This document shows, piece after piece, positions 1-64,000 of a DNA stretch of 64,000 nucleotides; within the stretch, counting starts at the first letter, position 1, and each line of letters starts with the position of its first letter. Origin of the DNA: Ignavibacteriales bacterium (GTDB taxonomy: Bacteria; Bacteroidota; Ignavibacteria; Ignavibacteriales; Melioribacteraceae). The DNA is taken from assembly GCA_026390795.1 (NCBI GenBank), contig JAPLFG010000003.1:992001-1056000 (forward strand). The letters are read 5' to 3'. Position numbers and translations under genes: made by a program. A model generated the notes under the pieces. The model had not been told where the DNA came from. It searched no databases and saw only the letters and a program-made list of their open reading frames with translations.

Positions 1-278
1 CCAGTACGTAAAAGTTCTCCCGCGGCAGAAACATAGCCAGCATTTTTCCCTTCAATAACCGGGTCTGAATCAACGACTAAACTAAATGTTACTTCCGGCA
101 ATTTGTGGTTTTCTACAACGAATACTTTAAGACCGTTTGCAAGTACGAACGACTCGGCATTGCCGATTTTCACTTCAGGTGCAGGACCGGGCTGAGGACG
201 TTTACTTCTATCCAGCTGCGCGTTAGAAATTGCCGCAGTGAATAAAATCAACATTAATACTAAAATTTTGTTTTTCAT
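1..278 (-). CDS. M16-family peptidase-like protein, N-terminal part (cut by window edge)
   Basis: The reverse strand reads from an ATG at 278 to the window edge without a stop, giving 92 codons. The protein begins with a signal peptide (MKNKILVLMLILFTAAISNA) followed by a proline-rich linker. Then comes the typical first strand of an M16 (pitrilysin/insulinase) domain, with NGLKVFVVENHKLPEVTFSL. The zinc motif HxxEH would come later and may be absent. In Bacteroidota-type genomes M16 proteins often come in pairs, one catalytic and one accessory. This gene lies directly downstream of a catalytic M16 gene on the same strand, with 94 bp between, so the two probably form an operon and act together in the periplasm or outer membrane. 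The family call is firm; whether this member is active cannot be seen here. Confidence 0.85.
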   Translation of the reverse strand, partial: MKNKILVLMLILFTAAISNAQLDRSKRPQPGPAPEVKIGNAESFVLANGLKVFVVENHKLPEVTFSLVVDSDPVIEGKNAGYVSAAGELLRT

Positions 279-372
279 TTTTATTACTCCGTTATGTTTT
301 CAATTCTTAATTGTCATTACACGCAATGCATCTCTAACCGGTTAGTAAAAGAGATACTACACAATGACATTG

Positions 373-1698
373 TTATTTCTTCTCCATTGATTTCGGTAAG
401 TAATAGAGAGTAACTCTATTTTCTTTTGTCAAATATTTATTTGCAACTTGTTTGATGTCTTCACGTGTAACTTTCATATAACGCTGGAGTTCTGTATTGA
501 TCAAATTTGCATCTCCGAAATAAACAAAGTAGTTGGCAAGACTTTGGCCAATTCCCTGTACAGTCGAATTTCTTGTAACAAAATCCGTTTCAACTTGATT
601 TTTAATCTTTTGAAATTCTGTTTCGGTAATTAAATCTTTTTTTACTTTTTCAATTTCGGCATCAATTGACGATTCTAAATCTTCCGCTTTAATACCTTTG
701 TTAGCAATAGCGAGAGCAATAAATAATCCGGGATCTTCCAATGGGAAAGGAATTGATTGAACCTGAACAGCTTTCTGTTCTTTGTCTTTAATTTCTTTTG
801 TCATTCTCGAACTTTCACCGCCTGTAAGTAATGTACCCAACATACTCAGAGCATAGTAATCCGCTGTCCCTTGCGCAGGCATATGATATGCTTGAAGAAC
901 AAGCGGAAGCGAAACATTATCATATACAATATCTCTAACTTCGGCAGTTTTAACCGGCTCCACTTCCTTAGGGCGAACAATAGTTTCTTTTCCTTTTGAA
1001 ATTTCACTAAAATATTTTTTTATGAGTTCTTTGGTTTTTGCGACGTCAATATCTCCGGCGATAGTTAAAGTTGCATTTTGCGGAACATAGTACATCTTAT
1101 AAAATGCAATAAACTCATCCAGCTTTGCCTGATCTATGTATTGAGCCGAACCGATAGGAGTCCATCTGTAAGGATGAACCTTGTAGGCATTACCAAATAA
1201 TTTTTCAATAAGTGTTCCATACGGACGATTATCAAGGCTTTGTTTGCGTTCTTCTTTTACAACCTTACGTTGGGTTTCGACGCCAATGCTATCGATCTTT
1301 AAGTGCATCATTCTTTCGGATTCCATGTACAATCCAAGCTCAAGCTGGTTTGAAGGGAGATTCTCGTAGTAGTAAGTTCTATCGAAAGAAGTGTTTGCAT
1401 TAAGCGAGCCGCCTGCTGCTTCAATAATTTTAAAATATTCACCTCGTTTAATATTAGGAGAACCCTCAAACATTAGATGTTCAAAGAAATGCGCGAAACC
1501 TGTTCTTTGAGGATCTTCGTTCTTACTTCCAACATGATAAAGTACCGACACCGCTACTATTGGAGTAGTATTATCTTGATGCAGGATTACGTTCAATCCA
1601 TTATCTAACTTGTACTGAACGAAATTAATTTTCTTCGATTGTGCATTGACAAGCACAAATCCTGCTAATAGAAAAAGCAAAATGAGTTTGCGTTTCAT
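373..1698 (-). CDS. Secreted zinc peptidase, M16 family
   Basis: This 441-residue protein has a signal peptide (about 1-20, ending VNAQ) and the inverted zinc motif of M16 peptidases, HFFEH, with H70, E73 and H74. A downstream KEERKQ segment supplies the usual distal Glu. The later region matches the second, inactive M16 half (LGTLLTGGESSRMTKEIKD). The frame is open upstream to 1842, but the ATG at 1698 is preferred: it has an AAAAGGAG ribosome site 8 nt upstream and begins exactly at the signal peptide. The family degrades peptides or small proteins, here probably outside the cytoplasm. It is followed on the same strand by a second M16 protein. The family assignment is strong; the substrate is unknown. 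Confidence 0.93.
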   Translation of the reverse strand: MKRKLILLFLLAGFVLVNAQSKKINFVQYKLDNGLNVILHQDNTTPIVAVSVLYHVGSKNEDPQRTGFAHFFEHLMFEGSPNIKRGEYFKIIEAAGGSLNANTSFDRTYYYENLPSNQLELGLYMESERMMHLKIDSIGVETQRKVVKEERKQSLDNRPYGTLIEKLFGNAYKVHPYRWTPIGSAQYIDQAKLDEFIAFYKMYYVPQNATLTIAGDIDVAKTKELIKKYFSEISKGKETIVRPKEVEPVKTAEVRDIVYDNVSLPLVLQAYHMPAQGTADYYALSMLGTLLTGGESSRMTKEIKDKEQKAVQVQSIPFPLEDPGLFIALAIANKGIKAEDLESSIDAEIEKVKKDLITETEFQKIKNQVETDFVTRNSTVQGIGQSLANYFVYFGDANLINTELQRYMKVTREDIKQVANKYLTKENRVTLYYLPKSMEKK

Positions 1699-1936
1699 TA
1701 AGACAGCTCCTTTTGATATTATTTGATTAGATCTTCTCGTGGTTTTCACTTTAAACTTAGCAAATTCTTTAAAAGATTGCGAATAAATAAACATTCTCAG
1801 AACCATTAGGTTTACCATAAATATTGAAAATTTTACTTTCAAAATCCCATCAATCCTCAGTATAAAAAATAGTATTTCAAATCACTCTCTCTTTTTGTTA
1901 TTATGCAACTGTTTTTGAAGGGTAACCGGCGGATTG

Positions 1937-3502
1937 ATGAAAAAAATTTTACTAAGACTTTTCACAACAGTTTTATTTCTGTCATTTATTGAAATTCCCG
2001 TCTATCCGTCAATAACCACCTTGCCGGTTGGGAAAAATGAAATAAATAATCTATTGAAAGAACCGCGTAGTAATCAAACTCAAGAAATAAATTATTCAAT
2101 AGAACCCTTTTATGATTTAAATGCATTCCGTTTAATTGTTGTTCTTGAATTCAAAGGAGATAAATCGGGGGAAACAAAGATTGTTCTACCAGGCAGCCCC
2201 GATCTTAATTCAATTAAATATTTAAAAGCGATTTCACCCAATACATATATTTTAGATTCGGATAAACCGGAAATCAAAATTGTCAGATATCAGCCCGGTT
2301 CATTGGTGCGTATTTATTATCAGTTTGAGGAATCGAGAAACGGCGACTTAGAACTGGGTAATCAATACATGGCAATCGTGAACAAACACTATTTCCATTT
2401 TTTAAGTGAGACATTCTTTATTGTACCGGCATGGGATTACAACACTGAATATATTTTCAAGATTATGTGGAATCATCTTCCGGCAAATTGGAGCCTGGCA
2501 AATAGTTTCGGCCTAAATGAGAAATATCAAGAATTTAGATTGTCGTTGTGGAAATTTAGACATTCTGTTTTTGCCGGCGGAGATTTTAAGATTATGCAAC
2601 GTTTCATTGGAAAAGATGTTATTTACATTGCCATTCGGGGTAATTGGAAATTTTCGGAAGATCAATTCTGCGATCTTGTCCGCGATATAATGATCGAAGA
2701 AAGAAATTTCTGGAATGACCATAGCACTCAATACTTTTTAGTAAATCTTCTTTCAATTTCCGGAGGTGGAGATCAAGTAGGAATAGTAAGGGATAATGTT
2801 TACTCACTATTTTTATCATCCGATAGAATAATTGATATAAGAATGAAAAGGATTCTCTCGCACGATTTTTTTCATACCTGGATCGGAGAAAAAGTTCAGT
2901 TTGCAGATCCTGAACAATTGGTTTACTGGTTTAAAGAGGGCTTTACCGATTATTATGCAGATTTGCTTTTACTTCGGGCGCAATTAATTTCACTCGATGA
3001 ATATGTTGATCAATACAACACCATACTTGAAACATATTATACTTCGCCGATGCGTTATGAAAAAAACGAACGATTGATAAATGAATTTAAGAGCGATAGA
3101 GACCTAACCAGGCTGCCATATCAGCGAGGACAAATTTTCGCGCACAATCTTAATTTTGTAATCCTTAAAAATTCCTCATGGAAAAAATCGCTTGATGATC
3201 TGATGCGCGATCTACTATCCCGCTGCGTTAATGAATCGTTGATAATTTCGAACGGAAGTTTAAGCGCACTTATAAGATTTTATGCCGGTGATCAAATTCT
3301 TTCGGAAATGATGCGAACATTAAATTCAGGTGCTGTTTTAAAAACTTTTCCGGAAGCACTCGGTCCATGTTTTAAGATGGATATGGACTCACGGAAGAAA
3401 TTAATAATTTTTGGCGAGCAGTATGACATCCCTTCTTATAAGTTGAAAAACGAAAATCAGCCGATTGATAAAACATGTTTGGACTGGTTCGGAGTTGATT
3501 AA
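1937..3502 (+). CDS. Exported M61-like (glycyl aminopeptidase-type) protein with HDxxH motif
   Basis: The protein (521 residues from the ATG at 1937; a TTG lies one codon upstream) starts with a signal peptide. An N-terminal beta-rich region is followed by a gluzincin-like core: HDFFHTW at about 309-315 and WFKEGFTDYY around 332-341. This is the layout of M61 peptidases (HEFFHxW, then WxxEGxTxYY). However, the Glu of HExxH that activates water is Asp here (D310). The zinc ligands H309, H313 and E334 are kept. Asp at this place usually weakens or abolishes activity, so it may be a pseudo-enzyme or have shifted chemistry. The gene stands alone on the plus strand and its 3' end overlaps the convergent lipoprotein gene by 4 bp. 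Fold call good, activity uncertain. Confidence 0.75.
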   Translation: MKKILLRLFTTVLFLSFIEIPVYPSITTLPVGKNEINNLLKEPRSNQTQEINYSIEPFYDLNAFRLIVVLEFKGDKSGETKIVLPGSPDLNSIKYLKAISPNTYILDSDKPEIKIVRYQPGSLVRIYYQFEESRNGDLELGNQYMAIVNKHYFHFLSETFFIVPAWDYNTEYIFKIMWNHLPANWSLANSFGLNEKYQEFRLSLWKFRHSVFAGGDFKIMQRFIGKDVIYIAIRGNWKFSEDQFCDLVRDIMIEERNFWNDHSTQYFLVNLLSISGGGDQVGIVRDNVYSLFLSSDRIIDIRMKRILSHDFFHTWIGEKVQFADPEQLVYWFKEGFTDYYADLLLLRAQLISLDEYVDQYNTILETYYTSPMRYEKNERLINEFKSDRDLTRLPYQRGQIFAHNLNFVILKNSSWKKSLDDLMRDLLSRCVNESLIISNGSLSALIRFYAGDQILSEMMRTLNSGAVLKTFPEALGPCFKMDMDSRKKLIIFGEQYDIPSYKLKNENQPIDKTCLDWFGVD

Positions 3503-4497
3503 TTTTTCATCTTATTTTTTCTAAACTTCGGCAATAAAAGCAATCCTATTACTACAACTATTACGCCGCCGGTTATATAAACAGTCCAAATATTCGAAAC
3601 ACGGGATTCGACAATCATTACGTAATCAATGTAGGCAAATTTATCTTGATTAAATTTCCACGTTGCTTTGTTCCCTTCTAAAGTGCTTGCGTTGGTATTT
3701 AAAATGATTCCCGGCATTATTACTTCATTTGTGTATTCGCCATCAATACCCGACATCTGTTCCAAATCCGAGTTAATATTTTTCATAATACGGTCAATGT
3801 TCTCTTTATATAACGCAACCTTTTTTGAACCTAGTACTTTTTGTAAACTTCTTATTATACTATCCGAATTTCCAGGTCCGGCTACCAGACTATCTTTTAA
3901 CTCCCGTTTTTTCGAAACCAGCATATTTAGCAACAGCGAGTCTTTTTCTTCCCGGACATTTTCAATGAATTGTTGATAAAATTCTTCCAAAATATTTTCT
4001 TCCACAAATTGATCGAGCCTATTTTTCAAAGATTTATTTGTATCCTCTGTTCCAAGCTTATTGTACTCTTCCTGACTTAGAAATGATTTTAATGGAATTC
4101 TATTGAACCTATTATATGTTTTATATTCTTCTTTATATGTAAGATAAGTGAAAAACCATCTGAATTTTTTATCAAATTTAATTTCCACACCGACTTTGTT
4201 TTTTCCCTTATACTCTTCATTTAGCTGGTTCACATCGTCAAATTTTTTATGAACTATAAACACTTTTTGTGTATCGGCGCCCAAAGTTTTGTACTGAAGA
4301 TCCCAGCTTTTGTCATGAGGAACTAAAAATTTACCGTTCATTATTCTTGACGAATCAACCTTTGCGACAATAATTCTTTCGCATGAACCGTCTCTGTTAA
4401 TCTTGGTTGTAGTTTTATATTCTTCTTTGCAACCCGCTAGACTAAATAATGCAACAGAGATTATCCCGTAAATCCAAATACCTATTTTAGTTTTCAT
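3499..4497 (-). CDS. Lipoprotein with C-terminal membrane anchor, third gene of the ECF sigma operon
   Basis: The 332-residue product has a lipoprotein signal peptide with lipobox LAGC (Cys about 22). It contains a repeated KEEYKT segment, a charged and partly coiled middle region (about 150-250) and one hydrophobic segment near the C-terminus (about 300-322, YITGGVIVVVIGLLLL) followed by a basic tail. I do not recognise a family. It is 11 bp downstream of the anti-sigma gene and the sigma gene lies upstream of that, so it is probably co-transcribed. It may be a signal-sensing or effector component of the envelope-stress pathway; this is inference from position only. Its stop overlaps the end of the M61-like gene on the other strand. 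Confidence 0.7.
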   Translation of the reverse strand: MKTKIGIWIYGIISVALFSLAGCKEEYKTTTKINRDGSCERIIVAKVDSSRIMNGKFLVPHDKSWDLQYKTLGADTQKVFIVHKKFDDVNQLNEEYKGKNKVGVEIKFDKKFRWFFTYLTYKEEYKTYNRFNRIPLKSFLSQEEYNKLGTEDTNKSLKNRLDQFVEENILEEFYQQFIENVREEKDSLLLNMLVSKKRELKDSLVAGPGNSDSIIRSLQKVLGSKKVALYKENIDRIMKNINSDLEQMSGIDGEYTNEVIMPGIILNTNASTLEGNKATWKFNQDKFAYIDYVMIVESRVSNIWTVYITGGVIVVVIGLLLLPKFRKNKMKN

Positions 4498-4508
4498 TTT
4501 ATTCCTCT

Positions 4509-5249
4509 TTATTTATTTCTCTGCTCTAATTCTTTTGTTAATCGTTCTACTTCCTTACGAAGAGAGATTATTTCATTATTGGTGAATCCGGACGAGCGCA
4601 CGAAAGAAGTATCTTTATAAAATTGAGTCCGCAATTCTTCCAGACGAATTTTGGTTGCATCATCTAATTTTCCGTAATCATCAAAAAGCGCAATAAGATC
4701 TTTTCTCTTCATCAGAACTAATTCTTTGTTGATTTCCATGTAAGAACTTTTTCCATTGATCAGTTTGTATGCATCATAGAAAAATTTCAAAACCCGCTCC
4801 TCTTGTTGTATAACACCGGCATAAACCATCTTTTGATCAAAACGGTTACCAATCTTCTGTTCCAGAGAGATAATTTGCTTTGTGTCGCTGTATTCCATGA
4901 CAACGAATGAGAGCGTACTCAGAAGAAGTATCATAGTTAATGCGAACTTTACAGATCGGCTGGAAATCAATTCGATGAAGTGATCAAATATCGTTTCCGG
5001 ATAAGAGTCTTCTTCAGCAGTGATCTGTTTAATGATTGATCTTGTAAGATTCTCTTCGAAATCGAAACGATGATTTGTTCTTTTTATTCTTTCGATAAGG
5101 TCGTCCGCCTTCATAATTTTTTCGTAGAGATTATTACATTCGGTGCAATTATTAACATGACGAAGTATTAATTCCCACTTTCCGGGATCATCGCCGCCGT
5201 TTTTTTGAGAATAGAGAAATTCTTGTATTTCTTTGCATTCAATTTTCAT
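4509..5249 (-). CDS. Anti-sigma factor with zinc-finger (ZAS-like) N-terminus
   Basis: The 246-residue protein has an N-terminal HxxxCxxC motif (HVNNCTEC, about 31-38) typical of zinc-binding anti-sigma domains. A single transmembrane helix follows around 107-125 (FALTMILLLSTLSFVV), and the C-terminal part is largely helical and charged and ends in a coiled-coil-like stretch. The family binds a cognate ECF sigma factor in the cytoplasm and releases it on a signal from the envelope. Its ATG overlaps the TGA of the sigma gene by 4 bp, which supports translational coupling and a matched pair. A lipoprotein gene follows 11 bp downstream. The role is inferred from motif, topology and context together. 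Confidence 0.85.
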   Translation of the reverse strand: MKIECKEIQEFLYSQKNGGDDPGKWELILRHVNNCTECNNLYEKIMKADDLIERIKRTNHRFDFEENLTRSIIKQITAEEDSYPETIFDHFIELISSRSVKFALTMILLLSTLSFVVMEYSDTKQIISLEQKIGNRFDQKMVYAGVIQQEERVLKFFYDAYKLINGKSSYMEINKELVLMKRKDLIALFDDYGKLDDATKIRLEELRTQFYKDTSFVRSSGFTNNEIISLRKEVERLTKELEQRNK

Positions 5250-5815
5250 TTTTCCAAACCGATTATTTTTTTTCTAATGTTTTGCCGTGCAAAAAATAAA
5301 TTTGTTTTAACAGACGCTTCAGCCATTCCGGTTACCTTGGCAACTTCTTTTATAGAAAGTTCTTCGATGTCTCTCAGTACAAAAATTATCCGTTGTTTTT
5401 CGGAAAGTTGATTTGAAAAATATTTTATAAGCATAACGGTTTCTTTATTTGTGAATTCTCTTTCTATGTCGGTTGAACTTACAAACTCCGGTTCAAAAAT
5501 ATCTTCATTCGATTTTTCAAACCACTTATACCTTCTTTTGGATTTCAATCTATCATAACACAAATTCACAATTATTTTATACATCCACGTTGTAAACTTC
5601 GATCTTGAATCGTAGCTCTTCAAATGTTTCCAAATCCGGATGAAGCATTCTTGAACAATCTCTTTTGCGTCATCTTCGTTGCACAATATTCTGAATGAAA
5701 CGGCAAGACAATATCTTTGATACGATACAACAATTTTTTCAAACGCACGGACCTCTCCGCTTTTGGCTTTTTCGATCAATTCGATCAATTCATCATTCGA
5801 AATTTGTACTTGCAT
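5246..5815 (-). CDS. RNA polymerase sigma factor, ECF subfamily
   Basis: This 189-residue protein has the two ECF regions. Sigma region 2 carries the DAKEIVQECFIRIWKHL segment (about 49-65) and a following FTTWMYKIIVNLCYDRL core. Region 4 carries LSEKQRIIFVLRDIEELSIK and the helix-turn-helix AEASVKTNLFFARQNI (about 163-178). It directs RNA polymerase to a limited regulon, often including its own operon. The next gene, overlapping by 4 bp, encodes a membrane anti-sigma factor with a zinc motif, so release from the membrane is the likely control. The start at 5815 has no strong ribosome site. The 147-bp gap upstream contains a perfect inverted repeat and should hold the promoter. Confidence 0.95.
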   Translation of the reverse strand: MQVQISNDELIELIEKAKSGEVRAFEKIVVSYQRYCLAVSFRILCNEDDAKEIVQECFIRIWKHLKSYDSRSKFTTWMYKIIVNLCYDRLKSKRRYKWFEKSNEDIFEPEFVSSTDIEREFTNKETVMLIKYFSNQLSEKQRIIFVLRDIEELSIKEVAKVTGMAEASVKTNLFFARQNIRKKIIGLEK

Positions 5816-5900
5816 TCAATTATGTCGTTTTTCATTCAATGATACGACTGAAAATAGGAAAAGTTAAATCGATCGGAAAAATTTTTTGATGGGTAAATGT

Positions 5901-5924
5901 AGAGACGCTCAGTTGAGCGTCTCT
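5901..5924. repeat. Perfect inverted repeat between glyS and the sigma operon
   Basis: The arms AGAGACGCTCA (5901-5911) and TGAGCGTCTCT (5914-5924) are perfectly complementary with a 2-nt centre. The repeat lies 39 bp beyond the glyS stop codon and could end glyS transcription. Neither strand shows a clear T-run after it, so a dispersed palindromic repeat is equally possible. Confidence 0.5.
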
Positions 5925-5962
5925 TAAAATAAACTACAGATAATTCTAAATCTTTAAGAAAA

Positions 5963-7408
5963 TTATCTCAATTTCTCTGAAATGTAATTGAGTAAATTGC
6001 TTATAGGAATTCTAATCTGCTGCATCGTATCGCGTTCTCTAACGGTCACAGTTTGATCTTCAAGCGTCTGTGTATCGACAGTTATACAGAAAGGTGTTCC
6101 AACTTCATCCATTCTTCTGTAACGGCGTCCTACGGCTCCTTTATCATCATAAAATATTCTTAAGAAAGGACGAAGATCCGCTTCAATTTTTTTTGCGATC
6201 TCCGGCATTCCGTCTTTATTAACAAGAGGAAGAATCGCCGCTTTAATAGGCGCCAGTTTAGGGTGAAATTTTAATACGCTTCTCATTTCTCCGTTAACTT
6301 CTTCTTCATAATAAGCATCAACCAAAAATGCCATAAATGAACGGCTTGCGCCTGCTGAAGTCTCGATGATGAATGGAATAAATTTTTCTTTTGTTTCATC
6401 ATCAAAGTATTGCTGGTTCTTTCCGGAAAATTCTTGATGTCTTCCTAAATCAAAATCTGTTCTGTTGTGAATCCCTTCAATCTCACCCCATCCAAAAGGA
6501 AATTCGTATTCGATATCTGTCGCTTCTTTCGCATAATGGGCAAGTTTATTTTTAGGATGATCATGAAAACGTAATTTACTTTCGGTCATTCCCAATGATT
6601 TAAACCAGTTTATTCTTCTCTCTTTCCATTCATCATAATGCAGTTTATCTGTTCCGGGTTTGCAAAAGTATTGCATTTCCATTTGTTCAAATTCGCGTGT
6701 GCGGAAAAGAAAATTCTTTGTATTGATCTCGTTTCGGAAAGCTTTTCCGATCTGCGCAATACCGAAAGGAAGTTTCTGACGGCTCGAATTGGCGACGTTC
6801 AAAAAGTTTACAAATATACCCTGAGCTGTTTCCGGTCGTAAATAAATTACATTTGCCGAATCATCTACCGGACCCAGAAAAGTTTTAAACATGAGGTTGA
6901 ATTTTCGTGGTTGTGTGAAAGTACCTTTATTACCGCATTGAGGACATCCCAACAATTCTAAAAGTTTTACAGATTGAGCTGGGTCTTCAATGAGAGCCGA
7001 AAATTTATCATCAAGCGTTCCTTCTGCAGAAAGAATTGAGGCATCAAGTTCTTTAATTGCTTTCTCTTTATTCTTAATGCTGATAAGTTCGGTGAGTGTA
7101 TCAACTCTGAATCTTGCCTTACATTGTTTGCAGTCGATCATTGGATCAGTGAAGTTTTCAACGTGACCGCTTGCTTCCCAAACGCGTGGATGCATAAGAA
7201 TTGAAGCGTCCAATCCTTCAATATCCTCGCGGTATGTCATCGCTTTCCACCATTCTTCTTTTACGTTTTTCAGAAGTTCCACACCGAGCGGACCGTAATC
7301 CCAGCAGCCGTTCAAGCCGCCGTAAATTTCAGATGATTGAAATACAAATCCTCTTCTCTTGGCAAGAGAAACTATTTTTTCAACAGTGTCATTTTGATTC
7401 TTTGCGAT
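5963..7408 (-). CDS. glyS: Glycyl-tRNA synthetase (class II, single-chain type), probable ATC start
   Basis: It charges tRNA-Gly with glycine. Visible features are the N-terminal GFVFQSSEIYGGLNGCWDYG block, a CxxC pair (DCKQC) and a second (CPQCG) before the KFNLMF segment, class II motif 2 (FRNEINTKNFLFRTREFEQ), the glycine-recognition region with GWGEIEGIHNRTDFDLGRHQ, and a C-terminal anticodon-binding domain. The first ATG/GTG/TTG in frame is TTG at 7315, but starting there would delete about 31 conserved residues, including motif-1 sequence. The frame is open further upstream and the only credible start is ATC at 7408. An AGAGG ribosome site stands 6 nt before it, followed by GCA AAG AAT, where an ordinary Met-Ala-Lys start would be expected. 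A second ATC at 7411 is less well spaced. The length from 7408 is 481 residues, near family size. Function certain, start codon inferred. Confidence 0.9.
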   Translation of the reverse strand: MAKNQNDTVEKIVSLAKRRGFVFQSSEIYGGLNGCWDYGPLGVELLKNVKEEWWKAMTYREDIEGLDASILMHPRVWEASGHVENFTDPMIDCKQCKARFRVDTLTELISIKNKEKAIKELDASILSAEGTLDDKFSALIEDPAQSVKLLELLGCPQCGNKGTFTQPRKFNLMFKTFLGPVDDSANVIYLRPETAQGIFVNFLNVANSSRQKLPFGIAQIGKAFRNEINTKNFLFRTREFEQMEMQYFCKPGTDKLHYDEWKERRINWFKSLGMTESKLRFHDHPKNKLAHYAKEATDIEYEFPFGWGEIEGIHNRTDFDLGRHQEFSGKNQQYFDDETKEKFIPFIIETSAGASRSFMAFLVDAYYEEEVNGEMRSVLKFHPKLAPIKAAILPLVNKDGMPEIAKKIEADLRPFLRIFYDDKGAVGRRYRRMDEVGTPFCITVDTQTLEDQTVTVRERDTMQQIRIPISNLLNYISEKLR

Positions 7409-7506
7409 GATACACCTCTAATTTTTTGCGCAAATATAAGAAGAATTGGCGGGAGTCGGAAGATTTGAAATTCATTACGAAGAATAGAATCGAACTTCTC
7501 CTTTAA

Positions 7507-8490
7507 TTAAAACAACTTTACCAATGAATAAAATAACGCCGATACAGATGCAGCAAGCGGAATAGTTAATATCCATGCCCAAACTATTCTCCCTGCAACT
7601 CCCCATTTAACATTCATTAAACCTTTTATTGAACCGACACCCATAATAGAACCGGTAATTGTATGAGTTGTGCTAACAGGAACACCCATTGAAGTTGAGA
7701 AAAAAAGCGTAACCGCCGCTCCGAACTCCGCGCAGAAACCATCAACGGGTCTAAGCTTTGCAACTTTTTGTCCCATCGTTTTAACAATCCTCCATCCGCC
7801 GAACATAGTACCAAATGCAATTGCGGCTTGACAAGAAATTACTACCCAGAAAGGAATGTAAAATTTATCTATTAATCCCGCACTAAAAAGAAGCCCCGCA
7901 ATTATACCCATCGTTTTTTGAGCGTCGTTCCCGCCATGACCAAGACTGTATGCGGCGGCAGAAATTAATTGTCCCTTCCTAAAAATATGGTCAACCTTCA
8001 TCGGATGACTTTTCCGAAAAAGATTATAAACTACAACACCGATTACTACTCCAAGCACTAATCCTAATATTGGCGAAATAAAAATGAACAATACAGTTTT
8101 CCAAATGCCGCTTGCAATTAAAGATTGAGCACCGGCTTTAACCAATGCTGCGCCGATCAATCCACCTATGAGCGCGTGAGAAGAACTTGTTGGCAGACCT
8201 AGATACCAAGTAATTATATTCCATATGCATGCACCCATTAACGCGGCAAAAATAATTGACGAGTCAATTACTTTTATATCGACAATTCCTTTTCCAATGG
8301 TTCCTGCAACATGAAGCCCAAAGACTAAAAAAGCCACAAAGTTAAAAAATGCAGCCCACATAACCGCTAACCGCGGCGAAAGAACTCTTGTGGAAACAAT
8401 TGTTGCAACAGAATTGGCCGCATCATGAAAACCGTTTAAGAAATCGAATGATAGAGCTAATAGAATAAGCAGTACAATAGCTAGAGTCAT
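7507..8490 (-). CDS. pit: Inorganic phosphate transporter, PiT family
   Basis: A 327-residue polytopic membrane protein with both PiT signature repeats: GFHDAANSVATIVSTRVLSP near residue 21 and a second SLGHGGNDAQKTMGIIAG near 157, followed by GVPVSTTHTITG. PiT carriers import phosphate, often as a metal-phosphate complex, using the ion gradient. The length is typical of the short bacterial/archaeal form rather than the roughly 500-residue PitA. The gene begins 2 bp after the stop of a DUF47 (PhoU-like) gene, a pairing common for PiT carriers, so the two are almost certainly one operon. Confidence 0.95.
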   Translation of the reverse strand: MTLAIVLLILLALSFDFLNGFHDAANSVATIVSTRVLSPRLAVMWAAFFNFVAFLVFGLHVAGTIGKGIVDIKVIDSSIIFAALMGACIWNIITWYLGLPTSSSHALIGGLIGAALVKAGAQSLIASGIWKTVLFIFISPILGLVLGVVIGVVVYNLFRKSHPMKVDHIFRKGQLISAAAYSLGHGGNDAQKTMGIIAGLLFSAGLIDKFYIPFWVVISCQAAIAFGTMFGGWRIVKTMGQKVAKLRPVDGFCAEFGAAVTLFFSTSMGVPVSTTHTITGSIMGVGSIKGLMNVKWGVAGRIVWAWILTIPLAASVSALFYSLVKLF

Positions 8491-8492
8491 AT

Positions 8493-9119
8493 TTATGCCT
8501 GCTTAACGAGAATTGATTCGATTATTTTTGAAACATCATCGCATTGATCTAGAACTCTTTCCGATGTCTGGAAAATATCTTTCCATTTCATAATATAGAT
8601 GGCATCGTTATTATTGCCGAAAAGATCAGCCATCACTTCATTTCTAAGCTGATCTCCTTCATCTTCAATTAGATTCACTTCATTACAATAACGGAGTATC
8701 TTTTTTGAATCTTTCATGTTGCGCAATCCGTTTATTGCTTTTGAAAGTGCTTCTATTGAGCGATCAATTAGTTTTACTTCTTCTTTATATCTGGAATTGA
8801 TCTCGGTAATTTTATAAACTTTCATATGATTGGATACTTTGAGTATATAATCAATTACACTATCTAGTTCATGCGCTAATTGATGAATATCTTCTCTATC
8901 AATCGGTGTGATAAAAGTTTTATTCAATTTTTCAACGATGTTATAAACAATGCTGTCGGCAGTACGTTCAATTTCTTTTATTTTTTTTACATCTTCTTCA
9001 TCAAAACTTGCCTTGTTCATATTCTCTTGGAATTGTTTTGATGCAATTACGCAATGCTCGGCTAATTTGTCGAACATATCATAAAATTCATATTCTTTCG
9101 GTAAAAGGTTGAAACCCAT
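8493..9119 (-). CDS. DUF47/PhoU-like accessory protein of the PiT transporter
   Basis: This 208-residue all-helical protein begins MGFNLLPKEYEFYDMFDKLAEH, the usual start of DUF47 (TIGR00153-type) proteins. It contains IKEIERTADSIVYNIVEKL and a second LIEDEGDQLRNEVMADLF repeat, both typical of PhoU-like folds with metal-binding acidic residues. A longer frame is open to 9152, but the extra 11 residues are not family-like, so the internal ATG at 9119 is preferred. The protein is thought to gate or regulate the cognate phosphate carrier encoded 2 bp downstream. Confidence in the family is high; its exact regulatory effect is not known. Confidence 0.9.
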   Translation of the reverse strand: MGFNLLPKEYEFYDMFDKLAEHCVIASKQFQENMNKASFDEEDVKKIKEIERTADSIVYNIVEKLNKTFITPIDREDIHQLAHELDSVIDYILKVSNHMKVYKITEINSRYKEEVKLIDRSIEALSKAINGLRNMKDSKKILRYCNEVNLIEDEGDQLRNEVMADLFGNNNDAIYIMKWKDIFQTSERVLDQCDDVSKIIESILVKQA

Positions 9120-9338
9120 TTTGATTTCCCATTTATTGGTAATTAAAGCCATTAAAGATAAGGCATTTCTGAAAATTTTTTATGAACTTTTTACCTTGAA
9201 GTGACAACAACTCTTAATATTAAAACGGAATAGCCTATAAAAGCGTGTAAATACATCCTTACATGCTTCTTCTTTAAAGCAATTTTAAAAAATAAACGAG
9301 GTAAATAGAACTGATTGAGAAGAATTAATAAAACGTTA

Positions 9339-11345
9339 TTAATTATTTTTTGTGGGTATTGTAAAAATAAATTTGCTGCCTTTTCCAAGTTCACTTTCCG
9401 CGCGAATTATGCCTCCATTTTTTTCAACAAATTCTTTGCATAAAATTAATCCTAATCCTGTTCCTTTTTCTCCGTTTGTCCCTTCTGAAGTAGATACATT
9501 ATCAATCTGGAATAATCTTTCTAAAATTTCTTTGCTTATTCCGGTACCGTTATCTTCAACCCTAACCTCCACATAATTTTCGTCATTTTTAAAATTCACA
9601 GAGATTCTTCCGCCTTGGATAGTAAATTTAATTCCGTTCGAAATTAAATTTCTCAATACCGTCTTAATCATGTCTTCATCGCCAAATGCAGTCATACTCT
9701 CTACAGAATTTGTGTGCAGAGTTATTTTTTTATAATTGGCGGTAGACTCCAGAACGAAAAAAACTTCCAAGACGATTTCGTTTAGGTTCAACTCTTTTGG
9801 ATTAAATTCCATGCCGCCAGTTTGCAATTTAGACCAATAGAGTAAATTTTCTAGCAGTTTATAAGTCTGTCTTCCGGAATCATCAATTGAACTAATTAAT
9901 TTCTTTTTTTCTTCATCATTAAGCGATTCAAATTCGTTCAGGAGAATATTTGTAAATCCAAAAATTGCGGCAAACGGATTTCTCAAATCGTGCGCAATAA
10001 TACCGAAGAATTTATCTTTCATTGCATTGAGTTCCCGCAATTTTAGGTTTGTAATTTTTTTGGAGTGGTACCGGGAATAGATAAAAACTGAAAGCATAAC
10101 CACTAGCAGCGAAATAATAATCCAGTAATTTTTTTGTCTTTTCTCAAACATTACATCTTTCAATAAAATTGCATTTTCTTTCTCAACCTTTACCGCATTA
10201 TAATTTGACTCTATCTCTGTAACAAAAGCAATATTCTCCTGGTTGCTAACGGAATCTTTGAGCTGATGATATTTCTTACTAAAGAATAGTGCGTTCTTGA
10301 AATCTTTTTTAATCTCATTATACTGTGCAACAAATTTATAGCATTCAAGCTGGCTGTAGATTTCTTTAGTTCTAGCCGCAATCTTTAATGCAGCATCAAA
10401 ATTTTTATCAGCTTTTGAATAATCACCGATTTTTGCATAAATCAATCCGAGGTTATTATGGTTTGTTATTTCTCCTTCAACAAATCTGATTCGTGCAGAC
10501 ATTTCTAAAGCTTGCTTACGATAAGTGATTGCTTTGGAATAATCTTTATTGTGGTAATATACTCCTCCAATTCCACCCCAAACGGTAGCAAGCCCTTTTT
10601 TGTCATCCAGAGCTTTATATACCTTCTCAGCCTCCATGAAATAATAAAGAGCACGTTGAATATTTTCCTGATCAAAATAAACTTCTGCAATTAAATCGAG
10701 TGCCTGAGCTTTGCCTCTTCTATCGTTTATTTCTTCACGTATTTTAAATGTGCGTTTCAAATACTCCAGAGCTTTTATATAATTTTGCTGCCGTCGATAG
10801 ATCAGTCCAATGTTAACAGTACAATAAGCCATTCCATCTTTATCTTTCAACTTTTCAAAAACAGCAAGTGCTTTTAGAATATATTCCAACGCATGTCTAT
10901 GACTACCTTCAAGCCGGTAGATACCGCCAATATTATTATATGAATAAGCGATTTCGACTGAATCATTTGCTTCTTCCGCGAGACTGAGTGCCCGTTTGTA
11001 GAGAGAAATAGATTTGTCATAGCTTCCGAGATTCCGATGAACAACACCGAGAAAGTTTAGTGACTTTGCCTGAAGTGTCTTATCTTCTATTTTAACAGCT
11101 ATTTTAAAAGCTTCTTGACCGGCTTCCAACGCAAGCAACGGAAATTTATTTCTGTTTACAAAACAGAATTCGTTGAGTAAACGAATTTTTGTAGTATCCG
11201 GTTTCTGTTTAATCTTTTCGAGAAGTGTATCAACTTTGTTTTGAGAGAAAATAAGGGCAACCGGTAAAAGAAAAACTAGTAGGATGGCAAACAATGTTTT
11301 CTGTTTTTGTATCAATTTGTATTTCCAGCTTAGATCAAGTTGCAA
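9339..11345 (-). CDS. Membrane sensor histidine kinase with N-terminal TPR repeats
   Basis: The protein (about 668 residues) has a signal-anchor at about 18-35, a periplasmic array of about seven TPR units (for example NNIGGIYRLEGSHRHALEYI), a coiled segment and a transmembrane helix near 400-420. A HisKA dimerisation domain with HDLRNP (His about 451) and a HATPase_c domain with NLISNGIKFT, VEDNGTGIS and GEKGTGLGLILC follow. There is no receiver domain and no response-regulator gene next to it, so its partner is elsewhere. The start is uncertain: the frame has no upstream ATG, only TTG at 11345 and TTG at 11315. A strong GGGGGAG site precedes an ATG that opens only a three-codon frame. Likely an envelope or nutritional sensor; the signal is unknown. 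Confidence 0.88.
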   Translation of the reverse strand: MQLDLSWKYKLIQKQKTLFAILLVFLLPVALIFSQNKVDTLLEKIKQKPDTTKIRLLNEFCFVNRNKFPLLALEAGQEAFKIAVKIEDKTLQAKSLNFLGVVHRNLGSYDKSISLYKRALSLAEEANDSVEIAYSYNNIGGIYRLEGSHRHALEYILKALAVFEKLKDKDGMAYCTVNIGLIYRRQQNYIKALEYLKRTFKIREEINDRRGKAQALDLIAEVYFDQENIQRALYYFMEAEKVYKALDDKKGLATVWGGIGGVYYHNKDYSKAITYRKQALEMSARIRFVEGEITNHNNLGLIYAKIGDYSKADKNFDAALKIAARTKEIYSQLECYKFVAQYNEIKKDFKNALFFSKKYHQLKDSVSNQENIAFVTEIESNYNAVKVEKENAILLKDVMFEKRQKNYWIIISLLVVMLSVFIYSRYHSKKITNLKLRELNAMKDKFFGIIAHDLRNPFAAIFGFTNILLNEFESLNDEEKKKLISSIDDSGRQTYKLLENLLYWSKLQTGGMEFNPKELNLNEIVLEVFFVLESTANYKKITLHTNSVESMTAFGDEDMIKTVLRNLISNGIKFTIQGGRISVNFKNDENYVEVRVEDNGTGISKEILERLFQIDNVSTSEGTNGEKGTGLGLILCKEFVEKNGGIIRAESELGKGSKFIFTIPTKNN

Positions 11346-11498
11346 ATTAAATAATCATTTTCTCCCCCAAGAAGAAGATTAGAGTTAAATTCTCACAAAA
11401 AAGTTTAAAAATAGACAGTTCATCAACATATTGTCGGTATTTATTTTAAACTCTTTAGCTCTTTAATGAATTTTTAGCAAAAAAAGGGAAAATATAGT

Positions 11499-11996
11499 TT
11501 ATTCCTGCTCGGGCATCCCTAAAGCGACCCATTCTTCTTTTGCGGGACCATAAACACCCGGGACTTTCAATCCGGCTTGTCTCATAAGTACAGTCATTTG
11601 TCCGCGGTGATGAGCCTGATGTGCAATAAGACTAGACAAAACATTCGCTCTCTTCCAAACTTGACCGTACATGTTAATATCGTCATTCAGCATTTCATCT
11701 GTCCACATTTTTGATATTAACTCATTAACTGCCTTGGATCCATTTTCATATTCATTATAAATAGTTTTAGCAGAATTAGGTGCGGGTTTTTCTTCGAGCA
11801 TTTCGAATGGCAATCCGGTTTTGGAAAGCATTTCCGGAATTGTCGTTGTTATATGCCAGGCGATAAATCCAAGCGATCTCCCATTCTCAGAAACTTTTTG
11901 CTTGAGAGACTCATCGGTTAAATTTTTTAGAATCTTCAGAGTTACTTCACTCTCATATTTCCAGTCTTCCAAAAAATCGTTGATTGTTCTGAACAT
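11499..11996 (-). CDS. DinB-family protein
   Basis: A 165-residue protein of the DinB/YfiT four-helix-bundle family. The metal-binding histidine triad is in place: H48 in FIAWHIT, and H126 and H130 in LIAHQAHHRGQ. The C-terminal sequence GVYGPAKEEW is also common in this family. Members are thiol- or metal-dependent enzymes of mostly unknown reaction, some being S-transferases. A clear AAAGGAG site precedes the ATG. It is a single gene between the kinase and the GH127 gene and gives no hint of substrate. Family call good, function unknown. Confidence 0.85.
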   Translation of the reverse strand: MFRTINDFLEDWKYESEVTLKILKNLTDESLKQKVSENGRSLGFIAWHITTTIPEMLSKTGLPFEMLEEKPAPNSAKTIYNEYENGSKAVNELISKMWTDEMLNDDINMYGQVWKRANVLSSLIAHQAHHRGQMTVLMRQAGLKVPGVYGPAKEEWVALGMPEQE

Positions 11997-12077
11997 ATTT
12001 TTTCTCCTTTTACATTCAATTAAATTGAATGATGGGTTGAAAAGTTAATTATGCACCGATCACTCGCTTCGTACATG

Positions 12078-12096
12078 ATGACATCTTCGATGTCAT
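12078..12096 (-). terminator. Hairpin overlapping the GH127 stop codon
   Basis: The arms ATGACATC (12078-12085) and GATGTCAT (12089-12096) with a 3-nt loop overlap the TGA stop of the GH127 gene. No T-run follows on the minus strand, so a terminator role is only possible. Confidence 0.3.
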
Positions 12097-14495
12097 TTTA
12101 ATTTTATTTCGTGTATACCGCCGGCAAAATCTTTTTGAGATTGAATTTCGATTTTGATTGACGGCGTTTTAACTGTTTCGAATTCTACATTATTATATTT
12201 ATCTTTTTCCGTTGTGTAGGGGTTTGTATTTGTTGGATAAACAGCATGCCAGTCATTCCCTTCTTTATAATAAACTTTCCACGATTGTGGAACGCGGCAC
12301 TCACCAATTCCTGTATCATCAAACCAATAAATTGATAATTCAGATACTTCCTGCGGTTTCTCAAAATCAATTTGAACAGATTCTTTCTCACCTTTATTTG
12401 GCCACCAATGAAAATATGGTATCGATTCATCCGCTGAACTTTGCGGTTCCATTTGGTCTTTCATTACTTGAGGATTTTTTCCATGAGATACGGTTAATTT
12501 TGCATTGGTTAGTATTGTCTCGCCATATAAAGGTCGAACTGCGCTTTCGTCCTTCGCGAACCAGACGCTCATCTCACCTTTACCGCGGTGAGCCCATGCG
12601 TAATATGGAATTGCTACAAAATCATGTTCTGATTTTTCCAATCCTTTTTTATCATTGCTTATTCTATAACCTAAAACTTTTCCTTTAATAATTTCAACAC
12701 CATTAAGTAAATCTGGTTTGAATTCTGCTTGCAGGTTCGAATTTTCCGGCAGCAATATGTTATGCACCAAGCCGTCTTTGTTGTCTTTCCATTCGGCTGC
12801 ATACACAAGTGGTCCGCGCTGAAGAGCAATTCTTCCTTTATCAGCTTCAACTTTTTCATTCGCAATTATTTTTCTTACTTCCATCGGAAGAGTTAACTCA
12901 ACTACATCAGCGGCATTCCATTTTCTATTGATCTGCACATAACCTTTTTCAATATTCAACGGCATCTGCTGGCCGTTAACGGTTAACAATACTTTCTGCG
13001 TTTGAATATCTGTGAATTTATATAGATCGCTAGCGATTGGTTCATTCTCCGCCCAGCCCGGAATTCTGATATCAAGTGAAAATTCTTGAGATCCTTCTTT
13101 AGGCGATACAGTGATTTTTATTTTTCCATCCCATGGATAATTTGTTTCCTGCTGCAGATTAACCGCACCATCATTTAGTTTAATTTCAGTTTGATTGCTG
13201 GTGAATAAATTTACGTACAACTGATTATCCTTAGTGGCGTAAATATAATTTGCAACCGAGGCGATGAAACGGGTTACGTTAGTCGGGCAGCATGCGCAAT
13301 CGAACCAAGCCGCGCGTTCATGCGTGCCGAATGATTCTAAAACATTTGGATAGAAAAATTTATCGCCGCTCATAGAGATACCGGAAAGAAGCGCGTTGTA
13401 GAGAGTCCGTTCAAGTACATCAATATATTTTGAATCACCTTTCAGCAAAAACATTCTATGATTCCAGAGAACGTTTGCAATTGAAGCGCAAGTTTCGTTG
13501 TACGCACTCGCATTCGGCAATTCATAATTTTTTCCAAAACCTTCCCATGAACCGGATGCGCCGACTCCGCCGGTTAAATAGATTTTTTTACCGGCAACAT
13601 TATCCCAGATTTTATCAAGCGCATTAATGTAATCCTGATTTCCAGTAAGAGCTGCAACATCCGCCATGCCGGAGTACATATATCCCGCTCTTACTGCGTG
13701 TCCGACTGCTTCGTCCTGCTCAATAACCGGCTTATGATCTTGGTTATATTCTCCCCAAGATTTTCTTCCGTTGACGTAGTTGCCCCGCATATCAAGAAAA
13801 AATTTAGCGAGCTTTAAATATTTTTCTTCACCTGTAACGCGGTAAAGTTTTGCCAAACCAATTTCAATTTCTTGATGCCCGCTTGGAAGCATCAATTTGC
13901 CGGGTCCAAAAATAGTATTTACGAGTTCGGCGCTTTTGATTGCAACATCGAATAAAGTTCTTTTTCCTGTTGCCATAAAATGAGCAACCGCCGCTTCATA
14001 AAGATGACCGAGATTATAAAGCTCGTGACTACCTTCCTCGTTTAACCATCGAGAGGGACCGGTAACTTTTTCAAATTTCTTTGATCCCATTGTACGAACG
14101 GTATAGAGATAGCCGTCTTTTTCCTGAGCAATTGCGATAAGTGAAATTATTTTATCTAGTTGTTCGTCTAACTGTTTGTCAGGCTTTAGCATTAAAGAAT
14201 ATGATGCGCCTTCAATAACTTTGTAAACGTCCGAGTCATCAAAATAATATTTACTGCAGAAATCACCCGTTTCTAATTTTCCGGCAATTGCAAAATTTTT
14301 AATGCGTCCGGTTTCCTCTAACAGTTTTAAAGCATAAGGAATAGTTACCGTGCGGTTAATCTCCATTCTATTAAACCAAAATCCATTTGTCATTTGAACT
14401 TGTGTGAAAGGAACAGGATGAATTGGATAATCTTTTTTCATTTGTGCAATGGCAAGAAGCGGTAAAAGTAAAGCTATAATAATTGGCTTTTTCAT
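12093..14495 (-). CDS. GH127-family glycoside hydrolase (beta-L-arabinofuranosidase-like) with C-terminal beta-sandwich
   Basis: The 800-residue exported protein has a signal peptide (1-17, LLPLLAIAQ). It then matches the DUF1680/GH127 family, with FTQVQMTNGFWFNRMEINR, the central EEGSHELYNLGHLYEAAVAH segment and the hallmark WFDCACCPTNVTRFIAS (about 395-411). In characterised GH127 enzymes a Cys nucleophile and further Cys residues in this area bind zinc; the CACC cluster agrees with this. The last ~110 residues (VQIDFEKPQEVSELSIYWFDDTG) resemble an F5/8-type carbohydrate-binding domain. Such enzymes remove beta-L-arabinofuranose from plant glycoproteins or polysaccharides. A GAGGG site precedes the ATG. 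Other sugar-use genes are not adjacent. Confidence 0.88.
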   Translation of the reverse strand: MKKPIIIALLLPLLAIAQMKKDYPIHPVPFTQVQMTNGFWFNRMEINRTVTIPYALKLLEETGRIKNFAIAGKLETGDFCSKYYFDDSDVYKVIEGASYSLMLKPDKQLDEQLDKIISLIAIAQEKDGYLYTVRTMGSKKFEKVTGPSRWLNEEGSHELYNLGHLYEAAVAHFMATGKRTLFDVAIKSAELVNTIFGPGKLMLPSGHQEIEIGLAKLYRVTGEEKYLKLAKFFLDMRGNYVNGRKSWGEYNQDHKPVIEQDEAVGHAVRAGYMYSGMADVAALTGNQDYINALDKIWDNVAGKKIYLTGGVGASGSWEGFGKNYELPNASAYNETCASIANVLWNHRMFLLKGDSKYIDVLERTLYNALLSGISMSGDKFFYPNVLESFGTHERAAWFDCACCPTNVTRFIASVANYIYATKDNQLYVNLFTSNQTEIKLNDGAVNLQQETNYPWDGKIKITVSPKEGSQEFSLDIRIPGWAENEPIASDLYKFTDIQTQKVLLTVNGQQMPLNIEKGYVQINRKWNAADVVELTLPMEVRKIIANEKVEADKGRIALQRGPLVYAAEWKDNKDGLVHNILLPENSNLQAEFKPDLLNGVEIIKGKVLGYRISNDKKGLEKSEHDFVAIPYYAWAHRGKGEMSVWFAKDESAVRPLYGETILTNAKLTVSHGKNPQVMKDQMEPQSSADESIPYFHWWPNKGEKESVQIDFEKPQEVSELSIYWFDDTGIGECRVPQSWKVYYKEGNDWHAVYPTNTNPYTTEKDKYNNVEFETVKTPSIKIEIQSQKDFAGGIHEIKLK

Positions 14496-14619
14496 TGTGA
14501 CCCTCGGAAATTCATCCTCAAATTAATGGAAGCTAAACTGAATTTCTATTTTTTCTTTGTTTGAATTTGATTTTCGTATTCTTCATATTAAATAAGGCAA
14601 ACAATTATTGAGGCAAGAA

Positions 14620-15525
14620 ATGACCGGAAATAATATGTTAAATAGAACATTCACTATCGTCGTTTTGTTGTTATCAATATCGTCTTTTTGCTTTGGTGAA
14701 TACAGGACAGATTCTACTCATGAAAAGAAACCGCGATATATCAAAGGGGTTTACCGTGTCCCGCTTGTAGAACGCGATGGAAAAAAAATCTGGATTGTTG
14801 ATGGATTAATTATACGTAGAGAAATTTATCCCGAATTTTTATACGGCGGAAATGAGGAGCGCTATCCGTTTATTCCCAAAAATGAAATTTGGATTGACCA
14901 CGCCATCTCTGTTGAAGAATTTGAATACACACTGGCCCACGAACTCAATGAAAGAAATCTGATGGCGCGTTATGGAATGAGTTACGAGGAAGCGCACGAT
15001 TCATCGCTTGTTCTCGAACACCGAATACGTCATAGAGATCAACTCAAGGCAGATGAACATGAAAAAAAAATTGGTCGCGTATCACCAACTGATTGTGACG
15101 GTCTAAAACAGTTATCGGATTTGCCGGATTCAATCTCGTTGATTAAGGTTTACCGAAAATATATTAGAACCGAAGATGGAATTAATATTTGGATCGTTGA
15201 CGGATCAAATGTACGCCGGGATGTTTTTCCGGATTTCGGATTAAGCGGCAATGATCTTGCGTACAATTTCATTCCTAAAAATGAAATTTGGATTGACGGA
15301 GATATTTCATGCGAGGAGACAGAATTTTCCATAACGAGTGAATTAGTTGAGCGTAAATTTATGGCTCAAAAAGAAAATTATGATTACGCATACCTTAAAG
15401 CTTTAAAATCTGTTTCTGCAGAAAGGGAAAAGGCAGAAAAGCTTGCCAGCAGACATAAATCAATCGTAATTCCCTCAATTCTCGAGCGTGATACCGGCAC
15501 CGGAAAAGAAAAAAAAGATCACTAA
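14620..15525 (+). CDS. Exported protein with two copies of an IWIVDG/FIPKNEIWID domain
   Basis: From the ATG at 14620 (AGG 6 nt upstream) the product has 301 residues, with a signal peptide ending near FCFGEYR. Two homologous halves follow. The first contains KIWIVDG, RREIYPEF, YPFIPKNEIWIDHAIS and AHELNERNLMARYGMSYEEA. The second contains NIWIVDG, RRDVFPDF, YNFIPKNEIWIDGDIS and SELVERKFMAQKENYDYAYL. The HELNE stretch of the first half recalls a metal-binding helix but lacks HExxH and is not kept in the second half (SELVE). Single-copy relatives of this domain occur as hypothetical proteins; I know of no assigned function. TTG at 14608 and ATG at 14635 are alternative starts. It ends 1 bp before the convergent hydrolase gene. 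Confidence 0.75.
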   Translation: MTGNNMLNRTFTIVVLLLSISSFCFGEYRTDSTHEKKPRYIKGVYRVPLVERDGKKIWIVDGLIIRREIYPEFLYGGNEERYPFIPKNEIWIDHAISVEEFEYTLAHELNERNLMARYGMSYEEAHDSSLVLEHRIRHRDQLKADEHEKKIGRVSPTDCDGLKQLSDLPDSISLIKVYRKYIRTEDGINIWIVDGSNVRRDVFPDFGLSGNDLAYNFIPKNEIWIDGDISCEETEFSITSELVERKFMAQKENYDYAYLKALKSVSAEREKAEKLASRHKSIVIPSILERDTGTGKEKKDH

Positions 15526-15526
15526 A

Positions 15527-16393
15527 TTATTTTGTTAACTCCGCAACTGCTTCACTAAGGAGCCGGTTGAATTGTGCCGGATCTTCAAGCATTACAAAAT
15601 GACCAATTCCTTTCATCATTTTTAATTCATATGATTTTACAAATTTGCGGTTTTCTTCTTCATGAACCGGGTAGCGGTCGCAATTGATTCCGATTATCGG
15701 AACATTAATTTCTTTTAAAGCTTCGATCGCGTTGTCTTTAAACATATTTTCCATCGCACTAATTGCTACTTCCGGCGGTGCGGAAGCCATGTCATCAGAA
15801 ACCTTTTTTACAAGATCGGGGTCAGCGCTCGGCGGAAACATTGATTTTACAAATTCTTTTGTGTGCGCGCTGAAATTCTCTTTGAACGGTTTCAAGAATG
15901 GTTCGATCTGATCAGCAGTCATAGTTTCACCAAGATTCTGAAAAGTATCAGCTCCGACCAGACCAACAACTTTATTTTTTAAAATACGTGCAGCTTCAAT
16001 TACAACCGCACCGCTCATCGAATGACCGATCAAAATAACTTTTTTCAAACCAAGTTCATTAACTACAGCGGCAACATCTTCGCCGAATAATTCCATTGTA
16101 TAATTTATTCTGTTTGTTCCGGATTCACCGTGCCCTGCAAGATCGATAGTAACAACTTTATACTTTGGTGAAAATTCATTTACCTGATTCTCCCAGTAAG
16201 TTTTATCACAGCTCCAGCCATGAACAAATATAAGCGCAGGTTCCTCTTTGCCTTCAGCAAAGAAACTTATCTTTACTCCATCCTTGGAAAGAACATTCTG
16301 CTGCTGCGAATAATTATCGGAACTAAAAAAAGCAACCAGAATGATCATAAATAATGTAAACATGATTTTGTTTTTCATATTAAAACCTTTCAT
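15527..16393 (-). CDS. Secreted alpha/beta hydrolase
   Basis: This 288-residue protein has a signal peptide (about 1-29) and an alpha/beta-hydrolase core. The oxyanion segment is FVHGWS (about 57-61), the nucleophile elbow is GHSMSG with Ser125, and the catalytic His265 is in GIGHFVMLEDP. The Asp of the triad is probably in the INCDRYP segment. The lid is short and helical. Family members hydrolyse esters, lactones or epoxides; the substrate cannot be read from the sequence. ATG at 16393 has AGGTGA just upstream; a second ATG at 16378 also has AAAGG before it and would give a more compact signal peptide. Confidence 0.88.
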   Translation of the reverse strand: MKGFNMKNKIMFTLFMIILVAFFSSDNYSQQQNVLSKDGVKISFFAEGKEEPALIFVHGWSCDKTYWENQVNEFSPKYKVVTIDLAGHGESGTNRINYTMELFGEDVAAVVNELGLKKVILIGHSMSGAVVIEAARILKNKVVGLVGADTFQNLGETMTADQIEPFLKPFKENFSAHTKEFVKSMFPPSADPDLVKKVSDDMASAPPEVAISAMENMFKDNAIEALKEINVPIIGINCDRYPVHEEENRKFVKSYELKMMKGIGHFVMLEDPAQFNRLLSEAVAELTK

Positions 16394-16421
16394 CGTATCA
16401 CCTATATTTTTTTTCTATTGG

Positions 16422-19400
16422 TTAATTATTTTTTTCTTCCTGTAATATTACCGCCGGAACTTTAACCTTGTTAACAATTTCATTGAATTTCGGAATATCA
16501 ATTTCAACCACCTCATTTAGTTTTTTCAGTTCGGCATCTATTTTCTCGACTAATTCATTTTTCACTTTGTACGATTGCTCGGTTGGTTTGAAATCCCCGC
16601 TCTCCACCGAACCATTCAGCGAAGAAAGTTTATCGTTCAATCGAACCGGGAAATTCAACGGATCCTGAGAGCTTTTATTTTTTGTCTGGTATAATGTTTC
16701 TTCTATTGCAGTTATTTTTTTATTTATCTCTTCGCCAACTTTTTTAATCTCATCGGCATCTTTCCGGTTCTTTATCCTATCATTTACACCGTTAATCTGT
16801 TTACGAATGTTTCTTATCGTTTTAATCGCTTTATGAGTTTCTGTTAATTTTTCACATGTTGTTAAAACAAAATCGAACTGGGCTTTCAATTCTTCCTGCG
16901 TAGAAGAGGAACGCGGATCTTTTACAATCACAAATGGAACCGTTGTGCTGTCTTTGCCGTAAATTAAAGTTGCTTTGTATTCTCCCGGAATTGCCTTCGG
17001 TCCGGTCATCCCGCCGCCACCCCAAAGAATCATTCCATCAAATTTTTCTGCGTCAGGGTAACGCATGTTCCAGATAAATCTCTGCAGTCCTTTTTTAATA
17101 GGAAGCTGTTCGCCGCGTTCTTTTGTCTTTGGTTTGAATGACTTAATAACTATTCCGGTGTTGTCTGAAATTTTTAATTCGACGGCATTACTATCCGGCA
17201 TCTCTTTGAAATAATAATTTAGAATAACTCCGCTTTGCAAATTTTTCCCGGATGTAATTCCATCGCCCCGGCCGCTGCCGCTGATCCGGTAAGTTTCCCG
17301 CGGCTGATACAAATAATAATTTTTCTTCATCACATCTGCATTTAATAATCGGAGCGGAGTGATATCGTCAATTATCCAGAATGATCTCCCTTGTGTTGCA
17401 ACTATCAAGTCTTCATTTTTTATTGCAAGATCTGTTATTGGAACGATTGGAAGATTCTGCTGGAATGATTGCCAGTTGTCGCCGTCATTAAATGATATAT
17501 ACATTCCTTCTTCGGTTCCGGCGAATAACAATCCTTGCCGTTTTGTATCGGCACGAACAACGCGCGTAAAATGTTCTTCTTCAATTCCATTTACAATTTT
17601 CTTCCATGTTTTTCCAAAATCGTTTGTCTTGAGTAAGTAAGGTTTGTAATCATCGGACTTGTATCTTGTGGCAGCAACATAAAGCCCGCCCTCATTAAAA
17701 GGATTTGCCTCAATGCTGTTTATTTGCGCCCATTCCGGTAATAATTCTTTTGGCGGAGTTACATTTTTCCAATTCTTTCCACCATCGGTTGTTAGATTTA
17801 TTAAACCGTCATCGGAACCAGTCCAAATTATTCCGGCTTTCAAAGGACTTTCCGCAAGAGTAAAAATTGTGCAGTAGTACTCAACTCCGGTATTGTCTTT
17901 GGTAATCGGTCCTCCTGAAGAAATTAATTTAGTCGTATCGTTACGTGTAAGGTCGCCGCTGATCGCTTCCCATTTTTCTCCGCCGTTCGTTGTTTTAAAC
18001 AAAACATTTCCCGCGGCATAAAATGTATTCGGATCATGAATTGAAAAGAGCAAAGGGAAATTCCATTGGAAGCGGTATTTCCAATCTTTAGCACCATGTC
18101 CCATTGGTAAATCGGGCCAGACATCAACAGTATGCCGTTCATTAGTATGATGATTTATCATCTCTATTAATCCGGCATAATTTCCGCCGTAAACAACATC
18201 ATTGTTCTTAGGATCAACTGCGAGCCAGCCGCTTTCCGCGCCGGCTGTTTCTTCCCAATCACGGTCGCCAATACTTCCGCCTTCTGTACGATGAGAAATT
18301 CTAACAGTACTATTATCCTGCTGCGCACCATAAATTCGGTAAGGGAAATGATTGTCAGTAGTAACTCTGTAAAACTGAGCCGTCGGTTGATTATACATAG
18401 AACTCCAGCTCTTTGTACCGTCAAGAGAAATTTGAGCGCCGCCGTCGTCCCCAATAATCATGTTGTCTGGGTTATCAGGATTAATCCAGAGATCGTGATG
18501 ATCACCATGGGGAGTTCCAATTCCTTCAAAACTTTTCCCTCCATCTTTTGAACGCCAGAAACCTACATTAAGTATGTAAACTTTGTCTTTTGGATCTGAA
18601 TAAATTCTTGTGTAATACCACGCACGCTGGCGGAGATTTCTATCTTCATTTACCTTGATCCAATTTTCACCGCCGTCATCGGAGCGGAATAAACCGCCTT
18701 CCTCGGCTTCTATAAGAGCATAAATTCTATGAGGATCTGCTTTTGAAACGGTAACTCCTATAATTCCCAAAGTTCCTTTAGGTAATCCTTTGCTGCTGGA
18801 AATATTTTTCCAAGTCGTTCCGCCGTCAATTGATTTCCACAAACCGGAACCTTCGCCGCCGCTTTCCAAACTGTAAGGAGTACGTTTAACTCGCCAAGTT
18901 GATGCGAACAAAATTCTTGAGTTTGTCGGATCCATCGTAAGATCAATCGCACCGACTTCATTATTTACGAATAGAACTTTTTCCCAATTTTTACCGCCGT
19001 CTTTTGTACGGTATATTCCGCGCATTGAATTCGGTCCGTAAAGATGACCTAGGCAAGATACCAGAACTAAATCAGAATTTTTCGGGTCGATCACAATTCT
19101 TGTTATATGACGTGAATCTTCAAGCCCAATATGCTTCCACGTTTTACCGGCATCTTCACTTTTCCATATTCCGTTTCCGCTGTTAACATTTCCCCTTACT
19201 GTTTCTTCGCCCGTGCCTGCGTAAATTACATTCGGGTCCCATGAACTGACAGCTATTGCACCTATGGAGCCGCCGAAATAATTGTCGGATATATTTTTCC
19301 AAGTCGTTCCGGCATTTTCACTTTTCCATACTCCGCCACCCGTTGAACCGAAATAAAAAAGCGATGTATTAGATGGAACTCCTGTAACCGCACAAGATCT

Positions 19401-19529
19401 TCCGCCACGGTAAGGACCAATGCCGCGGTAATTTAGTCCGTTGAAAAATGTTGTATCAATTGTTTGAGCAAAAATGTTTGTTGTTAAAAAGAGAAAAATA
19501 ATCGAAACAATTTTTGAAAAACGTTTCAT
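16422..19529 (-). CDS. Large exported BNR/sortilin-like beta-propeller protein
   Basis: The 1035-residue protein has a signal peptide (MKRFSKIVSIIFLFLTTNIF) and many Asp-box/BNR repeats of the form GGGVWKSENAGTTWKNIS, IWKSEDAGKTWKHIG, GLWKSIDGGTTWKNI and GLFRSDDGGENWIKV. These build one or two beta-propellers of the VPS10/sortilin type. The start GLNYRGIGPYRGGRS is typical of a widespread Bacteroidota family annotated as glycosyl hydrolase. The C-terminal third has a beta domain (PGEYKATLIYGKDSTTVPF) and ends in a helical region rich in KKxxE (about 900-1035). Despite the common label, no hydrolytic activity can be claimed from the sequence. It is transcribed away from the aldo/keto reductase, sharing a 191-bp promoter region. 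Confidence 0.85.
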   Translation of the reverse strand: MKRFSKIVSIIFLFLTTNIFAQTIDTTFFNGLNYRGIGPYRGGRSCAVTGVPSNTSLFYFGSTGGGVWKSENAGTTWKNISDNYFGGSIGAIAVSSWDPNVIYAGTGEETVRGNVNSGNGIWKSEDAGKTWKHIGLEDSRHITRIVIDPKNSDLVLVSCLGHLYGPNSMRGIYRTKDGGKNWEKVLFVNNEVGAIDLTMDPTNSRILFASTWRVKRTPYSLESGGEGSGLWKSIDGGTTWKNISSSKGLPKGTLGIIGVTVSKADPHRIYALIEAEEGGLFRSDDGGENWIKVNEDRNLRQRAWYYTRIYSDPKDKVYILNVGFWRSKDGGKSFEGIGTPHGDHHDLWINPDNPDNMIIGDDGGAQISLDGTKSWSSMYNQPTAQFYRVTTDNHFPYRIYGAQQDNSTVRISHRTEGGSIGDRDWEETAGAESGWLAVDPKNNDVVYGGNYAGLIEMINHHTNERHTVDVWPDLPMGHGAKDWKYRFQWNFPLLFSIHDPNTFYAAGNVLFKTTNGGEKWEAISGDLTRNDTTKLISSGGPITKDNTGVEYYCTIFTLAESPLKAGIIWTGSDDGLINLTTDGGKNWKNVTPPKELLPEWAQINSIEANPFNEGGLYVAATRYKSDDYKPYLLKTNDFGKTWKKIVNGIEEEHFTRVVRADTKRQGLLFAGTEEGMYISFNDGDNWQSFQQNLPIVPITDLAIKNEDLIVATQGRSFWIIDDITPLRLLNADVMKKNYYLYQPRETYRISGSGRGDGITSGKNLQSGVILNYYFKEMPDSNAVELKISDNTGIVIKSFKPKTKERGEQLPIKKGLQRFIWNMRYPDAEKFDGMILWGGGGMTGPKAIPGEYKATLIYGKDSTTVPFVIVKDPRSSSTQEELKAQFDFVLTTCEKLTETHKAIKTIRNIRKQINGVNDRIKNRKDADEIKKVGEEINKKITAIEETLYQTKNKSSQDPLNFPVRLNDKLSSLNGSVESGDFKPTEQSYKVKNELVEKIDAELKKLNEVVEIDIPKFNEIVNKVKVPAVILQEEKNN

Positions 19530-19720
19530 TCTGTTTTTCCTTCTCTGTTATAATTCTGAGAAAGAATTTATCTGAAATAAGCTGTGATTTCAACTTTTTT
19601 CTCATTAGCAGAGTGAACTTTATTTATTTCTTCTTCATTAAATTTTTATAAAGATTTTAATTTCCGATTATTTCACTTTTTCTCTAAGTTTCAGTCTGTG
19701 GAAACAATATCGAGGCTTAA

Positions 19721-20707
19721 ATGAAACAGAGGAAACTGGGCATAAATGGTCCATTGGTTTCGACAATTGGATTAGGCTGCATGGGAATGTCTGAATTTTA
19801 CGGAAATGCAGACGAGACTGAATCGATTGCAACTATTCACTATGCTCTTGAGCTCGGAATAAATTTCTTGGATACTTCGGATATGTATGGTCCGTACAAA
19901 AATGAAGAACTTCTTAACAAAGCGATCAAAGGAAAAAGAGAGAAATTTATTCTTGCTACTAAATTTGGAATTTTCCGCACAAACGATCCGAATGTTCGCG
20001 GCATTAATGGACGGCCTGAATATGTTAAATCTTCTTGTGAAGCATCTTTGAAACGTCTTGGTGTAGACTGCATAGATCTTTATTATCAGCACAGAGTTGA
20101 TCCAACAGTACCAATCGAAGAAACAGTCGGTGCAATGGCAGAGCTAGTTAAAGAAGGAAAAATAAAATATATCGGACTTTCAGAAGCCGGACCGAAAACT
20201 ATTAGAAGAGCAAATCAAGTCCATCAAGTTACCGCACTTCAGTCCGAATATTCTCTTTGGACACGAGACCCTGAGGATGAAATTTTAACACTTACAAAAG
20301 AACTTGGAATTACATTCGTTGCTTACAGTCCTCTAGGTAGAGGATTCTTAACAGGACGATTCAAAAAATTTGAAGACTTTGAAGAAGACGATTACAGAAA
20401 ATTCTCTCCAAGATTTCAAGGAGATAATTTCCAAAAGAATATAGAACTTGTTAAAAAAGTTGAAGAGCTTGCAAAAATAAAAGGAGTTCTTCCCGGACAG
20501 TTAGCATTAACTTGGGTAATTGCTCAGAGCGATAACATAGTTCCAATTCCCGGAACAACTAAACTAAAACATATTGAAGAAAATGTTGCCGCAACGGAAA
20601 TAATTTTAACAAAGGATGAGCTTGCGCAAATTGAAATGGGCTTTCCGAAAGGTGCCGCAAGCGGGCTTAGATATCCTGAAGCGATGATGAATTCTGTGAA
20701 CCGATAA
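19721..20707 (+). CDS. Aldo/keto reductase
   Basis: A 328-residue NADPH-dependent oxidoreductase of the AKR superfamily (YajO/AKR13-like). The catalytic tetrad is complete: D51 and Y56 in [10 protein letters not shown]81 in LATKFG, and H124 in [10 protein letters not shown]. The cofactor region [16 protein letters not shown] is typical. The family reduces aldehydes or ketones, including methylglyoxal-like and quinone substrates; the substrate here is unknown. The gene is monocistronic, divergent from the BNR protein gene and convergent with thrC, whose 3' end is 27 bp away. Confidence 0.95.
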
Positions 20708-20734
20708 TTTTGATTTAAGAGAAAGAATGTTTGG

Positions 20735-22039
20735 TTAATTACTAAGAAGAAGATTCTTCAGTTCTGAATATTCTTTCCCAATTTGAATTGACTTTTTTTC
20801 TTTCGTGAGACAATCTGCAAGCCGGTCCGGCATGGCAATTTCTGTTTGAATAACATCTTCAACAACATCCTTGAATTTTGCCGGGTGAGCTGTTTCTACA
20901 ACAATACCATTCACAATTCCGGCATCATATGAAGATATAAATTGTTTTATCGCTTGGTAACCAACAGCGCCATGAGGATCCATTACATAATTATATTTTT
21001 CAAAAACTTCTTTGATTCCTTTTCTCGTTTCTTCATCAGACCAGCTGGAAGATGAAATATCTTTCTCCATCTCAACATGATCATCATTATACAAATCAAT
21101 AATTCTTTCAAGATTACTTGGATTGCCGACATCCATCGCATTTGAGATCGTGTGAACAGAACTGCGCGGATTAAATTTGCGAGTGTCAATGAATTCTGTG
21201 AAAACATCATTTCGATTCGTGGCGCCGATAAATTTAGTAATTGGAATTCCCATTTTCTTGGCGAATAATCCGGCTGTAATATTCCCCAAGTTACCCGAAG
21301 GGACAGAGATTACAACAGGTTTGGTTTTATCTTTTATCTGACGATATGCATTTATAAAGTAGAAAGTTTGCGGAATCAACCGCGCGATATTAATTGAATT
21401 TGCAGAACTAATATTTAATTTAGCTTTGAGTTCGTCATCTACAAAAGCGTCTTTCACTAGACGCTGGCAATCATCAAACGTTCCGTTTACCTCAATGGCG
21501 GTAATGTTTTTATCAAGAGTTGTTAATTGTTTCTCTTGAATTAAACTTACTTTCCCTTTTGGATAAAGGATGAAAACATTAATTCCTTCAACTTCGTAGA
21601 ATCCATGTGCAACTGCGCTGCCTGTATCTCCCGAAGTTGCTACAAGTATATTAAATTCTTTGTTCAAATCTTGGGCAAAATACTCCATAGTCTTTGCCAT
21701 AAAACGCGCGCCAAAATCTTTGAATGCCAAAGTCGGTCCGTGAAATAATTCCAATACAGATAATTGTTCTGATAATTCAATCAAGGGAGCGGGAAAATTA
21801 ATTGCGTTTTCAATTATGGTTAATAACTTTTGATCATTAATCTCTCTGCCGATAAAATTTTTTGAAACTTCATAACCAATCTCTTGTAAGGAATATTTTT
21901 CAATCTCTTTCACCATTGATGACGGCATGGCTGCAATTGATTCCGGCATAAACAAACCGCCGTCTTTTGCCAGACCTTCCATTACGGCAGTTTTAAAACT
22001 CACAAAATTATTTTTAGAGCGTGTACTGTAATAATTCAT
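20735..22039 (-). CDS. thrC: Threonine synthase
   Basis: A PLP-dependent enzyme that converts O-phosphohomoserine to threonine, the last step of the pathway. The 434-residue sequence shows the N-terminal MNYYSTRSKNNFVSFKTAVMEGLAKDGGLFMP-like start, the PLP lysine K107 in TLAFKDFGARFM, SGDTGSAVAHGF (phosphate contacts) and the glycine-rich VSVPSGNLGNITAG loop. It belongs to the E. coli-like subfamily, in which the lysine has the same number. The ATG follows the thrB stop codon directly (TAA ATG), so it is translationally coupled and is the last gene of the thrA-asd-thrB-thrC operon. Confidence 0.97.
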   Translation of the reverse strand: MNYYSTRSKNNFVSFKTAVMEGLAKDGGLFMPESIAAMPSSMVKEIEKYSLQEIGYEVSKNFIGREINDQKLLTIIENAINFPAPLIELSEQLSVLELFHGPTLAFKDFGARFMAKTMEYFAQDLNKEFNILVATSGDTGSAVAHGFYEVEGINVFILYPKGKVSLIQEKQLTTLDKNITAIEVNGTFDDCQRLVKDAFVDDELKAKLNISSANSINIARLIPQTFYFINAYRQIKDKTKPVVISVPSGNLGNITAGLFAKKMGIPITKFIGATNRNDVFTEFIDTRKFNPRSSVHTISNAMDVGNPSNLERIIDLYNDDHVEMEKDISSSSWSDEETRKGIKEVFEKYNYVMDPHGAVGYQAIKQFISSYDAGIVNGIVVETAHPAKFKDVVEDVIQTEIAMPDRLADCLTKEKKSIQIGKEYSELKNLLLSN

Positions 22040-22975
22040 TTAGCCAATCACTCTCGGACCGATTTTATTGATCGCAGAATTATAGACAATATTTTTCTTC
22101 ACATATTTTGAAGAAACTCTCTTCATTGCAATTCCGATTTTTTCTGCATTTTCTTTTGATGTACTGAAAGCGAACATTGCCGGTCCCGATCCGGATATGC
22201 TGCAGCCGATCGATCCGGAATTTAAAGCAGCTTCTTTTATTTCATAAAAACCGGGAATCAATTTTGCGCGCGCAGGTTCGGCAATTAGATCATTCATAGA
22301 TCGTTTAATCAGATCATAATCGCTCTTCAACAAACCGGCAATTAATCCCGCTGCATTGCCTGTTTGAGTTATTACATCTTTCATAGGCAGATTTTTTTTG
22401 ATAAGCTTTCTTGCCTCGGATGTTTTTATTTCAAATTGAGGATGAAGGATTGTACAAAATAATTTTTTAGGAGAGGACAATTCAATTATATCTGTCGGGT
22501 TGTAACCGCGTATTAGAATGAATCCGCCAAACAGGCAGGGCGCAACATTATCTGCATGAATGCTTCCGGCGGCAACTTTTTCACCGAGCAAAGCAAATTG
22601 CAATAATTCATATTTTGTAAATGGTCTGTCAAGCAATTCATTCAAAGCAAATGGAGCGGCTACAGCACTTGCCGCACTCGATCCGAGTCCACTGCCGGAA
22701 ATAATCTTTTTTCGGATTTCAATTTCTACTCCAATATTAATCCGCAATTTCGAAAGCATATTTTTTAATGCTACAGTTGCCGTATTTTTTTTTATATCGA
22801 AAGGTATTCCGCTTTTATCACCGGTGATTTTTAAAATTTTAATTCCAGGTTTGTCTGTTAGTCTTACTATCATTTCTTCAACGGGAGTATTAATAGCGAA
22901 ACCCATAATGTCGAATCCGGGACCGACGTTTGAAACTGTTGCAGGCACAACTACTTTTATACTTTTTGAATTCAT
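22040..22975 (-). CDS. thrB: Homoserine kinase
   Basis: A GHMP-family kinase of 311 residues that phosphorylates homoserine for threonine synthase. Visible motifs are the N-terminal VPATVSNVGPGFDIMGFAI block, the ATP loop GSGLGSSAASAVAAPFAL (about 94-111) and the C-terminal GSIGCSISGSGPAMFAFS motif 3. The ATG overlaps the asd stop (ATGA) by 4 bp and thrC starts directly after its stop. This places it in the middle of a four-gene operon making threonine from aspartate. Confidence 0.97.
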   Translation of the reverse strand: MNSKSIKVVVPATVSNVGPGFDIMGFAINTPVEEMIVRLTDKPGIKILKITGDKSGIPFDIKKNTATVALKNMLSKLRINIGVEIEIRKKIISGSGLGSSAASAVAAPFALNELLDRPFTKYELLQFALLGEKVAAGSIHADNVAPCLFGGFILIRGYNPTDIIELSSPKKLFCTILHPQFEIKTSEARKLIKKNLPMKDVITQTGNAAGLIAGLLKSDYDLIKRSMNDLIAEPARAKLIPGFYEIKEAALNSGSIGCSISGSGPAMFAFSTSKENAEKIGIAMKRVSSKYVKKNIVYNSAINKIGPRVIG

Positions 22976-24030
22976 AAATATTTATCCAGGTAGCCCTTTG
23001 CTTTCATTAATTCTGCAATCAGAATAGTTCCGCCTGCAGCGCCTCTAACTGTATTGTGAGAAAGAACTACAAATTTGTAATCGAATAAAGGACATTCGCG
23101 CAGTTTGCCGATGGAAACGGACATCCCGTTTCCTAAATTTCTGTGAAGCTTTGGCTGAGGAAATTTTTCATCATCCAAATAAATTAATGGTTTCTCTGGC
23201 GCGAAAGGTAAATTAAGTTTCTGAGGTTCGCCGGAATAATTATTCCATGCGTTAAGAATTTCTTCTTTTGAAATTTTCTTTTTCAGCTTTATCTGAACAC
23301 ACTCAGTATGACCGTCAATTACCCCAACTCGATTGCATTGCGCGCTAACAATCATCTTTGAGTATTCAAATTTATTTTCTTTTAGTAAACCAAGAATTTT
23401 CTTCGGTTCCTTTTCCATTTTTTCTTCTTCACCGCTGATAAATGGAATCACATTATCAATTATATCCATACTTGGAACACCTGGATATCCGCCGCCGGAA
23501 ATAGCTTGCATCGTTACTACGTTCACGGATTCGATCCCGAACTTATCATCGAGCGGTTTCAACGCCATTACCAAGCCGATGGTCGAGCAATTGGGATTTG
23601 TTATTATAATACCGTTTCCAAATTTTTGTGTTCTTACAAGTTCGAGATGATCCGGATTTATCTCCGGCACAATTAGAGGTACATCATCATCAAAACGGTG
23701 ATTGCGCGCGTTCGAAATTACAACATACCCTGCTTTCGCAAAATCCTCTTCGATAGTTCCGGCAACCGAAGCATCGAGAGCAGAAAAAACAATTTTCGAT
23801 TTCAGTGTGGGTACACATTTTTTAACTTCCATTTCAGCAATATCTTTTTTCAATGGCGTTTGCATCACCCAGTTAACAGCATCGCCGTATTTTTTCCCGG
23901 CGGATTTATCGGAAGCGGCGAGCTCGGAAATCTCGAACCACGGATGATTACAAAGCAACTCAATAAATTTTTGACCCACACTGCCGGTTGCACCAAGAAT
24001 TGCAACATTTATTTTTTTCATCTCGCTCAT
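22972..24030 (-). CDS. asd: Aspartate-semialdehyde dehydrogenase
   Basis: It reduces aspartyl phosphate to aspartate semialdehyde with NADPH, the branch step to threonine, methionine and lysine. The 352-residue protein has the nucleotide-binding start NVAILGATGSVGQKFIELL, the catalytic Cys in NPNCSTIGLVMAL (about 147) and the active-site segment VSAQCNRVGVIDGHTECVQI. The sequence style (HPWFEISELAASDKSAGKKY) is that of the archaeal/fungal-like Asd group rather than the E. coli type. It sits 3 bp after thrA and overlaps thrB. ATG at 24021 (MKKINV) is an alternative start; the ATG at 24030 is used here. Confidence 0.95.
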   Translation of the reverse strand: MSEMKKINVAILGATGSVGQKFIELLCNHPWFEISELAASDKSAGKKYGDAVNWVMQTPLKKDIAEMEVKKCVPTLKSKIVFSALDASVAGTIEEDFAKAGYVVISNARNHRFDDDVPLIVPEINPDHLELVRTQKFGNGIIITNPNCSTIGLVMALKPLDDKFGIESVNVVTMQAISGGGYPGVPSMDIIDNVIPFISGEEEKMEKEPKKILGLLKENKFEYSKMIVSAQCNRVGVIDGHTECVQIKLKKKISKEEILNAWNNYSGEPQKLNLPFAPEKPLIYLDDEKFPQPKLHRNLGNGMSVSIGKLRECPLFDYKFVVLSHNTVRGAAGGTILIAELMKAKGYLDKYL

Positions 24031-24033
24031 TTC

Positions 24034-26490
24034 TTAACTCAAATAATTTGATATTCTTAAAATGTCCGAAAGGATTCCTACTGCAGTGAAATCCGCACCG
24101 GCGCCTTGCCCGCGGATTACAAGGGGATTTTTCCAATAATTTTTTGTGGTGAATGCAACAATATTCTCACTGTTGGTTAGATTGGAAAACGGATGATTCT
24201 TCTCGATCTCTTCAATTGCCAATCTTGCTTTTCCATTTTCATATCTGGCAATGTAACTCAATACACAATTTTTCTCAGCAGCGTTTTTCTTTTTCTGAAT
24301 AATCCGTTCGTCATCTTTTTTCAACAGTTCAAAAAAGTCTTCAATGCTTTTTGCATTTTCCGATTCTTGAGAAATTAGTTTTTCAATTTCAATATCTTTT
24401 AGTTCGAACGGAACTCCGGATTCGCGGATCAGAATTAAAAGTTTTCTTGACATATCCAGCCCGCTTAAATCATCACGCGGATCCGGTTCGGTATAACCTT
24501 TCTCTTTAGCAAGTTTTACAACGTCGCTAAAGCTGTCTTTCTCTTTCAGTGTATTAAAAATAAAACTAAGCGTTCCGGAAAATATCCCTTCTATCTTCAC
24601 AACTTCATCGCCGTTTGCGATAATATCTTTTAATGTGCTTATAACCGGGAGCGCAGACCCAACATTTGTTCCGTATCTGAACTGAACATTTTTCTTAGAG
24701 GCGGCTTCTCGTAATAACAGATACTTATCATAACTTTGTGTATTAGCAATTTTGTTCGGCGTTACAATCGAAATGCTTGCGTTTAATATTTGCAAATAAT
24801 TTTTTACAACGCTGTCGTTTGCCGTGCAATCAACAAGTATTGAATTGGGAAGATTCAGCTCTTTCATCCGTTCAATAAATTTTTCAATATCAGATTCTTC
24901 TTCGGAGTTGCCAAGCAATGTTTCCCAGTAATTAAATTCAATCCCGGATTCGTCAAAAAACATTTTCTTCCTGTTCATCAGCCCTGTTACATTTATTTTT
25001 GTCCTAAGCCGATCAGAAACGTAAACATTGCGGTCCACCAAAAGACGAAGCAGTGCGCTGCCAACCAATCCCGGTCCAACCAGAAATAAATTCAAAATTT
25101 TCCGTTTTGATAAGAACAATGAATTATGTAAAACATTCAGCGCTTTCTTCAAATCGGTTTTTGATATCACCAAAGAAATATTTAATTCTGAAGAACCTTG
25201 TGCGATTGCGATTATGTTTATTCCGTTTTTGCCGAGCGCTTGGAATACTTTTCCGGAAATTCCGGGAGTGTGCCGCATGTTTTCACCGACAACTGCGATG
25301 ATCGACATATCAGCTTCGACAATCACTTCATCAATCATCCCGTCACGTATTTCCCATTTGAACTCTTCTTCGATTAAATTTTTGGATTGCTTTCCTTGCT
25401 GCGGCAAAACTGCGAAACAGACACTATGTTCGGATGATGCTTGTGTAATCAATATAACATTGATGTTCGCTTTCGCGAGCGCGCTAAAAATTCTTGAGGC
25501 AATTCCAACAACGCCGACCATTCCGCTTCCGGTAATTCTTAAAAGAGTGATATCGTCTATCGAAGAAATTCCTTTTACGCTGAAACTGCTTTCCGGTTCG
25601 CTCTCTGTTATTACGGTTCCTTTGAATGCCGGATTGAAAGTGTTCTTAATTCTAATTGGTATTTTTTTAATCAGAGCCGGTTTCATTGTTGGCGGATGAA
25701 TAACCTTTGCACCGAAGTGTGACATTTCCATAGCCTCTTCGTATGTAACGGAATTAAGAGAATATGAATCGTTGACCTTGCGCGGATCCGCGGTTAAAAT
25801 CCCGTTAACATCGGTCCAAATTTCAATTTCCTCTGCATTCAAAGCGGCTCCTAAAATGGAAGCGGTGTAATCCGATCCGCCGCGTCCAATCGTTGTAGTC
25901 TCATTGTTATCAGTCGAACCGATAAATCCGGTTACTACCTGAACTTTTTTATGCTTCGCAAAATGATCTGCGATATTTTTTTCTGTCAAATCAAAATTTA
26001 TTCTTGCGTTGCCGAAGTTATCATCCGTTTTAATTATTAATCTACTATCTAAAAATTCTGAATCTATTTCACGCGCATTCAATGCTCCATCAATTATGGT
26101 ACAGGAAAGTTGTTCACCAAAACTCATTACAAAATCTAATGTGCGTAAAGTGAGTTCTTTAACTAAAAATATTCCGCGAAGGATTTCATCAAGCTCATCA
26201 AAAAGAGAAGTAAGTTTTGATTTAAGTTCACTGCTGTTCTGCGCCGGGATAAGAAAATCAATTGCCTTGAAATGAATATCCTTTATCTGATCTAGATCAT
26301 TTATGTAGAAGTCATCACGGTTTACCGCTTTCTGACTAATGGAAATAAGACTGTCCGTTATTCCTTGGAAGGCAGAAAACACGACTGCAAAGCGAATCTT
26401 CTTTTGCTGATATTCGCTCAGAATCTCGATGACACTCTTAATTCTTTCCGGAGTCCCGATTGATGAACCACCAAATTTTAATACTCGCAT
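24034..26490 (-). CDS. thrA: Bifunctional aspartokinase/homoserine dehydrogenase
   Basis: The 818-residue fusion catalyses the first and third steps from aspartate to homoserine. Residues 1-290 are the aspartokinase (KFGGSSIGTPERIKSV, TTIGRGGSDYTASILGAAL). Two ACT-type regulatory units follow at about 310-450 (ITGSGMVGVVGIASRIFSAL and MRHTPGISGKVFQALGKNGI). From about 465 comes the homoserine dehydrogenase, with NAD(P)-binding FLVGPGLVGSALLRLL and catalytic EGIFSGTLSFIFNTLKEK and DPRDDLSGLDMSRK. The ACT domains imply feedback control by threonine. It heads the thrA-asd-thrB-thrC operon. No leader peptide or attenuator was recognised in the 121 bp before it. Confidence 0.97.
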   Translation of the reverse strand: MRVLKFGGSSIGTPERIKSVIEILSEYQQKKIRFAVVFSAFQGITDSLISISQKAVNRDDFYINDLDQIKDIHFKAIDFLIPAQNSSELKSKLTSLFDELDEILRGIFLVKELTLRTLDFVMSFGEQLSCTIIDGALNAREIDSEFLDSRLIIKTDDNFGNARINFDLTEKNIADHFAKHKKVQVVTGFIGSTDNNETTTIGRGGSDYTASILGAALNAEEIEIWTDVNGILTADPRKVNDSYSLNSVTYEEAMEMSHFGAKVIHPPTMKPALIKKIPIRIKNTFNPAFKGTVITESEPESSFSVKGISSIDDITLLRITGSGMVGVVGIASRIFSALAKANINVILITQASSEHSVCFAVLPQQGKQSKNLIEEEFKWEIRDGMIDEVIVEADMSIIAVVGENMRHTPGISGKVFQALGKNGINIIAIAQGSSELNISLVISKTDLKKALNVLHNSLFLSKRKILNLFLVGPGLVGSALLRLLVDRNVYVSDRLRTKINVTGLMNRKKMFFDESGIEFNYWETLLGNSEEESDIEKFIERMKELNLPNSILVDCTANDSVVKNYLQILNASISIVTPNKIANTQSYDKYLLLREAASKKNVQFRYGTNVGSALPVISTLKDIIANGDEVVKIEGIFSGTLSFIFNTLKEKDSFSDVVKLAKEKGYTEPDPRDDLSGLDMSRKLLILIRESGVPFELKDIEIEKLISQESENAKSIEDFFELLKKDDERIIQKKKNAAEKNCVLSYIARYENGKARLAIEEIEKNHPFSNLTNSENIVAFTTKNYWKNPLVIRGQGAGADFTAVGILSDILRISNYLS

Positions 26491-26611
26491 TATTTTACCG
26501 GCTTTTAATAAATATTGGATTTTATATTCATATGATACTAAAAAAATATTGGAAGAGAAAAGTTTTACTCTGTAATTTCAGTTGTCAATAAAACCAAAAC
26601 AGGAATGATTT

Positions 26612-27688
26612 ATGAAATCCGTAAAATTTATCATTTGCACATTTTTATTTCTTGTCATATTCGCAATTCAGATTCCGGCACAAGAAAATGAGAAATCGGC
26701 AAATGAATTAATCGAAAAGAAATTTGAATCACTCGATCACCGTCTCGATCAGCTGGCAAAAGCAATTGATGATATTCAATGGTACAACAAAGTTGGAGAT
26801 GTTGCCAATATAGAAAAAGTTTTTATAGTCGGTCCGCCTCCGGCAAGAATTCCAAATCCGACTGCTATGGGCGCAAATAATCCTCTAAAATTTTGGGCTT
26901 ATGTTTTTATTCCAACCAAGATCGATCGAAGCAAAAAATATCCGCTTATTGTACTTCCTCACGGCGGAGTTCATGCAGACTTCACAACATATCATACGCA
27001 CATCATACGCGAAATGATGGCTCAAGGCTATATTGTTGTAGCTCCGGAATACCGCGGCAGTACCGGATACGGTCAAAGTTTTTATGAAAAAATTGATTAT
27101 GGCGGATTGGAAGTTGACGATAATAATGCAGCACGAGCATGGATGATTGAGAACTATGACATTGTTGATAAAAATCGTGTTGGTATTACAGGATGGAGCC
27201 ACGGCGGATTAATTGCATTGATGGATATCTTTCAGCATCCGGACGACTACAAAGTGGCATTCGCCGGTGTTCCTGTAAGCGATCTGATTATTCGTTTAGG
27301 TTCTCACGGCAAATCGTACGAAGATGAATTCTCAGCTAAATTTCATATCGGTAAAACGGTAAATCAAGACGTGAATGAATACAGAAGAAGATCACCGGTT
27401 AATTATGTTGAGAAATTAAAAACTCCTCTTCTTATTCACACGAACACAATTGATGATGACGTATATGTTCTTGAAGTCGAACATTTAATTGAGGCATTAA
27501 AAGCTGCCGGTAAAAAATTCGATTATGAAATTTTTAAAGAAGCGCCCGGCGGACATAGTTTTGACCGCATTGATACAAAACTTGCTAAAGAAATTCGAAT
27601 GAAGATCTATAAATTTATAGGTGAGTATCTAAATCCACCGTTTCCTTTTAAGACAATTAAGGACTTAGAAAAAGCAGGTTACCGTTGA
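26612..27688 (+). CDS. Exported S9-type peptidase/alpha-beta hydrolase
   Basis: The 358-residue protein has a signal peptide (about 1-23, IFAIQIPAQ), a short helical segment and a prolyl-oligopeptidase-type catalytic domain. The nucleophile is Ser196 in ITGWSHGG, the acid is in HTNTIDDDV (about 280-282), and the His is H314 in PGGHSFDR. The REYRGSTGYG-like segment (EYRGSTGYGQSFYE) is characteristic of S9 dipeptidyl-peptidase-like enzymes. The usual N-terminal propeller is absent, so it may act on small peptides or esters outside the cytoplasm. It has an AGG-rich upstream region, is divergent from thrA and ends at a strong hairpin. Confidence 0.9.
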   Translation: MKSVKFIICTFLFLVIFAIQIPAQENEKSANELIEKKFESLDHRLDQLAKAIDDIQWYNKVGDVANIEKVFIVGPPPARIPNPTAMGANNPLKFWAYVFIPTKIDRSKKYPLIVLPHGGVHADFTTYHTHIIREMMAQGYIVVAPEYRGSTGYGQSFYEKIDYGGLEVDDNNAARAWMIENYDIVDKNRVGITGWSHGGLIALMDIFQHPDDYKVAFAGVPVSDLIIRLGSHGKSYEDEFSAKFHIGKTVNQDVNEYRRRSPVNYVEKLKTPLLIHTNTIDDDVYVLEVEHLIEALKAAGKKFDYEIFKEAPGGHSFDRIDTKLAKEIRMKIYKFIGEYLNPPFPFKTIKDLEKAGYR

Positions 27689-27694
27689 TTATAA

Positions 27695-27721
27695 TTCGGG
27701 GCAGAAAATTTCTGCCCCGAA
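27695..27721. terminator. Bidirectional terminator hairpin between convergent genes
   Basis: Perfect 13-bp arms TTCGGGGCAGAAA and TTTCTGCCCCGAA with a 1-nt centre fill the 36-bp gap between two convergent genes. The GC-rich core flanked by A/T bases can work in both directions. Confidence 0.8.
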
Positions 27722-27724
27722 ATT

Positions 27725-28366
27725 CTATCTCCGCCTTGGAACAATAATTCGATCCCTAATCATTTTAGGAATTACGAGTTCCGAAACTTCTTTACTGAAA
27801 ATTTTAGGTGAACTTGGATTCACCGATTCTGTAATTGCCGACCAGATCATTTTCCCATCTTCGGTTGGTTCCCAGAGAGTTGTTTCTATTTGAGTTATTG
27901 TTTCCCTTTCTATATATCCCGGCGTTCTTATTACACTATAGCCCATTCCGTACCATCTTCTAAATCCAAAACCGTAATTAAGCGGCATATAATAAAGTCG
28001 TCCCGGAACGCGATATTTTTTACTCTCTTCATTCACTTTTTGAATGAGAACTATTCCATCATAATTATCTTTAAAAAGATTGGGTATATCCTTCTCTTGC
28101 GGCACATCATTTGGATAATAATTGTATGATGGTGTGGCTTTTATCCCTTTTGCTCGTAAAGCTTCTACGTATGAATCTTCCCAAATTCTTTTCTTAAGCT
28201 TATTATTGTTTATCGCCAAGACCAAAACATTTTTCATTGTGCCGCGTTTATATGTTTGGTCTTTCCAGGAATCAATAAGTCTGGAAGAAGAACAACCGGC
28301 AAATAGAATAGCTGAGAATAAGACAATTGTAGAATAGAGCAGCAATATTTTAAATTTTCCACTCAT
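27725..28366 (-). CDS. DUF4136-like lipoprotein
   Basis: Starting at the ATG at 28366, which has AAGGAG 7 nt upstream, the protein has 213 residues. It carries a lipoprotein signal peptide with lipobox FAGC. The mature part begins SSSRLIDSWKDQTYKRGTMKNVLVLAI and later has WEDSYVEALRAKGIKATPSY. This pattern resembles DUF4136-type lipoproteins, which carry a conserved SWKD segment and a Rossmann-like region. The C-terminal part contains a Tyr/Gly/Arg-rich stretch (NYGFGFRRWYGMGYS). Longer frames upstream have no ribosome site. The function is unknown; it is probably anchored in the outer membrane. Confidence 0.75.
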   Translation of the reverse strand: MSGKFKILLLYSTIVLFSAILFAGCSSSRLIDSWKDQTYKRGTMKNVLVLAINNNKLKKRIWEDSYVEALRAKGIKATPSYNYYPNDVPQEKDIPNLFKDNYDGIVLIQKVNEESKKYRVPGRLYYMPLNYGFGFRRWYGMGYSVIRTPGYIERETITQIETTLWEPTEDGKMIWSAITESVNPSSPKIFSKEVSELVIPKMIRDRIIVPRRR

Positions 28367-28574
28367 TGCTAAACTCCTTCTTTTTATTTTACAACAATTT
28401 GACAAAAGTTTAATGCATAAGGTTTATCAAGAATCCAGGTGAATTAAAAGTACCCTTGAATAAAGAAATTAACAATGCAAAAATTCATTTTACAGTATGC
28501 TGATTTTAGATCCGGAATTTATAATACTATTTATATTTTAGATGGAATTACAAAATCAGAGGCAGGCTTTACGA

Positions 28575-29393
28575 TTATCCATAAACTACCGCGCTCAAAT
28601 AACCGACCACCTCGGAATCATCGCCTGTTATATCGCCGGAATCTGTGCGAGAGAGAACTTTAGATTTTCTTCTATTGATTAAATCCGCTGTTTTCATCAT
28701 TGCAACTATACCGCCACCGCCGCATGCTTGACAATTTCCGGTCTCCAAATCTTTTTGCAAACCTTCATAATCAAAATTAGCAATATGATTTTCGACAATT
28801 GAATCGAGTCTGTTGGCTTCGGCTTTTGAATAAAAGTGAGAAAGATCCGAACTCGCAATAATCAATGTTTCATCATCAACAACTTCGGCAAGTTTTTGTG
28901 CAAGTCCATCAATAAACATTTTACCTTGGTCCCCCATTACAATCGGTACAATTAAAAAATCTTTTAAAACTGTTTGCAGAAATGGCAGCTGAACTTCAAC
29001 AGCGTGTTCTGTACGGTGCCCGTTCAATCCTTCAAAAATAAATTTATCAGCAGCTGTTAATTTCAAAACCATCTCTTTATTGATTGCGACTTCACCTAAA
29101 GGAGTTTTATAAGCATCGCCGCTGAAAATAGAAATCCCCGGAAAGTATTCCCGGTGAGATGGGGAGATTATAACAACAGTTTTATATTTTTTACCTGCTA
29201 TAGTATTAAATGCAATTGCTGCAGATCTTCCGGAATAAGCATAACCCGCATGAGGGGAAACTATTCCAAAAACATTTTCAAATTTTTCTTCGGATTTATA
29301 AGTATCAAGTAGAAATTGAATTTCATCTTTCAATTTGTTTGCAGACGACGGATAAAACATACCTGCAACAGCTGGCTCACGTACTTTTTTCAT
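28575..29393 (-). CDS. amrB: AmmeMemoRadiSam system protein B (MEMO1 family)
   Basis: The 272-residue protein matches the MEMO1 family, with REPAVAGMFYP at the N-terminus, H48 in SPHAGYAYSG, H80 in ISPSHREY, H186 in SSDLSHF and C224 in CQACGGG. These correspond to metal-binding His and Cys residues of human MEMO1. In bacteria the family goes with an AMMECR1 protein (A) and a radical SAM enzyme. The AMMECR1 gene is directly upstream and overlaps by 4 bp. The radical SAM partner is not in this window. The reaction of the system is not established. Confidence 0.92.
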   Translation of the reverse strand: MKKVREPAVAGMFYPSSANKLKDEIQFLLDTYKSEEKFENVFGIVSPHAGYAYSGRSAAIAFNTIAGKKYKTVVIISPSHREYFPGISIFSGDAYKTPLGEVAINKEMVLKLTAADKFIFEGLNGHRTEHAVEVQLPFLQTVLKDFLIVPIVMGDQGKMFIDGLAQKLAEVVDDETLIIASSDLSHFYSKAEANRLDSIVENHIANFDYEGLQKDLETGNCQACGGGGIVAMMKTADLINRRKSKVLSRTDSGDITGDDSEVVGYLSAVVYG

Positions 29394-29959
29394 TTTGATT
29401 CTTCACCAATAGATGAATCGGAAAAAACAGTTGCTGTAAAACCGCTCAGTTTAAGTTGTTTTGTTTTCCAGTAACCTTCTTGAAATCCTGTCTTTCGGCA
29501 GATTGCATCTAGGAATTGTTCTCGATTCAGATTATGTTCAATCGGAACTTGCGGAAGTAAAAGCCCGCGTCTTCCTTTTTCTTCAAGTATCAATCCGTGT
29601 TTCCCTATTTTAACTTCTTCATAACTATTTAATGGAAACGGTTCCGAAAGGATTGAAATTTCCAATGCGAGATTTTGTATTTCGGAATTTCTTACTGGTG
29701 AAAATCGCGGATCGTGTTGAGATGCTTGAACGGCTGCTTCACATACGGTTTCAAATAATGGCTGGTCTGATGTTATATATCCTATACATCCCCTAAGGTG
29801 TCCATGATCCGTTAATGTTACGAAAGCGCCTGCGTGTGATTTAAAGATTGGGTGTTTGTCGTAATCGGGTTGAGTTATTTTTTCACCGGAGAAGAAAGAT
29901 TTGATGGCGGTTCGGGCAGTATCAAGAAGAATTTTTTTCTCTTCTAAAGTCGGTTCCAT
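29390..29959 (-). CDS. amrA: AmmeMemoRadiSam system protein A (AMMECR1 family)
   Basis: A 189-residue AMMECR1-domain protein with the family hallmark LRGCIGYI (about 56-63). It also has AAVQASQHDPRFSPV and LEISILSEPFPL, and ends with LLPQVPIEHNLNREQFLDAICRK-type sequence. The stop codon overlaps the MEMO1 gene start (ATGA). The two are encoded as a coupled pair, as is usual when they form the AmmeMemoRadiSam cluster, but no radical SAM gene is adjacent here. Its catalytic role is unknown. Confidence 0.92.
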   Translation of the reverse strand: MEPTLEEKKILLDTARTAIKSFFSGEKITQPDYDKHPIFKSHAGAFVTLTDHGHLRGCIGYITSDQPLFETVCEAAVQASQHDPRFSPVRNSEIQNLALEISILSEPFPLNSYEEVKIGKHGLILEEKGRRGLLLPQVPIEHNLNREQFLDAICRKTGFQEGYWKTKQLKLSGFTATVFSDSSIGEESK

Positions 29960-29972
29960 TTTATACTTACTC

Positions 29973-30794
29973 TTAATCTATTTCAAAGACTAAAACTTCA
30001 TTTTTTTCACGAAGCAGAAAAAGAAAATTTTTGTACACGAAGAATGAATCTGTAAAGAGCGCCGAAGCGTTTGCATTTAGAACTTCATTAAGAATAATTT
30101 GTTCATCGTTTAAATTCATTGCTAAAAATTTATTAATGTAACTTCCCTCAAAAACTTTAGAATGAAAATTAAAAAAGAGAAGATCACTGCGGAAATTATA
30201 CTCCACTTCTCCTTCAATAGCAAGATTCTTGGTTTGAGTATTTATAGCCCCGAGAATTCTTGGATCATCTTCGTCTTTATTAATAATTTTAGGATAAATA
30301 TAATTACTCCAATCTTTTTCGTCTTCAGCTTTTCTACGAAGATCGTTAATTGTTTTATAATCATTACCAAAATCTTTAATCAACTCGCCATTTAAATAAT
30401 CGAGAGAAAAGAAATAACGCTCTTCAAATCCTTGCTGGAAACCATAAACCAAATTGTCTTCAACAAATAGAAAAGATAAATCGCTGTTAGTCCACAAAAT
30501 TTTCTGTGATGCAATATCAAAAGCGATAATCTGCTTATGCCCCGGTAAATCAGGTTTCGGAAATTTGTGGAATAAGATAATGTCTTTGTAGACTGCTTCA
30601 ATGCCAAGCCAGAATTTCTCTTCTAGTTGAAGATCTGAAAAAATTATTCTGCCGCTTTCTAAATCGTAACAGTGAAGGTAAACTTCTTTTGTGTTTGTGT
30701 CCCGCGTCTCGAGAATCAATTTATCGCTGTCGGAAATAAGAATTCTCCATATTTGCCGGGGTGATTTATACGAGAAATGTTTTTTCATTTTCAT
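29973..30794 (-). CDS. DUF4905-like beta-propeller protein
   Basis: The 273-residue cytosolic protein (no signal peptide) begins with IWRILISDSDKLILETRDTN and continues with repeated beta-strand units of the type CYDLESGRIIFSD, AFDIASQKILWTNSD and LDYLNGELIKDF, as in PQQ/WD-like propellers. The overall pattern resembles DUF4905 proteins of Bacteroidota, a family without known function. The alternative ATG at 30788 is two codons downstream. It lies 13 bp upstream of the AMMECR1 gene on the same strand, so the three genes may be one transcript. Confidence 0.65.
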   Translation of the reverse strand: MKMKKHFSYKSPRQIWRILISDSDKLILETRDTNTKEVYLHCYDLESGRIIFSDLQLEEKFWLGIEAVYKDIILFHKFPKPDLPGHKQIIAFDIASQKILWTNSDLSFLFVEDNLVYGFQQGFEERYFFSLDYLNGELIKDFGNDYKTINDLRRKAEDEKDWSNYIYPKIINKDEDDPRILGAINTQTKNLAIEGEVEYNFRSDLLFFNFHSKVFEGSYINKFLAMNLNDEQIILNEVLNANASALFTDSFFVYKNFLFLLREKNEVLVFEID

Positions 30795-30805
30795 TTTTTA
30801 TTTTG

Positions 30806-30847
30806 AGCGAAGAGAAGAATCCCAAATGTTAGAGATTCTTCTCCGCT
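30806..30847. repeat. Imperfect inverted repeat after tnaA
   Basis: AGCGAAGAGAAGAATC (30806-30821) pairs with GATTCTTCTCCGCT (30834-30847), allowing for a 2-nt difference. The GAGATTCTTCTC core also occurs in the larger palindromic element at 36019-36132, so this may be a short relic of the same repeat family. It may also end tnaA transcription, though no T-run follows. Confidence 0.5.
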
Positions 30848-30860
30848 AAGTTGTACTGAA

Positions 30861-32231
30861 TTAAATCGGTTTAAATTTTGCTGTGAAATGTCTAAGCATA
30901 GGCGCTTCGTATGTGATGGTATAACCTTTCATTTTATCTCTATTCTTAAATACCTCGATCATAACTTCGGCAACATAATCAATGTGGCTTTGTGTGTAAA
31001 CTCGCCGCGGGATTGCAAGGCGTACAAGTTCCATCATCGCTGGAATCAATTTTCCCTTTTCATCATATTTGCCAAACATTACAGAACCAATCTCCACAGC
31101 TCTTATACCCCCTTCAATGTACATTTCACAAACAATTGATTGACCGGGATATTGTTCGGACGGAATCTTTGGCAGAAATCTTTTTGCATCAATATAAATT
31201 GCATGTCCTCCGGGCGGTTCGATAATAGGAATTCCGGCAGCTAACATTTTTTCACCAAGATATTCTGTGCTTCGAATTCGATATTGCAAATAATGTTCGT
31301 CTACAATTTCTTCCAGACCTTGTGCAATCGCTTCAAGATCTCGTCCGGCTAATCCGCCGTAAGTTGGAAACCCTTCCGTCACAATTAAGAGATTGCGGCA
31401 TTTCAAAGCGAGTTTATCATCGTTAAGCGAAAGCCATCCGCCAATATTTACAAGCGCATCTTTTTTGGCGCTCATAGTAGAACCATCGGCGTATGAAAAC
31501 ATTTCCTGACAAATTTCCAGGACAGATTTATTCTCGTAACCTTTTTCACGTAGTTTTATGAAATATGCATTCTCCGCAAAACGGCACGCGTCCAGGAACA
31601 AAGGCAAGCCATATTTATTACAAACAGCTTTTACTTCACGGATATTCTGCATCGAAACCGGCTGACCGCCGCCGGAATTATTCGTTACCGTTAATACAAT
31701 GAGGGGAATATTTTCTTTACCGGTTTTTTTGATGAACACTTCGAGCGCTTCAATATCCATATTTCCTTTGAATGGTGCGCGCTGTTCCGGATGTTTTCCG
31801 ATTTCAACAAGTAAGTCAACCGCTTCAGCTCCGGTAAATTCAATATTGGCGCGTGTAGTATCGAAAAATGTGTTGCTTGCAAAATATTTTCCCGGTCCGC
31901 CGAGAATCGAAAAGATTATTTTCTCAGCTGCTCTTCCTTGATGAGTTGGAATGATAAATTTATCGCCGGTTATTTTTTTAACTGCCGCTTCAAAGACATA
32001 AAAACTTTTTGCGCCGGCATAACTTTCATCACCGCGCATAATTCCCGCCCATTGATCTGAACTCATTGCAGATGTTCCGCTATCGGTCAGCAAATCAATC
32101 AAAACATCATCGGCACGGATTAGAAATGGATTGTATCCCGACTCTTCCAAAATTTTCTTTCGTTCTTCTTTAGTTGTAAATCTGATCGGTTCAACCGATT
32201 TGATTTTGAACGGCTCAATAATTGTTTTCAT
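30861..32231 (-). CDS. tnaA: Tryptophanase
   Basis: A PLP-dependent beta-eliminating lyase of 456 residues, cleaving tryptophan to indole, pyruvate and ammonia. The PLP lysine is K257 in MSAKKDALVNIGG. Tryptophanase and tyrosine phenol-lyase are close relatives, but the discriminating positions match tryptophanase: Asp124 in FFDTT (Thr in tyrosine phenol-lyase), Ile381 in RAVEIGS (Arg in that enzyme) and His448 in LRHFTAK (Phe in that enzyme). The N-terminal IDLLTDSGT and PTHQGRAAE segments are family signatures. It stands alone, divergent from the small membrane-protein/Xre cluster. No tnaC-like leader or tryptophan permease was seen beside it. Confidence 0.9.
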   Translation of the reverse strand: MKTIIEPFKIKSVEPIRFTTKEERKKILEESGYNPFLIRADDVLIDLLTDSGTSAMSSDQWAGIMRGDESYAGAKSFYVFEAAVKKITGDKFIIPTHQGRAAEKIIFSILGGPGKYFASNTFFDTTRANIEFTGAEAVDLLVEIGKHPEQRAPFKGNMDIEALEVFIKKTGKENIPLIVLTVTNNSGGGQPVSMQNIREVKAVCNKYGLPLFLDACRFAENAYFIKLREKGYENKSVLEICQEMFSYADGSTMSAKKDALVNIGGWLSLNDDKLALKCRNLLIVTEGFPTYGGLAGRDLEAIAQGLEEIVDEHYLQYRIRSTEYLGEKMLAAGIPIIEPPGGHAIYIDAKRFLPKIPSEQYPGQSIVCEMYIEGGIRAVEIGSVMFGKYDEKGKLIPAMMELVRLAIPRRVYTQSHIDYVAEVMIEVFKNRDKMKGYTITYEAPMLRHFTAKFKPI

Positions 32232-32373
32232 AACACCTCAGTAAAGGATGAATAATTTTTCTTTGAGTAAAATTACGAATTCTTAACAACTTCTCGGCAG
32301 AGACTTTTCGAGCTTTTTTAAAAGAATCCGGATTCAGAGGGAAAAAATGAATGAGTTTGCGTGTAAAGCATGC

Positions 32374-32402
32374 TTGACTTTTAGTAAAGGATGCTATATT
32401 TT
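32374..32402 (+). promoter_or_regulatory. Putative promoter of the membrane-protein/Xre cluster
   Basis: TTGACT at 32374-32379 is a good -35 match. TATTTT at 32397-32402 (17-bp spacing) or TATATT at 32395-32400 (15-bp spacing) could be the -10. A strong GGGAGGT ribosome site and the first gene of the cluster follow at 32440. Confidence 0.4.
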
Positions 32403-32439
32403 GGATTTGTTAAAAAGATCAAAATAAAGGGAGGTAAAA

Positions 32440-32865
32440 ATGAAAAATGTTTTGAAGAATTTCTCGTTTCCTTTTAAGACACAAATTTTGATATTATCAC
32501 CAATTGTTCTTTTCTTACCATTGTTTATTCTTGCGATGTTGCCAACCGAACAGTTTCTCCGATTACCGGATTATGTTCATCGTATTACGCTAATATTTTC
32601 ATCTCTCTTTGGATCGATCGGATTTATCTACTGCACTCTCGGTTATCATTTCCAGATTCTACGTGGTGATGAATTGAAACTTAAGATTCATTTAGAATCT
32701 TTGAACATCGCATTTACCACATCATTAGTTTTCCTTTTCATCTTAATCTTTGTTTTTGTGAATTTTGCTCCTAAGATGCTGAATTACATTTTGGTAATTC
32801 TTACCGTTGTAGGAATTGTTTCTTATCTGCTCGGAGCAGAATATGTTAAAGAGAAGTATCAGTGA
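32440..32865 (+). CDS. Small four-helix membrane protein, first of the Xre cassette
   Basis: This 141-residue protein has four hydrophobic segments (about 15-33, 45-68, 87-107, 112-130). The loop between segments 2 and 3 contains GDELKLKIHLESLNIAF, and the protein ends EYVKEKYQ. The same layout and loop motif (DELxKxIxLE) recur in the next two membrane proteins, so the three are paralogues. A GGGAGGT site precedes the ATG. Its stop codon overlaps a GTG that opens a truncated Xre-like frame (GTGA). The gene resembles small membrane partners found beside compact Xre regulators in other bacteria; function unknown. Confidence 0.75.
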   Translation: MKNVLKNFSFPFKTQILILSPIVLFLPLFILAMLPTEQFLRLPDYVHRITLIFSSLFGSIGFIYCTLGYHFQILRGDELKLKIHLESLNIAFTTSLVFLFILIFVFVNFAPKMLNYILVILTVVGIVSYLLGAEYVKEKYQ

Positions 32866-32999
32866 AAAAAATACGCCACATACTGAGCACGGCACACAGA
32901 CTATGTCAAGAGGATTTGGCCTTGCTGCAAATACATTGTTCAAAGAAAATACCAATGAAAATAAAATTGTTGCGGAGTATTTATGTTAATGAAACATAA
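32862..32999 (+). pseudogene. Truncated Xre-regulator relic
   Basis: A GTG-started frame of 45 codons overlaps the preceding gene (GTGA). Its first 20 residues, VKKIRHILSTAHRLCQEDLA, match 13 of the 20 first residues of the complete regulator at 33798. The DNA is about 49/59 identical there. After this the match stops before the recognition helix. A 17-nt stretch (gaaaataccaatgaaaa, near 32947) then repeats the junction found at the end of the third membrane-protein gene. This looks like a deletion joining the start of one regulator copy to the end of another cassette. The piece cannot form a full helix-turn-helix. Confidence 0.7.
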
Positions 33000-33384
33000 A
33001 AAATCTTGGTTTATTATTTGGATGATTATCTTTTCCTTCATTTTAATAGCCACTGCTTTAATCTTCCTTGTGGTGGCTAAAGATTACAATAATTTCAGAG
33101 TAATAAATAATATAACGGTGATTTTAGGCGGATTAATTATTCTTGTAATAGGGATTGTTCGCCATAAAACGGTGCTAATTAGCGATGAACTTCAAAAAAC
33201 AATTCAGTTAGAAATTTTTTCTTACACTCATATTGCATTTTTAACTTTCCTTAGTCTTTTTGCATTACTGCAAATAGCTTATCATTTCAAATTGGAGCCG
33301 ATGCAAGTTCTTATCATTGTATTATTTGGAACAAGTATACTTCAGATTATCATTTCCTTTTTTGTTAAGAGAAAGTATAAATGA
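32983..33384 (+). CDS. Small four-helix membrane protein, second paralogue
   Basis: A 133-residue protein with four hydrophobic segments (about 9-31, 43-57, 77-95, 104-126). The loop between the second and third contains SDELQKTIQLEIFSYTHIAF, and the protein ends FFVKRKYK. It shares the DELxKTIxLE motif and the Lys-rich tail with its neighbours at 32440 and 33415. GGAG stands 5 nt before the ATG; a second ATG two codons later (MKHKKS) could also serve. It is part of a run of same-strand, closely spaced genes ending with the regulator. Role unknown. Confidence 0.75.
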   Translation: MLMKHKKSWFIIWMIIFSFILIATALIFLVVAKDYNNFRVINNITVILGGLIILVIGIVRHKTVLISDELQKTIQLEIFSYTHIAFLTFLSLFALLQIAYHFKLEPMQVLIIVLFGTSILQIIISFFVKRKYK

Positions 33385-33414
33385 AAACAAATTTTAGTAC
33401 ATAAGAGGAAATAA

Positions 33415-33801
33415 ATGAATAGCGCACCTAATAAATTTAAAATGTCGCCATTTGCAATCATTCTATATGTCTTTGCCCTTGCATCATTAATTTATCCCAA
33501 AGATAATTTGCCCACATCAATCAAGCTGATTCTCTTCGGTATTGTTATTATATGCTTTGCTGTTGGAGGGATAAAAATTATTCCTCAGTTTTTTGGAGGA
33601 GATGAGTTATCTAAAACAATTAAATTGGAAATTCTTGCTTATACGCAATACTCACAATTCTTCATTTTTATTTTTCTTATTAGTCTACTCAAAAGTTTCC
33701 ACGTGAGATTAGATGCTAGTGATGGCATTGGAATGTATCTCTGTTGCGTTGCAATTATTCAAATCGTTATTACCGTGTTTGTAAAACGAAAATACCAATG
33801 A
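33415..33801 (+). CDS. Small four-helix membrane protein, third paralogue, coupled to the Xre gene
   Basis: The 128-residue protein has four hydrophobic segments. The loop motif GGDELSKTIKLEILAYTQYSQF lies between segments 2 and 3, and the tail is VFVKRKYQ. It is the closest relative of the second paralogue. AGAGGAAATAA precedes the ATG. Its TGA overlaps the ATG of the Xre regulator (ATGA), so the membrane protein and the regulator are translationally coupled. In similar pairs the membrane protein and the regulator are thought to work together, but no mechanism can be read here. Confidence 0.78.
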   Translation: MNSAPNKFKMSPFAIILYVFALASLIYPKDNLPTSIKLILFGIVIICFAVGGIKIIPQFFGGDELSKTIKLEILAYTQYSQFFIFIFLISLLKSFHVRLDASDGIGMYLCCVAIIQIVITVFVKRKYQ

Positions 33802-33998
33802 AAAACATACTCCACATATTGAGAGCCGAACACAGACTCTCTCAAGAGGATTTAGCCAAGAAGCTTGATGTATCCCGCCAGACAATTAACGCAATTGAGC
33901 GGGAGAAGTACGACCCTAGCTTACCGCTTGCATTAAAGATTGCAAAAGTATTTAATAAGAGGGTGGAAGAAATTTTCTTTCTGGAGGATGAAAAATGA
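33798..33998 (+). CDS. Compact Xre-family transcriptional regulator
   Basis: A 66-residue protein made of one HTH_3 (Cro/C1-type) domain: HILRAEHRLSQEDLAKKLDV forms helices 1-2, SRQTINAIEREKYDPSLPLA covers the recognition helix and helix 4, and the tail VFNKRVEEIFFLEDEK is typical of the short YgzD/Xre regulators. The ATG at 33798 overlaps the stop of the upstream membrane protein, and its stop overlaps the ATG of the next membrane protein (ATGA both times). It most likely autoregulates this cluster. A broken second copy lies at 32862. Confidence 0.93.
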   Translation: MKNILHILRAEHRLSQEDLAKKLDVSRQTINAIEREKYDPSLPLALKIAKVFNKRVEEIFFLEDEK

Positions 33999-34399
33999 AA
34001 TTAAATAAAATTTTTAAAGAAGAACTTAACTTTGGGCTCTTTACTACCTTTTTATTTGCACTCGTTCTTTGGTTTGATGAGCCGCCGTTGAATAAACACT
34101 GGATAGGAAGTTTGATCTATATTGCAACAGGCTGGGCTGTCTATTATTTCGTATTTATAAAATCTTTAAAAGAATACAAGCTTGATGAACGCGAAATGAT
34201 GATTTTCACAAAAACAGGAAACAGCGCCTCATTTTCTTTTGTAACTATGCTTGTAATTCTTTTTTATCTGCAGGAAATCAATTTTGGCTTTTGGGGTCTT
34301 CCGCTGAAAGAACTATGGGGAAGATTTCTACTGCCGCTATTTTTAATTGCTCACTCAGTTACCGGATTAATACTGGCAGGAATTGAGGAAAGACAATAA
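33995..34399 (+). CDS. Small four-helix membrane protein downstream of the Xre gene (DUF2178-like)
   Basis: The 134-residue protein has four hydrophobic segments (about 14-27, 37-54, 76-92, 108-127). The loop between segments 2 and 3 carries KLDEREMMIFTKTGNSASFSF, where LDERE replaces the DELxK motif of the three upstream proteins. A DER segment at this place is typical of DUF2178-like membrane proteins that accompany Xre regulators. It starts within the last codons of the regulator (ATGA) and so is coupled to it. The function is unknown. Confidence 0.78.
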   Translation: MKLNKIFKEELNFGLFTTFLFALVLWFDEPPLNKHWIGSLIYIATGWAVYYFVFIKSLKEYKLDEREMMIFTKTGNSASFSFVTMLVILFYLQEINFGFWGLPLKELWGRFLLPLFLIAHSVTGLILAGIEERQ

Positions 34400-34559
34400 T
34401 GATCTTCCATTAGAAAATTAATGATTTCAACTCCATTCGCTATTTTGCCAATACAATATTCAGAAAAAAATTATTGTAGTTCATTTTCATTAAAATTTTT
34501 TACTAAATTGCGTTCGGCAAACACCTATCATTACATTCAACTAAACGAGGAGAAATTAA

Positions 34560-35390
34560 ATGGAAGAAATGCAAAACCAAGAAGCTCCAAAAATGTCCTC
34601 TGTGGAAAATGAGCATGAAGAATTTGAATTAAGCCACACAGACAAACTAGTCGGCGTTTTCTCGGAGCCCGGTACGACATTCGCCAAGACGGCAAAGTTT
34701 CCTCCTAAAACTTCTGATTGGGTAATTCCGGTTCTGGTTTTAATTGTTATGATTATTCTAAGTCAACTTGTGATGAGAACTAATCCAGAAATTAAACGCG
34801 AGATGAGAGATAAACAAATTGCCGCAGTTCAAAAAAACCTAGACGAGTCAGTTGCTAAAGGTCAGATGACACGCGCACAAGCAGATGAGCGGTTAAACAC
34901 TATGGAAGAGGCGATGGAGAGTACCGGTACAATTCAAACTGTAGGCTTAATTATTGGCACGCCAATCTTTGTATTTATAGTATTTTTTGTCGTTGCCGGT
35001 TTTTATATGCTGGTAACAAAATTTGGACTTAAGGGTACAGGTACGTATAAAGATGCAATGGTTGCATATGGTCTTCCTTATTATATTGCTGCAATCTCAG
35101 TAATCGTAATGACAATTGCCGCATTGGCAATGAACAAATTTATAACGGGCGTTAGTGTGGCTGATTTTGTCGGCTCGGATAAAACAACTATGACGGGATT
35201 TTTGTTAGGCAAGTTAGATGTTTTTTCTATCTGGTTTTATGTTGTCTTCGGTATCGGTTTGGCTAAAATGAATAAATCGGGAGATACACAGAAATATATT
35301 ATTACGGTTTTCGCAATATGGATAATATTTGGCTTACTCTTCCATTTCGTCGCAAAAGCTGTTCCGTTCCTTGCGGGTTTTGCTGGTTAA
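34560..35390 (+). CDS. YIP1-family membrane protein
   Basis: A 276-residue protein with an acidic cytosolic N-terminus (about 1-55), containing LVGVFSEPGTTFAKTAKFPPKTSDWVIP. This is the usual lead-in of bacterial Yip1-domain proteins. One helix follows, then a charged coiled region (KREMRDKQIAAVQKNLDE, about 80-125) and four more helices. Members are membrane proteins of unknown function. GAGGAGA lies 7 nt before the ATG. Transcription ends at a hairpin plus T6 just after the stop. Confidence 0.82.
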   Translation: MEEMQNQEAPKMSSVENEHEEFELSHTDKLVGVFSEPGTTFAKTAKFPPKTSDWVIPVLVLIVMIILSQLVMRTNPEIKREMRDKQIAAVQKNLDESVAKGQMTRAQADERLNTMEEAMESTGTIQTVGLIIGTPIFVFIVFFVVAGFYMLVTKFGLKGTGTYKDAMVAYGLPYYIAAISVIVMTIAALAMNKFITGVSVADFVGSDKTTMTGFLLGKLDVFSIWFYVVFGIGLAKMNKSGDTQKYIITVFAIWIIFGLLFHFVAKAVPFLAGFAG

Positions 35391-35393
35391 TTA

Positions 35394-36002
35394 TTAAATT
35401 TTTATCCTCCTCTCCGGAGGAGGATATTTTTTAAGTTTTTCGATTTCAGAGCTCGTAAGTTCTCTCACAGTTCCGGCACCAAGATCACCAAGTAAAAGAT
35501 TTTTAATTCTAACACGTACTAAGCGCAATGTTGGAAATCCAATCGCTGCCGTCATTCTTCTAACTTGCCTATTGCGTCCTTCAATCAACGATAAACTAAA
35601 CCAGCTTGTTGGAATCTTTTTTCGCTTGCGGACCGGAGGAACTCTGGCAGGGAAATCCGGTTTATCAATAATTTTAGCTTTGACTGGAAGTGTTAAACCA
35701 TCTTTTAAAACAATTCCGACTCGGAGTTTTTGTAAATCATTCTCCGAAGGAATTCCTTCTACCTGAACAAAATATTCACGCTCGTGTTTGTTTTCCGGAT
35801 TTAGAAGAAAGTCTGTTAACTGTTTATCATTCGTAATAATTAGAAGCCCTTCGCTATCCATATCAAGCCGCCCAACAGGATACACATCCGTAGGAAAATT
35901 ATGAAAAGAAGAAAGTGTAAGCCGGTTTTCTTTATCGGTGAATTGTGATAACACGCCGTAAGGTTTGTTCAGAATAAAATATTTTTTGTTTGTTTGTTTC
36001 AT
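35394..36002 (-). CDS. RluE-like 23S rRNA pseudouridine synthase
   Basis: The 202-residue protein is of the RsuA/RluB/E/F family, without the S4 domain, as in RluE. It shows the N-terminal [14 protein letters not shown], the catalytic-Asp motif [17 protein letters not shown] (Asp about 47) and the later [18 protein letters not shown] loop. It isomerises a uridine in ribosomal RNA; RluE of E. coli acts on 23S U2457, but the target here is not proven. The 3' end doubles as a terminator for the opposite gene. It follows priA on the same strand, separated by a palindromic repeat element. Confidence 0.9.
35403..35432 (+). terminator. Intrinsic terminator of the YIP1 gene inside the convergent gene's coding end
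   Basis: The arms TATCCTCCTC (35403-35412) and GAGGAGGATA (35417-35426) with loop TCCG are followed by six T (35427-35432). The hairpin lies within the last codons of the opposite-strand pseudouridine synthase gene, where it encodes Pro-Pro-Pro-Glu-Arg-Arg. Confidence 0.85.
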
Positions 36003-36018
36003 TTAGCAATTACTCAAG

Positions 36019-36132
36019 ATTGTCATTCTGAGGAGTCACACTGAGCGTAGCCGAAGTGTAGACGACGAAAGAATCTCTTCATGTACGATGCTTTGAGATT
36101 CTTCTCCCGCTGTGCGGGATCAGAATGACAAT
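36019..36132. repeat. 114-bp palindromic repeat element with 13-bp terminal inverted repeats
   Basis: Terminal arms ATTGTCATTCTGA (36019-36031) and TCAGAATGACAAT (36120-36132) are perfect inverted repeats. Inside is a nested pair, GAATCTC (36071-36077) and GAGATTC, plus a short CCCGC/GCGGG hairpin near 36106-36118. There is no coding frame. It fills almost the whole priA-RluE gap. The structure is that of a small non-autonomous palindromic (MITE/REP-like) element, which is common in genomes of this type. Confidence 0.75.
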
Positions 36133-36135
36133 TGG

Positions 36136-38598
36136 TTAAATTATTGATTGCGGATCGATATCAATTATCAATTTAACATCACGGTAGCGCGATTTCTGGT
36201 TGAATTCGATAAATGCATTCATAATTGCGTTGCGTAAAAATTTTCCGGAAGGATCAAATTTTCTAAGACTTTTAATTAGAATCTGAAACCGGTAGCTTCC
36301 TTTTAATTTGTAAATGATGGCTTCTGTAGGCGGAGTAATCTTCAACCCTTTTTCATGTTTTCTCAGATATTCAAAAAAATCTTTAGCCGCAGAGCGCACA
36401 CGTTCTTCTTTTTCATCTTTCAATTCAATCAGGCCGAGCCGTATAAACGGGGGATACTCGCCTTGTTCGCGCAGAGTAATTTCTTTTTCATAAAATCCCT
36501 TGTAATCATTCAATAAAACTTTTTGAAGAACAAAATGTTTTTGGTTCTGTGTCTGAATGATCACTTCCCCCTCTTTCTCACTTCTGCCGGAGCGACCGGA
36601 AACTTGTGTGAGAAGTTGAAATGTTCTTTCATCGGCTCGGAAGTCGGGAATCCACAAAGAAGTTTCTGCAGCAATAACTCCAACCAAAGTTACATTCGCA
36701 AAATCTAAACCTTTTGAAACCATCTGCGTTCCAACCAGAATATCAATCTCCCCTTTTCTAAAACTATTGAGAATTTCGCCAAGCTTTCCTTTTTTGTTTA
36801 TCGAATCGGAATCAATCCGTTCTATCTTTGCATTTGGAAAATAAAAATCAAGTTCATCCTCAACGCGCTGAGTGCCGGTTCCAAAAAATTTAAGACTAAG
36901 CGAACCGCAAGTAGGGCATGCCTTTGGAACGGGTTTAACAATCCCGCAATAGTGACACTGTAAAATATTTTTGTTAAGATGATGAACCATCGGAACGGAA
37001 CAATCCGGACATGTAATAACTTCACCGCAATCATTGCAGAAGACCTGTGTAGCAAATCCTCTCCGGTTTTGAAGTATTATAACACTTTCTTTTTTCTTCA
37101 AATGAATGCCGATTTCATCCAGCAATTCACGCGAGAAAATGCTTTCCATCCGTTTCTTTTTCTTTTCAATTGTAATATCAACAAGTTTTATTTTCGGAAG
37201 TTTTGCGTTATCAACTCGTTCATTGAGTTCAAGTAGATTGTATTTCCCGCTGAGCGCGTTAAACATACTCTCGACCGATGGTGTTGCTGAGCCAAGAAGT
37301 ACCGGACAGTTATTAAACTTTGCTAAAATTATTGCCGCATCGCGTGCATTATATTTTGGTACAATCTCCTGCTGTTTGTAGCTGGCGTCATGTTCCTCAT
37401 CCACAACAATCAATCCGATATTTTGAAGCGGCGCAAACAAAGCCGAACGTGGACCGATCACAACTTTAGATCTGCCTGCAATAATTCCACGCCACGAATC
37501 GTACCTTTCACCCAAAGACATCCTGCTGTGAAGAACCGCTGTGCCGTCACCGAAGTAATTAAAGAACCGTGAAGTGATTTGAGGAGTTAGGGAAATTTCC
37601 GGAACGAGAACTATAACACTCTTTCCATTCTCAACAACTTTTTTTGCGAGCTCTATATAAACTTGTGTCTTACCGCTCCCGGTGACACCATGAAGAAGGA
37701 ATGTCTCAAAAAGGTTTTTATCTATAGTTTGCCCCACCTGTTCTACAATCTTTTTTTGCGGATCTGTTAACTCAAAAGTTTTTGTTTCTTCTTTATAAGA
37801 ATCGGAATAAGTGCGCTCCACTTCTTTATCAAAAATTTCTAAAACATTTTTCTTCTCCAAACTACTTACAGTTGATGAAGCTGATTTTGTTTTCTTTAAA
37901 AGCTCACTCAATGAAACCGGTTCTTTCGCAGAAAGAAGTTCAAGAAGAAGAACAACTTGTTTAGGCGATTTCTTTTCGATCTCGGGCATCAATTCATAAA
38001 TTTCATCAGGTGATTTGGCAAGCTTAACAAATTTCACCTTCTTCACCTTAACTTTTGCAGACGTAATCTCATCCAGCACTGAAATTGCGCCGATCTTTTC
38101 AAAAGAGCGAAGCGATGAATAGATGTTTTTGTTTTTTACTTCTTTCTGCAATTGAGAGATACTATGAACTTCTTTTCGTGAAAGCGAGGTTAAAAGTTTT
38201 GCGCGCAGGGAAGTTTTTTTTCTCTCCTGATTTAAAAGTTTGAGGCAAAATTCTTTATCACTTACAACTCTTCGCTTAGACTCAATTTCGGTTCCGTAAG
38301 GAACGGAATTACGCAATGCCTCGCCAAGCGAGCTCAAATAGTAATCGGAAATCCATTCGTAAAATTTCAGCGCCATTTTATCAAAAATTGGGCTGGCATC
38401 AAGTACATCATTTATTGGTTTTATTTTTTCTTTTATATCGGTTGAATCGGAAGTGCCTACAACAAAACCGGTTAATACACGTTTGCCAAATGGTGCAACT
38501 ACGCGCACACCGATTTTGACCGAATCAATCAGTTCATCCGGAATGGAATAAGTGAACGTATTTCTGAATGGTAACGGAAAAACAACTTGACAATACAT
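36136..38598 (-). CDS. priA: Primosomal protein N' (replication restart helicase PriA)
   Basis: The 820-residue 3'-5' DNA helicase reloads DnaB at stalled forks. Seen are the N-terminal 3'-DNA-binding domain (VVFPLPFRNTFTYSIP), Walker A GVTGSGKT (about 304-311), the DEEHD Walker B box (about 398), the zinc domain with CNDCG, CPDC, CHYC and CPTCG (about 521-564), and helicase motifs VGTQMVSKGLDFANVTLVG and SGRSGR. The helicase core is complete and family length is normal. A heptamer repeat array begins 2 bp before the ATG, so no conventional ribosome site is present. Confidence 0.97.
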   Translation of the reverse strand: MYCQVVFPLPFRNTFTYSIPDELIDSVKIGVRVVAPFGKRVLTGFVVGTSDSTDIKEKIKPINDVLDASPIFDKMALKFYEWISDYYLSSLGEALRNSVPYGTEIESKRRVVSDKEFCLKLLNQERKKTSLRAKLLTSLSRKEVHSISQLQKEVKNKNIYSSLRSFEKIGAISVLDEITSAKVKVKKVKFVKLAKSPDEIYELMPEIEKKSPKQVVLLLELLSAKEPVSLSELLKKTKSASSTVSSLEKKNVLEIFDKEVERTYSDSYKEETKTFELTDPQKKIVEQVGQTIDKNLFETFLLHGVTGSGKTQVYIELAKKVVENGKSVIVLVPEISLTPQITSRFFNYFGDGTAVLHSRMSLGERYDSWRGIIAGRSKVVIGPRSALFAPLQNIGLIVVDEEHDASYKQQEIVPKYNARDAAIILAKFNNCPVLLGSATPSVESMFNALSGKYNLLELNERVDNAKLPKIKLVDITIEKKKKRMESIFSRELLDEIGIHLKKKESVIILQNRRGFATQVFCNDCGEVITCPDCSVPMVHHLNKNILQCHYCGIVKPVPKACPTCGSLSLKFFGTGTQRVEDELDFYFPNAKIERIDSDSINKKGKLGEILNSFRKGEIDILVGTQMVSKGLDFANVTLVGVIAAETSLWIPDFRADERTFQLLTQVSGRSGRSEKEGEVIIQTQNQKHFVLQKVLLNDYKGFYEKEITLREQGEYPPFIRLGLIELKDEKEERVRSAAKDFFEYLRKHEKGLKITPPTEAIIYKLKGSYRFQILIKSLRKFDPSGKFLRNAIMNAFIEFNQKSRYRDVKLIIDIDPQSII

Positions 38599-38600
38599 GT

Positions 38601-38635
38601 TTAGCTTATAGCTGTTAGTAATTAGCCATTAGCTT
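38601..38635. repeat. Heptamer repeat array upstream of priA
   Basis: Five 7-bp units read TTAGCTT, ATAGCTG, TTAGTAA, TTAGCCA, TTAGCTT. The array sits 2 bp before the priA ATG on the reverse strand. It belongs to the same 7-bp family as the arrays at 49904 and 56875. Confidence 0.7.
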
Positions 38636-38752
38636 AACTCTAATGACTTTGTTAATATAAAGAAAGCAGTGTTACATTGCATAAGAATGGGGATTGGATT
38701 AATTTTATTATGGTTTGTAAAAAATTATTATTGAGAAATATCTGAGTAAATA

Positions 38753-39172
38753 ATGAAAAAAATAATTTTACTTTTTACAGTTTCTATTTTATTGACAGCT
38801 TGTTCGAATAAAAGAGAAGACTTGGAACTCTTCAGCGCGGAATCTTTTGCTTATTCAATGGATTCCGGCTGGGAATTAAATGCAACTGTCCGCGCTAAGG
38901 GATTTGAACAGGATGAAAGCGGCGATAAGTTCACGGCAAAACTTTCGTACGTTGCAGACTTGGAAACACCCGATGGAAAACTGTTTAGAAAAATTTCGTC
39001 CGGCAATATTGATAAAACTTCCGCAGAAAAATTAATTGATCTCCCGATCGAGACTCAAATTAAACTTGATTCAACTTTTAAATTGGGCAATTACAAAATC
39101 ACTTTTTTTGTTAAGGATGAACTTACGGGAAGGAAAGCGTATCTATGGAGTTTCTTTGAATTATCTAAATAA
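38753..39172 (+). CDS. Small lipoprotein of unknown function
   Basis: The 139-residue protein has a lipoprotein signal peptide with lipobox LTAC (Cys about 17). The mature part is mainly beta (AKLSYVADLETPDG, FKLGNYKITFFVKDE) with many Lys and Asp, and suggests an immunoglobulin-like or chaperone-type fold. I do not recognise a family. It is transcribed away from priA across a 154-bp gap and ends at a clear terminator. It does not form an operon with any neighbour. Confidence 0.65.
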   Translation: MKKIILLFTVSILLTACSNKREDLELFSAESFAYSMDSGWELNATVRAKGFEQDESGDKFTAKLSYVADLETPDGKLFRKISSGNIDKTSAEKLIDLPIETQIKLDSTFKLGNYKITFFVKDELTGRKAYLWSFFELSK

Positions 39173-39176
39173 AAAA

Positions 39177-39202
39177 GGGCTTGTCAGTTCAAGCCCATTT
39201 TA
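39177..39202 (+). terminator. Intrinsic terminator
   Basis: GGGCTTG (39177-39183) and CAAGCCC (39190-39196) form a 7-bp stem with a 6-nt loop, followed by ATTTTAATT. It lies 4 bp after the lipoprotein stop codon. It can also serve the convergent gene ending at 39230. Confidence 0.75.
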
Positions 39203-39229
39203 ATTACATCTTATTAACAACTAAAAATT

Positions 39230-40096
39230 TTATTTTTTTATAGACTCACTCAATTTCAATTCAACTGTGTAATCAATCGGTTCAAAAGAATTACCAATGC
39301 CGCCCATACCCTGTCTCATTCCTGCATTTCCACCGCTTCCGCCGCGTCTTCCACCGGCACCGCCCCTTGGCTGCCTGGTTTCTCCTTCCGACATGTTTCT
39401 ATTGCCGCGCGTATTTTCAAACTTAAATTCTTCCGTTTCAAATTTAATTTTTACTTTTCCTCCCGGAAGAGTTTCAACAGCAAATGGAAATTGTGAATTC
39501 TTTTGCAGCGGTATCTTTAATTCATAAACAAATTGATTTGAATGATATCCCAATTTAACTTCAATTCCTTCATTGCTCAGGATCGGGAAAGCGGTTAGCG
39601 GGAATTTTTCTTTATCAACTATCTGAAATTCGTTCTGCTCCAAAATCATTTTGTTGATCATCTTCGCAAGCAAATCGCCCTGCTTCTCGCCCTGCATTCC
39701 TTCTCTATTCATTTCCGGAACAGGCGGTTCTTCAGATTGATCTAATGCCATTGGATAACGAATTCCAAATTCATTTTTGTCGCCGCTTTCCGGTACGAAC
39801 CAAATAATAAATCCGCCTCTTGCCATTAGCAGGAGCTTAGAGCGGTCATTAGTAGTCAAACAGAGGTATAAAAATTTATCATCGTTCTTGAAACCGAGAG
39901 AAAATTTCTTGTCTTTTATTGGCTCAATTTCTTTACTCCATTCTGAAGGATCCCCGTCAATCTTAATTTCTTTTTCAGACCGGGAGCTGTTCATTTGCAC
40001 ACCGGCGCTGCAGCCTCCAAGAATAATAATGATTAAAAAAAGTGCCGGGAATAGGAAAATAATAGTTTTGGTTTTGCTAATTGTTCCCACGTTCAA
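39230..40096 (-). CDS. Lipoprotein with DOMON/CBM9-like domain and Gly/Arg-rich linker
   Basis: The 288-residue protein has a lipobox (ILGGCSAG) and then IKIDGDPSEWSKEIEPI followed by FSLGFKNDDKFLYLCLTT. This is the typical entry of CBM9_1/DOMON-like domains of Bacteroidota (IDGxxxEW, then YLYxxxTxxD). A low-complexity Gly/Arg/Met-rich stretch (about 245-272, GGAGGRRGGSGGNAGM) lies before the last beta strands. It may bind carbohydrate or another ligand at the cell surface. A similar small exported gene lies 42 bp upstream on the same strand. The function is inferred from fold only. Confidence 0.65.
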   Translation of the reverse strand: MNVGTISKTKTIIFLFPALFLIIIILGGCSAGVQMNSSRSEKEIKIDGDPSEWSKEIEPIKDKKFSLGFKNDDKFLYLCLTTNDRSKLLLMARGGFIIWFVPESGDKNEFGIRYPMALDQSEEPPVPEMNREGMQGEKQGDLLAKMINKMILEQNEFQIVDKEKFPLTAFPILSNEGIEVKLGYHSNQFVYELKIPLQKNSQFPFAVETLPGGKVKIKFETEEFKFENTRGNRNMSEGETRQPRGGAGGRRGGSGGNAGMRQGMGGIGNSFEPIDYTVELKLSESIKK

Positions 40097-40138
40097 CTCT
40101 CGTCATATTTGGTTCAACCGATTTATAAAACAAATATC

Positions 40139-40507
40139 TTACTCTCCAATAGCCATCCAGGTTCCGCCGATTAAATTAATTTTTGTTCCGCCCCATGTTT
40201 TTATTTCCAGCGTAAATCCGGCTTTATGCGCAGAAGAAACTTTTACATCGTAACGAGTATTGATATTTGTATCTGCATCGAACCGGGTTATGCTAAAACT
40301 AATTTCCGGCTTTACAGTGAAAGGCTTTGGGAAGGTAACATTAAGCAGTAAGGTTCTTTCCATTTCGCCGCCGGCAGCAAGTGTATAATTCGAAATAGTT
40401 TTATCAGCGTTCCAAACACCTGTTTGAACTTTCATTTGTCCGTTTGAAGTTGCCGCTGTTAATAATAGCATGATGGAAAGCGCTAAAACAAAAGATAATT
40501 TTCTCAT
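40139..40507 (-). CDS. Exported H-type lectin-like protein
   Basis: From the ATG at 40507 (AAGGAG 8 nt upstream) the protein has 122 residues. It has a signal peptide ending TSNGQ, then one domain with FPKPFTVKPEISFSITRFDA, then YDVKVSSAHKAGFTLEIKTW and TWMAIG at the end. This order (F..PF..xP, V.V, GF, W.A.G) fits the H-type lectin/discoidin C-terminal domain (PF09458), which binds sugars as trimers. The longer frame to 40543 has no signal for a start. The sugar specificity is unknown. Confidence 0.72.
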   Translation of the reverse strand: MRKLSFVLALSIMLLLTAATSNGQMKVQTGVWNADKTISNYTLAAGGEMERTLLLNVTFPKPFTVKPEISFSITRFDADTNINTRYDVKVSSAHKAGFTLEIKTWGGTKINLIGGTWMAIGE

Positions 40508-40588
40508 TACACTTCTCCTTCTTGTTTGAAATGAATTAATCAAGAGTTTAGATTTATTTTGTTTGGTGCTTAGAATCTAAAACCGCAA

Positions 40589-42112
40589 CTATTCCAAACT
40601 GCCGACTTCTTTTTCAACCTCTTCCAATATTTCACAGCTTTTTACAACTTCTTTCATTCTTGTATGATCTGGAAAAAGAGGGCGGTCAACATCAAGATGA
40701 TCTACATATTTTCTAACAACTTGTTTTGCTTTTGCAACACCTTTTCCGTTTGTGAATTCTCTAAAATCTAGTGCTTGAGCCGCGGCGATAAATTCTATTC
40801 CCAGAATGCCGTACGCGTTATCAACAATTTGACCATTCTTAATTGCAGTGTTCATTCCCATCGAAACAAAATCTTCCTGATCTGCCGCAGCAGGTATTGA
40901 TTGAACTGAAGCTGGAACAGATAAAATTCTTTGCTCAACGATTAATGTATCGGCAGTGTATTGGCTCAGCATCAATCCGGAAAACATTCCGGCACCCTTT
41001 GTTAAAAATGCAGGTAATCCAATACTTAAAGCGGGATTCAATAAACGGTTCAATCTGCGTTCGGATAGAACGCTAACCATCGTTACTGCTGCGCTGATCA
41101 TATCCATCGGCAATGAAACCGGTGTACCTTGAAAGTTTGCGCCTGTAAGCGTGAGTTTGTGTTCCGGCATAAAAATGGGATTATCACCGACACCATTCAA
41201 TTCAATTTCAACCTGACTTTTTGCATATGCAACAGCATCATGAGCCGCCCCGATAACCTGCGGAGATGAACGCATTGAATATGCATCTTGAACTTTAGAT
41301 TTCAGTTTACCTGTTTGAAGATCGCCCCCGTTAACGCATTTCATAATTGCTTTAGCACTTCGAACCGCGCCTTTAAATCCTCGTACTTCATGAAGACGGG
41401 TATCGTACGGTTTTAAATTTGCGAATAATGCTTCGAGAGTCATTGCGCAGGCAATCTCCGCTTGCTTCAGCCAGCGGTTAATATCATAAAGATGGATTGC
41501 GCTCATTGCCGTAAGAAGATTTGAACCGTTAATCGTACCAAGTCCGTCACGAGCTTCGAGACCGGGAATTTTAATTCCTGCTCTTTCGAAAGCAACTTTA
41601 CCGGGTAATTTTTCTCCTTTGAAAAATGCCTCTCCTTCTCCCATAAGCAGTAATGCGATTTGACTCATCGGCGCTAAATCCCCGCAAGCTCCGACTGAAC
41701 CTTTCTGACATACGAAAGGTGTAACACCTTTATTCAGCATTTCAATTAGAGTCAAAGTTATTTCCGGACGGATGCCGGACATTCCATGTGCGTGAACATT
41801 TATACGTCCCGCCATCGCGCCGCGCACATATTCAATCGGCGCGGGATCGCCTATTCCGGCAGCATGATTATAGATCAAGTACTTTTGAAATTCTTTTACT
41901 TGTTCATCATTCAATACAACTTCGGAAAATTCACCGATGCCGGTGTTAACTCCATACATAATTTCATGAGCATTAATTTTTTCTTCAAGCATCGCGCGGC
42001 AAGCTTTAATTCTTTGAAGTGCTTCGGGTGCTAATTCTACTTTTTCATTGTGACGGGCAATTGCAACTACTTTTTCAACCGTGAGATTTGAGCCATTAAG
42101 AACAACTGACAT
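40589..42112 (-). CDS. MIO-type aromatic amino-acid ammonia-lyase/aminomutase paralogue with A-C-G triad
   Basis: The ATG at 42112 has GGAGGA 7 nt upstream; the product has 507 residues. It is of the histidine/phenylalanine ammonia-lyase family, which uses the methylidene-imidazolone (MIO) cofactor formed from a Ser in an Ala-Ser-Gly triad. Catalytic Y53 (MYGVNTG) and H83 (YNHAAG) are present. The triad, however, is A142-C143-G144 (KGSVGACGDLAP), with Cys for Ser. The later segments TGANFQGTP and ADQEDFVSM replace the GGNFHxxP and NQEDHxSM of true histidine ammonia-lyases, so the substrate may not be histidine. Cys at this position is known in a clade of such enzymes and can still build MIO. 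Substrate unproven. Confidence 0.8.
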   Translation of the reverse strand: MSVVLNGSNLTVEKVVAIARHNEKVELAPEALQRIKACRAMLEEKINAHEIMYGVNTGIGEFSEVVLNDEQVKEFQKYLIYNHAAGIGDPAPIEYVRGAMAGRINVHAHGMSGIRPEITLTLIEMLNKGVTPFVCQKGSVGACGDLAPMSQIALLLMGEGEAFFKGEKLPGKVAFERAGIKIPGLEARDGLGTINGSNLLTAMSAIHLYDINRWLKQAEIACAMTLEALFANLKPYDTRLHEVRGFKGAVRSAKAIMKCVNGGDLQTGKLKSKVQDAYSMRSSPQVIGAAHDAVAYAKSQVEIELNGVGDNPIFMPEHKLTLTGANFQGTPVSLPMDMISAAVTMVSVLSERRLNRLLNPALSIGLPAFLTKGAGMFSGLMLSQYTADTLIVEQRILSVPASVQSIPAAADQEDFVSMGMNTAIKNGQIVDNAYGILGIEFIAAAQALDFREFTNGKGVAKAKQVVRKYVDHLDVDRPLFPDHTRMKEVVKSCEILEEVEKEVGSLE

Positions 42113-42247
42113 AATTTTTCCTCCGTAATGTGGAAATCGACTAATCAAACTTAAGAAGAGTTTATTAAAAAGTGATTAAGAATATTTTGTATGTTCGGTG
42201 GTAAAATATCGGTTAAATTTTGTCTAATCTTTAAAAGAGAAAATACG

Positions 42248-42424
42248 ATGGACCTTTACACACTTGTTTTTATTTTTGTAACAATCTTGATTCTGATCGG
42301 ACTAGGATTATTCGGTTTGCTGATCATGAAAATTGATAAGTGGATCGACCATAAGGAAAGAGTTGGAAAGCAAAGTATCTATAAAGCAAAGAAGGAAGGA
42401 AGCAAAGAAGGAAAGATCAGTTGA
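42248..42424 (+). CDS. Small single-helix membrane protein
   Basis: This 58-residue frame starts at the ATG at 42248, with AGAG and A-rich sequence before it. It has one long hydrophobic helix (LYTLVFIFVTILILIGLGLFGLLI, about 3-26) and a basic tail rich in Lys (HKERVGKQSIYKAKKEGSKEGK). It is divergent from the A-C-G lyase and convergent with the S-S-G lyase. A longer in-frame start at 42191 is less likely. No family is known to me; a real gene is plausible because of the clean composition. Confidence 0.5.
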   Translation: MDLYTLVFIFVTILILIGLGLFGLLIMKIDKWIDHKERVGKQSIYKAKKEGSKEGKIS

Positions 42425-42440
42425 TGAACGATTTGTTAGA

Positions 42441-43997
42441 CTAAATTAACTTCACACTTGCTTCAACATTTTTTAAAATCTCTTCTTCCTTTACTAACTT
42501 CAATACTTTTTGAATATCCTTATAAATTATTCGATCATGATTAAGCGGGGCTACTTTTTTTCTTATCGATTTATAAGCCAATGCAGTTCCAATTCCGCAT
42601 TTTAACGGTTTTAAAAATTCCACTCCCTGTGCGGCAGCCATTAATTCTATTGCAATAACTGTCTGAACATTTTTTAAAATTTGAAAACATTTCCTCGCGG
42701 CAATAGATCCCATTGAATTATGATCTTCTTGATTTGCCGATGTTGGAATTGAATCAACACTTGCCGGATGAGCAAGAACTTTATTTTCGGAAACCAGCGA
42801 TGCTGCAGTGTATTGCGCAATCATTAAACCGGAATTTAATCCTCCATGCTTTGTGAGAAACCTTGGAAGTTGACTCAACGAACCGTTTACCATTCTTTCA
42901 ATTCTTCTTTCGGAAACATTCGCCAATTCTGAAAGAGCGATTCCCATAAAATCCATTGCAAGAGCCATCGGCTGCCCGTGAAAATTTCCTCCCTCAAGAT
43001 GATCTCCTTCTTCGGGAAAAATTAGCGGATTGTCATTAACCGAATTTATTTCGATCTCTACAAGTGAAGAGACATAATTAATTGTATCACGTGATGCACC
43101 GTGAATCTGCGGGATACACCGTATCGAGTATGAATCTTGAACACGAGAATCATCTTCGATATGCGACTTACGGATTTCGCTTCCCTTCAACAAGTTCAAT
43201 AAATTTTTAGCAGTCGCGATTTGTCCGTTATATGGTCTGAGTTTGTGAATTCGCGGATCGTAAGCTTTGTCTGTTCCCCTTAGAGCTTCATGTGCCAACG
43301 CAGCCGAGATATCTGCCATCTTAATTAATTTGTTAGATTGAATACAAATCCATGATGCGAATGCAGTCATCATTTGTGTGCCGTTAATCAGAGCAAGACC
43401 TTCTTTTGCCGCGAGTCTTACACCGTTCATTTTATATTTTTTGAAAGCAGAATTAGCAGAAATTATTTTTGAAGTGCCGGATTTTTCATCCAGAACATTT
43501 TTAATCAACTGCACTTCGCCGTCACCCATCATTGCAAGCACAAGATGGGAGAGCGGTGCAAGATCTCCGCTCGATCCAACCGACCCCTGAGATGGAATTA
43601 CAGGAATAATATTGTTATTAATCATCTTTATTAAATGTTCAAGAGATGATAGACGTATTCCCGAATTCCCGCGGGCGAGCGCATTCACTCTAAGAAGCAT
43701 CATTATTTTCACAATCAAAGGGGGAAGATTATCGCCTACTCCGGCAGAGTGGCTAATAATTAAATTCCGCTGAAGTGTTTCAGTATCTTCTTCGGATATC
43801 TTTACATTCGCAAATTCCCCGAACCCGGTTGTAACACCGTAAATGACTTTCTTTTCCTTGATCCACTTCTCAACTAAGGCGCGCGATCTATTAATTTTCT
43901 TCACAGCATCGGAGGAGAGAACAACTTGCTGATCCTCTTTTATAAACTTTTCTATTTTATCGAGAGTTAATGATTTACCATCAAGTACCAGTTTCAA
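42441..43997 (-). CDS. hutH: Histidine ammonia-lyase-like MIO enzyme with S-S-G triad, TTG start
   Basis: A 518-residue enzyme of the MIO lyase family, most like histidine ammonia-lyase (histidine to urocanate and ammonia). It has Y53 (IYGVTTGFG), H83 (ISHSAG), DNPLIFPEEG, GGNFHGQPMA and SANQEDHNSM, the last being the histidine-type motif. The MIO triad is S142-S143-G144 (QGSVGSSGDLAP), so the first residue is Ser, not Ala. The start is TTG, overlapping the hflX stop (TTGA), with GAGG 8 nt upstream. hutU, hutI or hutG are absent from the window. Function is probable, not proven, since the neighbouring paralogue is divergent. Confidence 0.85.
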   Translation of the reverse strand: MKLVLDGKSLTLDKIEKFIKEDQQVVLSSDAVKKINRSRALVEKWIKEKKVIYGVTTGFGEFANVKISEEDTETLQRNLIISHSAGVGDNLPPLIVKIMMLLRVNALARGNSGIRLSSLEHLIKMINNNIIPVIPSQGSVGSSGDLAPLSHLVLAMMGDGEVQLIKNVLDEKSGTSKIISANSAFKKYKMNGVRLAAKEGLALINGTQMMTAFASWICIQSNKLIKMADISAALAHEALRGTDKAYDPRIHKLRPYNGQIATAKNLLNLLKGSEIRKSHIEDDSRVQDSYSIRCIPQIHGASRDTINYVSSLVEIEINSVNDNPLIFPEEGDHLEGGNFHGQPMALAMDFMGIALSELANVSERRIERMVNGSLSQLPRFLTKHGGLNSGLMIAQYTAASLVSENKVLAHPASVDSIPTSANQEDHNSMGSIAARKCFQILKNVQTVIAIELMAAAQGVEFLKPLKCGIGTALAYKSIRKKVAPLNHDRIIYKDIQKVLKLVKEEEILKNVEASVKLI

Positions 43998-45280
43998 TTT
44001 TTATCCTCACCTTTCGTTCGTGCTTTTAACATTCCTTGAATTTTATTATGAGCCGATGCATTTGCCCTGTAAGTAATGACAATTTTATCTTCTTCATATT
44101 CTACTGAAAGAATTTCCGCATGAGCATAGAGCTGAGAGACAAGTTTTGATTCGTGCGGTTTTAATTCAATTGTGCTCTCTACAAAATTTTGCTCATAAAT
44201 ATCGAGCATCATTTTTCTCAAATTACCGATATTCATTCCCCGTTCGGCGGAAATTAAAATTCCGTCCTTAAACTGCTGGGAAATATAATCCATACGGTTC
44301 TTGTCTTTAAGCGCATCAACTTTATTGAAAATTTTTATTTGGATTTTTTTATTACTGTCCAATTCTTCAAGCGTAGATTCGACAACTCTAATGTGATCTT
44401 CGAAATAATCATTTGAGACATCTATTACGTGAAGAATTACATCAGCATCTTTAACAACGTTAAGAGTTGTCTTAAACGATGCAACGAGGTGATGAGGAAG
44501 CTTGCGTATAAATCCCACCGTATCGCTCAGCAAAATCTTTTTATTTTTTTCAATCTCGAATGCGCGTGTTGTTGAATCTAATGTCGCGAACAATTTGTCC
44601 TCCGCAAGAACGCCTGCTTCGGTAAGCCGGTTTAATAAAGTCGATTTACCCGCATTTGTATATCCAACCAAACATGCCGTAACAAATTCTTTTCTTCCCG
44701 CACTTTTTGTTTCCTGATGAGCTTCAATCTTTTTAAGATTCTCTTTCAGTTTGCTTATTCGTGTGCGGATAATTCTTCTGTCGGTTTCGATCTGTGTTTC
44801 ACCAGGACCTTTAGTGCCAATGCCGCCGTACTGCTTCGATAAGTGAGTCCAAGCGCGGCTTAGGCGAGGCAGCATGTATTGAAGTTGTGCAAGTTCAACT
44901 TGTGTTTTTGCTTCGCGTGTTTTTGCGTGGGATGCAAATATGTCAAGAATCAAACCGCTCCGGTCCAAAATTTTTCTTTCTAAAACTTTTTCAAGATTAC
45001 GGATTTGCGTTGGATTCAGATCATCGTCAAAAATCACAAGTTGTATATCATTTAATTCGATCAGCTGCTGTATTTCTTCTGCTTTTCCTTTGCCGATAAA
45101 TGTTGCCGGGTCAGGTCTATGACGGTCTTGTGTAATTTTAAATATCACATCGGCCCCGGCTGTATCAGCAAGCAATTCCAATTCACCGAGATGCTCATTT
45201 ACCTGATCTTTTGAATAATCCCCGGTAACTACGGCCACGAGTATTGCACGTTCTTTTTTTCTGTTGATGATGTCTATCAT
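43994..45280 (-). CDS. hflX: GTPase HflX
   Basis: The 428-residue ribosome-associated GTPase splits stalled or heat-stressed ribosomes. It has the N-terminal glycine-rich HflX domain (DVIFKITQDRHRPDPATFIGKGK, QYMLPRLSRAWTHLSKQYGGIGTKGPGETQ) and the G-domain boxes G1 GYTNAGKST (about 204-212), G3 DTVGFIRKLP and G4 NKVD. Its end overlaps the TTG of the ammonia-lyase gene by 4 bp and the upstream gene ends 25 bp before it, so it lies in a run of same-strand genes without an obvious common function. Confidence 0.95.
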   Translation of the reverse strand: MIDIINRKKERAILVAVVTGDYSKDQVNEHLGELELLADTAGADVIFKITQDRHRPDPATFIGKGKAEEIQQLIELNDIQLVIFDDDLNPTQIRNLEKVLERKILDRSGLILDIFASHAKTREAKTQVELAQLQYMLPRLSRAWTHLSKQYGGIGTKGPGETQIETDRRIIRTRISKLKENLKKIEAHQETKSAGRKEFVTACLVGYTNAGKSTLLNRLTEAGVLAEDKLFATLDSTTRAFEIEKNKKILLSDTVGFIRKLPHHLVASFKTTLNVVKDADVILHVIDVSNDYFEDHIRVVESTLEELDSNKKIQIKIFNKVDALKDKNRMDYISQQFKDGILISAERGMNIGNLRKMMLDIYEQNFVESTIELKPHESKLVSQLYAHAEILSVEYEEDKIVITYRANASAHNKIQGMLKARTKGEDKN

Positions 45281-45304
45281 TACTTAAGATCCGTTTCCTT
45301 ATAA

Positions 45305-47410
45305 TTAACTTGATTGAATATCAGTAATATCTTTTTTCGAGCTTCTGGCGATGATTGATTCGATGATTGCAAGTAACAAAACAAAAATTAAAAAGTATTT
45401 CCAGAGCTCGGTTCCAAAGCGTGATTGATAAATTACCTTTGAGAAATCATCGTTGGGTGTAAATGTATATAATTTTCCATCGAACCCGATCAGATTAAGA
45501 TATTTTTTGAAATCGGAATCACTTTCTTTTTGTGTAACCGATTCACGCGGATCGGTGTTAACATAAATATAATCCAGCAATTTATTACCAGAATAAAACT
45601 TATACGTGCCCGGTTCATCCGTCTTTCTGTATGAAAAATAATTTTTGTTGGAGAGCGAATCCGCATCAACATATTCTTTTCCACCGCCGGGTTTTTCCAC
45701 AATTATTTGACTGGAAATCCTGCTGGAAATGTCGGCTGTAATTTCATTTCCGGTTACATAGCTATTTTGTTCTTTTATTTTTGATGATGAATAAAGAATC
45801 AATTTATTTATCATCGGAGCGAAGAAACCTTTCAGAGGAAAATTATTCCAGCTTAAATCCGGTGCCGAGTTGAAAAGGAATACTTTACCCGACCCGATTT
45901 TGTATTCACTTAAGAAAGATGAATTATCGATCATAGAAATTATATTTTTTCCTTTACTGCCCGGTACAATTTTGAAGTAGTAATAGATATTCGGCGATTC
46001 AATTTGAGGATTTTTTTTATTTTCAAAGAGATCCGCGAAGAGCGGGTTTTGAAAATCAATTTTATCAATTTGCGCCGGTTTTGCTTGAGAATTCAAAGTT
46101 CCCAGTACGGCTGAAGGGGCGTTAACATTTAACGCATTGCAAAGTCTCTGAAAATTTTGAAGAGTGCTTTGCGAGCCCGGCATTACAACAGCTCTTCCAC
46201 CGCTCTCTAAATAATCGGTAAGATTTTTCCAATCAAAATTATTCTCGGAGCCGATCACTATAACCGCGTCGTAGTTTTTTAAATTAAGCGAATGCAATTG
46301 TCCGGTTGAGACAGCACTAATTTTTATTTTTTGCTGAGGATCTTCAACCGCAAGATTAATAAATTTTGCATCACCGGGAAGATCGGTTAGAATCAATAAA
46401 GAGATTTTATCTGGAACATATACGCTGAAATATCTTTTGTTGTCCTGAAGAATATCATCATCTTCAAGTTCAGTATAAATTTCAACAAGGCCTGTATCTG
46501 CAAGAGTTGTCTCAAAATTGATTTCTTTTGTTTCGCCATTTGTAAAATTTAGACTTTGCTGTGCGCTCCGTTTTCCATTCACAAAAAGAGAAGCAACGGA
46601 ATTATTCACAGACTGCGAAGAATAATTTTTTACTCGGGCACTAAAGCTTACAGTTTTTCCTTTTTCAAAGATTTGATTATTGGGAATTAATTCTTCAACC
46701 CCGAGATTCACGATATCTTTTCCGCCGGTATTCACTAAAAACATTCTAGTGCTTTCATTAAACATACCGGAGAGATTTGTCAGTTCGTTCTTGGAATTAT
46801 ACAAACTTCCCTTTTGAAGATCGGTAAGAAGATAAATTTCTTTATTGAAATTTTTTGATTGATATAAAACCTGCGCGGCTTTAATAATTGACTCATTGAT
46901 GGTTTTAGAAACAGAAGAGATTTGTAATTCATCAATTGATTGAAGTAATTGCTTGAAATTCGTTGTTGGTTTCGGGATTTCATTTGATAGGTCTCCGGTA
47001 AAGATAAGCGCAATTTCATCCCCGTCTTGAAAATTATCAAGAAGACTTTTTACGGTCTGTTTTGCTTGATTGAGATATGATCCTTTATCAGTAACAACCG
47101 ACATGCTGAAAGTGTTGTCAAAAATAATAACCGCGGTTGTTTTTGCCGTGGAGGAATTTCCAAGCATAATATTCTTAACTGTCGGACGTGCAAACGCCAT
47201 CACCAATAAGAGAATGATTACGATTCTCAACAAAAGCAGCAGCCACTGTTTTAATCTTATTCTTTTAATTTTTGTTTTCTGAAGTTCTTTCAAGAAAGCC
47301 AGTGTGCTGAATTCAATCTTTTTGAGTTTGCGCAGATTAAGAAAGTGCAGCACAATTGGAATCGAAGCAGCAAGCAAACCAAATAAAACTGCAGGGTTAA
47401 GAAATGTCAT
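45305..47410 (-). CDS. BatA-like VWA membrane protein
   Basis: The 701-residue protein begins MTFLNPAVLFGLLAASIPIVLHFLNLRK, the typical N-terminal BatA (TIGR02226) segment, and has a second helix at about 57-73. A von Willebrand A domain follows with IIFDNTFSMS (a DxTxS version of the MIDAS motif). Later there are beta domains with TDLPGDAKFINLAVEDPQQ, a ThuA-like or GATase1-like part, and a C-terminal helix (about 670-690). Relatives in Bacteroidota are encoded with aerotolerance (Bat) or MoxR systems; such partners are not visible here. It probably acts in the cell envelope. Role uncertain. Confidence 0.82.
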   Translation of the reverse strand: MTFLNPAVLFGLLAASIPIVLHFLNLRKLKKIEFSTLAFLKELQKTKIKRIRLKQWLLLLLRIVIILLLVMAFARPTVKNIMLGNSSTAKTTAVIIFDNTFSMSVVTDKGSYLNQAKQTVKSLLDNFQDGDEIALIFTGDLSNEIPKPTTNFKQLLQSIDELQISSVSKTINESIIKAAQVLYQSKNFNKEIYLLTDLQKGSLYNSKNELTNLSGMFNESTRMFLVNTGGKDIVNLGVEELIPNNQIFEKGKTVSFSARVKNYSSQSVNNSVASLFVNGKRSAQQSLNFTNGETKEINFETTLADTGLVEIYTELEDDDILQDNKRYFSVYVPDKISLLILTDLPGDAKFINLAVEDPQQKIKISAVSTGQLHSLNLKNYDAVIVIGSENNFDWKNLTDYLESGGRAVVMPGSQSTLQNFQRLCNALNVNAPSAVLGTLNSQAKPAQIDKIDFQNPLFADLFENKKNPQIESPNIYYYFKIVPGSKGKNIISMIDNSSFLSEYKIGSGKVFLFNSAPDLSWNNFPLKGFFAPMINKLILYSSSKIKEQNSYVTGNEITADISSRISSQIIVEKPGGGKEYVDADSLSNKNYFSYRKTDEPGTYKFYSGNKLLDYIYVNTDPRESVTQKESDSDFKKYLNLIGFDGKLYTFTPNDDFSKVIYQSRFGTELWKYFLIFVLLLAIIESIIARSSKKDITDIQSS

Positions 47411-47511
47411 TTTAACTCTTGATCGTGTTCTTTATCTTAATCATGATCTAATAATTGAATATACTCTCCCTCCAAAAAACAGAAAAGCAAAATCGAGAGC
47501 ATGATTTTAAG

Positions 47512-48834
47512 TTAGTAAATTTTTTGAATCTTCGTTCCGCGGAAATAGTGAGTTAGTATCTCATCAAAACTATAACCTAGTTCGCCCATTACCGCGGCTC
47601 CGATTTGACAAAGACCAACACCGTGTCCCCATCCCGCACCGAGTAGAATAAATTTCTGCGGAATATCCTTTACAATATTCTCTCTTGTAACAATAAAAGC
47701 AGAACTGTAAAGATGGGATTGAGAAAGTGTTCTTCTTATTTCCAGTTCTTTGCCGATTGTTAGTACTTTTTTTGTGCCGAGGATTTTTAATTTTATTATA
47801 CGGCTGGAATTTCCTCTAATCTCCGGAATCAAATCAATAATGTCTCCAAAATCAATTCCGCTCTTTCTTTTAATAATATCAGAAATTTCATCCTGCGTAT
47901 ATTCAACTTTCCAGCGGAAAAAATCATTTGTTGGAAGATCTGAATCAACAAGAATTTGCGACAGAATTTTTATATCGGATGTGTTGCAGAATGCATTGGG
48001 ATTGTTTTTGATCCAGTGTTCAGCCGATTTTTCTTTCGATAGATCATTTTCCGATTTATCAAGTTGAAATTTGTAATCCAGAATTGGTGATAAGTAAGGA
48101 TGTTCGATTGGTTCCCATACATTCTCGAATGCCTCGGTTACTCCCCCGCAGCATTTGGAATAACGTGTATCGCAAATTGTGTCTTCGTATGTTAATGCCA
48201 AGCCGCGCGTCTCCGCAATGGCATCTGCAGCTTTATCGCTTATTATTTTAGTAACACCCTGGTAACGCTGACAATGATCGTCCGCGCATAAATCATAGTT
48301 ATCATGATCTTCCCTATCATACCAGCGTATAATTTCTTCTGCCGAAATAGATTCGTTTACCGGTTTATTATTTTTCTTTTCAAGTTGAGAGAGAAGCCAG
48401 CCTCTTGATACTACGGCGTGAGCTTTCAGGAGTTCAAATGAACTTTGCGCACTCATCTCCGATGAAATAACGCTTATAAGATATTCTTCTAGAGGTAAAA
48501 TATTTACCGCGGTTAGCTGATCTTTTTCAATTATTAATTTTAACGCGCCGCGGAACCGCTGATTTTCTTTTTTCTCCCAGTGAAAATTTTTACCGATCAC
48601 CACATCCCGTAGAAGAAACGATTCCGTCTCTATGTCGTTTGGCGCAAATGTTAATTCGGGTCCTGCTAGAATCTCTTTTTTCTCGTGACAGACTGCAATT
48701 CTTCCGCCTTCAAGTTTTGCCTTGAACCGTCCGCTTAATTTTTTTTCGGAATATTCGGGGATGAATTCGCCGTAAAGATCAAACCGGATTTCCTTTGAAG
48801 TAAGAATACCAACACTGATTAGGGGTTCTGTCAT
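47512..48834 (-). CDS. SpoIID/LytB-domain protein
   Basis: The 440-residue protein has a SpoIID-type core. Visible are the ILPLEEYLISVISSEMSAQSSFELLKAHAVVSRGW segment (about 115-150), the Cys pair (CADDHCQRYQGV), TRYSKCCGGVTEAFENVW and the final GWGHGVGLCQIGAAVMGEL with HYFRGTKIQKIY. SpoIID enzymes are lytic transglycosylases acting on denuded peptidoglycan. There is no signal peptide at this start, and the frame is closed by a stop just upstream, so a cytoplasmic location or non-classical export would be needed. The upstream gene ends 102 bp away on the same strand. Confidence 0.87.
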   Translation of the reverse strand: MTEPLISVGILTSKEIRFDLYGEFIPEYSEKKLSGRFKAKLEGGRIAVCHEKKEILAGPELTFAPNDIETESFLLRDVVIGKNFHWEKKENQRFRGALKLIIEKDQLTAVNILPLEEYLISVISSEMSAQSSFELLKAHAVVSRGWLLSQLEKKNNKPVNESISAEEIIRWYDREDHDNYDLCADDHCQRYQGVTKIISDKAADAIAETRGLALTYEDTICDTRYSKCCGGVTEAFENVWEPIEHPYLSPILDYKFQLDKSENDLSKEKSAEHWIKNNPNAFCNTSDIKILSQILVDSDLPTNDFFRWKVEYTQDEISDIIKRKSGIDFGDIIDLIPEIRGNSSRIIKLKILGTKKVLTIGKELEIRRTLSQSHLYSSAFIVTRENIVKDIPQKFILLGAGWGHGVGLCQIGAAVMGELGYSFDEILTHYFRGTKIQKIY

Positions 48835-49015
48835 ATCATTTTATCTAATTACTGAGCCTCAATATAACAATGGAATTTTTAAACTGCTTGCCCGTTAATA
48901 AATAGCAAGACTTTAACAACATATCTAAACTCACTTACATTTTCTTTACTTCCGTCCATTGAAAACTATTTTTCAAATATTATTGTTATCGAGTTACAAT
49001 CAACAAGGTTAGAAA

Positions 49016-49900
49016 ATGAACTACGGAGTTTTACTTTTTTATAAATATGTGACCTTTGCCGATCCGGAGAAGTTTCAAAAAGAGCATTTAAAATTTTGCA
49101 TTAATCACAATATCATGGGAAGAGTTTGGATTGCCAATGAAGGAATAAACGGAACAGTATCCGGCACTGTAAAAAATATCGAGAAGTATAAATCGGAAAT
49201 TGTACGATATCCAGAGTTCCAGGATATTTGGTTCAAAGAAGATCAGCATAACGAACATGCTTTCAAAAAGATTCATGTGCGCATCAAACCGGAAATTGTA
49301 ACCGCGAGTTTTGGCAAAGTGGATCTTTCCAAAACCGGGAAGCGTTTGAAACCGGAAGAGTTAAATCATTTTTATGAAAGCGGAAAAGACTTTGTAATTA
49401 TAGACGCACGCAACGACTATGAAAGCAATATCGGGAAATTTAAAAACGCGATCATTCCGAATACGGATACTTTTAGAGACTGGCCCAAAGCAGTAGAAGA
49501 ACTAGAACAATTTAAAGACAAAACCGTAATCACTTACTGCACCGGCGGAATAAGGTGCGAGAAAGCTTCCGCTTATTTAGTCGAAAAAGGATTTAAAGAC
49601 GTTTACCAGATTGACGGCGGTATCTGGAATTATATTACGAAACATCCCGATAAATACTGGGAAGGATCGGTTTTTGTTTTTGATGATCGAAGGATTGTTA
49701 CACCGAACACGAAAGAAGAGATAAAACATATCGGTAAATGTTATTTCTGCGGAACGCCTACTTCATATTACATCAACTGCCACAATCAAATCTGCGACAA
49801 AATTTTATTAACCTGCGATAAATGTAAAATTGAAAATGATTACTGCTGTTCGGATGAATGCCGCCAAGCGCCGAATAGAAGAAACAGAATTCACGGGTAA
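49016..49900 (+). CDS. trhO: tRNA uridine(34) hydroxylase TrhO (rhodanese family)
   Basis: The 294-residue protein is of the YceA/TrhO family, which hydroxylates uridine 34 of some tRNAs using oxygen. It has an N-terminal acylphosphatase-like domain (RVWIANEGINGTVSGTVKNI), a rhodanese domain with catalytic Cys175 in ITYCTGGIRCEKASAYL, and a C-terminal Cys-rich zinc region (CYFCGTPTSYYINCHNQICD, CDKCK, CCSDECRQ). AAGG stands before the ATG. It is followed at once by a 7-bp repeat array. The gene implies oxygen exposure. Confidence 0.95.
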   Translation: MNYGVLLFYKYVTFADPEKFQKEHLKFCINHNIMGRVWIANEGINGTVSGTVKNIEKYKSEIVRYPEFQDIWFKEDQHNEHAFKKIHVRIKPEIVTASFGKVDLSKTGKRLKPEELNHFYESGKDFVIIDARNDYESNIGKFKNAIIPNTDTFRDWPKAVEELEQFKDKTVITYCTGGIRCEKASAYLVEKGFKDVYQIDGGIWNYITKHPDKYWEGSVFVFDDRRIVTPNTKEEIKHIGKCYFCGTPTSYYINCHNQICDKILLTCDKCKIENDYCCSDECRQAPNRRNRIHG

Positions 49901-49903
49901 AAA

Positions 49904-49952
49904 AGCTGACAGCGTTCAGCTGTCGGCGTTCAGCTGTCAGCTATCAGCAAAT
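49904..49952. repeat. Heptamer repeat array
   Basis: Seven 7-bp units in phase: AGCTGAC, AGCGTTC, AGCTGTC, GGCGTTC, AGCTGTC, AGCTATC, AGCAAAT. The array fills the 70-bp gap between trhO and the convergent VOC gene. It is the same 7-bp family as the arrays near 38601 and 56875, but with a Y at position 6-7. Confidence 0.75.
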
Positions 49953-49970
49953 ATTCGGCTGATTTATTAA

Positions 49971-50339
49971 TCACTTGGTAATGAAATGCGGGTTCTCAAT
50001 AATTCCAAGGATATTTCCAAACGGATCGGTAACAGCCGCAACTCGGATACCGCCGCCAACATCCTGAATCTCATTATTAATTTTAGCACCATGATCTATA
50101 AGGTGCGCAATTGTTTTTTCAATATTCTCTACACCCCAATACGGCACAATATTATTTCCGTTAGAAATCCCGGTAGAATCCGGATCGAGACCTAATTCAA
50201 ATCCACCAACATTGAAACCTACATAATAGGTCTTATCGAAATAAGGTTGAATTCCAAGAGCTTCAGTGTACCAGGTTTTGGCTTTATCTATGTTGTCTAA
50301 ATGATAGATGACTGTTCGTAAACCTAAGAACATTTTCAT
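49971..50339 (-). CDS. VOC-family (glyoxalase/dioxygenase-fold) protein
   Basis: A 122-residue single vicinal-oxygen-chelate domain with LRTVIYHLDNIDKAKTWYTEALGI, GVENIEKTIAHLIDHGAKI and RVAAVTDPFGNILGIIENP. The two-half ferredoxin-like pattern (betaalphabetabetabeta twice) is visible. Such proteins bind metals and act as isomerases, lyases or resistance proteins. The Glu/His metal ligands cannot be assigned with certainty. It stands alone on the minus strand next to a repeat array. The reaction is unknown. Confidence 0.85.
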   Translation of the reverse strand: MKMFLGLRTVIYHLDNIDKAKTWYTEALGIQPYFDKTYYVGFNVGGFELGLDPDSTGISNGNNIVPYWGVENIEKTIAHLIDHGAKINNEIQDVGGGIRVAAVTDPFGNILGIIENPHFITK

Positions 50340-50714
50340 TCCTTTCTTAAAAATGGTTTATAGAAAAGTTAGAAAAGTGATCCAGCTTTGTCAAACAATT
50401 TGTTGAAAAGCTAACGGCGGTCAGTTCGCAGAGGTAATGATTCATTTTGAAAAAGGATTAACTCCCTTTTCATCCTTTCGGGCGATTGCGACTCAGCTCA
50501 ATCAATTGTAAAATTTGTTTGAAACTAATAAGAATTTCTTCCTTTTTGCTTTATAAGCAAAGGAAGGGGAATTGCTGCGAACATTCAAAAAAATATGAAG
50601 CTTAATTGAAAAGGCAAAAATTTTTAGAGCAGATTGAGATCATTCTGTTATACGAATAAAGTGCCGGGTAAACCAAATTTTTAAATGATTCTTCTAAAAT
50701 AAAAGGAGTAAAAA
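50340..50714. other. 375-bp intergenic region between divergent genes
   Basis: No coding frame of merit was seen. It holds an imperfect hairpin at 50538-50566 (CTTCC..GGAAG arms with a 2-nt bulge), AT-rich stretches and an AAGGAG ribosome site for the following gene. Promoters for both divergent genes must lie here. Confidence 0.6.
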
Positions 50715-51362
50715 ATGAAACCAACAAATCAGTCTGTTGCTTTCCTGTTTACAATTTGTATCTTGACCGTTATAAGTATAGTCGGCTGTTCTTCGACCGG
50801 TATAAAGCGTTCGGAAAAGGCAACTACAACTATGCAAACAATGGATGACGATATTAAGTCAGCCAGCATGCAGCTGGATGCTACTGGAGCTTCGCTTGAT
50901 AATTTAACAGACCCAAGTCAATCCGATGTAAAGAAAGCCTTTAATGTGTATACCGATAATGTTTCAAAAATTGAAAAAATGGAAAAAAGGTTTACCAAAC
51001 ATGCCGATGAAATGCAAGCTAAGGGAAAAGACTATTTCGAGGAATGGCAAAAGGACGGCGACAAATATCAAAACGCAGAGATACAGCAGCTCAGCGAACA
51101 ACGCCGAACTGAACTTAGCGAGATTTATGGAAAGATAGCCTTAAATAGTATTGGAGTGAAAGAAGCGTTCAAAGCTTATGTATCCGACGTTAAAGAAATT
51201 CAGAATTATCTTTCGAACGATTTAACTCCTAAAGGAATAGAGTCAATCGTTCCAATTTCCAAGAAAGCCGTTACTGATGGGGACAATCTTAAACTGGCAA
51301 TAAAAAATATTCGTCCTTCGATTGAAAGCGCAAGAGAGGCAATGTCTCAAAGCGGTAAATAA
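50715..51362 (+). CDS. DUF2959 lipoprotein
   Basis: A 215-residue lipoprotein (lipobox VGCSS at about 24-28) with a long helical, probably coiled-coil mature part. The sequence TGIKRSEKATTTMQTMDDDIKSASMQLDATGASL and the later FKAYVSDVKEIQNYLSNDLTPKGIESI match DUF2959, a family of unknown function in bacteria. AAAAGGAG precedes the ATG. Transcription ends at a hairpin just after the gene. Lack of an operon suggests a stand-alone envelope or stress protein. Confidence 0.85.
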   Translation: MKPTNQSVAFLFTICILTVISIVGCSSTGIKRSEKATTTMQTMDDDIKSASMQLDATGASLDNLTDPSQSDVKKAFNVYTDNVSKIEKMEKRFTKHADEMQAKGKDYFEEWQKDGDKYQNAEIQQLSEQRRTELSEIYGKIALNSIGVKEAFKAYVSDVKEIQNYLSNDLTPKGIESIVPISKKAVTDGDNLKLAIKNIRPSIESAREAMSQSGK

Positions 51363-51375
51363 TATTTTTTCATGG

Positions 51376-51399
51376 CAGTCAAGGTTTATGCCTTGACTG
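51376..51399. terminator. Terminator hairpin between convergent genes
   Basis: CAGTCAAGG (51376-51384) and CCTTGACTG (51391-51399) form a perfect 9-bp stem with a 6-nt loop, followed by TCTTTG on the plus strand. It separates the DUF2959 gene from the convergent VOC gene. Confidence 0.75.
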
Positions 51400-51413
51400 T
51401 CTTTGTAATTTAA

Positions 51414-51785
51414 CTAGAACTCTGTAAGAGACAATATATTTCCATCCGGATCTGTAAACCAGGCAATCTTTGCTTTGCCTGGTGAGGTCCAAATTCCGTT
51501 TTCGTCTTGATTCATTCCCTTGTACCGGTTGAACTTAATGCCGCGTTTTAACAAAGTGTTGACTTCTTTTTTAATGTCGGCAACTTGCCAGCCGAGAGTC
51601 GTATAACTGTGTGGATTTACATTATTAACTTTCTGTATACGTAACATAGTTCCATTTGCATCAAAGACCAATGCAAATTGATCGCTGCTCACAAATTTTA
51701 AACCGAGAGTTTCTTTGTAAAACTTCTTTGCCTTGGCGGAGTTGCTTGTTGCCGCAAAGCCGATAAGATTGGATTTATTAAGCAT
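51414..51785 (-). CDS. VOC-family protein
   Basis: A 123-residue VOC-fold protein: MLNKSNLIGFAATSNSAKAKKFYKETLGLKFV for the first module and LGWQVADIKKEVNTLLKRGIKF with AKIAWFTDPDGNILSLTEF for the second. The FTDPDGN motif carries the usual Asp/Gly of the glyoxalase/bleomycin-resistance group. It is unlike the other VOC gene (49971) apart from the fold. It is alone on the minus strand and its substrate is unknown. Confidence 0.85.
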   Translation of the reverse strand: MLNKSNLIGFAATSNSAKAKKFYKETLGLKFVSSDQFALVFDANGTMLRIQKVNNVNPHSYTTLGWQVADIKKEVNTLLKRGIKFNRYKGMNQDENGIWTSPGKAKIAWFTDPDGNILSLTEF

Positions 51786-51959
51786 ACAATTCTTTTCCTT
51801 TCCACCGCAGATTTTATTCTTTTTTAAATTCTCAGTTGTTGTCTGTAAAATTTTCGTATGAGTTGGTTCATCCTTCCCTTTATTCGATTAAAAAGAGCTT
51901 TCTTTAAAAAATCATATTATAAAGTGAGGATCGTGCTTTCGATTGAACTGCAACTTTAG

Positions 51960-52499
51960 TTAACGGAAGATTTTTATCAGTTGTTCATAAGACCATTTAT
52001 TACCTCTCTCGAAGAAATCATAAGTCTTATCCCAATCAGGACCTGTGCCCCAGCCAATCATAGAAGAAATAACTTTTGTCTTCCCGCTTCCAAGATCAAC
52101 GAGCTGTATGATTTCCTGTAGATTCATATCCTCCTTACGAACCTTTTCTGTGAATGATTCCGTGAGTATGACTTTAAGTGTGATCATTTCACCTTCAATG
52201 TAGTTGATAATTGGTAATTGAATTGTTCCGGAATCGTTGACAGTTTTGGTCCTGTCGTAATTTGTAAGGATGAGACCGCCTACTTTAAAATCGACCGAGG
52301 CAATGGGAGCTGCCCATTTTTGCCAACCTTCAGCAGTGGTAAATATTTTCCATACCTCTTGTTTTTCAGCAGGAAGAATAGATTCGATTCGTAAAACCCT
52401 CTCTCCCGTAGAAGTAATATATGAAGTATTCCTAATCTCTTGCCCAAATAGAAAGACTGGTGTTATAAACAGAAGAAATACAAAGTAGTTTGGTTTCAT
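51960..52499 (-). CDS. Exported SRPBCC/AHSA1-like protein
   Basis: The 179-residue protein has a signal peptide (MKPNYFVFLLFITPVFLFGQ) followed by a START/Bet v 1-type domain. The line RIESILPAEKQEVWKIFTTAEGWQKWAAPIASVDFKVGGL is the classic beginning of AHSA1-type SRPBCC proteins, and SSMIGWGTGPDWDKTYDFFERGN continues into the terminal helix. Such domains bind hydrophobic ligands. An exported version is less common than the cytoplasmic form. The ligand is unknown. Confidence 0.82.
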   Translation of the reverse strand: MKPNYFVFLLFITPVFLFGQEIRNTSYITSTGERVLRIESILPAEKQEVWKIFTTAEGWQKWAAPIASVDFKVGGLILTNYDRTKTVNDSGTIQLPIINYIEGEMITLKVILTESFTEKVRKEDMNLQEIIQLVDLGSGKTKVISSMIGWGTGPDWDKTYDFFERGNKWSYEQLIKIFR

Positions 52500-52649
52500 A
52501 ATGCTCTCTCTTAAAAGGTCGCGGCTGAAAAGTATAAATACTCAACAGTTTTGTTCTTATATATGTTCAATTTTATAGTGTTAAAAACATTGGAGTGATT
52601 ATTATATTTCTACCAAAAAGGGATTTTTCATTTATACTTTTGTTATAGT

Positions 52650-53027
52650 TCACTTTGGCTCAGGTGCAAATCCGGCTTCTCTGCTTATGCTCAATCCCTT
52701 TGTTGTTAGCTTATCAAGTTCCTCAAAAAGAGGTTCATCAATTTTCTTGAAATTAAAACACGATTTGCCCTGCATGCGTGCTCTTAAGTTCTTCGAGATA
52801 CCTTCGCGCAGATTTGGGAACATGTATACCGGCATAAAATGATAACTCACATAGTTTTTTCCGATTTTCACCCAGCCAACCGGTAAGCGCTTACCAAGTT
52901 TCGGACTGAATTCTATATCAAGACAATAATAATTTGGTCTATCGGCACTCACATTCAGAACATTGGAATGCTTGTGAAGAATTTCCCGCAATTTATAAAA
53001 GACCGGTTCAAACTCTTGTTGTTTCAT
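52650..53027 (-). CDS. Conserved hypothetical protein
   Basis: From the ATG at 53027 (GGAAGGT upstream) the protein has 125 residues. Characteristic blocks are FEPVFYKLREILHKH, GWVKIGKNYVSYHFMPVYMFPNL, RMQGKSCFNFKKIDEPLFEELDKLT and a final REAGF. Similar small cytosolic proteins exist widely and resemble the DUF1801-type (YdhG-like) fold. The function is not known. It precedes an NHL-repeat protein gene on the same strand with a 53-bp gap, but a shared role is not evident. Confidence 0.7.
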   Translation of the reverse strand: MKQQEFEPVFYKLREILHKHSNVLNVSADRPNYYCLDIEFSPKLGKRLPVGWVKIGKNYVSYHFMPVYMFPNLREGISKNLRARMQGKSCFNFKKIDEPLFEELDKLTTKGLSISREAGFAPEPK

Positions 53028-53080
53028 AATTCTACCTTCCACTTTATTAAGAAAGTTATAAAAGAGATTTACTTTCTTCC

Positions 53081-53977
53081 TTACCTCTCAACAGTTGCCA
53101 GTGTAGTTACCTTTCCATCAAGTCCAACTTTCCGAACCCTCGGGACCCATGCTCTGCGAACTTCGGTTTGAGATGGCGGAACATCGCGCCATTCTAGTAC
53201 ATAAACTTCTCCTTCAAACAAAGCAACACCAGTCGGCGACCATTGGCTTGGTGATTGAAGAATTGTAGATACTTCACCCTTAGAAGTGATTCTTAAAACC
53301 CGTCGGCTACCTGTAGCTGCAACGTACATAATACCTTGTGCATCAATAGCCAATCCCCGGCACAAAGCAGTTGGTGTTTCCGGAGGAGGGTTATTAGTAC
53401 TTTCTTTATTAACTACAATGTTTGCAAAGACTGAGACTCTTCCATCCATTGTAATTTTTCTGATTACGCTGAAATCAGATCGGCTGGCATCTGTTACATA
53501 GAGTGAACCGTCAGGAGCGGAAACAATGCCTGAGATATCCTTAAACATATCACCGCGAGCGAGTACCAATTCTTTTCCATCAGAATTTCTCATTACAATC
53601 TGCGACGAGCCAGCGCGAGTATCGGCATAATAGAGTTTTCCATCATTATTAATTGTAAGAGGGAAATCAGAACACATAATGAGGACAGGTATTGAGTCTT
53701 GCGCTGTAACTCTTTCAAACCATCCTCCAAAGCTCTTCTCAGATTTTGCGAAATACCCGGCTTCATCTATAGCCAGCCAATGAAATCTGGATGATGGTAA
53801 GTAGGTGAGTTTACCTTGTTTATCTATTTTCCAGACACCCTGACCCGTATCCGTAAAAAAAATCTCCCCATTTTTGTTTATTACAATACCAGAACCTGGG
53901 TGTGCCGATGCGATTGTTGCAAATAAGAAGAATATTAGCAAGTTGATTGAAATTTTTATAAAAAAAGATGCACGCAT
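53081..53977 (-). CDS. Exported NHL/SMP-30-like beta-propeller protein
   Basis: The 298-residue protein has a signal peptide (about 1-25, ending TIASAHPGSG) and repeated six-bladed propeller units with GIVINKNGEIFFTDTGQGVWKID, GIVSAPDGSLYVTDASRSD, GLAIDAQGIMYVAATGSRRVLRI and GVALFEGEVYVLEWRDVP. These fit NHL/SMP-30-like folds. Such propellers act as hydrolases, lactonases or scaffolds; no catalytic residues are clear here. It stands between a hypothetical protein and the VanZ-like genes on the same strand. Confidence 0.8.
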   Translation of the reverse strand: MRASFFIKISINLLIFFLFATIASAHPGSGIVINKNGEIFFTDTGQGVWKIDKQGKLTYLPSSRFHWLAIDEAGYFAKSEKSFGGWFERVTAQDSIPVLIMCSDFPLTINNDGKLYYADTRAGSSQIVMRNSDGKELVLARGDMFKDISGIVSAPDGSLYVTDASRSDFSVIRKITMDGRVSVFANIVVNKESTNNPPPETPTALCRGLAIDAQGIMYVAATGSRRVLRITSKGEVSTILQSPSQWSPTGVALFEGEVYVLEWRDVPPSQTEVRRAWVPRVRKVGLDGKVTTLATVER

Positions 53978-54052
53978 TTTATGATTTTCGAATAATCTTT
54001 AGGGTAAAACAAACCGGCAGGAATTAAAGTTCAGCGATTTGAATAGAGCAAA

Positions 54053-54283
54053 TTAAGATGAGGCAGAGGCAAAACAATAACACATAATGTTTGCATATAT
54101 ATATGCTATTGAGCATCGTGCATATTGTGTTAGAACGATTAAATATATTGCCGGTGCAGCTAGAAGCAGATAGATCCAGCCATAAGATTGTAAGAACACA
54201 ACGTGGTTTTTCCGTATTAAGAAAATAATAATCAACAATATGTTGTTCGCAAGTCCGAGTAAAAAGAAATATCCGTCTACCAT
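54053..54283 (-). CDS. Small membrane protein
   Basis: A 76-residue protein with two hydrophobic segments (YFFLLGLANNILLIIIFLI and GWIYLLLAAPAIYLIVLTQ) and a short Cys/Ser-rich tail. AAGGAG lies 8 nt before the ATG at 54283, which makes it a real gene. It is 17 bp downstream of the VanZ-like gene on the same strand, so they are probably co-transcribed. No family is recognised. Confidence 0.65.
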   Translation of the reverse strand: MVDGYFFLLGLANNILLIIIFLIRKNHVVFLQSYGWIYLLLAAPAIYLIVLTQYARCSIAYIYANIMCYCFASASS

Positions 54284-54300
54284 CTTAGAGATCTCCTTAA

Positions 54301-54708
54301 TTACAATATATTATGCATTTTCATAATTAAGAGAGCAGCGAAATAACCGATACAGACACTGACCAGACTAGCAAGAAGATCAAGCCAATCGAAAGTGTAG
54401 TAAATGTATGATAGAATTCCCGTCCGTGGAAAAAGCTGTAAGAATTCAAGACCGAATGCAACAATTGCTACGATTAATGTAACTTGCGGGAGTGTTAGAC
54501 GTGATAATTTTCCGGAACCCGATAAAACGAGAAACAATAATCCAACGGGTCCCAAAAAACTTGGTATAATATTGAACAACGTTGTGTTTGAAGTGGATTC
54601 ACTCACAAACCGTATCGCCTTCACCGGGATTATGAGAAGTAAACTAATCAGTCCGATCCAGCCAAATAATCGTTTGGTCTTATGCATGTTGTTGCCGAGA
54701 GCATTCAT
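54301..54708 (-). CDS. VanZ-like membrane protein
   Basis: A 135-residue protein with four hydrophobic segments. The third part has IVAFGLEFLQLFPRTGILSYIYYTFDWLDLLASLVSVCIGY, which is close to the VanZ motif (E.xQ...xR...D..D...N). VanZ-type proteins confer low-level teicoplanin resistance in enterococci, and homologues are widespread with unknown roles. GGAG is placed before the ATG at 54708. The next gene on the same strand begins 17 bp later. Function is inferred only from the motif. Confidence 0.72.
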   Translation of the reverse strand: MNALGNNMHKTKRLFGWIGLISLLLIIPVKAIRFVSESTSNTTLFNIIPSFLGPVGLLFLVLSGSGKLSRLTLPQVTLIVAIVAFGLEFLQLFPRTGILSYIYYTFDWLDLLASLVSVCIGYFAALLIMKMHNIL

Positions 54709-54760
54709 ACATCAACTCCAAAACGAAATCAGCAAAAGCGAATGAGGAATAAGACTTGGT

Positions 54761-55672
54761 TTAACTAGTTGTTGTTGTTTCCGTCGGTTCATCCTCCCAA
54801 ATGACTGAACTTATTTTCCAGCCATAAGTTGTTTTAACAAACTGAAATAATTTGTTCCCTTTTTGATCAAATAATTTTCCATCCAGAATGCCGCATTTTC
54901 GATATTCCGAATATCTCTGAGCAATGTTGTTAATTATTTTAGTTTCTCCAGACTTTTCAGTTTCTTCGAATTCTCTGAGTGTTCCGTCGGAAAGTATTTT
55001 TTTCCTCGGTTCAATAAATGATTCTAGATTATAAACTATCTCTTTCATTCCGGTCTTACATGTAATTATTATTTCTGGAATACAAAGACTGTTAAATAAA
55101 TTCCAATCCGGTTTATTATTGTTTTTGTTTGTAAAAATTCCAAAAAAAGATTTTGTAATATCATCGATTGAAACTTTGTCCGTTGAGGCGGAATAGAGAT
55201 GTAATTTTTCTCCCTCTGCTACAATCTCTTTGCTAAATTCCAATCCGAGTTTTTTAAGTAATTTAATCGAGCTGACATTTTCAGCAATCGTGGTTGCAAG
55301 AATATAAGGCTCTTGAGAATTTTTAATTACATTCATCAGTACTGTTTTAGCAGCTTCGTAAGCATAGCCCATGTTTGTAAACTCCGGAAGGAATGCGAAT
55401 CCGATATCGTGCCACTCCAGATAATCGCGTTTGATGAAAGTGATTATCCCGATTTTAGTCTTGCTCGCTTTCAGTTCAACTACCCAATATATTTTATCAC
55501 TGCTGTCAATAATTTTTTGAATATGGAGAGCCGCTTCTTCTTCTGAATTTACATTTCGGTTACCAATGAACTCAATCCACCCGGGGCTATTAAGGAGTTG
55601 GATAACAAATTTTGTATCACTGGTGGTAAGTTCTCTAAGAGATAACCTTTCTGTTTCTAAAACATTACCCAT
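54761..55672 (-). CDS. GNAT acetyltransferase fused to an NTF2-like domain
   Basis: The 303-residue protein has an N-terminal RimJ-type GNAT domain (about 1-165): ETERLSLRELTTSDTKFVIQLL, VVELKASKTKIGIITFIKRD, FAFLPEFTNMGYAYEAAKTV (acetyl-CoA loop region) and ENVSSIKLLKKLGLEF. The C-terminal half (about 170-300) has ITKSFFGIFTNKNNNKPDWN and QFVKTTYGWKISSVIWEDE, the pattern of an NTF2/SnoaL (DUF4440-like) cone fold. Both domains are complete. GNAT alone is common; this pairing is less usual. Substrates are unknown. Confidence 0.78.
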   Translation of the reverse strand: MGNVLETERLSLRELTTSDTKFVIQLLNSPGWIEFIGNRNVNSEEEAALHIQKIIDSSDKIYWVVELKASKTKIGIITFIKRDYLEWHDIGFAFLPEFTNMGYAYEAAKTVLMNVIKNSQEPYILATTIAENVSSIKLLKKLGLEFSKEIVAEGEKLHLYSASTDKVSIDDITKSFFGIFTNKNNNKPDWNLFNSLCIPEIIITCKTGMKEIVYNLESFIEPRKKILSDGTLREFEETEKSGETKIINNIAQRYSEYRKCGILDGKLFDQKGNKLFQFVKTTYGWKISSVIWEDEPTETTTTS

Positions 55673-55753
55673 GATTCATCTTTATTTTAGTTCTATAATT
55701 TATTCGAGGAAGAGTCATCGAATTAGACAAAACTTTTATTCTCGCTCTCTTCA

Positions 55754-56848
55754 TTAGGAAACAGAAACACCAATAAGCTTACCAATACCAAAAGTTATTG
55801 ATGCCGCCGCTAAGCCGAAAAACACTTGTCTCAATCCACTGAACCAAACATTTTTCCCGGTAAACAATGTTATGGCTGCGCCAATCAAAAAAAGTCCAAC
55901 TGCACTTAATGAAACGCTTATTACTATTGCCTGCATTCCGTTTGTAAACATAAACGGTAGTACAGGAATAACAGCTCCGACCGAGAATAATATAAACGAA
56001 TAAATAGCTGCCTCAACCGCAGAACCCTTTAGTTCTTCGGCATTAATTCCTAATTCTTCTCTAACTAATATTTCATGCGCATGACTTGTGTCTTTAATTA
56101 TCTCGGCTGCCATTTGATATGCTTGATCTTCCGGAATTCCCTTTGCCATATAGATTAATGCCAATTCTTTCATTTCACCTTCGGGATTTGTTTCCAGTTC
56201 TTCCATTTCAATCTGCATCTGGTTTTCGTAAAGTTCCTGCGAACTCTTCACCGAAATCCATTCTCCCAAAGACATTGATAATGCCCCGGCTAATAAACCG
56301 GCAAGTCCGGCTAATAAAACTCCTTGCTGTCCTGCAGTTGCCCCGGCTATTCCCATTACCAAACTAAAATTGGAGACTAAACCGTCATTTCCTCCTAAGA
56401 CTGCCGCTCTAATTGCATTTCCTCCAACTGAACGGTGTCTGCTTTCAAATTTTGAAAGTTGTGTTCCCGTTACCTTTTCTTCTTTTTCAAGGATTGACCG
56501 GAGTATTTTTACATGGTTTGTTTCTGTACCAGTTATTTCTTGATTCATATTTTTCTTTGTTGTGATGATGGCATTCGAAATGCTTTTTTCGGTATCCATC
56601 AAAACACCCAACACATAATCATACCCGAATATTTTACCAATCGTATCGAAAGTTTTTGCTCTCCAGGATGGCTGAATTAAATTTTCAAGACTTATATTTT
56701 CTTTTTTTGCGAAAGCTTCGGCATGACCTTTTTCAATACCGCTCATTTGTCTGAACACGTTTGCGATTGTCGGATCCGCCTCATGCTCGGCAAGTTTTTG
56801 GTATAGAAAACAAGCGTCAATTTCCGTCTGAATATTTTTATTTTTCAT
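55754..56848 (-). CDS. MbfA-like ferritin-VIT iron/manganese transporter
   Basis: The 364-residue protein has an N-terminal ferritin-like (rubrerythrin-type) domain with ExxH pairs E39/H42 (IEKGHAEAF) and E109/H112 (ETNHVKIL). A CCC1/VIT1-type membrane domain follows from about 140, with RAAVLGGNDGLVSNFSLVMGIAGA and ALSMSLGEWISVKSSQELYE, and five helices. Relatives such as MbfA of Bradyrhizobium export iron and protect against iron or peroxide stress. The diiron ligands appear intact. It is a single gene with a heptamer repeat array 26 bp upstream of its start codon. Confidence 0.85.
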   Translation of the reverse strand: MKNKNIQTEIDACFLYQKLAEHEADPTIANVFRQMSGIEKGHAEAFAKKENISLENLIQPSWRAKTFDTIGKIFGYDYVLGVLMDTEKSISNAIITTKKNMNQEITGTETNHVKILRSILEKEEKVTGTQLSKFESRHRSVGGNAIRAAVLGGNDGLVSNFSLVMGIAGATAGQQGVLLAGLAGLLAGALSMSLGEWISVKSSQELYENQMQIEMEELETNPEGEMKELALIYMAKGIPEDQAYQMAAEIIKDTSHAHEILVREELGINAEELKGSAVEAAIYSFILFSVGAVIPVLPFMFTNGMQAIVISVSLSAVGLFLIGAAITLFTGKNVWFSGLRQVFFGLAAASITFGIGKLIGVSVS

Positions 56849-56874
56849 TTGGATGCCTTAAAAACTGAAAGTCA

Positions 56875-56909
56875 TTAGCAATTAGCTGTTAGCTGTTAGC
56901 TGTTAGCTA
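56875..56909. repeat. Heptamer repeat array
   Basis: Five 7-bp units in phase: TTAGCAA, TTAGCTG, TTAGCTG, TTAGCTG, TTAGCTA. It lies between the MbfA-like gene and the triple-fusion gene on the same strand, immediately after the fusion's stop codon. Confidence 0.8.
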
Positions 56910-56914
56910 AAAAT

Positions 56915-59296
56915 CTATTTTATTATTTCTATTTCATAAACCAGAGTTGTGTTTGGTGAAATTACAAACCTTTTTTTGCCAGGAATTGATTTACCGTAAA
57001 ATCCATTTGATCCGTAAGCAATAGAAGACGGTACAATTACGGTTCGTACTTCGCCCTGCTTCATATCTGCTAATGCTTCATCAAGACCGGGATTAATTTT
57101 TGTTTTACCAATTGTGTATTCAAAAACTTCGGAAGTCTCAATTGCATCCGGTTTACCGTCAATACTTGTGCTGACGAATTCACGCCCATTCAATAAAAAT
57201 TTTCCTGTGTATTTAACAGTTAGAATAGATCCGTTCTGCGGTTTATTTCCGGTACCTTCTTTTTTAATAATATATTTTATTCCACCAGGAGTTTCTACCG
57301 CATTGGGAAAATCGCTCTTTATCTTTTCGGATTCATCGTTACTTCTTTTTTCATCATCGGCTTTTACTTTTAGTTTTGCTTCTTCAACCATTTTTTTAAA
57401 TGATTCATCGGTAACTTTAAAATTATTCGCATCCTCGCCGATTCGTGTTATGCTCAAACTTTTAATTGTATCGCCCTGAACAATTTTATTTACAACATCC
57501 ATTCCATCAGCAACAGAGCCGAATAAAGTATAATTGCCGTCAAGATAAGATCGGTCACCTAGTGTAATATAAAATTGACTTCCATTTGTATTCGGTCCCG
57601 CATTTGCCATTCCCAGCATCCCAGCTCTCCCGTGATTCAACCCTGTATAAATTTCATTAGGAAATTCATAACCCGGACCTTCCAAAGTATCTTTACTTAC
57701 AGGCATTCCGGCTTGGATAACATGCCCGGGCACAACACGGTGCCAGAGACTTCCGTTAAAGTAAGGCTTGCCCTCAGCAATTGCGGTATTTTTAATCTTG
57801 CCTTCTGCAAGTCCCACGAAATTAGCGACTGTCATCGGAACATTTTTATAATCTAAGTTGAGAGTTATTCTTCCTTTATTAGTATTAAGATCTGCATAAA
57901 TTCCATCTGGTAAAAAAGCGCCTTCTCTCGGAAGAAGATGATCTAAGTTTGCAATTCCATATGCCATTAGAGCAATTTTAATTGCGGCGTCTTCTTCTGC
58001 ATCCGGTATTATTTCATCGTATGTATCTGCCGGAGTGTGCCATGTCTTTCCATAAGCTTGAGGACCTTGAGAGCGAAGTCCCGGTGTTGGCACTCCTTCC
58101 ATCAAGAAGGAAAAGCTATCCGTTCCGCCCCGTCCGGCTTTTCTGAATGGACTACTCTCTGAAAAAGCTAAGGGATACTTTAGATTCGCGCTTTCAATTG
58201 TTGAAATAATATTTTTGAAATCATTTGCCATTACTTTAGGCACCGAGATTCCAACTATCGGATTGGTTCCAAAATCTTTGTTAATCATTGCGGAAATTTT
58301 TCCAAGAAGATCTTTGTTTTTATTCACCCACGATTTTGATCCTACTAACCCGCGTTCTTCATTAGCAAATAAAATAAGAATGATTGTTCTTTTCGGTTTA
58401 GCTCCCGCTTTCATCAGCATCCGAACAGCTTCCATCATTGGGCTAACACCAGAAGCATTATCAACTGCACCGGTCGCAACATCATAAGAATCAAGATGTG
58501 CACCGAGCACAACATATTCATCGGAAATATCTTCGCCGGGAATTGTTGCGACCACATTATGATATTTTATTGGTCCCGGTTTGAAAAAATTCCGGACGTC
58601 AAATTCAAGAATTACTTCTTCATTCTTTTCAACCATCGCCTTTATTTCGTTGAATTGTGTATTTACTAATTTAATGTCGCAGAGAGTTGGAAGATTGTCC
58701 CATGAATTAACACAGCGCGAATCCAAACACCGGATCGGTACTTTAGTTAATTGAATTGTCCCTAATGCACCAACAGCGTTTAATTTTTTTGTAAGCGAAA
58801 CAACGGAATCACGGTCGCGCGGCCATCCGGTATTTTCTCCTTCAATTAAAACCCATGCGCCTTTCATTTTACTTTTCATCGAATCGAATTGCACATCTGT
58901 CTTTGGCATAATAACCACATGCCCGCGTTGAACTCCTTTTGTTCCTGCCGTATAAGAAGGCGTAACGAATTCCAAATTTTTCATTTCCGGTTTAATCATT
59001 TTACCAAACCAAGGACCACGGTTAAATCCAACCGGAAACTCGCCAACTTCATCCAGCTTAACTTCTAATCCCCAGCTTTTTAATTCACTCATTACCCAAT
59101 TGCAAGCAGTCTGGTAAGCGTCGGATCCGGTAATTCTTCCTCCGATTCTGTTGCAAAGAATATCCTGATGACGCATCGTTTGGTTGTCTGATTTTCCTAT
59201 CTCAATAATTTTTTGAACAACGGGATCTTGTTGTGAGGAGACAACTGTGGTCAAAACAAATAAAATGAAAAATAAACTTTGGAATAAACGTTTCAT
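56915..59296 (-). CDS. Exported M28 peptidase-cyclophilin-FKBP fusion protein
   Basis: The 793-residue protein has a signal peptide (about 1-21) and three enzyme domains. Residues ~25-455 are an M28 aminopeptidase/carboxypeptidase: HLDSYD (about 266), GAVDNASG, NEERGLVGS (catalytic Glu) and WHTPADTYD (about 418). Residues ~464-620 are a cyclophilin-type peptidyl-prolyl isomerase with FNGSLWHRVVPGHVIQAG, MANAGPNTNGSQFYI and LDGNYTLFGSV. Residues ~690-793 are an FKBP-type isomerase: GSILTVKYTGKFLLNG, KINPGLDEALADMKQGE and SSIAYGSNGFYGKS. A Lys/Glu-rich linker joins the last two. The peptidase would cut peptides and the isomerases would fold or relax prolyl bonds. All domains look complete; the combined role is inferred. 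Confidence 0.93.
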   Translation of the reverse strand: MKRLFQSLFFILFVLTTVVSSQQDPVVQKIIEIGKSDNQTMRHQDILCNRIGGRITGSDAYQTACNWVMSELKSWGLEVKLDEVGEFPVGFNRGPWFGKMIKPEMKNLEFVTPSYTAGTKGVQRGHVVIMPKTDVQFDSMKSKMKGAWVLIEGENTGWPRDRDSVVSLTKKLNAVGALGTIQLTKVPIRCLDSRCVNSWDNLPTLCDIKLVNTQFNEIKAMVEKNEEVILEFDVRNFFKPGPIKYHNVVATIPGEDISDEYVVLGAHLDSYDVATGAVDNASGVSPMMEAVRMLMKAGAKPKRTIILILFANEERGLVGSKSWVNKNKDLLGKISAMINKDFGTNPIVGISVPKVMANDFKNIISTIESANLKYPLAFSESSPFRKAGRGGTDSFSFLMEGVPTPGLRSQGPQAYGKTWHTPADTYDEIIPDAEEDAAIKIALMAYGIANLDHLLPREGAFLPDGIYADLNTNKGRITLNLDYKNVPMTVANFVGLAEGKIKNTAIAEGKPYFNGSLWHRVVPGHVIQAGMPVSKDTLEGPGYEFPNEIYTGLNHGRAGMLGMANAGPNTNGSQFYITLGDRSYLDGNYTLFGSVADGMDVVNKIVQGDTIKSLSITRIGEDANNFKVTDESFKKMVEEAKLKVKADDEKRSNDESEKIKSDFPNAVETPGGIKYIIKKEGTGNKPQNGSILTVKYTGKFLLNGREFVSTSIDGKPDAIETSEVFEYTIGKTKINPGLDEALADMKQGEVRTVIVPSSIAYGSNGFYGKSIPGKKRFVISPNTTLVYEIEIIK

Positions 59297-59600
59297 AAAA
59301 GGGCTCTAGTTTAATTATCAATGGTGGAATGCAAATTAAGAAAAAATGTCTTTCACAAAAAATTAAATAATCCGAAAGCCTGGACTAAATTCAAATACCT
59401 CTTTTCATTTTCAACAGGTTAAGGAGAATAAAAATTGTAAAGCAAAAATATTTTTATGGAAGTTGGCTAATCGATCAATTAAATTTACGTTTGTTGAATG
59501 AGTGATTATCCCTTTACGGATAACTTGATTCTACTTGGGGGATAATACAAGAAAGATAATTATGTAATTACTAGTTGCTAAAACAACACATTACATATAA
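59297..59600. other. 304-bp AT-rich region between divergent genes
   Basis: No credible gene is seen. It must contain the promoters of the triple-fusion gene (minus) and the lamin-tail gene (plus). No Shine-Dalgarno sequence precedes the plus-strand ATG at 59601. Confidence 0.55.
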
Positions 59601-62600
59601 ATGCAAAAGAAAATTATTTTTCTATGCGCCGGCTTTCTTGCAATATGCACATCATATAAGATACAAGCCCAGTCCGGGACGGCACTTACATTTAGCGAGA
59701 TCATGTTTTACCCGAGTGAGACCAACGGCGAGTTTGTCGAAATTTATAATACATCTACTACTGAAACGGTGGATCTTGCCAACTACAAATTCAAATACTC
59801 TACATCGTCAAATAATAATATTGTGTCATTCATCGGCGGCACCTTATTGGGTCCCGGTAAATTCGCAGTCATTCTGCAGGGGAATTATGACTACAATAAC
59901 GGAATTTATAAAACAATAATTCCCACCGGAGTAATTGTTCTTAAGATAAGCACAAATAATTTTGGCTCCTCGGGAATGGCAAATACAACAAACCGGGATG
60001 TATCTCTCATAAATTCTTCCGGTCAAATAGTTGATACTTATACGTACTCTGCAAATAACACAACAGGTCTTTCCGATGAGAAAGTACTTCTTGGTAAAGA
60101 CAATTCTATTTCAAACTGGAAAAATTCGATCAGACTTCATGGAACACCGGGAAATAAAAACTCTGTATCGCAGCCAGATTATGATTTACAATTAACATTT
60201 TCGGGAATAACCCCGGAAGCGCCAACAGCAGAAGACTCGGTAAAAATAACAATGCTTTTAAAAAATTTAGGAAAATTAACCGCTGCTAATTTTTCCGTAA
60301 CCATTTTTAATGATGCCAACAATGATTCCGTCAGTCAACCGGAAGAATTGATATTAAGTAAAAATTACTCCTCTCTCGCAAATGGCGACTCTCTCATTAT
60401 TCAAAAAACAATTTTCGCAGATACAGCCGGGAATTATCATTTCATTGGCACTGTAAATTTTGCCCAAGATGAAAATGCAACAAATAATAATTTGTTTATC
60501 AAATTCACAGTAACAGAAAGACCGGCAACTAAGAATGAAATAGTTATTAATGAAGTTATGTACGCGCCTGCAAGCGGTGAACCGGAATGGATCGAATTGT
60601 ATAATAAATCGAATAGAGTTTTTAATCTTAAGAATTGGAAGATCGGCGATAACACTTCCCTCTCTACAATTTCAACAATTGATTTTGTCTTGAATCCAGG
60701 AGAATATTTGGTAATCAGTAACAATGTTTCGATTTCAGATTACTATGAGATTCCATCAAAATTTATAATAAAATCACTTCCTACTCTTAGCAACACCGGG
60801 GACGATGTCATTTTAAAAAGTAATTATGGGAAAACAATTGATTCACTTAAGTATTCATCCGCTTGGGGCGGAAGCACCGGAAGTAAATCATTGGAAAGAG
60901 TAAATGCCGATGATTCATCAATTGATTCCACAAACTGGAAAACATGCAAAAGTAAATTTAGAGCTACCCCGGGGAAAATAAATTCTGTTGTTCCAAAAAT
61001 TTTCGATTTGTCTATTATAAATTTTTCATCTTCTTCAAGATATGCTGAAGTAGGGAGAAGTTTTACATCAAAAATCATAGTAGAAAATTTAGGAAGCGGC
61101 TCCGTTCAAAACTATTCCTTAAGACTTTATTATGACAGTAATCTGGACTCACTTGAGCAAGCCAATGAACTTGTTAGTGAAAAGAGCGGGACAATTATTG
61201 CCGCAGGTGATTCGGTTGAATTCCAATTTACAATTACGAATTATATTCAGGGGATAAATCAATTCATAGCTAAAATTGAATTTGCACAGGATGAATATTT
61301 TGAAAATAACACCGCTACATTCAAAATAAACGGTGTTTTTATTAATGAACAAAAAGGCGACCTGGTTGTGAACGAGATTATGTACGGACCCGCTTCCCCG
61401 GAACAAGAGTGGATCGAAATTTACAATTCAAGCACGAAACAAATTAATTTATGCGGTTATAAAATTGCAAATCATTCAGATACAGCCAAAGTCATTAGCG
61501 GTAATATTGTTCTCCAGCCAGATGAATATTTAGCTATTGCGAGGGACACATTGAGTTTTTCAAAGTATCCTAAGATTCCAACGTTATTAATTGCATCTTT
61601 TCCGTCGTTGAATAATACAATAGATAAATTGATTCTTCTCGATTCTCTGAACCGTGTTATAGATTCGTTTGAGTATAAGTCGAATTGGGGAGGCAATTCT
61701 GGCAAGTCTTTGGAAAGGATAAATGCGGCAGTCTCTTCAACCGATTCTACTAATTGGAAAACGACGGAGAGTCTGAATGGGGCAACTCCCGGTTTTGTGA
61801 ATTCTGTCTCGAAGAAAAATTATGATCTGGCAATAACTGATTTTTCATCCGTTCCGCTCAGTCCGATTGCGGGTGAAAAAGTATTAATGAAAATTGATAT
61901 TCAAAACGCTGGCAAGCGCATCTTAACATTTAAAATTATTTTAAGTGAAATCAAACCAGATGGAAATAAAATTCAAGTTGAGGAATTTATACCATCAACT
62001 GAGTCAAACATTAATCCAGGCGATAAAATTAGCGTAACTTTTAATTATAAAATAGAACACCTTATAGACAAAAGAACTTTCGAAGCGATAATTATCTGTG
62101 CCGGTGATGAGGATTTAAATAATAACATTTATTCTTTATGTATTTCGCCAGGCTATACCTTCCATTCAGTCCTTCTAAACGAAATCATGTACAATCCGGT
62201 TAACGGTGAGCCTGAATGGATAGAACTCTATAACAATTTGGAATTCGACGTTGATCTTGCGAACTGGTCAATCACTGATCTTTTAACAAACCCATTAAAA
62301 ACAAAAATTGAGTCAAATGATTACATCTTTCCAGCAAAAACATTTTTAGTGATCGCAAAAGATTCGAGTATTGTAAATTTTCACCGCGTAATTTCCTCAA
62401 AGATTATGGTCTCATCATTTGCTAATCTAAACAATGATGCCGACGGACTTATTATCAAGGATTACCGCGGTGTTGCAATTGATTCAATGAAGTATGAAAT
62501 ATCTTGGGGCGGAATAAATGGAAAATCACTTGAGCGCAAAGCAATTTCTGCTTCTTCTTTAGATAAAAATAATTGGGGTTCTTCAAAAGATCTGGAACTC

Positions 62601-64000
62601 AGCACACCGGGAAGAATAAATAGTATTACATCAAAAAAAATTGATCTATTCATCAAAGCAATCTTTTCTCAAACACCATACCCGGCTTATAATGAAGAAA
62701 TAGATCTTGCCGCAAAAGTTATAAACAGCGGGACAAATACGTCCGGCAATTTCATTGTTCACTTTTTTCTTCTTTCAAATAACCAATGGAATTACTTTAG
62801 CGGCGGCAGCGGTAAAAATATTCCGGCTAACGATTCAGCTATTGTCATTTCAAATGCAAAATTACAGTTGAACGAGACAAAAACTGTTATGTGCAAAATT
62901 TTATTTTCCGAAGATGAGGATACACTCAACAATACTTTTGTGGCTGATGTTATTCCCGGGTTAAAACGGAATACTATTCTTATCAACGAAATTATGTTCG
63001 ATCCGGCAACGGGCGAATCGGAATGGATCGAAATTGTGAACGCGTCGACAGATCCGGTAAATTTGAATAACTGGCAGATAAGCGATCTGCTTCCCTCTCC
63101 TACAAAATCAATAATCACAACAAAAGATGTTTTATTAAATCCGGGCGAGTTTGCTATTATCGCATATGATTCTCTGCGTTATCATTATTTTCCACCGAAG
63201 AAATTTTTCCAGGCTAAGTTCGGTTCGTTAAGTTCGATGGATGGATTATTAATATATGATTTTCGCGGAGCGGTAATTGATAGTGTGAAATACAATTCGG
63301 CTTGGGGATGCGATAAAGGTTTTTCGCTCGAAAGAATTTCAATAAATAAACCCACAGCCGATTCTACAAATTGGTGTTCATCAATAAGTTTAAATTGCGC
63401 ATCACCCGGAATTAGAAATTCGGTTATCAATCTGCCGAAATATTGTTCCGGTTCAATGATGATCAATGAGATTATGTTCGATCCGGCTGCCGGAAATTCG
63501 GAATACCTTGAATTTTATAATACGTCGGGAGATTCCGTTCAACTTGCCGGCTTGCAAGTAAAAATTGGCATTACGGATAAATACAAATTAAAAAAAATAC
63601 ATTTAATGCTTCCTCCAAAAAAATATTTCGTACTGGCGTCAGATTCATCGGTTTATAATAATTACTCCTGGTTAAAAACAGAATCCTATTCAAACATTAC
63701 TGGGAGTTCTTCTTTGAGTTTATTGAATGATGCTTCAATGATTGTGCTGAAAGATTTCTACGGTACAACATTAGATTCGCTAACATATTCATCGGGCTGG
63801 CATAGTAAAAATGTCATAACAACAAAAAACAGATCTTTAGAAAAATTAAATCCTGAATTCAATTCTGATATCCGTTCAAATTGGAATACTTCGGTCGGTG
63901 AATTCGGCGCTACACCCGGTAAAGAGAATTCTATTTTCTCACAAAATTTAGTAAGCGAGTCGAAAGCAACAATAAGCCCAAATCCGTTTTCTCCCGACGG
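59601..64000 (+). CDS. Large exported lamin-tail repeat protein (C-terminus beyond window)
   Basis: An uninterrupted frame from ATG 59601 to the window end gives 1466 codons with no stop. It opens with a signal peptide ending near KIQAQSG. Six lamin-tail domains follow, starting at about 59681, 60541, 61369, 62166, 62973 and 63460. Each opens with NEIMYxPxxGExEWIExYN and ends in SLERxN, DSTNW and TPGKxNSV. CARDB-like Ig modules (FSGITPEAPTAEDSVKITM and similar) lie between the first five. The last residues, ATISPNPFSPDG, begin the typical linker to a FlgD-like or type IX secretion C-terminal domain. Such proteins are surface-attached or secreted; their ligand is unknown. No good ribosome site precedes the ATG. 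Confidence 0.92.
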   Translation, partial: MQKKIIFLCAGFLAICTSYKIQAQSGTALTFSEIMFYPSETNGEFVEIYNTSTTETVDLANYKFKYSTSSNNNIVSFIGGTLLGPGKFAVILQGNYDYNNGIYKTIIPTGVIVLKISTNNFGSSGMANTTNRDVSLINSSGQIVDTYTYSANNTTGLSDEKVLLGKDNSISNWKNSIRLHGTPGNKNSVSQPDYDLQLTFSGITPEAPTAEDSVKITMLLKNLGKLTAANFSVTIFNDANNDSVSQPEELILSKNYSSLANGDSLIIQKTIFADTAGNYHFIGTVNFAQDENATNNNLFIKFTVTERPATKNEIVINEVMYAPASGEPEWIELYNKSNRVFNLKNWKIGDNTSLSTISTIDFVLNPGEYLVISNNVSISDYYEIPSKFIIKSLPTLSNTGDDVILKSNYGKTIDSLKYSSAWGGSTGSKSLERVNADDSSIDSTNWKTCKSKFRATPGKINSVVPKIFDLSIINFSSSSRYAEVGRSFTSKIIVENLGSGSVQNYSLRLYYDSNLDSLEQANELVSEKSGTIIAAGDSVEFQFTITNYIQGINQFIAKIEFAQDEYFENNTATFKINGVFINEQKGDLVVNEIMYGPASPEQEWIEIYNSSTKQINLCGYKIANHSDTAKVISGNIVLQPDEYLAIARDTLSFSKYPKIPTLLIASFPSLNNTIDKLILLDSLNRVIDSFEYKSNWGGNSGKSLERINAAVSSTDSTNWKTTESLNGATPGFVNSVSKKNYDLAITDFSSVPLSPIAGEKVLMKIDIQNAGKRILTFKIILSEIKPDGNKIQVEEFIPSTESNINPGDKISVTFNYKIEHLIDKRTFEAIIICAGDEDLNNNIYSLCISPGYTFHSVLLNEIMYNPVNGEPEWIELYNNLEFDVDLANWSITDLLTNPLKTKIESNDYIFPAKTFLVIAKDSSIVNFHRVISSKIMVSSFANLNNDADGLIIKDYRGVAIDSMKYEISWGGINGKSLERKAISASSLDKNNWGSSKDLELSTPGRINSITSKKIDLFIKAIFSQTPYPAYNEEIDLAAKVINSGTNTSGNFIVHFFLLSNNQWNYFSGGSGKNIPANDSAIVISNAKLQLNETKTVMCKILFSEDEDTLNNTFVADVIPGLKRNTILINEIMFDPATGESEWIEIVNASTDPVNLNNWQISDLLPSPTKSIITTKDVLLNPGEFAIIAYDSLRYHYFPPKKFFQAKFGSLSSMDGLLIYDFRGAVIDSVKYNSAWGCDKGFSLERISINKPTADSTNWCSSISLNCASPGIRNSVINLPKYCSGSMMINEIMFDPAAGNSEYLEFYNTSGDSVQLAGLQVKIGITDKYKLKKIHLMLPPKKYFVLASDSSVYNNYSWLKTESYSNITGSSSLSLLNDASMIVLKDFYGTTLDSLTYSSGWHSKNVITTKNRSLEKLNPEFNSDIRSNWNTSVGEFGATPGKENSIFSQNLVSESKATISPNPFSPD

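Follow-up and report, generated by a model that had tools for sequence, protein, structure and literature searches.

In the genome of an Ignavibacteriales bacterium, one gene joins an M28 peptidase, a cyclophilin and an FKBP in a single chain, and match spans and reading frames place the junction between peptidase and cyclophilin in 21 of 79 genomes of the same family, across five genera. Cyclophilin-linker-FKBP chains already form a published class of dual-family immunophilin, the CFBPs, as described in PMC6316441 and PMC5852385, so only the added peptidase is unusual. An earlier note on this DNA had called the whole triple unusual, which holds for the peptidase but not for the cyclophilin-FKBP pair; the peptidase in front of the immunophilin tail is the new part. 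We tentatively propose, at somewhat less than even confidence, that the product may be a periplasmic M28 peptidase whose tethered chaperone or isomerase tail serves the substrates of the peptidase.

Structure and distribution of the fusion gene

The reading frame, which opens with ATG, is real as the earlier note had delimited it, and it lies on a strand which that note had left unnamed (Table 1; the window is the whole stretch of 64,000 nucleotides analysed). Three Pfam domains share this one frame, again as claimed: Peptidase_M28 scores 127.4 bits against a cut-off of 21.3, which places it in family M28, Pro_isomerase 130.3 bits against 21.7, and FKBP_C 67.4 bits against 21.1. Elsewhere FKBP_C scores 58.8 bits in genome G067, 48.2 in G052 and 119 in one chain of family f30. 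The N-terminus looks like a signal peptide by eye and has no lipobox cysteine, which agrees with the suggested export to that extent. Among the fusions this signal peptide is the least conserved part (36% mean pairwise identity) and the cyclophilin the most conserved domain (80%), with the M28 core at 68%, the FKBP at 54% and the linker at 49%.

Table 1. Positions of the fusion gene and the parts of its product within the window
Feature	Position	Strand	Evidence
M28-cyclophilin-FKBP gene, 793 aa	56915..59296	-	ORF, Pfam, orthologues
Putative signal peptide, residues 1-22, without lipobox	59231..59296	-	Translation by eye
M28 peptidase unit, residues 23-455, Pfam core 247-437	57932..59230	-	Pfam, 3iib alignment, conserved residues
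Cyclophilin domain, residues 468-612	57461..57895	-	Pfam, alignment to 1w74, residue tables
Linker, residues 621-675, predicted helix ~630-662	57272..57436	-	Both AlphaFold2 models; weak evidence
FKBP domain, residues 684-791, non-canonical pocket V708, N735, L738, Y787	56924..57247	-	Pfam, residue tables

An assembly error, a frameshift or a chance join as the origin of the gene was ruled out because the M28-cyclophilin junction is kept in 20 other genomes of the family. The fusion is found in 9 of the 12 genomes of its own genus, 5 of 6 in genus g53 (G094 and G095 being cut at contig starts, and G094 retaining no more than roughly the final 10 residues of its M28 unit), 4 of 4 in genus g12, 2 of 2 in genus g8, including G078, and the one genome searched in genus g3, G013, where it lacks the FKBP. 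An FKBP follows the junction in 19 of the 20 other fusion genomes, the exception being G013, and is cut by the contig end in G001 and G002. Two fusion genes that are otherwise normal, in G078 (L027) and G095 (L028), each carry one in-frame TAG, reflecting either sequencing error or decay. Three genomes of the genus of the present genome had no match: G010 (99% complete), G009 (84%) and G011 (72%).

Altogether 24 of the 79 family genomes match at E <= 1e-30, including two with an M28-only gene, namely G023 and G032 (in G032 it stops close to the end of its contig), and G067, which has only the cyclophilin-FKBP part. The earlier note had named separate genes in relatives as evidence against the fusion; such genes exist, as M28-only forms in G023, G032 and G416 and as cyclophilin-FKBP-only forms in G052 and G067, but the fusion is the usual state, found in 21 of the 24 matching family members. 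In a class sample of 391 genomes, 17 match at E <= 1e-45, all from the same family except G052, and the junction is absent outside the family among the matches listed. In a phylum sample of 395 genomes, 146 match at E <= 1e-30, and the listed matches outside the family have either the M28 part or the cyclophilin-FKBP part, none having both; as the list extends to an E-value of about 2.8e-34 and scoring covered the top two candidates in each genome, a fusion that has diverged strongly could be missed. Five close loci lie in named genomes, all of them metagenome genomes, with identities of 91% ('Bacteroidetes bacterium'), 74% ('Ignavibacteriales bacterium'), 73% and 71% (two 'Melioribacter sp.') and 64% ('Ignavibacteria bacterium'); a sixth is a weak M28 match in Olleya.

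All three domains are under purifying selection. In seven close pairs, a simple Nei-Gojobori count gave dN/dS far below 1 for M28 (0.029-0.072), cyclophilin (0.015-0.17) and FKBP (0.065-0.16), values that are rough given that dS often exceeds 1. The AlphaFold2 models were poor, with mean pLDDT of 37.3 (six sequences) and 45.9 (five sequences), so the packing of the domains cannot be read from them. Both models predict the linker helix with low pLDDT over its first two thirds, the ten-residue block means being 36, 49 and 73 in one and about 41, 56 and 79 in the other.

Upstream and divergent from the fusion gene, positions 59601-63998 of the window are occupied by a very large lamin-tail-domain protein that runs off the window, contains six lamin tail domain stretches and a CARDB domain, and is found beside the fusion in several relatives. 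Just downstream and on the same strand as the fusion, positions 55754-56848 encode a VIT1-family protein with a rubrerythrin-like N-terminus, and a short repeat of AGCTAAC units lies between the two genes (56870-56915). When the neighbourhoods of 15 fusion genomes were compared, the lamin-tail gene (C2) and a SpoIID-like gene (C1) each occurred in 9, and at least one of four marker genes (C1-C4) lay near the fusion in 12, with none in G092, G093 or G013. The group on the other side appears, from reading the sequences, to comprise TrhO, SpoIID, BatA and HflX. Serpin genes also occur in the neighbourhood, immediately next to the fusion in G022 and at a distance of one or two ORFs in G091, G064 and G092; the G022 copy (L055 2725-3981), the only one searched with Pfam, scores 376.6 bits, with homologues in L060, L061, L065 and L073. 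Promoter-like and terminator-like sites showed no excess over shuffled sequence.

Active sites of the three domains

The earlier note described three complete enzyme domains, a description that fits the peptidase best. Residues H267, D279, E313, E314, D341 and H420, aligned to the solved structure 3iib, are identical in all 16 full-length fusions (of the 21, four are cut at contig ends and G013 was set aside), and we take this H, D, E, E, D, H series to be the M28 pattern of metal ligands and catalytic Glu. The unit may be akin to carboxypeptidase Q-like enzymes and should be an active exported exopeptidase.

The pockets of the two immunophilin domains were compared across two residue tables, the first holding 20 fusion rows (all but G013), the tail-only G052 and G067, and 18 CFBPs of family f30 (L035 unreadable). 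These f30 chains are short and by eye have no signal peptide, hence a second table that adds G013 and 16 CFBPs of families f30, f27, f28 and f35 (L082 unreadable in the FKBP).

In the cyclophilin, R520, which we equate with Arg55 of human CypA, is Arg in every readable row. Five further pocket positions, assigned by us to CypA 60, 61, 113, 121 and 126, read F60H, M61V, F113Y, W121Y and H126Y relative to human CypA in 20 of 20 fusion rows, while G013 departs from the other fusions with Q, L, Y, A and Y. CFBPs of other families keep F60, M61 and H126 in 33 of 33 chains and F113 in 32 of 33, with W (30) or H (3) at position 121. Four of the five changes, all but that at W121, are thus unlike the 33 readable chains, save for F113Y in one. 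The cyclophilin most likely functions as a prolyl isomerase, although its activity is not certain because five pocket positions differ from human CypA.

The FKBP is where the description fails. We take V708, N735, L738 and Y787 to occupy the places of D37, I56, W59 and F99 of FKBP12. The D37 position holds V, A, F, H or N in all 20 fusions, the I56 position N in 19 of 19 readable fusions, the W59 position L, V, I or F in 19 of 19 and the F99 position Y in 18 of 18, so that the pocket Asp and Ile are replaced in every readable fusion. CFBPs of other families have D in 31 of 32 chains at the first position (E in one), I in 29 and L in 3 at the second, W in 21 of 32 at the third (F in 8, I in 3), and F in 29 and Y in 3 at the fourth. 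Since these chains keep the Asp in 31 of 32 and never have Asn at the Ile position (0 of 32 readable), it is the Asp loss together with the replacement of Ile by Asn that sets this lineage apart. Loss of the Trp was also considered special to the fusions and was dropped once the wider set of CFBPs (f30, f27, f28, f35) had been read: the Trp is replaced in 11 of 15 readable exported-looking CFBPs of other families and, being commonly replaced there, its loss says little about loss of activity. The chains L085-L087 (f28) and L075-L080 and L089-L090 (f30), which by eye start like signal peptides or lipoproteins, often have F or I at this Trp.

Loss of D37 or W59 lowers isomerase activity. In published accounts, D37V weakens rapamycin binding to FKBP12 (PMC9304761) and the FK2 domain of FKBP51/52 has no isomerase activity (PMC5870485). 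Together with its arm, the FKBP most likely serves for binding or oligomerisation and is weak at best as an isomerase, and its low dN/dS in the seven pairs marks it as altered, not decaying. As a whole, the tail should be an isomerase or chaperone made of one fairly canonical and one altered module.

Proposed function and the shedding of domains

In the proposed mechanism, an exported, probably periplasmic, zinc-type M28 exopeptidase would carry a diverged cyclophilin-linker-FKBP unit at its C-terminus. Peptides would be trimmed by the M28 part, the cyclophilin, most likely a working isomerase, would isomerise prolyl bonds, and the FKBP and arm would bind or oligomerise in the manner of MIP and FkpA; the tail would keep chains that are unfolded or contain proline close to the peptidase and in a state that can be cleaved. 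Isomerase-assisted cleavage, which the earlier note had envisaged as the exposure of cleavage sites, is possible for such a chain; the note's second candidate role was that of a quality-control unit. If the tail does assist the peptidase, the fusion would offer a natural example in which prolyl isomerisation and proteolysis are coupled in cis. A stricter form of the idea, which we consider unlikely, is that of an isomerase-coupled exopeptidase in which the cyclophilin turns cis X-Pro bonds to trans for the M28 site, the FKBP arm and altered pocket act as a dimer or substrate clamp, and the enzyme digests proline-rich peptides that stall ordinary exopeptidases. Cooperation of tail and peptidase is weakened as an explanation by the tails without M28 in G052 and G067 and by the M28-only relatives.

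G052, G067 and G013 indicate that domains of the chain can be shed. All 22 lineage tails used fall together, separated by a 100/100 branch from the CFBPs of other families (G013 was left out, and long branches meet here). The tail of G052 (L014/L068) groups with four fusions of the genus of the present genome, G000, G001, G005 and G006, with support of 100/99 in one tree and 83/99 in the other, and the first 105 coding bases of G052 match G004 at 85 of 105 and G002 at 88 of 105, after which the cyclophilin starts. The G052 gene thus has the look of a fusion whose ancestor dropped the M28 in frame. Two features speak against a simple loss. The signal peptide comes closest to those of G004 and G002, and the tail groups with G000, G001, G005 and G006; and both the F60 and the F113 position of the cyclophilin hold F, as in CFBPs of other families, a state that calls for reversals or recombination. 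The placing of G052 in another family may also be a binning error, as the contig is only 4679 bases long, and recombination or a misbinned contig are both possible. In G067 the tail-only gene occupies the same chromosomal place as the fusion, and the tree is compatible with loss or no loss of M28 (AU p 0.186). An M28 tree rooted with the distant M28 sequence L017 was not trusted, its branch being 5.3 long. The G013 frame (L012/L064) stops part-way through the linker that follows the cyclophilin, with no FKBP in frame by Pfam and none by eye in the three forward frames beyond. In G004 (L052 8001-10787) the frame instead continues and adds a domain of the retropepsin-like aspartyl protease kind (PF13975, 32.0 bits, above a cut-off of 28.2), giving a four-domain chain of 928 aa.

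The tails of G052 and G067, kept without M28, and the strong conservation of the cyclophilin could mean that the immunophilin part carries the main function, as a folding helper in the periplasm to which M28 is an optional and easily lost add-on. We regard this as rather unlikely, since all 16 full-length copies keep an intact M28 site, M28 has the lowest dN/dS in three of the seven pairs, G013 lost the FKBP yet kept M28 and cyclophilin, and M28-only genes exist (G023, G032, G416). The close spacing of the first two domains, with the cyclophilin following M28 almost directly, suits a tail that acts as a chaperone in cis, aiding the folding or stability of its own M28 after export with no role towards substrates. 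By eye, the M28-only forms of G023 and G416 also contain an additional segment absent from the fused M28, so the fused and M28-only forms may differ in stability. This account is nonetheless improbable in our judgement: M28-only genes manage without the tail, and the tail persists without M28 in G052 and G067, so it has a use of its own. The independent coming and going of domains, in G052, G067 and G013 and with the aspartyl protease in G004, would be expected of simple co-export, in which unrelated activities share one signal peptide with no cooperation; a junction kept in so many genomes and genera favours some advantage of the join, and co-export seems to us less likely still. A peptidase served by its tethered tail is the reading we tentatively favour.

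Relation to known peptidases and immunophilins

The solved protein most like the M28 unit is 3iib ('Peptidase M28'), the best match over residues 45-450, with which it shares the metal and catalytic residues; unlike the fusion, 3iib is a chain of 444 aa without a cyclophilin-FKBP tail, as the match nearly fills it. Targeted searches of the open-licence PMC literature gave no description of an M28 or other peptidase-cyclophilin fusion in bacteria or of a Melioribacter cyclophilin, and no report of a CFBP with a peptidase in front, the single match being by its listing a periplasmic proteome study; the word 'peptidase' does not occur in the main texts of PMC6316441 and PMC5852385.

Matches to MIP and FkpA chains span the arm and FKBP of the fusion, but the NCBIfam FKBP models, whose cut-offs are 215 and 198, score 41.8 and 29.3 bits, and the fusion differs further in its altered pocket and in an arm joined to a cyclophilin and a peptidase. 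The same arm and FKBP region matches the BamJ family (NCBIfam NF053689) at 46.7 bits, and membership was rejected as this falls below the family cut-off of 100.

The closest comparison is with the CFBPs, whose physiological substrates remain unknown according to PMC6316441. The fusion has the same order of domains in one chain, and its tail is 36-46% identical to chains of other families in the phylum, among the matches listed. Barik's signature residues, as given in PMC5852385, are FHR, MAN, W and H in the cyclophilin and HY and FDSS in the FKBP; in the fusions HR and MAN are kept, the F reads W, the W and H read Y, and FDSS is gone in 20 of 20 rows, and several CFBPs of other families also depart in part from the signature W and FDSS. 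The same paper describes CFBP linkers as intrinsically disordered, which the helix predicted for the fusion linker, mostly at low confidence, does not overturn. Unlike CFBPs, the fusion has an M28 peptidase joined in front, has lost the Asp and Ile of the FKBP pocket and has several changed residues in the cyclophilin pocket, and by its sequence we class the tail as a diverged relative of the CFBPs, not a typical member. The little-studied dual-family immunophilins are thereby widened to include chains that have gained a peptidase and lost FKBP pocket residues in a domain still under purifying selection.
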